The translations under genes and the position numbers were made by a program. From Methanobacteriota archaeon (GTDB taxonomy: Archaea; Thermoplasmatota; Poseidoniia; Poseidoniales; Poseidoniaceae): a stretch of 34,616 nt of DNA. The notes beneath the pieces were generated by a model, which was given only the letters and a program-made list of their open reading frames with translations, searched no databases and had not been told where the DNA came from. The DNA is taken from NCBI GenBank assembly GCA_002722615.1, contig PBMQ01000020.1, positions 26,738 to 61,353 on the forward strand, written 5' to 3'. Positions 1 to 34,616 of the stretch are shown here, piece after piece; within the stretch, counting starts at the first letter, position 1; each line of letters begins with the position of its first letter.

Positions 1-59
1 TGCATGATTGCTGTTCTGGCGCCGTCCTCAATAATTTTGGTTGTGACTACATCAGCCAT
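1..59 (-). CDS. 5' end of a leftward ORF (MADVVTTKIIEDGARTAIMH...), runs off the left edge; probable virion protein
   Basis: ATG at 59-57 on the minus strand, open to the window edge, SD-like GGAGGACAAG just upstream. Confidence 0.6.
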   Translation of the reverse strand, partial: MADVVTTKIIEDGARTAIM

Positions 60-75
60 CTTGTCCTCCAGATAA

Positions 76-90
76 GGGGGCTATGCCCCC
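76..90. terminator. GC hairpin GGGGGC-TAT-GCCCCC between two leftward genes
   Basis: Perfect 6-bp stem, 3-nt loop; only a weak T tract, so attenuator or processing hairpin is equally possible. Confidence 0.4.
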
Positions 91-96
91 GTCAAT

Positions 97-579
97 TTAT
101 GATGCGTCTGAAGAACTGGATATGCCAAAAAACTTCAGGACAATGACTGTGTCGCCACCCGGATCGCCAGATAGAACAACCTCTACCTCGTCAGCCGTTG
201 CTGTGGCCGCAGTGGTTGTGCCACCGGACATTCCGAGAACGCCGTTGCAAGGGAAGAATCCCTTGAAGCCTGTAGAGTTGACAGCGGCAGAGATACCATC
301 GACAAAGCCATCTGTGTCTGCGTCAGTGCCAATATCGTTAAGGTTGACGGCATTAGCGGCGGCTGTAGTGACAACAACCGTGACACCCATAGGGAGGAAG
401 TTTGACGGGATACCAATGGCGGCTTCTTTACCTGTCGTCGCACCGTCAGCAACGGTAATCGTCGCCTCGTAGGTGGATAACGTCATAGTGCTGGTAATAG
501 AGCCAGTGGTGGAGTTTTTGGTGATGTCTGAGAACCCGTTTTCAGAACGGACGGGACCGTTGAATGTAGAATTAGCCAT
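97..579 (-). CDS. putative virion/head-associated protein (Thr/Ala/Val-rich)
   Basis: 160-aa ORF downstream of the major capsid gene; composition typical of decoration/head proteins. Confidence 0.55.
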   Translation of the reverse strand: MANSTFNGPVRSENGFSDITKNSTTGSITSTMTLSTYEATITVADGATTGKEAAIGIPSNFLPMGVTVVVTTAAANAVNLNDIGTDADTDGFVDGISAAVNSTGFKGFFPCNGVLGMSGGTTTAATATADEVEVVLSGDPGGDTVIVLKFFGISSSSDAS

Positions 580-608
580 GTGATTCTCCTGTCGTGGCTA
601 GTGTCTAA

Positions 609-624
609 TGTTCCATGTGGAACA
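609..624. promoter_or_regulatory. parS-like inverted repeat TGTTCCAtGTGGAACA
   Basis: 7-bp inverted arms; 15/16 identical to the palindrome TGTTCCACGTGGAACA. Confidence 0.5.
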
Positions 625-635
625 ATTAGTCAGGG

Positions 636-657
636 AAAAAGGGGGGCAAAGCCCCCC
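636..657 (-). terminator. Rho-independent terminator after the major capsid gene
   Basis: Minus strand reads GGGGGGC-TTT-GCCCCCC-TTTTT, directly downstream of the capsid stop codon. Confidence 0.8.
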
Positions 658-663
658 GACATT

Positions 664-1572
664 TTAGGAAGTTCCGGGCGAGCCGTAAATTCCGAGTGGA
701 TCAGACACACCGAACGAGTAACGAGCGCGGGCTTTGTAGCGCACGTTTCCTGTGTCGAAGTCTCCGTCCATTGAGGTTTCAAGCGCGGTGCGCTCAAAAT
801 GCTTCATGCCATTCGGTACATCGGTAATCAAGAAGAAGGCATTAGTATCGGTCAAGAAGTGATTGATCGAATATCCTTCTGGGATTGATCCGTTGTTGCG
901 AAGGGCGTTCAGGTCATTGTCAGATGTTCCGACTCGACCCTCAGTCTCAAGCAAGCGAGTTGCTACAAACTGAAGTGCGGGGGGAACGATTAGACGCCGA
1001 GGTCTAGCCGCGATCAGCAGTCCACGCTCATCGGTAAATGCGGCGATGTTAATCACAGCATCTTCCAGTGAGGTTTCATTCAGATCAGCCGCAGTAGCAA
1101 ACGTATTGGAGTTAGTTCCTCCGTTTACCAGCGGGTGAGCCGTGCTGAACAGGGTTACACCATCACCAGAGTTAAAGGTGTTGAACCCGTTGTTGAGAAG
1201 CGCCGCCGCCTTCACTTGCTTGGTATGAGCCATTGCTCTTGCAAGAGACTTTGTGTATCTTGCAGACAGTGAGTCATATAGATTGTCCTCCATTGCTTCT
1301 TCTGTAATACTGAAGCCGAGAGCAATCGTTTCGTGATTATACCTAGCAGTGAACGACTCTTGCGCCGAGTCATAGCTGATGGCCGCGCCTTCAGCTTTAA
1401 CTGGTGCGGCACCGAAGCCGGACAGCTTTACTTCTTCTTCAAACGAACGCTCAGATGATTCAGTTTCGTAAATCATCGTGTGCTCGTCCTCATACCGCTC
1501 ATACTCCATTCCAAACAAAGCGTTCAGACCGGGGAGCAGTTCTTTCAACATTTGTGCGCGTGAAATAGCCAT
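664..1572 (-). CDS. major capsid protein (Mu gpT-like)
   Basis: 302 aa; ALGFSITEEAMEDNLYDSLSARYTKSLARAMAHTKQVKAAALLNNGF and the GxTLFSTAHPL context are typical of gpT-like major head proteins; position fits. Confidence 0.85.
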   Translation of the reverse strand: MAISRAQMLKELLPGLNALFGMEYERYEDEHTMIYETESSERSFEEEVKLSGFGAAPVKAEGAAISYDSAQESFTARYNHETIALGFSITEEAMEDNLYDSLSARYTKSLARAMAHTKQVKAAALLNNGFNTFNSGDGVTLFSTAHPLVNGGTNSNTFATAADLNETSLEDAVINIAAFTDERGLLIAARPRRLIVPPALQFVATRLLETEGRVGTSDNDLNALRNNGSIPEGYSINHFLTDTNAFFLITDVPNGMKHFERTALETSMDGDFDTGNVRYKARARYSFGVSDPLGIYGSPGTS

Positions 1573-1585
1573 TTCCTAAGTCTCC

Positions 1586-2173
1586 TTAAACGCCGAGCTT
1601 GGTTTCGTAGGCATGGCTAAGTGGGAGGTACGTCACAATACAGTCGGTGAAAGCATCACCTACCGTGCTGTTAGGGCCGTCCACGAAGTCCACAATACGA
1701 AGCGGGAGCGTGTTGGTGGTTGCGACAGAGCCACCGTCAAGAGCATTCTTGCTCCTACCGATAGCAGTTGAGCCAGCAGTGCTGACAGCCGAGACGTTGT
1801 TACCCAGACCAGTCTGAGCAATTGCCTCGTCTCCCTGCATCTGGAACAACAGCTTGGGATCATCCACGACATAAGCCATGATGTCACTTGCCGCTGTTGA
1901 GGCAGGGAAGTATTGGTTAAAGGTTAACTGACCAGTACCGGGATCGGTGTAGGAAACGCCGACAAAGATGCCGACAGTGCCTGCCACGACAGCAGTCGTA
2001 ACCGCCGCCTTTTCCAAAGTACCAGCCGCAACCAGCTTGACGAAATCGCCATAAAAGATGTCCGTAGCATAACCACTAGCAATCTTGATATGGCGCACTT
2101 TTCCGGTGAAAGAACCAGAAGCACTAAGAGTGCCTACGGGTTCTGCACCCATCGGAGTAGCCGCTGTAGCCAT
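1586..2173 (-). CDS. putative head decoration/structural protein
   Basis: 195-aa ORF immediately upstream of the capsid gene. Confidence 0.6.
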   Translation of the reverse strand: MATAATPMGAEPVGTLSASGSFTGKVRHIKIASGYATDIFYGDFVKLVAAGTLEKAAVTTAVVAGTVGIFVGVSYTDPGTGQLTFNQYFPASTAASDIMAYVVDDPKLLFQMQGDEAIAQTGLGNNVSAVSTAGSTAIGRSKNALDGGSVATTNTLPLRIVDFVDGPNSTVGDAFTDCIVTYLPLSHAYETKLGV

Positions 2174-2224
2174 TTTAAGTCTCCAAACTTAGATTAAAGG
2201 CCAAAGCTCTCCGGTAAACCGGAG

Positions 2225-2677
2225 TCAACTTCGACCAAAGGTAGTCCGAGTTGACCGCTCAGGATTGAGAACGGGCATTCGGGGATCGTTTTGCTTTAAG
2301 AAGTTGTTATCAACAGACGCCATCTGATTGTTAGCGACATCTTCGTAGTATGCCTTTCTCTTCTCAGCCTCTGCTTCTGGCTGTTTACAGAGTAAAAGAC
2401 CACCTATTTCAATGTTGCCTTTGAATCGGGAATCTATATCAGACATAACCTCAAGCTCTGGATGATCTTCCTGCTTTACAGGCACCCATCCTTCCCTAAA
2501 CTTCTGGGAAACATTCGTAGCATCTGACTGGCCCAATGTGCTGGTGCGTACCCATCTAAACACCCAGCCGTCTTGAGGGGCTGGGGTCGGCAGTACGGAG
2601 GCCGGTATCCACGAATCGCTAGGTCTTGTCTCAACTTCTCTGGACTCTGCGTCCCTTTTAGTGCGCTGTTCTGCCAT
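2225..2677 (-). CDS. hypothetical head-module protein
   Basis: 150-aa ORF, end overlaps start of next gene (2677), co-directional. Confidence 0.6.
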   Translation of the reverse strand: MAEQRTKRDAESREVETRPSDSWIPASVLPTPAPQDGWVFRWVRTSTLGQSDATNVSQKFREGWVPVKQEDHPELEVMSDIDSRFKGNIEIGGLLLCKQPEAEAEKRKAYYEDVANNQMASVDNNFLKQNDPRMPVLNPERSTRTTFGRS

Positions 2678-3684
2678 TACTGAGCCTCCTTCATAAGCTG
2701 GTTGGCATACTGTTCAGGGGTTATACCCAGCCTCTTGGCTAGGCTTAGCTGAGTGCGAGTCAGCTTAACCTTGCGTGGCTTTGCACCGTTGTTCCGCGAG
2801 GAAGGCGCTGTGACCACGGGTGGACTTTTGGCAGAGACTTCGTCTTCACCAAAATATTCGGGAAACTTAGACCGCATGGTGCGATCAATTTCCTGAAAAT
2901 ACTCGTCAGAGTTGGGGTCGAAACCCTCATCCCTAACTAACCGCTCGTGGACGCCATACGCCAAAGCGGTCATATCTTTTTCTTGTCCGAACCATTGATT
3001 TTCTTGAGCCCATTTAGCCGCTTTTTCTGTCGGCTGTGGGGGCTCTTGAGGTTGCGGCTGTGGTTGTGGTTGCTGTTGGGCAGGTTGCTGAGGCGCTTGC
3101 ATTTGCGACTGTTGCCACTGCTTCCACTGCTCTCTGTTTTGAGAGAGTTGATTAAACTGCTGATCGGCAGAGCTAAACTCCGCCTGAGCACGGATCATAG
3201 CCTCTTGGGCTTCGACAACCTTATCCGTGTTTCCTTCTTCGTATGCTTGGCGATACTGACCCTTAGCTTGCTCCAGCGCCAAATTAGCTCGCTCTCGAAT
3301 CTGATGAACCAGATACTGCTCGCCCTCTTGGATGATCGCATGATACTTCTTGTTTTCGTCCGCATACTTCTGTGCCACTCGGACAGCTTCTTCCTGCATC
3401 TTTTCAGCGGCTTCGCGTTGCCGACGCTCCTCATGCTGTTGATAGCGGAGCTTGTTGATGCGTTTCTTAACCTTGTCGGAGTAACCCTCCAGTTCTTCTT
3501 CTTCACTGGGCTCCTCCTGCTTGGCTTCTTTTGCTGGAGGCCGTCTATCCTCCGGTGGTCGGTCATCTACAACCTCAACGTCTACGTCTTCAACAGGTAC
3601 TCCCTTGTCGTCAAACGTCGTCTTGACACCAAAAAACTTGTCCTCTGAGGACATGGTCTGCTCGTCTATCTGCTCTTCGCTCAT
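2677..3684 (-). CDS. putative scaffold-like protein
   Basis: 335 aa, acidic N-terminus, long charged/Gln-rich helical region, located between portal and capsid genes. Confidence 0.6.
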   Translation of the reverse strand: MSEEQIDEQTMSSEDKFFGVKTTFDDKGVPVEDVDVEVVDDRPPEDRRPPAKEAKQEEPSEEEELEGYSDKVKKRINKLRYQQHEERRQREAAEKMQEEAVRVAQKYADENKKYHAIIQEGEQYLVHQIRERANLALEQAKGQYRQAYEEGNTDKVVEAQEAMIRAQAEFSSADQQFNQLSQNREQWKQWQQSQMQAPQQPAQQQPQPQPQPQEPPQPTEKAAKWAQENQWFGQEKDMTALAYGVHERLVRDEGFDPNSDEYFQEIDRTMRSKFPEYFGEDEVSAKSPPVVTAPSSRNNGAKPRKVKLTRTQLSLAKRLGITPEQYANQLMKEAQ

Positions 3685-4079
3685 ACCTTCACTATCCCCC
3701 TCGGGTCTTCAACTACTGCTTCAACGCTGTCGTCATTGATCAGGCGAAACTCTTTGCCATGAACTTTAAATCGCGTCCCGCTATATGAGCGCATCAGCAC
3801 CCAATCTCCTTCTTCACACCACGGGCCGCTAGGAAAACGGGTTTTATCCCCGTAAGCGTCTGCGCCCATCTTCAGTACAAAACCGCAAACAGAACCAATT
3901 TCCTCTACTTGCATGGTTTCTCGTGCTTTTAGGATGCCCCCCTCCGTCATTTCTTCGGGTTCGGGGAGAGCGATGAGTAATTTGTAACCTTTAGGCTCAG
4001 GTAACTGCTTTGCAGTCTGAGTGTCTTCTTCAGTCATAATGTCCTTCCTGCACCAGAAGTGGGTGTCTGGTGTCACCAT
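3681..4079 (-). CDS. GroES-like co-chaperonin (Cpn10 family)
   Basis: 132 aa; PKGYKLLIALPEPEEMTEGGILKARETMQVEEIGSVCGFVLKMGADAY...PWCEEGDWVLMRSYSGTRFKVHGKEFRLINDDSVEAVVEDP matches the Cpn10 pattern with a mobile-loop-like segment. Confidence 0.8.
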   Translation of the reverse strand: MVTPDTHFWCRKDIMTEEDTQTAKQLPEPKGYKLLIALPEPEEMTEGGILKARETMQVEEIGSVCGFVLKMGADAYGDKTRFPSGPWCEEGDWVLMRSYSGTRFKVHGKEFRLINDDSVEAVVEDPRGIVKV

Positions 4080-4099
4080 GCGTTACTCTGTGTAACGAA

Positions 4100-4300
4100 T
4101 TACTCGCGCTCTATCCTTTCATCTAGGTCTAGTAGCGTGCGCTCTGCGTGGGCAAGGCCTTGAATGATGCCGACATTTCGGGAGTACTCATTCATGTCTT
4201 TACAACCGCCAACGGCGAGGTGATCTGTCACTTCGTTCATCTGGGTGCGGAGTTCAGCCTGTATTGCCTCCAGCAGGTTATTGCTTGCTTTCTTCGTCAT
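4100..4300 (-). CDS. hypothetical protein
   Basis: 66-aa ORF between portal and GroES genes; overlaps the portal 3' end. Confidence 0.5.
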   Translation of the reverse strand: MTKKASNNLLEAIQAELRTQMNEVTDHLAVGGCKDMNEYSRNVGIIQGLAHAERTLLDLDERIERE

Positions 4301-6731
4301 CTATGATGTCCTTCACCATATTGAAGCCAGCCTTGAAGCCCTCTATTTCTTGCTGAGAAGCCTCTTTGCTGTCTTGCATCGCAACCTTAGCCGCGATCTT
4401 TGCGCTTTCTAAGCGTTCCTCTTGATCCATCTTCTCCAGATCAATCATGGTTTTGGCTTCAGCTTTTTGTGCATCGACTTGGACTTTTGCCATGTCGGTT
4501 TGCGCCCTAGCCATAGCCTGCTGTTCCTTGAGCGCCAACTCTCGCTGTTGCATCTGAATAACAGGATCTTGCGACTGTTTGGCGTTTTGTTCTGCCTGCT
4601 CCATCATCTTGGCCTTGCCCGTAAGCTGTTCAGCCGCAGGCACTGCCAGTCTGGATATACGCAGTTCAATATCTTCGGGTAGCTTTTCGTCTGGACCGGG
4701 AAGCTCCATTCCCAATTCTTTCTCAATCTTAGACCTGTATAGAAACGCTACATGTTCTGCAATGTGCGCGGCAAAAGCGGCCTCTATGGCCTTTTTGTTG
4801 GGCGCCCGGGCGACCATCTTCATGATCTCTGGGTTTTGCATCGCCGCCATGTGGACTTGGATGTGGGCTTCGTGATCCTGATATATAAACGCCTTGACCG
4901 GCTCTCCGGTGATGATGTTCATATTTTCTGTAATAGGATCAGTTGGCTTAATGTCGTCCTCTGTTGGAACGATTTTGTCTGCGTCCTGAATGCCCAAGAC
5001 ATCTAACATCTGACGGTGAAGCAGTGGCAAGTCATACATCTGGGGTGCCTGAGCCGCCAACTGCAACGCCGCCTGATACTGCATGATCCTTTGAGCCATT
5101 GTGCCTGCGTTAGGATCGCTGACCGGAATAATGTCTACCCGATCATCAAAGTCCATCGGCAGTGCCTGCCCATCCTCATCTTCGTAGGGATAAACCTCTG
5201 GACCGTAGTCCCTGACAAGCTCTGCCAATATCTTTAGTTCTTTGGAGACTGCCGCGTGAACACGAGCCTGTACCGCGCTCATCACCTTCATCTCTCGCTC
5301 TAGAACTGCAAGCGTGGTGCCAACCGGCGCTTCGCCATTGATGTCTGAGGCTTTTACATCCGCCGCTGACGCAAATCGACGCCCCTCCTGAACAATGTCG
5401 CCCAGCAACTGGTAAAGGACGTTGCTCGGCTCCTTGTAAGGCAGGAACGTGATGTTGTCGCGGATTGCACCACCCGGAACGTCTACGTCTCGGAACTCTC
5501 CGGGCATGATGGGAGTGTCATCGCCCTTAATTCTGAGTCCCCGAGATTTCAATCCCCCCGGTAGGTTGGCAAGTGTTCCGGCGTCTACCAGCTGTCTCAG
5601 CAACGATGTTGCCGACTTGGATAGACCACCGATCATATGTACTAGGCCGAAGCCATAAAAGCCCAGACCGGGCAAATACTGGTAGTGAACATAGTGATCC
5701 CGCTTCATCTTCTTGGGGTCACTTTCATACCAGTTTCGTCGAATCGACAGGATTGTTCTTGATGACTTGTCAATGGTAACGACATAAGGCAAAGCAATGC
5801 CCGTGGTCTTGCCTCCGTCCTTGTCCTCAAACCCAATAAGGTCGATATCGACGTGCATCTCAAGCAGGGTATGGCGGTTGTCAAACTCGTAATTGTCCGA
5901 GTCTCCAGTCAGCCGATCATACTTCTGCTGTATCTCTGAAATATCCGGTGATGGAGCAGGCAAGTCTATGTCAGAATAAAACCCGCTTACCTGTAACTTC
6001 CTGATTTCATTGGAAGTTTTCTTCATTACATGCGTAGCACGCTCGCAGGTAGTCAGGTCTGATGCACCATAACTAACAACAAAATCCTCTGCTGGCACAA
6101 ACATGGCACAAGGTCTGCCCATGCTTGGGTCAAAGTACACCTTGCGGAATGCAGAGCCTGCAATCGACAGAGAAAACAACAGCTTCTCTGTCTCCGTTCG
6201 GTATTCCGTCATACGCTGGGTAATCAGGTAGTTGAGGTAGTTCTCAACTCTGTGCGCCTGCTTGGTCTTTTCGTCGTCTATCTTGCCGACGATAGTGGTC
6301 TTTACAGGCCCACTGGCAGGATATATCTCCTGTATCGTTTGTGCTTGAAAGCGGATAACCGCCTCGGACAGCATAGGGTGAAATACCCCGCAGGCTCCTT
6401 CCCACGGCGTAGACCTGTCCTCAAACTTTAGTCCTAACAAGTCAAGACCACGGACATAGGAGTCTTCCCAGTCTGCACGGCTCATCCGGTCAGCATCAAA
6501 CTGGGATACTAGCTCACTAGCAAGACTGTCTAGGTCTCGCTCATCCATGTACTCAGCAAGGTTAGAGCCATGCTCAACGCCCATGAGGGCAGGCATATTG
6601 GGATCAAAATCAATAATCATCCCGCCATCTTCGTCCATCAAGCTGACAGACTCGGGATTCTCGATAACGATCTCTAGCTCTTCTGCGGCCCCAGAAGGGG
6701 CGAAGGGCGTTGCTACGCGGTCAACAGCCAC
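4278..6731 (-). CDS. portal protein
   Basis: 817 aa; portal-type sequence (WEGACGVFHPMLSEAVIRFQAQTIQEIYPASGPVKT...), Gln/Ala-rich helical C-terminus, adjacent to TerL block. Confidence 0.85.
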   Translation of the reverse strand: MAVDRVATPFAPSGAAEELEIVIENPESVSLMDEDGGMIIDFDPNMPALMGVEHGSNLAEYMDERDLDSLASELVSQFDADRMSRADWEDSYVRGLDLLGLKFEDRSTPWEGACGVFHPMLSEAVIRFQAQTIQEIYPASGPVKTTIVGKIDDEKTKQAHRVENYLNYLITQRMTEYRTETEKLLFSLSIAGSAFRKVYFDPSMGRPCAMFVPAEDFVVSYGASDLTTCERATHVMKKTSNEIRKLQVSGFYSDIDLPAPSPDISEIQQKYDRLTGDSDNYEFDNRHTLLEMHVDIDLIGFEDKDGGKTTGIALPYVVTIDKSSRTILSIRRNWYESDPKKMKRDHYVHYQYLPGLGFYGFGLVHMIGGLSKSATSLLRQLVDAGTLANLPGGLKSRGLRIKGDDTPIMPGEFRDVDVPGGAIRDNITFLPYKEPSNVLYQLLGDIVQEGRRFASAADVKASDINGEAPVGTTLAVLEREMKVMSAVQARVHAAVSKELKILAELVRDYGPEVYPYEDEDGQALPMDFDDRVDIIPVSDPNAGTMAQRIMQYQAALQLAAQAPQMYDLPLLHRQMLDVLGIQDADKIVPTEDDIKPTDPITENMNIITGEPVKAFIYQDHEAHIQVHMAAMQNPEIMKMVARAPNKKAIEAAFAAHIAEHVAFLYRSKIEKELGMELPGPDEKLPEDIELRISRLAVPAAEQLTGKAKMMEQAEQNAKQSQDPVIQMQQRELALKEQQAMARAQTDMAKVQVDAQKAEAKTMIDLEKMDQEERLESAKIAAKVAMQDSKEASQQEIEGFKAGFNMVKDIIDDEESKQ

Positions 6732-7022
6732 TTAGCCTTTTCCGCCTCTCTTACCGCCCTTGGTGCTCATCTTGCTCATCACCTTGCCGCCTTTAAAGTA
6801 GCCCTTCGCCATCATCTTGTTGGCTACCTTTGTTTTTCCGCCGCCTGCCATCTTCCCTTGGCCGTCTGCGGCAAAATGCGGCACCTCTTGGCCCTTGTCG
6901 TTCGTGACCATTTTCATCTTGCCGCCTGCCTTCATACCCTTGGGCACCATCTTGCCGCCTGCCTTCATGCCCTTGGGCATCTTGCCGCCTCTACGATTCA
7001 TCTTGTTCTTCATCGTCCTCAC
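6732..7022 (-). CDS. Lys/Gly/Met-rich repeat protein
   Basis: 96 aa with tandem KGMKAGGKM repeats. Confidence 0.6.
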   Translation of the reverse strand: MRTMKNKMNRRGGKMPKGMKAGGKMVPKGMKAGGKMKMVTNDKGQEVPHFAADGQGKMAGGGKTKVANKMMAKGYFKGGKVMSKMSTKGGKRGGKG

Positions 7023-7689
7023 CTGCGTATAAGTTGTCGAATACTCTGTTTACGTCCAGCGTGTAGTCCAAATCCGACTTGGAGTAGTGGATGTGCTGTG
7101 ACGGCCTAAAATCTGGTGCGCCCTCTCCCGTTGACCACCATGCTGGGTGTGTCACCCGTACACGGTTGTTGGGTAGCGCCACAATATTGCCCGTCCACGG
7201 GCCTGCATCCAGAAGCTCCATCACATGGCTCTGCTTGTGTTGAGCAGGGTCATCAGCGATTTCGTTGTCTGTGTAGTCCACCGTGAACATGTACTTAGCA
7301 GGGTAGAACTCCCCGTCTATCTTGGCGATCCAAGGACACGGCGTTGCCCTTTCAAGGACATAAACGCTGTGCTCCCTAGATGAGCAGTCCCACGGCTGAG
7401 CCGCGTAGACCGGCATTGGCTCGGGCCACTCCACAAACGGGGTGTCTCCGACCAAAGCAGTGATAGGCATCCTTGCCCACATCGCGCCTCCGTGGACATT
7501 GGGATCGTCGTTGTCATAGGTTTCAGCGCCGGTAAATATCATCTGAAAGCTGAGACACCGACAAGGCATCGTTGTAACTGCAACCGCCATAGCATGTAGA
7601 AACTCGCCATGGTATTTGTCGTGGTTGTGTGTGTATTCGCGTCTTACCCAGCACTTAAAGTGCGGAATATTGCTTTGTAGGAATGCCAT
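6991..7689 (-). CDS. conserved-looking hypothetical protein
   Basis: 232-aa ORF, Trp/His-rich, co-directional. Confidence 0.65.
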   Translation of the reverse strand: MAFLQSNIPHFKCWVRREYTHNHDKYHGEFLHAMAVAVTTMPCRCLSFQMIFTGAETYDNDDPNVHGGAMWARMPITALVGDTPFVEWPEPMPVYAAQPWDCSSREHSVYVLERATPCPWIAKIDGEFYPAKYMFTVDYTDNEIADDPAQHKQSHVMELLDAGPWTGNIVALPNNRVRVTHPAWWSTGEGAPDFRPSQHIHYSKSDLDYTLDVNRVFDNLYAGEDDEEQDES

Positions 7690-8431
7690 CTTCTCCGTAA
7701 AACCTCCGTTCCCACGCCTTGTGCCGCTGGATCGGTATCTTGTAGTACGGCAAGAATCGCCCTATATAGATGCAAAACTTGTTCAACCAATGCAGAGGCA
7801 ACGGGAGTGGCCTAAGATAATCAATAAACAAGACCACCCTGACGTTGTCTGTCAGGTTGATCGCAAAATGCTCGTAGGTATCGTCGAACACAACGGCCTT
7901 GCCGTTCTTCCATCGATACTCCTTGCCCATCACAGACAACACGCATCCTTTTCCGTCTGTGGGTATATCTACACCAAGGTGCATTCTCAGCACCCCAGAC
8001 CACGGCCCCTCATGGGGTACAAGCATCTTGTTGGAGTCGAGGATGGAGAAGTAGGCCGAAACAAGGTTTTTGTCGCTATCAACAATCTCCATTGTTTTCG
8101 GAAACAACTCACAGTTCCGGTCAAAGCGCACATTGTTCGCCTTGAGAAAGAACATCCTCCACTTGTCGTCATTCGATATATAAACCTGTTCTGGGCTTAT
8201 ATCTTGGAACAACGGAAAGTCCTGCAATCGTTTTCTTACCTGATCAAACTCTCCGCGTATTAGGAAGTAATTTTCTTCCAGCTTCTGAGTGATCGGGAAA
8301 TCCTTGTTGTCAAAGTAAGCTGGGCCTCCTAGCTTGGAGAAACGCCTGAATACAGGGCGTAGCCTGTGCTCTATGTTATTAACAAAGTGATGCCAGCGAT
8401 TGAGGTCAGTAATAGTTTGCCACCCTTCCAT
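7655..8431 (-). CDS. aspartyl/asparaginyl beta-hydroxylase-like 2OG-Fe(II) dioxygenase
   Basis: PHEGPWSGVLRMHLGVDIP and VVFDDTYEHFAINLTDNVRVVLFIDYLRP match Asp_Arg_Hydrox motifs; start placed at MEGWQ (8431) rather than the longest ORF start (8632), which lies inside terL. Confidence 0.85.
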   Translation of the reverse strand: MEGWQTITDLNRWHHFVNNIEHRLRPVFRRFSKLGGPAYFDNKDFPITQKLEENYFLIRGEFDQVRKRLQDFPLFQDISPEQVYISNDDKWRMFFLKANNVRFDRNCELFPKTMEIVDSDKNLVSAYFSILDSNKMLVPHEGPWSGVLRMHLGVDIPTDGKGCVLSVMGKEYRWKNGKAVVFDDTYEHFAINLTDNVRVVLFIDYLRPLPLPLHWLNKFCIYIGRFLPYYKIPIQRHKAWERRFYGEDGIPTKQYSAL

Positions 8432-9914
8432 GCGGGTCGAAGTCATCTTCCTCGTCAGACCTGAGCGCCACAAAGCCGCCCTGCCTGAAGCGAAGAAGTG
8501 CTTGCGTTGAAGAGTCAACAAGGTCGTCGTGCTCCCCCGCAGGGAACGCGGCAAACTCCTCCATGACCTCTTCAGCGAATCTTGTCTCCGGAGCCCACAC
8601 GGTCCCAGAGGCGAACAAGTCAGCAACGGCATTAACCCTTGCTATCTTGTCGTTACCACGCGAGGGGGTGTATTCCGAAACCGGAATCCCCATCGCCCGT
8701 AGCTCAAATATAAGCGGCATCCCTGCCGCCTTTCCTTCCACGATAAATGCATCTGGTTGCATTTCGCTCCACATCTCGTAAGCCGTTTTTTTTAGCTCTG
8801 GGAACTCCAGACGTTCTTTGTAGGCATCCAGTAGGATGACATTCGGCTGTGATACGCCGTCATCGTCGGGGTGATAAAAGACACCCCAAGTTGTGCAGGC
8901 AGAGTAGTCCGCCCGTTGAGTTTTTAAGAAAGCTGTGTCCCATGACTGAATCACGAACTCACATTGCGGAGGATAGTCTTTCTCCCAGACCTTCCACCAT
9001 TCTCTCTTGATAAGTGCGCCCTCTTCGGACGTTGGGTTTTGCTGATACTGCGCGTTCCACTTGGGGGAGGGCAGTTCACTCCGCAGAGCCTCAAGCTCCG
9101 TTTGGCTCCAGAACTCAGGCCACAGGGGTTTCCCTGACGGCATGATGGCTGGAAATTCTATAACCTCCCACTCATCGGAGCCTACCCGTTGAGCAGAAGA
9201 CTTAATAATCTTGCCGGTCAGATCACGCATATGCCAGCGTGTCATTACAATGACGATAGCGCCTCCCGGCTGAAGACGCTGTCGAGGCCCAGATGTGTAC
9301 CAGTCATACGTCCGGTCAAACACCGCTGGGTCTGCTGACTGGCCCTCTTGCTCTGAATGAGGGTCGTCAATAATCAAAAGGTCTGCACCTTTACCTGTTA
9401 CCGCACCGCCAACACCGATAGCGAAGTATTCGCCGTTCTTGTTGGTGCTCCAGCGGCCTGCCGCCTTGGAGTCTGCTCTTAGCTGTAGATTGGGAAAGAC
9501 TTTCTTAAAGTCATCCGAGTCCACAAGGTTTCGGACCTTTCGGCCAAAACCCACAGACAATTCCGCGGTGTGCGCCGTCTGGATAATCTTTTTCTCAGGC
9601 ATCTGGCCTAAGAACCATGCTGGTAACAAGTAAGAGGCAAACTCAGACTTGGTGTGCCGTGGTGGCATATTTACGATAAGGCGCTTCAGTTCGCCTCTGG
9701 CAATGCGCTCAAACGCCTCGGCCATGATCTTGTGGTGTCTGCCCTCAATAAATGCAGGCCACATGTGCTTCACAAAACCCATATAGGTGTTCTGTGCCGC
9801 CTCAACTTCTTTTGCAGTCTTGGCCTTTTCTAGTATTTCTGCGGCTCTTAACCGTACCTCTTCAGGTGCGTCCTGTAGCTTCTTGGCTAGATCGGGCGTA
9901 ATTAAGCCTGACAT
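8406..9914 (-). CDS. terL: terminase large subunit
   Basis: 502 aa; RLIVNMPPRHTKSEFASYLLPAWFLG, DLLIIDDPHSEQEGQ, and nuclease-like SWDTAFLKTQRADYSACTTWG. Confidence 0.95.
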   Translation of the reverse strand: MSGLITPDLAKKLQDAPEEVRLRAAEILEKAKTAKEVEAAQNTYMGFVKHMWPAFIEGRHHKIMAEAFERIARGELKRLIVNMPPRHTKSEFASYLLPAWFLGQMPEKKIIQTAHTAELSVGFGRKVRNLVDSDDFKKVFPNLQLRADSKAAGRWSTNKNGEYFAIGVGGAVTGKGADLLIIDDPHSEQEGQSADPAVFDRTYDWYTSGPRQRLQPGGAIVIVMTRWHMRDLTGKIIKSSAQRVGSDEWEVIEFPAIMPSGKPLWPEFWSQTELEALRSELPSPKWNAQYQQNPTSEEGALIKREWWKVWEKDYPPQCEFVIQSWDTAFLKTQRADYSACTTWGVFYHPDDDGVSQPNVILLDAYKERLEFPELKKTAYEMWSEMQPDAFIVEGKAAGMPLIFELRAMGIPVSEYTPSRGNDKIARVNAVADLFASGTVWAPETRFAEEVMEEFAAFPAGEHDDLVDSSTQALLRFRQGGFVALRSDEEDDFDPHGRVANYY

Positions 9915-10165
9915 TACGCCATCCGTGCTGTTTTCGTGCGTTTAAACGACCTGTTCTTTGATCTGTTCGCCACCTTCAAGTTGCCCTTCTTGTTAGAGCC
10001 GCCTTTTGCCAGTGGTTTTTTGTGAGCAACATCCTTTCCGTCGCCCTTGGAAACCTTGCCTTCCTTCTCCATCAAGCGCCTAGCGGCCTTCCGCTTATCG
10101 TTGTTTCGGCGCTGTTTTGGCTTGGATTGGTAGTTTTCGTATTCCTTGCGGTAGTTTCGCCTCAT
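9914..10165 (-). CDS. small basic HNH-like protein next to terL
   Basis: 83 aa; KGDGKDVAHKKPLAKGGSNKKGNLKVANRSKNRSF resembles an HNH core (D-H...GG..N..NL....N..). Confidence 0.6.
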   Translation of the reverse strand: MRRNYRKEYENYQSKPKQRRNNDKRKAARRLMEKEGKVSKGDGKDVAHKKPLAKGGSNKKGNLKVANRSKNRSFKRTKTARMA

Positions 10166-12201
10166 ATCGTGGTCATCACGCCGCCCCTGCGGAAGAACTC
10201 ATCGTTGTAGGGGCCACTATAAAAGCCAAAATTAGGAGCATAGCTTATAGTGTTGTCTAGACCGCCAACCGGAATATCTCTGAATCCACCAAATTGACGA
10301 CCGCTAAAGTATGGATTTCCGAACTGTTCTCTAAAGGGTGTGGTTGTGGGAGAGGGTCCACCTGCCATGACCCCGGAAAAACCACCGCCTGTCGCGTAGG
10401 GGTTGTAACCTCCGCCGAAACCGCCGCCTTTGCCGCCTCCCCCTCTTCCGCCTTTTCCGCCGCCAGATCTAGGCGGCTGGAATCCACCATATGGGCCAAA
10501 GCCAGTGGAGTATCCAGACATCAGTCCGCGGTTAGGCATGTACTGTTGAGACATGCCATAAGGAGAGCCGAAACCTCCGCCCTTACCGAATCCGCCCATA
10601 CCACTAAAGCCCATCGGATTACTCAGGCCGTAAGGACCGGAAAAAAGTTGATTGCCGGTAATGTACTGCCCGGGCATTCTGTAAAGACCGCCAGACGGAT
10701 ATGTTGAGCCGCCCGAAGATGTACCGCCTCCGCCAGATGTGGTGCCTCCACCACCCCCAGATGTATTGTCTGTTACTGCGTCTGCCCTCGCTTGATACTC
10801 GCTTAGGTCAGAGCCATACGGAACATTCGCAAAACCGCCATCTATAGCAAATGGGCTGTTTGCTCTGTCGATTCCGAGTGAGTTCAGATAGGCTTGATAG
10901 TCGTTACTCTGACCAGTGGCCGCACCACGATCATAAGCGAGTTGCACAAGGTTCCGTCTAAGCTGGTCTTCTGTTAATTGACCAGACTCAAGATTCCTCA
11001 TGTACTGGCCGTATCCGCCTGTGAACTCCCCTGTGGCATCGTCTCGTATACCCCTCGCTGGCCTTCTGCCAAATAACGCTTGAGTCGCCGAAAAAACAGG
11101 GTCGCCCGACTGACTGCCTTGGTAGTACAGACTATCTAGCGGGCCGGCCTCATTAATCAGAACATTCCTAAGGTTGGCAGGGTCGTATGCGCCAGCATTC
11201 AATCGCTGGTTGAAGTAGTCCAGACCGGCTTGACTGGGCGATCTGTTAAAAAGCTCTCGGTAATACTGATTAAGCAGGGTGTTGTAATTTGTTGGGCTGA
11301 AACCACCGTCTCCCCCCGAAGAGCTTGCTGAACTGCCACCTCCAGCACCCCCGGTGCTTCCGGACCCTCCAGTACCTCCAGCATTTCCAGTATCTCCGGC
11401 GCCTGCGCTTGAACCTGCACTACCTCCAGAGTCTCCAGTGCCAGAAGTGTCAGCAGTGCTGGCATCTCCAGCAGTGTCCTGCTGAGCAGAATTCGCTTCT
11501 AGTTCGCTTAAAATAGATTCGTAATTCTGCGCCGAACCAGAATTGACCGCCTGAAAGATCTTCTCACCGTAAAAATCTAGTGCTTCACTGTCAGCATCTC
11601 GTCCAAAATATTGACGAAAAAGCTCATTAGCATGTTCTTTTGCTCGGTTTCTTTGAGCTAACCGCGCCGCGCCGGAACTGCCCCCGTCTCCGTAAATGGT
11701 ATTGAAAATGCTTTGGTAGGCACCGAATGTGTCTTGGTTTTGGCTGGGCGTTGAGGATGGTGATGGATCCTGAGCAGGTTCCGACTCGCTTTCTTTAAAT
11801 TTTGCCTTGTAACTGTAATTGACGGGTCGAACGTCAAAGGAAGTGACGGTGCCGTCGGGATTTGCGAAATACTGCTTATCGCCAATCCGCGTAGTCTGAG
11901 AACTTTGAGGGAGTCTGTATAAGTTGCCTTCCGAGTCCGTAACGCTACGGCCTCCGCTGTTCAACATGTTTTGGCGAACGCGCTCCAAGTCAGACATGTT
12001 GCGCGGGTCTTCCTCATAAATGCCGAATGTAGGGTCGTATGTTGTACCACCGCCCAGCAATGCGGAAAACTCTGCCGGAGACAGGGTCTGCCCGGAGCCG
12101 GGAAGCGCCACCAACCCACTAAGCGCACTGCGCCGTCGATAAATCTCAGGGTCTATTTCCGCCAAGGCTGATGGGCTTACATAATCACTGTATTCGGCCA
12201 T
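10162..12201 (-). CDS. virion protein with DUF4214-like repeats and Gly-rich C-terminus
   Basis: 679 aa; FRQYFGRDADSEALDFYGEKI and YRELFNRSPSQAGLDYFNQRL are DUF4214-like; long Gly/Ser and Gly/Tyr/Phe tracts. Confidence 0.7.
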   Translation of the reverse strand: MAEYSDYVSPSALAEIDPEIYRRRSALSGLVALPGSGQTLSPAEFSALLGGGTTYDPTFGIYEEDPRNMSDLERVRQNMLNSGGRSVTDSEGNLYRLPQSSQTTRIGDKQYFANPDGTVTSFDVRPVNYSYKAKFKESESEPAQDPSPSSTPSQNQDTFGAYQSIFNTIYGDGGSSGAARLAQRNRAKEHANELFRQYFGRDADSEALDFYGEKIFQAVNSGSAQNYESILSELEANSAQQDTAGDASTADTSGTGDSGGSAGSSAGAGDTGNAGGTGGSGSTGGAGGGSSASSSGGDGGFSPTNYNTLLNQYYRELFNRSPSQAGLDYFNQRLNAGAYDPANLRNVLINEAGPLDSLYYQGSQSGDPVFSATQALFGRRPARGIRDDATGEFTGGYGQYMRNLESGQLTEDQLRRNLVQLAYDRGAATGQSNDYQAYLNSLGIDRANSPFAIDGGFANVPYGSDLSEYQARADAVTDNTSGGGGGTTSGGGGTSSGGSTYPSGGLYRMPGQYITGNQLFSGPYGLSNPMGFSGMGGFGKGGGFGSPYGMSQQYMPNRGLMSGYSTGFGPYGGFQPPRSGGGKGGRGGGGKGGGFGGGYNPYATGGGFSGVMAGGPSPTTTPFREQFGNPYFSGRQFGGFRDIPVGGLDNTISYAPNFGFYSGPYNDEFFRRGGVMTTI

Positions 12202-12240
12202 TAACAGCCTCCTTAGTTCGGAAAAAAAGGGTAAATCCCC

Positions 12241-12362
12241 CTAGGAATGTACTAGCTCTAGGAAGTTTCTAGCTAGAAACCACCCATAAACAAAAACTTA
12301 GTAACTTACTAGGCCAGAACAGTCCTAGTGCTAGGAGATTTCTAGATCTAGAACCTTACTAG
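12241..12362. repeat. CTAG-rich box cluster (11 CTAG tetramers in ~122 bp)
   Basis: CTAG at 12241, 12252, 12258, 12269, 12273, 12309, 12325, 12331, 12342, 12348, 12359; 15-mer boxes at 12258-12272, 12331-12345, 12348-12362. Confidence 0.75.
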
Positions 12363-12643
12363 GTAGAAATACCCCCGGATTGTACAGAATATAACCCCTT
12401 GACAGTAACATGTCTACAGTTAGACGGGTTTTTTGGCCGATTTTTTGTTAATTTTTGGCATTTTGGTCAAATTTTGCAGAAATATAGGGGGGTATGGGGC
12501 TCCTAAGGCGATTTCCCATGAAAAAACCCCCGATTAGACAGTGTGACAGTGAGACAAAGTTCAAAATTAGCTCATTTTTTGAGCGGATCACTATGTATAT
12601 AGAAGCGACATGGCCTCGAGCTACAGGGGGGGTGGGGGTCGCT

Positions 12644-13138
12644 TCAATGGATGTCCACAGTATCTGGCCGATCCCGGGAAAACTCGAGATCGTCTACGTC
12701 TGACGTGTCATCAGCAGTGGCTGAGTCGAGCATCGCATCGAGTTCGGCGAGCAGGTCAGCCGATGACCGCACGTCGACCTCAGCTGTCAGTTCGACAAAG
12801 GCGCCGGATGCGCGGCCCAGTAGCTCCAGAGCGCGGAGCCTGCCGCTATCCTGAGGGCTGGCAGTGAGCGCGAGGTCTCGCAGATGCTTCCTGACCATCT
12901 CACGGTCAGAGAGTGCAGAAGCAACCATACCGGCCTCTCTAGCGCGTATCAGCTGGTCATACCTTGACTTTACCTTGCGTGACCCAGCGAGCCTACTCGC
13001 TCTCTCATGCACGCTCTTGGCCTTGGCCTCCGGCCCCACGTCGAACGCTTCCCGATAGGCGTCAGACTGAGACATACCGCTAGCCCACGCCCGACAGAAG
13101 TGAAGCTGTTTGCTTGTGAGTTCCTTGTCGTCTGCCAT
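12644..13138 (-). CDS. terS: terminase small subunit
   Basis: 164 aa; LTSKQLHFCRAWASGMSQSDAYREAFDVGP...AKSVHERASRLAGSRKVKSRYDQLI is a TerS-type N-terminus. Confidence 0.85.
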   Translation of the reverse strand: MADDKELTSKQLHFCRAWASGMSQSDAYREAFDVGPEAKAKSVHERASRLAGSRKVKSRYDQLIRAREAGMVASALSDREMVRKHLRDLALTASPQDSGRLRALELLGRASGAFVELTAEVDVRSSADLLAELDAMLDSATADDTSDVDDLEFSRDRPDTVDIH

Positions 13139-13292
13139 GAGTGCTCCTATAAACTTGTTGCCTGCAAGGGGTCTGCAGATCGTAACCTAGAATTTACTTT
13201 AACTATAGCCCCTAAATGCACTCGGTTGTAACTTCCGATTAAATACCTAAAACGGCCTCTGAGCGACATTAAGACATGACTAGGGGTATGAC

Positions 13293-13324
13293 ATGGCTCT
13301 TGATAACATGTCTCACAGAGCCAT
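13293..13324. promoter_or_regulatory. inverted repeat ATGGCTCT-N16-AGAGCCAT in the divergent control region
   Basis: Perfect 8-bp arms between divergent terS and the rightward operon. Confidence 0.5.
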
Positions 13325-13606
13325 ACAGAGCCTCTGAGGGCATGTTCAACTGCAATTAAATGCTCTGAAACGCACTAAAAAGTCGTCACTAAATCACGCT
13401 TACAGGCCGAACTTAAAGTAGATTCTAGGTCTATCAGCTGTACGTTTTCGCGTAGGTATATAAAAGGCACCATGACTTCAGTGGTATTATTTCACACAAT
13501 GCTTCATGTCAACTTGTCATCAGATAGCCTTATAATCCGCTCACGGGCCGACGGTACCCATGTAAATATTACCGTTAATATTACCAATCCTGTAGGAGGG
13601 ATTTGC

Positions 13607-14008
13607 ATGCGAAAAATCGAGACTGAAATGAACGCCGCGGTCATGCTTGGGCGTGACTGGACTCAGGCCAACACCAGCACCAAAAGGATATACGGCGCCG
13701 ATGCGAAGGTGGGCGTATACCTTCATGACAATCACATTGCTACGGTCTGGAATGCCTGCGATGGCCGTGATCGCTGGACCGTCGAGGTCAACACCCGCAC
13801 GCTGAGTGAGTATCCGACGCGCACCACCATGTCGCGGCTACGCGCTCTGGGCGCCGATGTCTGCACGCGCAAAGGTCAGGTCATGCTCGACGGGGAGGCC
13901 TTGTGCGACGTGCTCGTCTCACCTATCAAGCACTACACCCGACCATCGATGCTCACCGGCGACGGCGGCGTGATCGTGCTCGACGAGATTGGAGGTAACG
14001 ACTTGTGA
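13607..14008 (+). CDS. hypothetical protein, first gene of the rightward cassette
   Basis: Start at MRKIETEMN preceded by GTAGGAGGG; the longer track ORF (13472) lacks a comparable SD. Confidence 0.7.
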   Translation: MRKIETEMNAAVMLGRDWTQANTSTKRIYGADAKVGVYLHDNHIATVWNACDGRDRWTVEVNTRTLSEYPTRTTMSRLRALGADVCTRKGQVMLDGEALCDVLVSPIKHYTRPSMLTGDGGVIVLDEIGGNDL

Positions 14009-14958
14009 GTACATTCATCGAGAACCTATCAAACAACATGTTATTGCTACCCGTTTCGATGGGGCGTATCCAGTTGGAGGTGAAGACTAAAAAGGGCGCC
14101 GATGCGATCAAATCCGCGCTGGGTGTCGCTGAGGGTGTCCGCGCTGGCGGCACCATCGGTGCGCTGGGCGCGATGACTGATCTAGCCGCTGAGTTGATCA
14201 ACCGCCCCTATGGCCACGCACGCACATACACTTACACCCGCACGCTCGCCGCCGCTGTCCGCGGTCATCGCATCGTGACCACTACCCGCACGCCTGAGCA
14301 CCTGACCCGCTATGCTGAGTTCAGGCACGCAATGAACAGCGGTATCGAAGAATTCATGCCGCAGTATGAGACGTACTACAAAAGCACCAATGGCATTGCC
14401 GACATGGGCTCCAGTCAGATCAAGATCCCGCACCCTGACGCCGTGCGCGAGAAGGCCTATATCAACATCGGCGTACCCCAGCAGATCCGGCCTACTGACC
14501 TCGATGGTATGAATCTCCCCGCCGGTCTGGCCGCTGACATTGCCGCACGCACTGACGCCCACATCATGCAACAGGCAGAGGCCGCGAAGACCGCCGCCGT
14601 CGAGGAGTTGGCAAAGGCCGTCGATAACATCGAGAAACAGTTGACCTCAGGCAAACGGCTCCACGACTCGCTGATCTCGAACGCACAGAATGCATCCCGC
14701 AACCTGCGCGAGTTCACCGACTCATTCGACAACGACCCCCGCCTGATCGAGGCCTGCGATATTGTCGACGACCGCATCGCGTCATCTACCCTTGAACAGG
14801 TTAAAAACAGTGAGACGTTGCGCTCTCAGGCGGTCCGCGCCGCGTCTACTGCAAGCAAATCCCTCAAGCGAGTCGCATCGGCCCCCGCCGTGTCCGCACC
14901 CGCTGAGGTTGGCACCATCATCACCGGCGACTCACTGCTCGCTGACTTAATCGACTGA
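14005..14958 (+). CDS. hypothetical protein preceding MoxR
   Basis: 317 aa, 4-bp overlap with previous ORF; helical C-terminal half. Confidence 0.75.
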   Translation: MSTFIENLSNNMLLLPVSMGRIQLEVKTKKGADAIKSALGVAEGVRAGGTIGALGAMTDLAAELINRPYGHARTYTYTRTLAAAVRGHRIVTTTRTPEHLTRYAEFRHAMNSGIEEFMPQYETYYKSTNGIADMGSSQIKIPHPDAVREKAYINIGVPQQIRPTDLDGMNLPAGLAADIAARTDAHIMQQAEAAKTAAVEELAKAVDNIEKQLTSGKRLHDSLISNAQNASRNLREFTDSFDNDPRLIEACDIVDDRIASSTLEQVKNSETLRSQAVRAASTASKSLKRVASAPAVSAPAEVGTIITGDSLLADLID

Positions 14959-14979
14959 TCCTGTAGGAGGGATATCACA

Positions 14980-16122
14980 ATGCAAAACACAGTAATCAAC
15001 GCAACGATGGCCGACGTGGATAAGATGATCCCCACGATGCTCGCATCACCCCAAGGTTTCCAGCCTCTGGGCCTGATAGGCGCCCCCGCCATGGGTAAAA
15101 CCATGTACTTTCAGACTCGCTTTCGTGAGCATATGGCGAACCACTACGGTGTGCAGGTCGACGATATCGGCATCGTAATCGAGAAGATCGGGCAGGCCGA
15201 AGACGCCGCCGCCGTTAACGGGCTCACCCTGCCCAGCAAGCTGGCAGACGGTACGGTTGCCACTATCAAATCGAAGCCGTCGATATTGGTACGCATCGAG
15301 GCAACCGGCAAAGAGTACGGCGTTCTGCTACTCGACGAGGCCGCTCAGGCTGGCACCCATGTCGTGGGCTCGCTGGGTGACACCTTCAACCGTGCGGAAC
15401 ACAAGGTGGGCGACTGGCCTCTGCCTGAGGGCTGGGTAGTGGTCTTCACCGGCAACCGTGTCGAAGACAAGTCAGGGTCTAGGCAGTTCCCGTTTCACAT
15501 GATCGCAGGCCGTGGCCTTCTCGTTAACTTGTTACAGGATAGAGATGGCTGGGTAGGCTGGGCTCGCGGTGCCGGTATCAACCCGCTGTTTGTCGGATTC
15601 ATTGACGCCGATCTCAACAATGTCGGGTTCGCTGACGCGGTCCCGTCAGAGTATGGACCCTACCTGACGCCCCGCTCAGGTGTTGCCGCCGCCGCTCACC
15701 TTGATGCCTTCATGGCCTCAGAAGAGTTCGATGGCACTGAGATCCCCGCTCACATTATCACCCTGATGGCGATGAATATCGGACAGCGTGCGGCCTCTGC
15801 TCTTAACGAGTACATCAAGACCGCCGACAGCGTCCCCATGGGTCACGAGATCCTTGCTGATCCAGAGGGCGCCATGGTGCCAGACGATACCGGCTTTCAG
15901 CAGTTGGCCGCGAACCGCGCCATGAATGCCATCGTGAGTGAGGCTGACGCTGATGCCGCTCTCACCTATATCGTGCGGTTGCGTCCCGACCTGCAGGTAT
16001 CGTTGGGCACCAAACTGATCCGCCGCTCATCACGAGAAGGCTGGGCTATGGTCTCGCCCATAGCGAACGCCTTCATTCGGAAGTTCTCAGACTTCCTCCC
16101 ACTAGCCGCAGAGGAGCGATAA
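14980..16122 (+). CDS. MoxR-like AAA+ ATPase
   Basis: Walker A GAPAMGKT, Walker B VLLLDEAAQAG, sensor-like VVFTGNRVEDKSG; SD GTAGGAGGG. Confidence 0.9.
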   Translation: MQNTVINATMADVDKMIPTMLASPQGFQPLGLIGAPAMGKTMYFQTRFREHMANHYGVQVDDIGIVIEKIGQAEDAAAVNGLTLPSKLADGTVATIKSKPSILVRIEATGKEYGVLLLDEAAQAGTHVVGSLGDTFNRAEHKVGDWPLPEGWVVVFTGNRVEDKSGSRQFPFHMIAGRGLLVNLLQDRDGWVGWARGAGINPLFVGFIDADLNNVGFADAVPSEYGPYLTPRSGVAAAAHLDAFMASEEFDGTEIPAHIITLMAMNIGQRAASALNEYIKTADSVPMGHEILADPEGAMVPDDTGFQQLAANRAMNAIVSEADADAALTYIVRLRPDLQVSLGTKLIRRSSREGWAMVSPIANAFIRKFSDFLPLAAEER

Positions 16123-16124
16123 GC

Positions 16125-17546
16125 ATGAAAGCTAAAAAGCTATACGCCGCAACGCACGATCTGACCAACAGCCGCAAGCATGTCGCGGCCATGATTATCC
16201 TGAATGCGAAGACGCCGGTCCACTACACCACCCTGCTGGCCACTGAGATCATATGGACCACAGCTATCCCTACCGGTGCCACTGACGGCGTGTGGGTGTA
16301 CATCAACCCTGAGTTTTACCGCGGGTTGGCGACTGACGGTCAGCGTGCATTCCTGCTGGCTCACGAGGTGTCGCACATTATCCTGCGACACCCCCAGCGC
16401 AGTCTGGCCTATCAGAAGCGCGGGTTCTTCCGGCATGGCATGAGGTTCGTGCACCGCATCTACAACAGCGCCGCCGACTATGTGATTGACGCTGACTTGG
16501 TCGCGATGGGGTTTGAGATGATCCCTGAGTGTCTCTATTCAGACAAGTATCAGCGCGATGACGTTGTCGATGCCGTGTACGCGGACATCTACAAGGATCA
16601 GCCCGAAGAGCCTGAGCACGGCGAGCCTGAGGGTGAAGAGGGCGGTTTCCCGTCTCCTGAGTCTGGCAACTCTCAGCCCAATGGGGACGGTGAGGAAACT
16701 GAAGGCGAGCCCAATGGTGCAGGTACTCAGAGCGGTGAGCCTACTGACAACATGTCATCAGGAGAAGGTGACCTGCCCGCACCCGCAGGCCACGACTACC
16801 ACCTCACCCCTGAGTATGAGGGCGATGCCGACGAGCAGGCCGATGCCGCCGCTCAAGACGAGCACGACATCAGCGAGGCGATCGACCGCGGTCTGGATCA
16901 GATGGAAGCTGAGGGCAAGGATACCTCGAAGGTCTCCGACAACGTCAGGGACGGCGGCAACCGCTACCGCTCAGACAAGCAATCCAATGTGGCGTGGAAT
17001 GCTGAACTTGCTGACCGTGTCAGCCGTGTGGGCAGGGGCGAGCGCACCAGCTTCTCCCGCATCAAGGTTCGGCAGTATGCCACTATCGGCGTGATCAGCC
17101 CTGAGACGCTGGGCGAGTTTACCCGCCTGACCGTGATCAGCGATATCTCATCGTCTGTCAGGGACGAGCCCTTCAAGGCCTACCTCAACGAGTTGGCCGC
17201 AATTCAGGACGCGGTCAACCCTATTGAGGGCGTGACCATTCTCTGGACTAACCATCAGGTCGAGCGTGCAGACGAGGCCTACTCTAGCGACGAGCTTCTC
17301 AACATCGAAATGCCATGGAAAGGTGGCGGCACGCGCATGTATGCCGGTCTCGATTGGCTGGATCAGAACGGCGTCGAGTCTGACCTGATCATGGTGTTCA
17401 CTGACGGCGAGTTATACGGCAACGACTGGACCCGTCTGGGCGCTCAAGATGACCTGCTGGTCGTGCTGGACCGCGAGCCTGACCTCTACACCCAGCGTGA
17501 GCTTGTCAGTCACGACATCGACTACATCGTCGCTGAGGCGGCGTAA
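16125..17546 (+). CDS. VWA-domain protein with N-terminal metallopeptidase-like domain (DUF2201-like)
   Basis: HEVSHIILRH (HExxH), SAADYVIDADL, acidic linker, then LTVISDISSSVRDE...GGTRMYAGL...IMVFTDGELYG (DxSxS-type MIDAS). Confidence 0.88.
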   Translation: MKAKKLYAATHDLTNSRKHVAAMIILNAKTPVHYTTLLATEIIWTTAIPTGATDGVWVYINPEFYRGLATDGQRAFLLAHEVSHIILRHPQRSLAYQKRGFFRHGMRFVHRIYNSAADYVIDADLVAMGFEMIPECLYSDKYQRDDVVDAVYADIYKDQPEEPEHGEPEGEEGGFPSPESGNSQPNGDGEETEGEPNGAGTQSGEPTDNMSSGEGDLPAPAGHDYHLTPEYEGDADEQADAAAQDEHDISEAIDRGLDQMEAEGKDTSKVSDNVRDGGNRYRSDKQSNVAWNAELADRVSRVGRGERTSFSRIKVRQYATIGVISPETLGEFTRLTVISDISSSVRDEPFKAYLNELAAIQDAVNPIEGVTILWTNHQVERADEAYSSDELLNIEMPWKGGGTRMYAGLDWLDQNGVESDLIMVFTDGELYGNDWTRLGAQDDLLVVLDREPDLYTQRELVSHDIDYIVAEAA

Positions 17547-17547
17547 C

Positions 17548-17565
17548 GGGGGCACTGCCCCCTTT
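17548..17565 (+). terminator. hairpin GGGGGC-ACT-GCCCCC-TTT after the VWA gene
   Basis: 6-bp stem, 3-nt loop, short T tract; immediately 3' of the VWA stop. Confidence 0.55.
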
Positions 17566-17597
17566 CATTAACAAGTTATCCTGTAGGAGGGATCGAT

Positions 17598-17822
17598 ATG
17601 CAACGCACCAGAGACTACCGAATCGCCCAGCGCAAGCGAGCACTGGCAAAGGCAAAGCGGATACTGCGTCAGAACTCAATGATTGAGTCCAGCGACGTGG
17701 AATGGCTGGCCCCACGCATGGCCGACAATCTCCGCAACTGCTCCTGCCACTTGTGTCAGGCACCAGAGAAGGCAAAGCCGCGCCTGCGGGTGACCGCCGC
17801 TGATTTACTGGAGGCCGCATGA
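17598..17822 (+). CDS. small basic protein with CSCHLC motif
   Basis: 74 aa; MQRTRDYRIAQRKRALAKAKRI...NCSCHLCQAPEKAKPR; SD GTAGGAGGG. Confidence 0.7.
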   Translation: MQRTRDYRIAQRKRALAKAKRILRQNSMIESSDVEWLAPRMADNLRNCSCHLCQAPEKAKPRLRVTAADLLEAA

Positions 17823-18190
17823 AGTACAAGGTCACAGTGATTGAGTCATATGAATTGGAGGTCGAGGCCGACTCAGCAGAGGACGCTAAGAACTTCATGA
17901 TGGTCGGACAGCCGTGGGTCAGCGGCAGGCACTCAGAGGTCTGCGGCATCCCACGCCAGACCGGCTACCGCAAAACGGCATACGCCAGCATCCTGCCCCC
18001 AAAGAAACCAGCTGATGATGGGGGCTATCTCGACGTGCTGAATGAGATGGCACGGTACGAGGAATCGGACATGCGTCATGCTCCTAACTTGTTAAAGGAT
18101 TGGTACGGGATCAGCAAGGCCGAAGCGATGCGACTGTTCAACATGTGGATCAGGTCGCTGTCAGACGAAGAACAGCTGAGCCTTTTCTGA
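17819..18190 (+). CDS. hypothetical protein
   Basis: 123 aa, 4-bp overlap (ATGA) with previous gene. Confidence 0.7.
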   Translation: MKYKVTVIESYELEVEADSAEDAKNFMMVGQPWVSGRHSEVCGIPRQTGYRKTAYASILPPKKPADDGGYLDVLNEMARYEESDMRHAPNLLKDWYGISKAEAMRLFNMWIRSLSDEEQLSLF

Positions 18191-18217
18191 GAAATGTCCA
18201 TAGTAGATAAAGAGATT

Positions 18218-18246
18218 TAGACATAGGCATCAATGCCTGTTATCAT
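18218..18246 (+). promoter_or_regulatory. sigma70-type promoter TAGACA-17-TATCAT with dyad AGGCAT-CA-ATGCCT in spacer
   Basis: -35 5/6, -10 5/6, exact 17-bp spacer; upstream of 18275 ORF. Confidence 0.65.
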
Positions 18247-18274
18247 CACAACGTATCTGTAGGAGGATATCATT

Positions 18275-18544
18275 ATGTTTTGTAGCGAATGCTCGAGATC
18301 AAACGGACATCACCCCAACTGCCCAAACGCAGAGGACATGCCTGAGCCCACCTTCACCGTCTGGCAGGTAGGCAAGGTGCCCGACACAGTGCTCAGGTCC
18401 GAAAGCGCCATGCGAAAAGCCGCCAGAGAACTGGGCTTTGACCCCAGCGTAGTCATCTCAGAGGGCGAGGCAGACATCGTAAGCGAGTGCGGGATCGTGA
18501 CGGGCGGTTGCTACGTCAACGAAGAGGGGCATGAATATGTTTAG
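18275..18544 (+). CDS. small Cys-rich hypothetical protein
   Basis: 89 aa; CSECSRSNGHHPNCPN zinc-knuckle-like; SD GTAGGAGG. Confidence 0.7.
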   Translation: MFCSECSRSNGHHPNCPNAEDMPEPTFTVWQVGKVPDTVLRSESAMRKAARELGFDPSVVISEGEADIVSECGIVTGGCYVNEEGHEYV

Positions 18545-18767
18545 GCTCCCGAAGAAAAACCCGCTCAACACTGACCGGTTAGTGCGCTCTGCGATCTCAG
18601 GATCTGCCGGTGAGCCATACTGCAATCTTATCCTTGACTCGTTAGGAGTAGAGGATTACAGCCACTGGTCCCTCGACGATATTCACAAGTTCTGGGATGA
18701 CGCTAGCCAGTCTGACCTGACGGTGGCTGAGTTCATCCTGCTGAAGAAGCAGGAGGTAGCGGCATGA
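18531..18767 (+). CDS. hypothetical protein
   Basis: 78 aa, overlaps neighbours by a few nt. Confidence 0.6.
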   Translation: MNMFRLPKKNPLNTDRLVRSAISGSAGEPYCNLILDSLGVEDYSHWSLDDIHKFWDDASQSDLTVAEFILLKKQEVAA

Positions 18768-19756
18768 AGCGCCCAGATTCTGACTTGATTCGCCGGTTTA
18801 TTAAGCACAAAGCCTTTAACTCTGTATCTATGACGCTCGAAGGAGTTTTCGAGTTGCCCTACTTCTATCTTTCTTACAAGAAGATGGAGGAATTTGACTT
18901 CACGACTGGCGATGATTTTCCCGACGCAACTGACGGCACACTGTTGGGAAACCCCGTCAAGGTAATTGAAAAAAAGCACAATGGTGTGGATGTGGTTAGG
19001 TCTTACGCGCATAGCGCAGAGTTTGTCTATGACGAGTTTGTATTGTCAGCCAAAACGGAGGTACAGCTAGAACTCCACGACTCTTCTATCCAGACGGCAC
19101 CTGTCAATTACTGGGGCGTTATCAAGGCATCTCACGATCACACGAACTTTGTCGATTCGATTTTATTGTTTATCGAATACCCAGAGGCTCCAAGACAGAT
19201 TGTAATCTGGGAGGGTTGGGCAAAATCAAATGATGGAAAGATAGACATGGTGATGGATCCTGAGTACGAAAAATATATGAGAACGTGGTATCAAAGTCTG
19301 GTTAATGGCGCCTATGCTGTCGAAGGCGGGTTCGACAAGTATATGAGCGGTATTACGAATCAGGCCGCTCAGTGGTATTTGTTTATTTGCAAACTGATGT
19401 CTCATATTAAGTACGGCGACAAGCACGTCGTCGAAGTAACTCCTACTCCTGACAAGTTAGCAAAAGCAAAGCGGAACCCCGTGAACCGCAAGCGTCCGTG
19501 GGCCAAGTCAAGTGGGCCTCATGTCTTGCTGTTGGATCGGATGCCGACAGAAAAGACGGAGTCTACAGGTACGCACGCTAGTCCAAAGCCACACAAGCGG
19601 CGAGGCTACTGGAAAACACTGCGAGACCCACGGTTTCGTCACCACCCGCAGTATCAAAAGCATATTTTTGTGAAGCCCTGTTTTGTGGGCGAAAAACAAG
19701 TCACATACGAAGGCAACATTTACCGGCTCGTCGAGCCACTGGAGGGGGAAGCATGA
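18764..19756 (+). CDS. hypothetical protein
   Basis: 330 aa, ATGA overlap with previous ORF; no family recognised. Confidence 0.75.
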   Translation: MKRPDSDLIRRFIKHKAFNSVSMTLEGVFELPYFYLSYKKMEEFDFTTGDDFPDATDGTLLGNPVKVIEKKHNGVDVVRSYAHSAEFVYDEFVLSAKTEVQLELHDSSIQTAPVNYWGVIKASHDHTNFVDSILLFIEYPEAPRQIVIWEGWAKSNDGKIDMVMDPEYEKYMRTWYQSLVNGAYAVEGGFDKYMSGITNQAAQWYLFICKLMSHIKYGDKHVVEVTPTPDKLAKAKRNPVNRKRPWAKSSGPHVLLLDRMPTEKTESTGTHASPKPHKRRGYWKTLRDPRFRHHPQYQKHIFVKPCFVGEKQVTYEGNIYRLVEPLEGEA

Positions 19757-19905
19757 AAGCTACCTTGTTTATCGTGCTGATTGTACTGGCACTGGGCATA
19801 GTGGGAGAGGATGACTATCAGCAGGAAATTGCTGATGTTCGCCACTACTGCGAAATGGTGGGGTCAGGTGTCTGGCCTGACTTCAACAATAACGTGAACT
19901 GTTAG
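19753..19905 (+). CDS. small membrane protein (not in ORF track)
   Basis: Read directly: MKATLFIVLIVLALGIVGEDDYQQEIADVRHYCEMVGSGVWPDFNNNVNC*, 50 aa, hydrophobic N-terminus, ATGA overlap. Confidence 0.7.
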   Translation: MKATLFIVLIVLALGIVGEDDYQQEIADVRHYCEMVGSGVWPDFNNNVNC

Positions 19906-19914
19906 GAGTAATAC

Positions 19915-20274
19915 ATGGCAAAGTATCGACGCAAAAGCAAAAGATGGTCACCTCGCGAAGACGCGGTGCTCATTTCTGGAATACAGAACGAAAAACCCTA
20001 CGAAGAGATTGGCGGTGAGCTTGGAAGAACAGCCTCCTCCGTCGCCCAAAGAATTTATTCTTTGCGACACAAATCTCTAGCCATCCCGCCGCTGGCCAAG
20101 GCAAAGCCACAAAAAGCGGTAAGGCGGGTAGAGCCTGTCATCAAGGCATCGGAGCCAGAGATCAAAGCTATTGCGGATGACAACCGCATTTGGCTGGCAA
20201 TGGCTAGCGGGGTAACCAGCGCCTTCCTCTCACTTGCCACCCTCGTAGTCATCTTGATTGCCTTGATGACATGA
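19915..20274 (+). CDS. Myb/SANT-like DNA-binding domain protein with C-terminal transmembrane helix
   Basis: RWSPREDAVLISGIQNEKPYEEIGGELGRTASSVAQRIYSLRHK; C-term IWLAMASGVTSAFLSLATLVVILIALMT. Confidence 0.65.
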   Translation: MAKYRRKSKRWSPREDAVLISGIQNEKPYEEIGGELGRTASSVAQRIYSLRHKSLAIPPLAKAKPQKAVRRVEPVIKASEPEIKAIADDNRIWLAMASGVTSAFLSLATLVVILIALMT

Positions 20275-20435
20275 ATGCATATGACGCATTTGTCTTAGCG
20301 TCTGTTCTTTCGATTGGGGCACCGACAAATCAGCAAGCCAGACAGGCGGCACAGATAGCCAAAAGCATTGCTTTAGAGTTGAGTCCACTGCAAATTCAAA
20401 AGGGCAGAGAGGAGGCTATGAGTGTCATCGGATGA
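20271..20435 (+). CDS. small hypothetical protein (not in ORF track)
   Basis: Read directly: MNAYDAFVLASVLSIGAPTNQQARQAAQIAKSIALELSPLQIQKGREEAMSVIG*. Confidence 0.5.
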   Translation: MNAYDAFVLASVLSIGAPTNQQARQAAQIAKSIALELSPLQIQKGREEAMSVIG

Positions 20436-20604
20436 CGCACAGATAGCTGTGGAAGAGGCTATGTTACAGGCTGAAATTCTGGGCGAGGATGTGGCAATCA
20501 TGTCCGACCTCAGCGTTCAGCGGCTACGAAATACCACGGGCGCCGTGCTGGAGATAGTGCGGTGCCCCGCCCCTTTGAAAAGGCAAGATGGTGCCGTAGA
20601 CTGA
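20422..20604 (+). CDS. small hypothetical protein (GTG start)
   Basis: 60-aa ORF overlapping the previous small ORF; upstream GAGAGGAGG. Confidence 0.5.
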   Translation: MSSDDAQIAVEEAMLQAEILGEDVAIMSDLSVQRLRNTTGAVLEIVRCPAPLKRQDGAVD

Positions 20605-20686
20605 AGCTAGGGGGACACTCCTACACGGCGTGCGGCGGCGTCGATAGAGTTTACGCATTCCCCCGATCCTTGTGATTAGCGTACTC

Positions 20687-21166
20687 TCAACCGCCGCTCT
20701 TTAAATGCCTTACCGGATTCTTACCACCGGACATACGCCGCTCAGCAATCCAGCCCAGCCCCTTTTTTAGGGTGAGAAGCCTTTCTTTTGATGCAGAAAT
20801 GTCCCACCCATGGACCACCACCTCCTCGACAAGATACCTAGCATAGTCGCCATATCGCCTACCGACTAGTCTTAAAGTCTTTCCGTACCGCATCAAGGCG
20901 TCAGACGCCATCGAGTCTGGATTTGCATCTCCTGACCCCGCCTCGTACCTGAGGGGCTTGGAAAAGATGCCGGCCTTCACCGCCTGACTCAGAATATACT
21001 CTCCAGCTTGGTGCTCACCCAAGGTCAGTAAACCGTCCATGAGATATCTGTCAATCACATTCTGATCCATGACTTTGGCGCGAGGCATCGTGCCGCCCTC
21101 CACCATGACGGCGTGGCGCTTGTGTATCTCTTTTGTGCCTAAGTCTGTGTGTAACTTGTCAGTCAT
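20687..21166 (-). CDS. hypothetical protein
   Basis: 159 aa; RHAVMVEGG...VIDRYLMDGLLTLGEHQAGEYIL pattern seen in phage/alphaproteobacterial hypotheticals (DUF6456-like, tentative). Confidence 0.65.
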   Translation of the reverse strand: MTDKLHTDLGTKEIHKRHAVMVEGGTMPRAKVMDQNVIDRYLMDGLLTLGEHQAGEYILSQAVKAGIFSKPLRYEAGSGDANPDSMASDALMRYGKTLRLVGRRYGDYARYLVEEVVVHGWDISASKERLLTLKKGLGWIAERRMSGGKNPVRHLKSGG

Positions 21167-21235
21167 ACGAAATGTCCCCGGACCCGGAAATTGTCCCCGG
21201 ATAATAAAAACTCTGCTGAGAACTTGTTAACAGTA

Positions 21236-22984
21236 CTAGAACTCATCGAAGTCATCCCATGCCCTGCCCCGCAATTTAGACAGGCTCGTGGTCGGCGGAT
21301 CTGGATCGGGTGTCCTCTCGGTGTATGTACCGTTAAACATGTTATAGCTAAGATGTGCTACGCCCTGAGATCCCACCCACTTGAATCTTGATTTCCAACA
21401 GTGTATCTCGACGCATTCATCTGTTCTGTGAACTGTCACACCTAGATCAGCCTTGGCAAACCATGCGGCAGAGCCTGAAATATTCATGCCCTTGGGGACT
21501 GCGTAGGTGCCATCCTCACGGGGGTACATCTTCTGGGGGTGCGCGACAAACCAGACGTGAATGCCATGCGCTTTGGCAAAGCTGGTGATTCGGGTCAGCA
21601 TCTGAGAAATGTTGCTGTGTTCTTCCTGACTGCTAGATTCTATGTAGTTGTACGGGTCGATGATGAGACCCCGCACGCCCATACGCATGACCGCCTGCTT
21701 GGCCCTATCGATAATTGAGTCAATCGTGCTGAGGCCACCGTCCTTGCTTTCAAGGAAGACAAAGTGATCGTTTATAAACTCGACAGCCTCACCTAGCTCA
21801 TCCTCTGTCATTCTCTCGCTAAGTCCGGTGTAAAACGGCTTGCCTGATACCTTTTCAGCCAGCTTGGCGATGTGCATATGTGGCGGGTTTTCAAACGAAC
21901 AGACCGCAAACTTCCACGATTCACGTTTAGCAAGGTTGATCATAATCTGATCGATAAACTCAGACTTTCCTGAGCTTGGCATCCCCGTCACAACAGACAA
22001 CTGGCCCTCAGCAACGGTAAATAACTCGTCAATCGAGTCAAATCCCGTCGAGGCGCCCCGCCCGTGACCGTTCTGGTAGATGTCCTTGACTGCATCCATG
22101 TACTCGCTGACACCATACACACCAGACAAGGGTATCGGCTCAGGGTTGTCGAAGATCCTGCGGGTTTCTTCGGCTCCTAACTTGTCAACAGCATCGTTTG
22201 CATCTTTGGCGCCCTTGGGGAATTTGACCCTCCAGCACTTTGCTCTGCCCACTCGGCGCGCAATCTCCTCTGCCAGCGCCTCGCCAGCCTCATCGCTATC
22301 TGTCGCCAGAACAATCTTCTTGCACCGATCTAATCGCTCGCGTTCATTCCACACAAACGCAAACTTTTTATCCTCCTCAGGATCTACCCTGTTGTGCGAT
22401 ACCTTTATCGGCGCCCCATTTGGGCAGGAAACGGCCTTGATTCCGATGCTGGCTAGAGCAATGACATCACACTCCCCCTCAACTATCGTTAACTCTTCAG
22501 CCTCTTCCTCTATGTTTTCGATGCCGTAAAAGGATCTTGGTGCGCCATCGCAGGTAAACCCCTTGCCCTCTACAGATCGCCACTTAATTGCCGTTGGCGA
22601 CTCCCGTGTGCCGTACACAAAACCAACCGCCTGCTTCTCCTCGCCCCCAAACCACTTGGTGCCGGTGGTCATCAGGGGTAGGTCATTGATGTCGTTGATT
22701 TTTACCCCTCGGGAGGAAAAGAAGTTCTTAACAAGTTCTACATTATCGTTTAGCTGTGTGGGTATCTTTACTACTTTACTTTGTGTCATATGAGCCTCGT
22801 AAAATTTTTCACGCCTGTAAGACCCAGACAAACCGCAATGGTGGCAGTGGTAAAGGGTATGGTCTGGCTTAACGGTGATTGAAAGTGTCTTTATAGTTTT
22901 CTTTTTGCGTGCATCTGAGCAGTCTGGGCAACGCTCTCTGGCATCTTGATTATGACTCAGGATGAAGTCTTTCAAGCTGTCCAT
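21236..22984 (-). CDS. primase-helicase (T7 gp4-like: zinc finger + TOPRIM + DnaB-type RecA core)
   Basis: CPDCSDARKKK...YHCHHCGLSG; IVEGECDVIALASIGIKAVSCPNG; ATDSDEAGEALAEE; VVTGMPSSGKSEFIDQIM. Confidence 0.92.
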   Translation of the reverse strand: MDSLKDFILSHNQDARERCPDCSDARKKKTIKTLSITVKPDHTLYHCHHCGLSGSYRREKFYEAHMTQSKVVKIPTQLNDNVELVKNFFSSRGVKINDINDLPLMTTGTKWFGGEEKQAVGFVYGTRESPTAIKWRSVEGKGFTCDGAPRSFYGIENIEEEAEELTIVEGECDVIALASIGIKAVSCPNGAPIKVSHNRVDPEEDKKFAFVWNERERLDRCKKIVLATDSDEAGEALAEEIARRVGRAKCWRVKFPKGAKDANDAVDKLGAEETRRIFDNPEPIPLSGVYGVSEYMDAVKDIYQNGHGRGASTGFDSIDELFTVAEGQLSVVTGMPSSGKSEFIDQIMINLAKRESWKFAVCSFENPPHMHIAKLAEKVSGKPFYTGLSERMTEDELGEAVEFINDHFVFLESKDGGLSTIDSIIDRAKQAVMRMGVRGLIIDPYNYIESSSQEEHSNISQMLTRITSFAKAHGIHVWFVAHPQKMYPREDGTYAVPKGMNISGSAAWFAKADLGVTVHRTDECVEIHCWKSRFKWVGSQGVAHLSYNMFNGTYTERTPDPDPPTTSLSKLRGRAWDDFDEF

Positions 22985-23022
22985 CTGTTTGACTACCTCC
23001 TACTTGTATGATATTGGTAGCC

Positions 23023-23090
23023 CTAGGACTGTACTAGACTAGAACCTTCCTATTTAAAATAGGTATATATCTAGACTAGAACCTTCCTAG
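23023..23090. repeat. second CTAG box cluster with exact 19-bp direct repeat CTAGACTAGAACCTTCCTA (23034-23052, 23071-23089)
   Basis: Six CTAG in 68 bp; same box as 12342-12361 (CTAGATCTAGAACCTTACTA). Confidence 0.8.
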
Positions 23091-23111
23091 GGAAGTTACT
23101 CTTTGAGCTTC

Positions 23112-23134
23112 AGCCCCCGCTAGGGGGCTTTTTT
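23112..23134 (+). terminator. Rho-independent terminator AGCCCCC-GCTA-GGGGGCT-TTTTT
   Basis: 7-bp GC stem plus T run on the + strand, although flanking genes are leftward. Confidence 0.75.
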
Positions 23135-23384
23135 ATGCGCACTGAAACAACTCTTCCATCACCATTTCAGCAACAACCCTCTGTTGCGTCCGGCTCAAGC
23201 AGAGCATTTCGTCTAGTGCGTCTTGCAGGCCAACGGGGTAACCCGCCAGCCGGCAGTGATAAGAAAAAGCGTTAGATTTCAGATAGTTAATGGCGGCATC
23301 ACGGTCAACTTGCTGGTTACAAACCAAGTCTTTGATGGCCTGAAGGATGACCTTGCTATACACAATTTTATAGGTGTCTGACAA
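23133..23384 (-). CDS. hypothetical protein
   Basis: 83 aa, overlaps RusA 3' end. Confidence 0.6.
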   Translation of the reverse strand: MSDTYKIVYSKVILQAIKDLVCNQQVDRDAAINYLKSNAFSYHCRLAGYPVGLQDALDEMLCLSRTQQRVVAEMVMEELFQCA

Positions 23385-23724
23385 TGATCTCTGCGCGTGG
23401 ATTTTCCTTGTCCACTCCCCCCCAATAAATATGCTTTTCTTTCACCTGCCTATCGTTTTTATACACGAAGCCTTGCATCACGTCCAGAATCAGTGACTCG
23501 TCTAGGTCGGGGCGTCTGGATTTATAGTAAATTTTAATGGTTACTGAAAGGTCGCCATCAAGAAGCGGGTCCATCTTTTTACATTGCTCGTGAAACATCT
23601 TGACGTACCCCAACGCTTTCTTTGACTTGATAACCATTGGGGCGCCAGCCCTGCTCTTAACAATTCTGCGGCTGTTGGCTTTGCTACACGGCTCTCCTGC
23701 AATTACCATACTTACCTTTGACAT
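23368..23724 (-). CDS. RusA-like Holliday junction resolvase
   Basis: 118 aa; RRPDLDESLILDVMQGFVYKNDRQVKEKHIYWGGVDKENPRAEIIV matches RusA acidic motif and C-terminus. Confidence 0.85.
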   Translation of the reverse strand: MSKVSMVIAGEPCSKANSRRIVKSRAGAPMVIKSKKALGYVKMFHEQCKKMDPLLDGDLSVTIKIYYKSRRPDLDESLILDVMQGFVYKNDRQVKEKHIYWGGVDKENPRAEIIVRHL

Positions 23725-23833
23725 ATATCGACTCCTACGTTAGCATCCGTTCTCCACATTGAGGAGTGTATCACGATGAGCAAAATGGGACGTTATGTCT
23801 TTGATCTACAGATGGCTGAGGAGGCCGAGTTTT

Positions 23834-24067
23834 ATGGACATCCAGATAGAAAAGCACGTACCAATCCCCAAGCGGACAAAGATACCGGACCTGCCGCTGG
23901 CAGAGATGGAGATCGGCGACTCTTTTGTGGCACCCATCAACGCGAGCGAGCAGACGGAGGTCAGAGCACTCCGACAGCGGATCTCCCGATGGCAACGGGA
24001 CCGACTCCCTGTGAGATTCTCCGTCGTTCGTGACGGCGAGCAGATGAGAGTCTTCCGAATCGCGTGA
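23834..24067 (+). CDS. hypothetical protein
   Basis: MDIQIEKHVPIPKRTKIPDLPLAEMEIGDSFVAPINASEQ...; start chosen inside the track ORF (23795). Confidence 0.6.
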   Translation: MDIQIEKHVPIPKRTKIPDLPLAEMEIGDSFVAPINASEQTEVRALRQRISRWQRDRLPVRFSVVRDGEQMRVFRIA

Positions 24068-24936
24068 AAGTCACCAACCACACAAACTTACCTGAGCCTG
24101 TATTCAAGGCGCTGACGCACAGTGACTATTCAAGGGGTCACAGCAACCGCTCAGTCACCCAGCTGATAGACAGCCCCCGTGTACGCATTCTCCGCAAGGA
24201 GCATGACGACGAGATCACGGAGGATGTGTCTGACATGTTGTGGAGTGTATTGGGCACGTCAGTACACACTATGTTTGAAAGGCATCAACCGGAGGGGCAT
24301 ATCGTTGAAGAGCGTTTGTTTGCTGAGGTTGACGGGTGGAGTATCAGTGGGGCGATTGATTTACAGCGTTCAGAGGCTGACGGCACCATGACCATCATGG
24401 ATTACAAATGCACCTCAGTGTGGTCTGTGATTCATGGCAAGGTTGAATGGCACAAGCAACTTAATTTTTACGCATGGCTCGCCGAACAGAAGGACGGGGT
24501 CAAGGTGATTGGCTTGCAGATTATTGCTGTCCTCCGTGACTGGCAAAGAGCTAAGTCCAAGATTGAAACCAACTACCCGCTAGCACCAATTGTCATTGTC
24601 GATGTTCCGCTTTGGCCTGCGGAGGAGAGGGATCGTTATGTCCGCCAAAGGGTAAAGATTCATCAGGAAGCAGAGTACGAGCGGCTGACAGGCGGTCACA
24701 TACCCCGCTGTAGTGATGAGGAGCAATGGAAGCGCGCAGACACCTTTGCTGTCAAAAAAAGGGGTAACAAACGTGCTCTGCGCGTATTTGACAGCATGGC
24801 AGAGGCCGAAACCTTTGCGGGGGAGGCGGCAGAGCGCGAAATAGAAGAGCGCAGGGGTAAGCGCGTCCGGTGCGAAGACAACTGGTGCCGCGTGGCGCAG
24901 TGGTGTGAGCAATACGAAAACGAGGCATGGTCATGA
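24064..24936 (+). CDS. PD-(D/E)XK (RecB/Cas4-like) nuclease
   Basis: 290 aa; ISGAIDLQ...TIMDYKCTSVWSVIHGKVEWHKQLNFYAWLAEQ. Confidence 0.85.
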   Translation: MKVTNHTNLPEPVFKALTHSDYSRGHSNRSVTQLIDSPRVRILRKEHDDEITEDVSDMLWSVLGTSVHTMFERHQPEGHIVEERLFAEVDGWSISGAIDLQRSEADGTMTIMDYKCTSVWSVIHGKVEWHKQLNFYAWLAEQKDGVKVIGLQIIAVLRDWQRAKSKIETNYPLAPIVIVDVPLWPAEERDRYVRQRVKIHQEAEYERLTGGHIPRCSDEEQWKRADTFAVKKRGNKRALRVFDSMAEAETFAGEAAEREIEERRGKRVRCEDNWCRVAQWCEQYENEAWS

Positions 24937-25154
24937 TCCAGACTGATCCCGAGTTCTACCGCAAGGTTGTCGCACTGAATCAGATAACCACGCACAAGTT
25001 TAAGATAACCGTTAGCGGAGATAATATTAGGTTTTATATCGGCGACAAGTACGCTGGTGACATGAACTCAGGACTGTTTTTCAAGCTAACGCCCAGTGAG
25101 ATTCTCAAAACGATAGGAGTGAACAATGACCACAAAAAAAGCTGGCTCTACTGA
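24927..25154 (+). CDS. hypothetical protein
   Basis: 75-aa ORF overlapping neighbours, co-directional. Confidence 0.6.
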   Translation: MVMIQTDPEFYRKVVALNQITTHKFKITVSGDNIRFYIGDKYAGDMNSGLFFKLTPSEILKTIGVNNDHKKSWLY

Positions 25155-25863
25155 GCCGACTTACGCAAGCGTCTGGAAAACGCTGAGTCAGATAGACTGC
25201 TCTGACAAAGCAGAAAATAAGAACGGACTGACCTACCTTTCGTGGGCGTGGGCGTGGGGCATCCTGATGGAGCATTACCCAGAAGCCACATATCAGTTCC
25301 TCAATGAGGAGTGGGATAGTGAGGGCCATGCCACTGTTTGGTGTAGCGTCAAGATAGGCGAGCTAGACCGCCTTATGTGGCTTCCCGTGATGGATTACAA
25401 GAACAAGGCTATCGTGAAGCCCGACACCAGAGCGGTCTCTGATACTCGTATGCGGTGTCTAACTAAGTGTCTGGCGATGTACGGGCTGGGCCACTATATC
25501 TATGCTGGCGAAGACCTTCCTGCCAGCAGTGACGCCGTGGAGGAGAAGCCTGCCCCTAAGGAAAAGCCCAAGCCGAAAGCAAAGGCCAAGCCCAAGGCAG
25601 AGCCAAAAACGGAGACGCAAGCAGAGCCTCTGCCTGACCACATTGGAGATGAAGAAGAAGCGGAGGGGGTTCTTGGTTTTCTGTGCGGTACTGCTGACAA
25701 GTTTGCAGGAAAAACAGAGGGCGAGCTAATCGAATGGTGGCAATACCCTGAAACCAAGAAAGCGGCAGACCTGCTTGATCAGGGATACCCAGAACATTAC
25801 AAGCAACTCATGGCGCATTTGTCTGCGCTACGAGCATCATTAAAGGAGAGTAACGATGAGTAA
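25126..25863 (+). CDS. DUF1071-like single-strand annealing protein
   Basis: NGLTYLSWAWAWGILMEHYPEATYQF...VSDTRMRCLTKCLAMYGLGHYIYAGEDLP; Lys/Pro linker. Confidence 0.8.
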   Translation: MTTKKAGSTEPTYASVWKTLSQIDCSDKAENKNGLTYLSWAWAWGILMEHYPEATYQFLNEEWDSEGHATVWCSVKIGELDRLMWLPVMDYKNKAIVKPDTRAVSDTRMRCLTKCLAMYGLGHYIYAGEDLPASSDAVEEKPAPKEKPKPKAKAKPKAEPKTETQAEPLPDHIGDEEEAEGVLGFLCGTADKFAGKTEGELIEWWQYPETKKAADLLDQGYPEHYKQLMAHLSALRASLKESNDE

Positions 25864-26170
25864 GTACCACAAGACCGAAGGTGGCCTTTGGCCTAACGAT
25901 GAAAAGTCGAAGCCGTCACATCCCGACATGAAAGGGCGTGTCGAGGTCAGCCCTGAGCAGGTAAAAGGCTTGATTGCCATGGCAAAAGAGGGAAAGACAC
26001 CCAAAATTCAGCTTGCCGCATGGAATCGCAAGGCCAAGGACACTGGTCAGGAATACCAGTATGTCACCGCTGAGGTGTTCTGGGATCCAGAGGCACAGGC
26101 GGCTCCACCGCCCCCGCCCAAGCCCCAGCCCATCGAGATTGAACTTCCAGAGGACGACATTCCGTTTTGA
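25856..26170 (+). CDS. small protein with SSB-like acidic C-terminal tail; candidate ssDNA-binding protein
   Basis: 104 aa; Pro-rich linker then ...IELPEDDIPF-COOH; next to the annealing protein gene. Confidence 0.6.
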   Translation: MSKYHKTEGGLWPNDEKSKPSHPDMKGRVEVSPEQVKGLIAMAKEGKTPKIQLAAWNRKAKDTGQEYQYVTAEVFWDPEAQAAPPPPPKPQPIEIELPEDDIPF

Positions 26171-26490
26171 TCAGGTCTAAAAAACTGCTGGATGCGGCGA
26201 AGGATCAGTCTTGCGTCAACTGCGGGGTCAGGGACGGCACCGTGGTTGCGGCACACTACACCGGCCTACGCGCACACCTGCTTGGCAAGGGTACAGGACA
26301 CAAGCCGCATGACTTGGTAATTGCTGACCTTTGCCACAAGTGCCACTACCAGTTCGATGTAGGCGGTGGTGGCGCAACCTTTGAGAAGAAGATCGACAGG
26401 TCAGAGCAATTCCTGTTCAACATAGTCAAAACATTGATACGCCGAATTGATCAGGGCGTCATCACAATAGAAGGAATGAAGGATGAGTAA
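26167..26490 (+). CDS. DUF1364/YbcO-like HNH-type nuclease
   Basis: CVNCG..DGTVVAAHY...GKGTGHKPHDLVIADLCHKCHYQFD; TTG start overlapping previous stop. Confidence 0.75.
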   Translation: MIRSKKLLDAAKDQSCVNCGVRDGTVVAAHYTGLRAHLLGKGTGHKPHDLVIADLCHKCHYQFDVGGGGATFEKKIDRSEQFLFNIVKTLIRRIDQGVITIEGMKDE

Positions 26491-26915
26491 TGGAGATACA
26501 TCTACCCCAAAACAGGGCAATCCAGAGAATGCGAGTGCTACAGTCTCTGTGTCAGGAGTTTCCGCAGGCGGCGCCACAAATAGTGGAGGTCAACCTTCAG
26601 TCGAGACATGGAGTTACTCTGGAGGTAAAGCCTCTGCGAACTCACCGATCAAGACCCCAAGAAAATTACTACAGAAAGTGGTGCAATGGTTTCGCAAAGT
26701 TCTGCGGATTGACCCCTGACGAAATGCACGAAGAGATTCTCTGCCAATGTTATGGCTCAGAGGAGATAGAAACGCGGTTTGGAGTAAAAAGAAGGCCGAT
26801 CAAACGAAGTGGCGATACCACCCGTGGCGACTACTCCGAGCTTATTGAAACGCTATGCAGGGTGGCGGCACAGATGGGATATGACGTGCCGCCCCCAGTG
26901 CAGGAGGAAGAATGA
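26490..26915 (+). CDS. hypothetical phage protein
   Basis: 141 aa; ENYYRKWCNGFAKFCGLTPDEMHEEILCQCYGSEE. Confidence 0.7.
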   Translation: MEIHLPQNRAIQRMRVLQSLCQEFPQAAPQIVEVNLQSRHGVTLEVKPLRTHRSRPQENYYRKWCNGFAKFCGLTPDEMHEEILCQCYGSEEIETRFGVKRRPIKRSGDTTRGDYSELIETLCRVAAQMGYDVPPPVQEEE

Positions 26916-27130
26916 CAAAGCTGACGCTTGAGTTAGAGGGCGAGGCCTACGCAGACGGGCTTGCTACTGCTGACAAGTTTCTGGCACTGATAACCGAGAG
27001 ACTCGACCGAATTGACAAGGTCACGGAAAACATCCTAGACATGACTAATATAAATGCCGATGCACTGGATGACATACGTGCCGCAATAAAGGATTTGGAG
27101 GAGGCAAAAGCCGCCTTGTCCGGTGACTGA
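26912..27130 (+). CDS. hypothetical coiled-coil-like protein
   Basis: 72 aa, ATGA overlap. Confidence 0.65.
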   Translation: MTKLTLELEGEAYADGLATADKFLALITERLDRIDKVTENILDMTNINADALDDIRAAIKDLEEAKAALSGD

Positions 27131-27575
27131 GATCAGGCTAACACTGGCAGAGATGCAGATCGCCGCCAATGTCGGAGTCCAGAGGCAGTTACAGAACCTC
27201 AAGAACGATGCCACACCTGCATACGGCGCTGGATCGTCTAACGACTGGCAACTGCATGTCGAGGGCGCACTTGGTGAGATGGCTCTGGCAAAGCACCTAG
27301 GTATTTATTGGGATGGGAAAGGCCAAATGAGGGCGCCGGATGTCGGTAACGTGGATGTGCGGACATCTAACAGGAACTCTGCTCGCTTGATCATCCACAA
27401 CTCAGATCCAGATGACAGGTTTTTTTTCCTGCTGATCGGAGGCAATGGAAGATATCGATGTGCTGGGGGGGTGTACGGCAGGGATGGTAAGCGAGATGAA
27501 TTTTGGACTGACCCAGCCGGAGGTCGCCCGGCGTACTTTGTTCCTCAAAACAAGTTAGGAGTAATAAATGGATGA
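27123..27575 (+). CDS. hypothetical protein, possible restriction-endonuclease-like fold
   Basis: 150 aa; EGALGEMALAKHLG...DVGNVDVRTSNRNSARLIIH is suggestive of E...D...(x)VDVRT. Confidence 0.6.
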   Translation: MTEIRLTLAEMQIAANVGVQRQLQNLKNDATPAYGAGSSNDWQLHVEGALGEMALAKHLGIYWDGKGQMRAPDVGNVDVRTSNRNSARLIIHNSDPDDRFFFLLIGGNGRYRCAGGVYGRDGKRDEFWTDPAGGRPAYFVPQNKLGVING

Positions 27576-27657
27576 TATTCCAGAGCATTACATCGCACTT
27601 TGGATAGTTTGCTTCATCAGCGTCTACACCATATTGGTGATAGCGCCAAAGTATTGA
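27568..27657 (+). CDS. tiny membrane protein (not in ORF track)
   Basis: Read directly: short hydrophobic ORF beginning MDDIPEHYIALWIVCFI and ending VIAPKY*, 29 codons, SD TTAGGAG. Confidence 0.5.
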   Translation: MDDIPEHYIALWIVCFISVYTILVIAPKY

Positions 27658-27693
27658 TACACTGAGTGTCCGTTTAACAAGTAGGAGTATGTA

Positions 27694-28056
27694 ATGTCAA
27701 AGTATTTCACAGCTATCATCGCCTTTTTCTTTTCTTCTTTGGCGGCGTCTCAAACCATAATTTACTACGAGGATGGCTCTGTTTACACCGTTAAGGAGAA
27801 CGAAAAGGTGTACGTCGAAACCTCTAGCAAGTTGTACACAAAACAAGGCTACAAAAATGGGAATGAGTATTTCATTCACAAGGTGCCTAACCAAAAAGTA
27901 GATTATGAAGAACAGCCTTACGATGGCGAAGATCTTGGCTCACCAGAGTGGTGTGAGGCTTACGCGCCATATCTTTATGTCAATGGATTTACCTTTGACG
28001 ATCAAGCCTATATCCGGTATTGCAACCAAGATGGCTCAGGTGATGGCGACGGTTAA
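27694..28056 (+). CDS. putative exported protein
   Basis: 120 aa; signal-peptide-like MSKYFTAIIAFFFSSLAASQ. Confidence 0.6.
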   Translation: MSKYFTAIIAFFFSSLAASQTIIYYEDGSVYTVKENEKVYVETSSKLYTKQGYKNGNEYFIHKVPNQKVDYEEQPYDGEDLGSPEWCEAYAPYLYVNGFTFDDQAYIRYCNQDGSGDGDG

Positions 28057-28502
28057 GCTATACGCCCCTCAGCCTTATGATGCTCTACGTTAATGAGGTG
28101 CTGATTAAGGATCTCCTCCTTTGACTGGCCGTGGTACGGCACAGCAAGAAGCTCATCCAGTAAAATTTCGTTGAGGCTTCTGGGCTGATATCCCTCTGTA
28201 TCGGGCGCTTCTGGCATAAACACCTCAGCCAGTATGCGTCCGAACTTACCCCGCCCATCTAGATGCGTTTTTAGTAGGACTTCTGAGCCCTCTGGAATCA
28301 TCTGGGACACATAGCTCTTTGCCAGATTGCCAAGCGCCTTCAGGTCTTCCGTCCCGCCACGAGTCTCTGCCGTGTCAATACCATACAGCCGCACAGACTG
28401 TGCCTTTAGCTGGATGTCAAAACCACAGTCGATATCAAGTATGACACTGTCTCCGTCAACACAACGCACCACTGTCGCTTTGTATGAATATGTTAACAGC
28501 AA
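28053..28502 (-). CDS. SNase-like (thermonuclease family) nuclease
   Basis: VVRCVDGDSVILDIDCGF...VRLYGIDTAETRG...GKFGRILAEVF. Confidence 0.85.
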   Translation of the reverse strand: MLLTYSYKATVVRCVDGDSVILDIDCGFDIQLKAQSVRLYGIDTAETRGGTEDLKALGNLAKSYVSQMIPEGSEVLLKTHLDGRGKFGRILAEVFMPEAPDTEGYQPRSLNEILLDELLAVPYHGQSKEEILNQHLINVEHHKAEGRIA

Positions 28503-31500
28503 TTACAACCCCCTTATCACGGACCTGTTAGCAAGACTTTCAAGTAGCGGGGTGACGCTCAGGATGTTGTTCTCGTACTCCCTTAGCGCGTCAAGCTGTT
28601 CCTTCTTCATCTCCGCATCTAGGTCAGAACGCATGATTGCGCGCCTCATTACCCTGATGTCATCAAGATCTTTCTTGATTGAGTAAACACCGTCCTTAAC
28701 CTCAGACAGGTTTCCTATCTTGGGTATCAAGGCGTCAAGCTCATCATGCCTGCCGTCTCTGATTAGGGCATTCATGCTATTGTAGTCCTGACGTATTTCG
28801 CTATAGAGGTCGTAGAACTGCTCTTTGAGGCCGCTCCCCTCCGGTGAGGTTAGGAAACGCTTGACCACAGGGTAGTCGTAAGTTGCAAGCGCGGACATCT
28901 CCGGCTGTTTGACGTTATAACCGATGGCGTCCAGACCTTCGCTGACTGTTGGGTCTCTGACTATTCTATCGATCCAGCTTGTAACAAAGACGCCAGTGCC
29001 TCCAGTATATCCCCTGATGATGTGGTCTATCTTCATGGGAGATATACCGCCACCGCCAAACGGGATAGTTGCTTTTTGAAGGAGCAACGAAAGCTCAGTG
29101 GTGGCATCTGTTCTCTGCATCTCTGGACGTTGACCCGTCATCCAAATAGGCACAATCGTCCTGCCCGTGTACACGTCATAATTAGTTATGGCTTCCAGCA
29201 CAGGCGTAAGCGCCTGAGGCACAGGGTTGAAGTTGAGCGTAGAAAGAATCGCCTGCTTGCCGCTCTCAAACGCCTGCTTCCCTGTCCTCTTATCTGATGT
29301 CGTGTCCAACACAACCTCAGGAATAGTCTTGAATATCAAGCCAACCTCAAATGGAATGGGTATGGCTATCGCTCCAACATCTTTAAGCCAAGGGACGGGG
29401 AACAGCCAGTTGTTGTCCCTTAGCTCCCTGCTTGCTTCCCTGTACTCGTCCTCGTCGCTGACCTGCGCCCAATACAGCGCAGTTGCAAAGCCCAGCAACG
29501 CACCTCGCATCGCAAAACCTATTATGGCCCTGTTCTGGGTTAGCTCTCTGTTCGCTGGGTTAACCCCAATTGCGCCACGATACAGAACATCTAAGCCCTG
29601 TATTCTTGCGTTGAGGAATGGCACGGCTGTCGCAATAGCCCTCATAACACCATTACTGCCGCGTCTGGAGAAGTTAAGTATCTCCATCGCCTGATAGTGC
29701 GCCTCAGCCTCGTTGCCCGTCCGAGAATACACATCGTTATAAACGGCCTGTCGGGTTGCCGCGTCCGATCTAGTTGTCTGGCGCCCGGCGAAACGCCACA
29801 TTGTCCTGATCATGTTAAGAGGAAGTCCCCGCCTTTTTCTGTTGGCTGACTCTTCCTCAAACAGCTTGCCGAGATCCTTTTGATCTATGTTGAAATCGTA
29901 GCCGCCAACAACGCCGGTTCTTTCCAGCCTGTTTACGTCAGCAAAGTATCCCTTGGTCGTATCTATCCACGGTAGGAACCTAGCGCCAGATGTAACAAAG
30001 GCGGACAAGCTATCCCTTAACAAGTTAGCAATCATAAATCCCGGGGTACGAGTGACCGTTTCCCTCAGCAACGAGGAGAATGGCCCGAAGTACATTCTGG
30101 ACAGGTTCTCCAGACCAGAACTTTCTATTGCACTCATCGACTCAAGGATAAGCGGGTCATGTATTTGGAAGTAGACGGGCTCTCCGCGAACCTTGAATCC
30201 GATAACAGCCGCATCATCCTTTCTGGAAGCAGGCACTTGGGTCGCAAGCTGTAGCTTCTGCATATCTCTCGCAATGCGTTGCTGGGCGACATTACGCATA
30301 CCGAGATCAATGGCAGACCCGACATTCTTGGTAATCGCCTCAATCAAAGGCACGTTGATCTTGTCTGTTTTGCCCTTGTACGCCTTAAATGCGCCCAGCT
30401 TTCGCAGATCGCCATACGCATTGGTAACGACCTTTCCGATCTCTGCTTTAGGGTCTAGGGCTCTGTAGTAGGGGATGTAGTCTGCGGCTAGACGCCAGTC
30501 TTCTGCTGTCTTCTCGTTGAGTACGCCCGTGTCCTGAAGGAATGTAATGACTTGGTTGTTGTATGCTTGCCAAGCACCGTACCATTCCTTAACGGGGTTG
30601 TTTCCGTTGGCGTCCGTGAACTGCTCTACATCCCTAAGCGCCTGCTGATAGTCCGCATCTGTGACAGGGGTGACCTTGCCGTCATCGTTTAGCCTTTTGC
30701 CCCGCATGGCAATCGCGTAAGCCTGAGCAAACTGTGTAAGGTCTCCGTATTGCTTTGTCCTTAACAAGTCAATGATATCGATCAGACCCCGGTACTGTTT
30801 GCCGTTGTGGGAGAAATCCACAACCTTCGTCAGTCCGTCTTTGTATTGGGGAACGCCGCTCTTAAACGCTTCAGCGGTGACACCCGCAGATCTATCAGCA
30901 AAAAGCACAGCCGCAATGGAACTGCTGTCCGCTAGATAGTCGTTAAAATACTTCTGGTTCAGCTTCTCCAGTCTGGCGTATCGGTTGAGGATCGCTTGGC
31001 GTGCTTTTGTAAACTTGTAGCTGAGAGGGCTGTTGTCCCCAGTCGCATCCATGTACTGTTGCATGGGGTCTACGCGATCTGGCCGGTCAGTTACAAGCCT
31101 GCCAATAAATGATTTGGTTTCTGGGCGGTATTCTGGGTCGCGTGATTCCAGTATCTCATCAGGGACAATCGCCGCCTCTGGGTTGCGCGCAATGTACTGC
31201 GCTTCTGGTGAGGCCTTGACGCTGTAGAGGGGCACGGTGGTGCCGGCTCTTTCCGCTTCTTGTTGGTTTTGTGCGACAACTTTTTCTATTTTAACCGGAT
31301 CTATGCTTCTGGCAGATGACCTGCTGTACATGATGTCGTCTTCGTAGCGCCTGCCTTCTGGCACAGACTCAGGGTCAAAGCGAGCGAACATCCCCTTGAT
31401 GTCCTCGCTGTTGAACATGGCAACAGCACTGTAGGGATCGCCCGGTCTTTCGATGTCGTAATAACCGACAAACCCAGCCTCTTTCATGTATGGCGCCAAG

Positions 31501-34500
31501 GGCTCAAGCTGAGTGAAATCTACGCCGTAAGGGTCTTCGACAATCATCCCGTACGCTTGAGGCGCAACCCTGTTGTGGAAGTCCTCAGCAAGACGTTCAG
31601 ACGCCTCCCGCAAAGACATCGCGCCCTCGTAGTAGAAGCGAGCAATATCATCCTGCTCAAAGCCTCTTAGCTTGGTCTTGTCTGGACCTAACTCTCTGCC
31701 CTTCTCAAGCTCGCTGGCAAAATAACTTTCAAGGTTAGATTTTAGCTCCGGCTGGTTGTTTAGCGTTCTGTTTATGGACTGGCTGACAGGGTTGCCTTCA
31801 TTCTGTATTGCCGACCTGACTTCAAACAACCCGCCTGCCTCGTTGTCCTCGCCGTATCTCAGGAATACCGGATACACCACAGGGTATTCAGGCTGGTAAG
31901 TCATCAGTTGAGGGGCAAAGTCGCTCGCAAACTTGGGGTTTTCTGTGAAATGCCCAGCAACCACACCCATACCCAGCTTGCCTTGGAAGCGGCGTATACC
32001 TTTGCCGCCGTCAACAAGAGGATCTGTGGCTGTGCCATGGTAATAAGGGATGTTTACCCTGAAGCGTTGATTTGCGGCTTCTGCTACGCGGCTTTCAAGC
32101 ACCTCATCAGGAGTGTCTGCCGCCCTTTTGCCGATATTCGGGTCAAGCTCTGGGTTGTCGGCTACCATCTGACCAACCTGCTCTTTGAGGTTGGCGGCTA
32201 TCGCGGTTATTTGCTCTTTGGTGGGGCGAGTACCAGTAACTAGCTGAAGGTCTTCGGTTGTGACTGCCCTTTCCTGAACCTCACCGAGGTTCTTCTCTGT
32301 CTGCATTAGAGTCCGAACAACATCGCGCTCTCTGCCCCCGACCTCCCCAGTCTGAATCCTGTCAACAAGTTGCTTGTAAGAGTCGATGTCGTTGTTTTGG
32401 GCGTAACCAACCATCCTCTTGAAGAAGTTGACGATACGCTTGATGAGAGTCTGTGGCTTGCCGCCAATCTTCTGCACGTTGCCGTTAATCAAGACGCCCT
32501 TTGTCATGGCATCCGACAGCATCTCCGCAATCGCCTCTTCCTGCTGGATGACAGCGTCCTGAGGGACTTCTTGGCCCGTCTCTGGGTCTTTCTTAGTCGC
32601 GTAGGTGCTGACCGCCCACTGAGCATATGTCTTATTCGTTCCGGGCTTGCCGTATTGACGGCTAAGTCTTTCGAGCAGGCTGAACTCTTTTGCTGTAAAC
32701 AGGTCCATAGCACGCAACGCATGAACAAGTTCGTGGTTCATAACCATTGCTGTCGCCTCTTCAAACGACATGCCTTGATCAACACGCTGTTTAACGCCGT
32801 CGAGGGCGATCTGAATGACTTTGGCTCCTGCCTGCGCGGACCCCATCGTGGTGATCTCGCCAGTCTGGGGCTTTTCGGGCGGCGTCACATAGACGTTCCC
32901 CGCGCTGTCCCTGCTGGCAATCCCGACCTGATCGACAATTTTCGCGGCGTAGTCACCGTCTATGCCCACACTCTTCAGGATGTCTTGCACTTGCTTGTTA
33001 ACAGCAGACTCAAGTTGCCTATCAACGGCCTTGGATTCGGCCTCTGGGTCAAACATGACAAGCTCTTTGCCTTTCTCAACGGGCTCCGTTCGCACGTCAG
33101 GCTGGGCTGGTTTTGCCACATCTGCGAAGTTAGGAATAAATATGGCGGCTTCTGGGCCAATCATTCTTGGTCGAGAAGGGACGGTGACGCCGGTCACAGG
33201 ATCGACTTGATCGACGCCTGTCCCGCGAGGTGTGGTGATCTGAGGGGCTTGCTCGATGGCTTGGAGGACGTAGTCCATCTCCGAGCGGGTAAGGTCGGTG
33301 AGAGGCTTGGATTCGGACACGGGGCGACCAACGATGGTCTGAACGACTCCGCTCCCTTCCTTGGAGTTTAGCCGATTGCCTATGCCCTTGCGGTTGAGGG
33401 CGGTGTCAATCCTTCTCTCCATCAAGTTAACGGCAGGGGCAGGTTCGGCTGTAGCGCGACGTGATGCGAGCCTAGGTTTGATTGGTTCTTCTGGGGTAAA
33501 CCTGCGGCCAGAGTCTCTGATTGACTGGTAAAAACGCTTCATCCTTCCCTTCATCAGGCCGTCAAACGCTTCTTGGCTTACCGTGCCCTCTGAGGTCATG
33601 CGGGCCAGCGCCTTGGTCCCAGCTTCTTCAATGGCGCGGGTTTTACGATTCTGCTTCTGCCTACGAATCTCATCATCCACAAGGGATTGCTCGATCAGCC
33701 CCTTCCCAGCGAGAGACTTGAGAACCCGTATGTCAGGATCTGGACCCCCCCCGCCCGTCTCCGCTATGTGCGCGTCGATAACGGCCTCAACCCTGAGGCC
33801 ATCACTTTCCTCACTGAGCCTAGCCTTAACCTCTTGCGCCTTTACAGGGTCTCTCATGGCGGGGCCAAACTGCCTGCCATTTTGGGAGACGATGTACATA
33901 CCGTCCTGCCCCTCAACCTCAAACATGGCGCCAGCGGGCACGGACTGCCGTCTCTGTATCTCAGCGACGATGTCTTCGGTGCCTAGCTCTGGGTCAATCG
34001 ACACGCTAGAGATGGGGTCTGGGGCAACAGAAGGTTCTCTGGCGGCGGCAAGCTCAGCGTCTTTGGTTGCGACTCTAGCGGCCTCTTGCTCTAGCTTTTC
34101 TGCTCTGGCCCTCTCTTCTTCGGCTATCTGGTCTTCTGTCGGCTCAGTTATCTCTTTGGGAGCCTCAACCTTGCGTGTTCTCCGGTTGCCGCCCATTGCC
34201 GCATTGATTGCAAAATCAAAGAATGCACCAGCACCACCGCCCAAGGTAAAGTCTTCTACCGCGCTATCCGCTATCTCCCTGTCGGGGTCATATATAGCAA
34301 GCGCCTTGAGATCCCTAGCAATGCCCTGTGCGGTTTCCTGAACGCCTTCCGCAACGCCCGATCTCAGCATTGACTCGATGCGGCGTAAAAACGGATTGCC
34401 TTCTGGGCTTTGGAAAAACCCCTTCGGAACTCCTCTTACAACCCGATCAAGGCCTAGCGGCTCCAGCAAAGCAAGGCCAATATCGCCGCCTTTATCTGCC

Positions 34501-34616
34501 AGTCTCTGGAAAGTCGTAAGGTCTTCTGGTCTCTCTTCGCCGCCTTCAGAAACAGACTGGCCTATGAAGGTGGCAAATCTGGCAAGGTTTCTTTCTCTCG
34601 CCCCCGGAATGGCAAG
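28503..34616 (-). CDS. giant polyvalent virion protein: HExxH metalloprotease-like, ART-like and LPD38-like regions; N-terminus beyond the window
   Basis: Frame stays open from the annotated TTG (34469) to the edge (...EERPEDLTTFQRLADKGGDIGLALLEPLG). MVMNHELVHALRAM; YYHGTATDPLVDGG...GVVAGHFTENPKFASDFA; PGFMIANLLRDSLSAFVTSG...FLNARIQGLDVLYRGAIG. Confidence 0.8.
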   Translation of the reverse strand, partial: LAIPGARERNLARFATFIGQSVSEGGEERPEDLTTFQRLADKGGDIGLALLEPLGLDRVVRGVPKGFFQSPEGNPFLRRIESMLRSGVAEGVQETAQGIARDLKALAIYDPDREIADSAVEDFTLGGGAGAFFDFAINAAMGGNRRTRKVEAPKEITEPTEDQIAEEERARAEKLEQEAARVATKDAELAAAREPSVAPDPISSVSIDPELGTEDIVAEIQRRQSVPAGAMFEVEGQDGMYIVSQNGRQFGPAMRDPVKAQEVKARLSEESDGLRVEAVIDAHIAETGGGGPDPDIRVLKSLAGKGLIEQSLVDDEIRRQKQNRKTRAIEEAGTKALARMTSEGTVSQEAFDGLMKGRMKRFYQSIRDSGRRFTPEEPIKPRLASRRATAEPAPAVNLMERRIDTALNRKGIGNRLNSKEGSGVVQTIVGRPVSESKPLTDLTRSEMDYVLQAIEQAPQITTPRGTGVDQVDPVTGVTVPSRPRMIGPEAAIFIPNFADVAKPAQPDVRTEPVEKGKELVMFDPEAESKAVDRQLESAVNKQVQDILKSVGIDGDYAAKIVDQVGIASRDSAGNVYVTPPEKPQTGEITTMGSAQAGAKVIQIALDGVKQRVDQGMSFEEATAMVMNHELVHALRAMDLFTAKEFSLLERLSRQYGKPGTNKTYAQWAVSTYATKKDPETGQEVPQDAVIQQEEAIAEMLSDAMTKGVLINGNVQKIGGKPQTLIKRIVNFFKRMVGYAQNNDIDSYKQLVDRIQTGEVGGRERDVVRTLMQTEKNLGEVQERAVTTEDLQLVTGTRPTKEQITAIAANLKEQVGQMVADNPELDPNIGKRAADTPDEVLESRVAEAANQRFRVNIPYYHGTATDPLVDGGKGIRRFQGKLGMGVVAGHFTENPKFASDFAPQLMTYQPEYPVVYPVFLRYGEDNEAGGLFEVRSAIQNEGNPVSQSINRTLNNQPELKSNLESYFASELEKGRELGPDKTKLRGFEQDDIARFYYEGAMSLREASERLAEDFHNRVAPQAYGMIVEDPYGVDFTQLEPLAPYMKEAGFVGYYDIERPGDPYSAVAMFNSEDIKGMFARFDPESVPEGRRYEDDIMYSRSSARSIDPVKIEKVVAQNQQEAERAGTTVPLYSVKASPEAQYIARNPEAAIVPDEILESRDPEYRPETKSFIGRLVTDRPDRVDPMQQYMDATGDNSPLSYKFTKARQAILNRYARLEKLNQKYFNDYLADSSSIAAVLFADRSAGVTAEAFKSGVPQYKDGLTKVVDFSHNGKQYRGLIDIIDLLRTKQYGDLTQFAQAYAIAMRGKRLNDDGKVTPVTDADYQQALRDVEQFTDANGNNPVKEWYGAWQAYNNQVITFLQDTGVLNEKTAEDWRLAADYIPYYRALDPKAEIGKVVTNAYGDLRKLGAFKAYKGKTDKINVPLIEAITKNVGSAIDLGMRNVAQQRIARDMQKLQLATQVPASRKDDAAVIGFKVRGEPVYFQIHDPLILESMSAIESSGLENLSRMYFGPFSSLLRETVTRTPGFMIANLLRDSLSAFVTSGARFLPWIDTTKGYFADVNRLERTGVVGGYDFNIDQKDLGKLFEEESANRKRRGLPLNMIRTMWRFAGRQTTRSDAATRQAVYNDVYSRTGNEAEAHYQAMEILNFSRRGSNGVMRAIATAVPFLNARIQGLDVLYRGAIGVNPANRELTQNRAIIGFAMRGALLGFATALYWAQVSDEDEYREASRELRDNNWLFPVPWLKDVGAIAIPIPFEVGLIFKTIPEVVLDTTSDKRTGKQAFESGKQAILSTLNFNPVPQALTPVLEAITNYDVYTGRTIVPIWMTGQRPEMQRTDATTELSLLLQKATIPFGGGGISPMKIDHIIRGYTGGTGVFVTSWIDRIVRDPTVSEGLDAIGYNVKQPEMSALATYDYPVVKRFLTSPEGSGLKEQFYDLYSEIRQDYNSMNALIRDGRHDELDALIPKIGNLSEVKDGVYSIKKDLDDIRVMRRAIMRSDLDAEMKKEQLDALREYENNILSVTPLLESLANRSVIRGL

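Follow-up and report, generated by a model that had tools for sequence, protein, structure and literature searches.

The same CTAG-containing boxes lie in front of two operons of one viral genome, and the question raised by this locus is what these boxes are and whether one factor acts on both operons through them. The window (the whole stretch of 34,616 nucleotides that was analysed) is part of a contig of 61,353 bp, which is probably a phage genome close to complete because its ends repeat at 340 of 354 positions. The original prediction described a 19-bp direct repeat, CTAGACTAGAACCTTCCTA, whose two exact copies (23034-23052 and 23071-23089) have a spacing of 37 bp, with a match about 10.7 kb away, and placed both arrays in leaders of leftward operons. 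The repeat is present as claimed, the match CTAGATCTAGAACCTTACTA is found at 12342-12361, and both arrays are directly upstream of genes on the minus strand. The first precedes the primase-helicase gene (21236-22984; phrog_239, E=5.7e-83) and the second a gene for a protein of 679 amino acids and unknown function (10162-12201), the first of a late operon which runs leftward to TerL, the portal and the major head protein; each gene would be controlled from the array upstream of it.

Dyad unit and organisation of the arrays

The 19-bp block with its 37-bp period was rejected as the unit, as it consists of the second half of one dyad and the next dyad. The repeat unit is a 15-bp dyad, CTAG-D-A-M-N-K-T-H-CTAG, or CTAG-N7-CTAG. 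The predicted operator array of the primase leader (23023-23090, no strand assigned), defined by its dyads and by conservation in the primase leaders of close relatives, contains four of them: CTAGGACTGTACTAG (23023-23037, exact), CTAGAACCTTCCTAT (23039-23053, degenerate), TAGGTATATATCTAG (23060-23074, degenerate and assigned by position only) and CTAGAACCTTCCTAG (23076-23090, exact). They form two pairs with a 16-bp period, either side of an AT-rich centre. The predicted array of the late leader (12241-12362, no strand assigned), defined in the same way from the relatives' late leaders, contains six dyads, of which four are exact (12241-12255, 12258-12272, 12331-12345 and 12348-12362) and two degenerate (12298-12312 and 12314-12328); the period is 16-17 bp, with a 25-bp gap at 12273-12297.

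The six exact dyads of the window compare with 0.41 +/- 0.59 expected, and none of 100 dinucleotide shuffles reaches six. Based on 76 distinct dyads, the inner positions 6 and 10 are A and T nearly without exception. Positions 7 and 9 are complementary more often than in shuffled sequences (40 vs 28.6), positions 5 and 11 less often (12 vs 25.7), and the two-fold symmetry of CTAG-N7-CTAG extends to the central base. Since complementarity at 5/11 is below that of the shuffles and the symmetry leaves no room for an RNA loop, the unit is read as a DNA dyad and not as an RNA hairpin; symmetry of this kind would suit a protein dimer contacting unequal halves.

Restriction of the dyads to the phage

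The virus that carries the arrays is marine and infects bacteria. The 1.84-Mb assembly has six perfect CTAG-N7-CTAG sites, and all of them fall inside the two arrays; a reversed control pattern has 19 sites in the same assembly. The 23 genomes of the same genus contain only 0-4 dyads each, scattered where listed, which makes a chromosomal regulon unlikely; with no other dyads in the assembly, a host regulon was rejected. A weight matrix trained on relatives, with the window and its 97% relative (L005) left out, places all nine top-scoring sites of the 61-kb contig inside the arrays. Among these nine the lowest score is 12.4, and the next site of the contig scores 8.3; peak scores in ten Markov sequences range from 7.3 to 12.4. 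When 2.9 million viral contigs were scanned for tandem dyads, 35 stretches were found, every one at either of these two leaders (34 placed by adjacent genes and L202 by synteny), and no second phage family was among them. Neither array has a match in Rfam, and the literature searched does not describe arrays of this kind for this group of phages.

Joint change of the two arrays in relatives

Relatives were collected by primase and by large terminase; a scan of genome contigs added one distant primase only. Close relatives hold dyads at the same two leaders, that of the primase and the one after TerS, and their primase leaders also have two dyad pairs with a 16-bp period and an AT-rich centre. 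Conservation of the two arrays, which the original prediction had named as a check, takes a joint form: they are kept, changed or lost together, and the two leaders have the same motif type or are both without arrays in 20 of the 20 contigs in which both are readable, a count that includes near-identical contigs and corresponds to about three independent changes. Nine contigs have CTAG-N7 dyads at both leaders, one (L030) has GCGTATATATACGC-like dyads at both, seven distant phages have CTAG dyads at both whose spacing is different or mixed, and three (L036, L076 and L068) have no arrays at either. L030, whose primase is 69% identical, has no CTAG dyads; its four GCGTATATATACGC-like sites are divided two per leader, with none elsewhere in the locus (0.5 expected). 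The seven distant phages (L037, L062, L064-L066, L071 and L198; primase identity 46-48%) have mostly N5-N7 spacing at both leaders; the spacing shifts to N5 or N6 while CTAG stays.

Two further relatives, outside the concordance count and seen only in their late leaders, show several decayed late dyads next to an intact promoter block (L088, 194-430; L092, 1806-2040), a pattern that resembles operator-escape variants. In L036, whose leaders lack arrays, four CTAG occur within 150 bp at 6488-6640, away from both leaders.

Function of the arrays

The occurrence of the same type, or joint absence, at both leaders in all 20 contigs supports one phage-encoded dimeric DNA-binding factor for both operons. 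We give a probability of about 0.6 to the reading that such a factor acts on both operons through operator arrays, most likely by repression; the two gene sets are thus probably under the control of a single viral protein. The proposal of one phage-encoded factor in the original prediction is supported in part: the arrays are phage-specific and are kept and switched together, as such a factor would predict, and the two regulators proposed with it remain candidates. Each dyad, with its CTAG half-sites and inner A and T, would be the site of a phage-encoded homodimer. Bound dimers would probably cooperate, since neighbouring dyads follow one another at 16-17 bp and an AT-rich gap divides each array. 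One factor at both leaders would coordinate the primase-helicase operon with the long late operon.

Concerning the direction of control, the position of the late array is informative. A late promoter-like block, TAGACA-N17-TATATT (12388-12416, minus strand), is strongly conserved in 32 aligned leaders, although part of it was fixed by the search pattern which collected many of them; it can alternatively be read as TTGTCA-like-N15-TACAAT. The array starts roughly 10-20 bases downstream of the presumed transcription start, past the sigma70-like block. Because it lies just downstream of this block, we infer that protein bound at the late leader represses the operon or forms a roadblock to transcription; it would hinder elongation or escape from the promoter. 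In the primase leader the protein would cover or block entry into the gene.

Repression is most likely, over activation, but the late genes of many phages are under positive control, and the arrays could be sites for a middle or late activator which switches on the primase and late promoters. The primase leader fits this: it has no sigma70-like promoter at a fixed place common to all relatives, as expected of an activator-dependent promoter, and next to its last dyad, close to where the primase gene starts, is a conserved AATATCA element. The late array is nevertheless downstream, not upstream, of its conserved promoter-like block, and we regard activation as possible but unlikely.

Sites for replication or DNA maintenance are quite improbable. 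Initiator iterons could flank an AT-rich melting region such as the centres between the dyads, or TerS could bind a partition or packaging site, and such roles agree with the location of the arrays, one beside the primase gene and one immediately following that of the small terminase. There are, however, two sites separated by 10.7 kb, and each immediately precedes a leftward gene; neither array shows a GC-skew switch, a measure confounded here by gene orientation, and the TerS of L092 is 79% identical in spite of its decayed late array. An action of the boxes at the RNA level, as hairpins or signals for antitermination in the leader transcript, is very improbable: the late array does lie within the presumed transcribed leader and terminator-like hairpins are found near the arrays, but the symmetry to the central base and the 5/11 statistics disfavour hairpins, and the spacing varies to N5 or N6 in distant relatives with CTAG kept.

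Candidate regulators

The preferences among candidate factors given here are judgements, not computed values. The tentative first choice is a protein of 159 amino acids (20687-21166, minus strand; hereafter 20687), encoded directly downstream of the primase in the same presumed operon; it would therefore be autoregulated. In the regions compared, it is the only small non-terminase ORF that occurs with array types A (CTAG-N7), B (L030) and C (the distant CTAG phages), and it is the most parsimonious candidate. It had been proposed as regulator in the original prediction, and its presence with every array type agrees with that role, whereas its presence in relatives without arrays (L033/L036/L076 and L068) does not. 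The variation of its helical region among CTAG-N7 phages is about as large as the difference from L030, and its structure model (pLDDT 73.7) gave no meaningful fold match and no known DNA-binding fold. We give the same tentative weight to another protein, recognised or not.

The second regulator proposed earlier, at 19915-20274 (plus strand), has a Myb/SANT-like N-terminal domain, with a strongly variable recognition helix, and a C-terminal hydrophobic helix. It is found in those CTAG-N7 phages whose contigs extend over its locus, and tracks only this type; as neither L030 nor the distant phages with CTAG arrays have it, it was rejected as a general factor, and its role as the factor is doubtful. 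TerS (12644-13138) is a still less probable choice. The protein of 90 amino acids at 23795-24067 (plus strand), the first gene of the rightward early operon, is a weak alternative with very little probability: it is DUF7303-like, was not found in distant phages with arrays, and no fold was matched meaningfully by its structure model (pLDDT 81.5). Searching solved structures by sequence returned nothing or insignificant matches.

Relation to known systems

One close comparison is with OL and OR of phage lambda, where operators are bound cooperatively by repressor dimers (CI/Cro). In both systems short dyads whose halves match imperfectly are clustered at two transcription units that lie far apart in the same phage, so that repeated-dyad operator clusters at at least two transcription units are found here as in lambda, and by analogy the arrays may work like such a two-locus multi-operator switch. 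They differ in having 15-bp CTAG dyads with a 16-17-bp period before a primase-helicase gene and a late operon. They also differ in the regulator: among the genes scanned with Pfam and PHROG, which include part of the small ORFs, there is no repressor of a known HTH family and no CI/Cro-like gene.

Stoperators are numerous, spread across the genome and asymmetric, with one orientation relative to transcription, whereas the sites described here are dyads and form only two clusters in 61 kb, confined to two leaders. In Cluster A mycobacteriophages they are repeated phage-specific sites which may lie away from promoters and whose specificity differs between phages (PMC6550527); the arrays are alike in being phage-specific repeats beyond a promoter, of a type that differs between phages. 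Because testable defining features of each are missing, the array system was assigned neither to the lambda type nor to the stoperators. The nearest isolates by large terminase (54-60% identity) are the pelagiphages HTVC023P/HTVC027P, 023Pt_psg01 and Phage DSL-LC04; their annotated replication genes are unlike those found here (three records inspected), and no comparable array was seen in the inspected leaders of HTVC027P and DSL-LC04.

With one motif at two leaders, and with motif switches that are paired, the arrays amount to a regulatory code that can be read from the genomes of an uncultivated marine phage group. If confirmed, this would name a new phage regulator, allow regulation in these phages to be tested from their sequences alone and provide a natural series of matched operator/regulator pairs. 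A wider reading, which we consider rather doubtful, is that these phages use an unrecognised DNA-binding family, such as that of 20687, to control replication and virion genes by a single switch; operator specificity would turn over at both loci together and so define immunity groups in phages without a recognised repressor or integrase.

Other features of the region

A hairpin resembling a rightward intrinsic terminator (AGCCCCCGCTAGGGGGCT followed by TTTTT; 23112-23134, plus strand) separates the primase array from the end of the leftward gene upstream of it, and is conserved in relatives. A promoter-like site for the rightward early operon, TTGACA-N17-TAGCAT (23718-23746, plus strand), overlaps the start of a rusA-like gene and has no CTAG dyads. 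A 16-bp exact repeat, ATCCTGTAGGAGGGAT, occurs three times (13587-13602, 14958-14973 and 17578-17593), apparently as a shared ribosome-binding leader of rightward genes. The small ORF at 6732-7022 holds two near-identical 32-bp tandem copies at 6914-6979. Just downstream of the major head protein gene, at 577-635 (minus strand), is a match to the Rfam Mu-gpT-DE RNA (RF03012), with 52.3 bits against a gathering threshold of 49.
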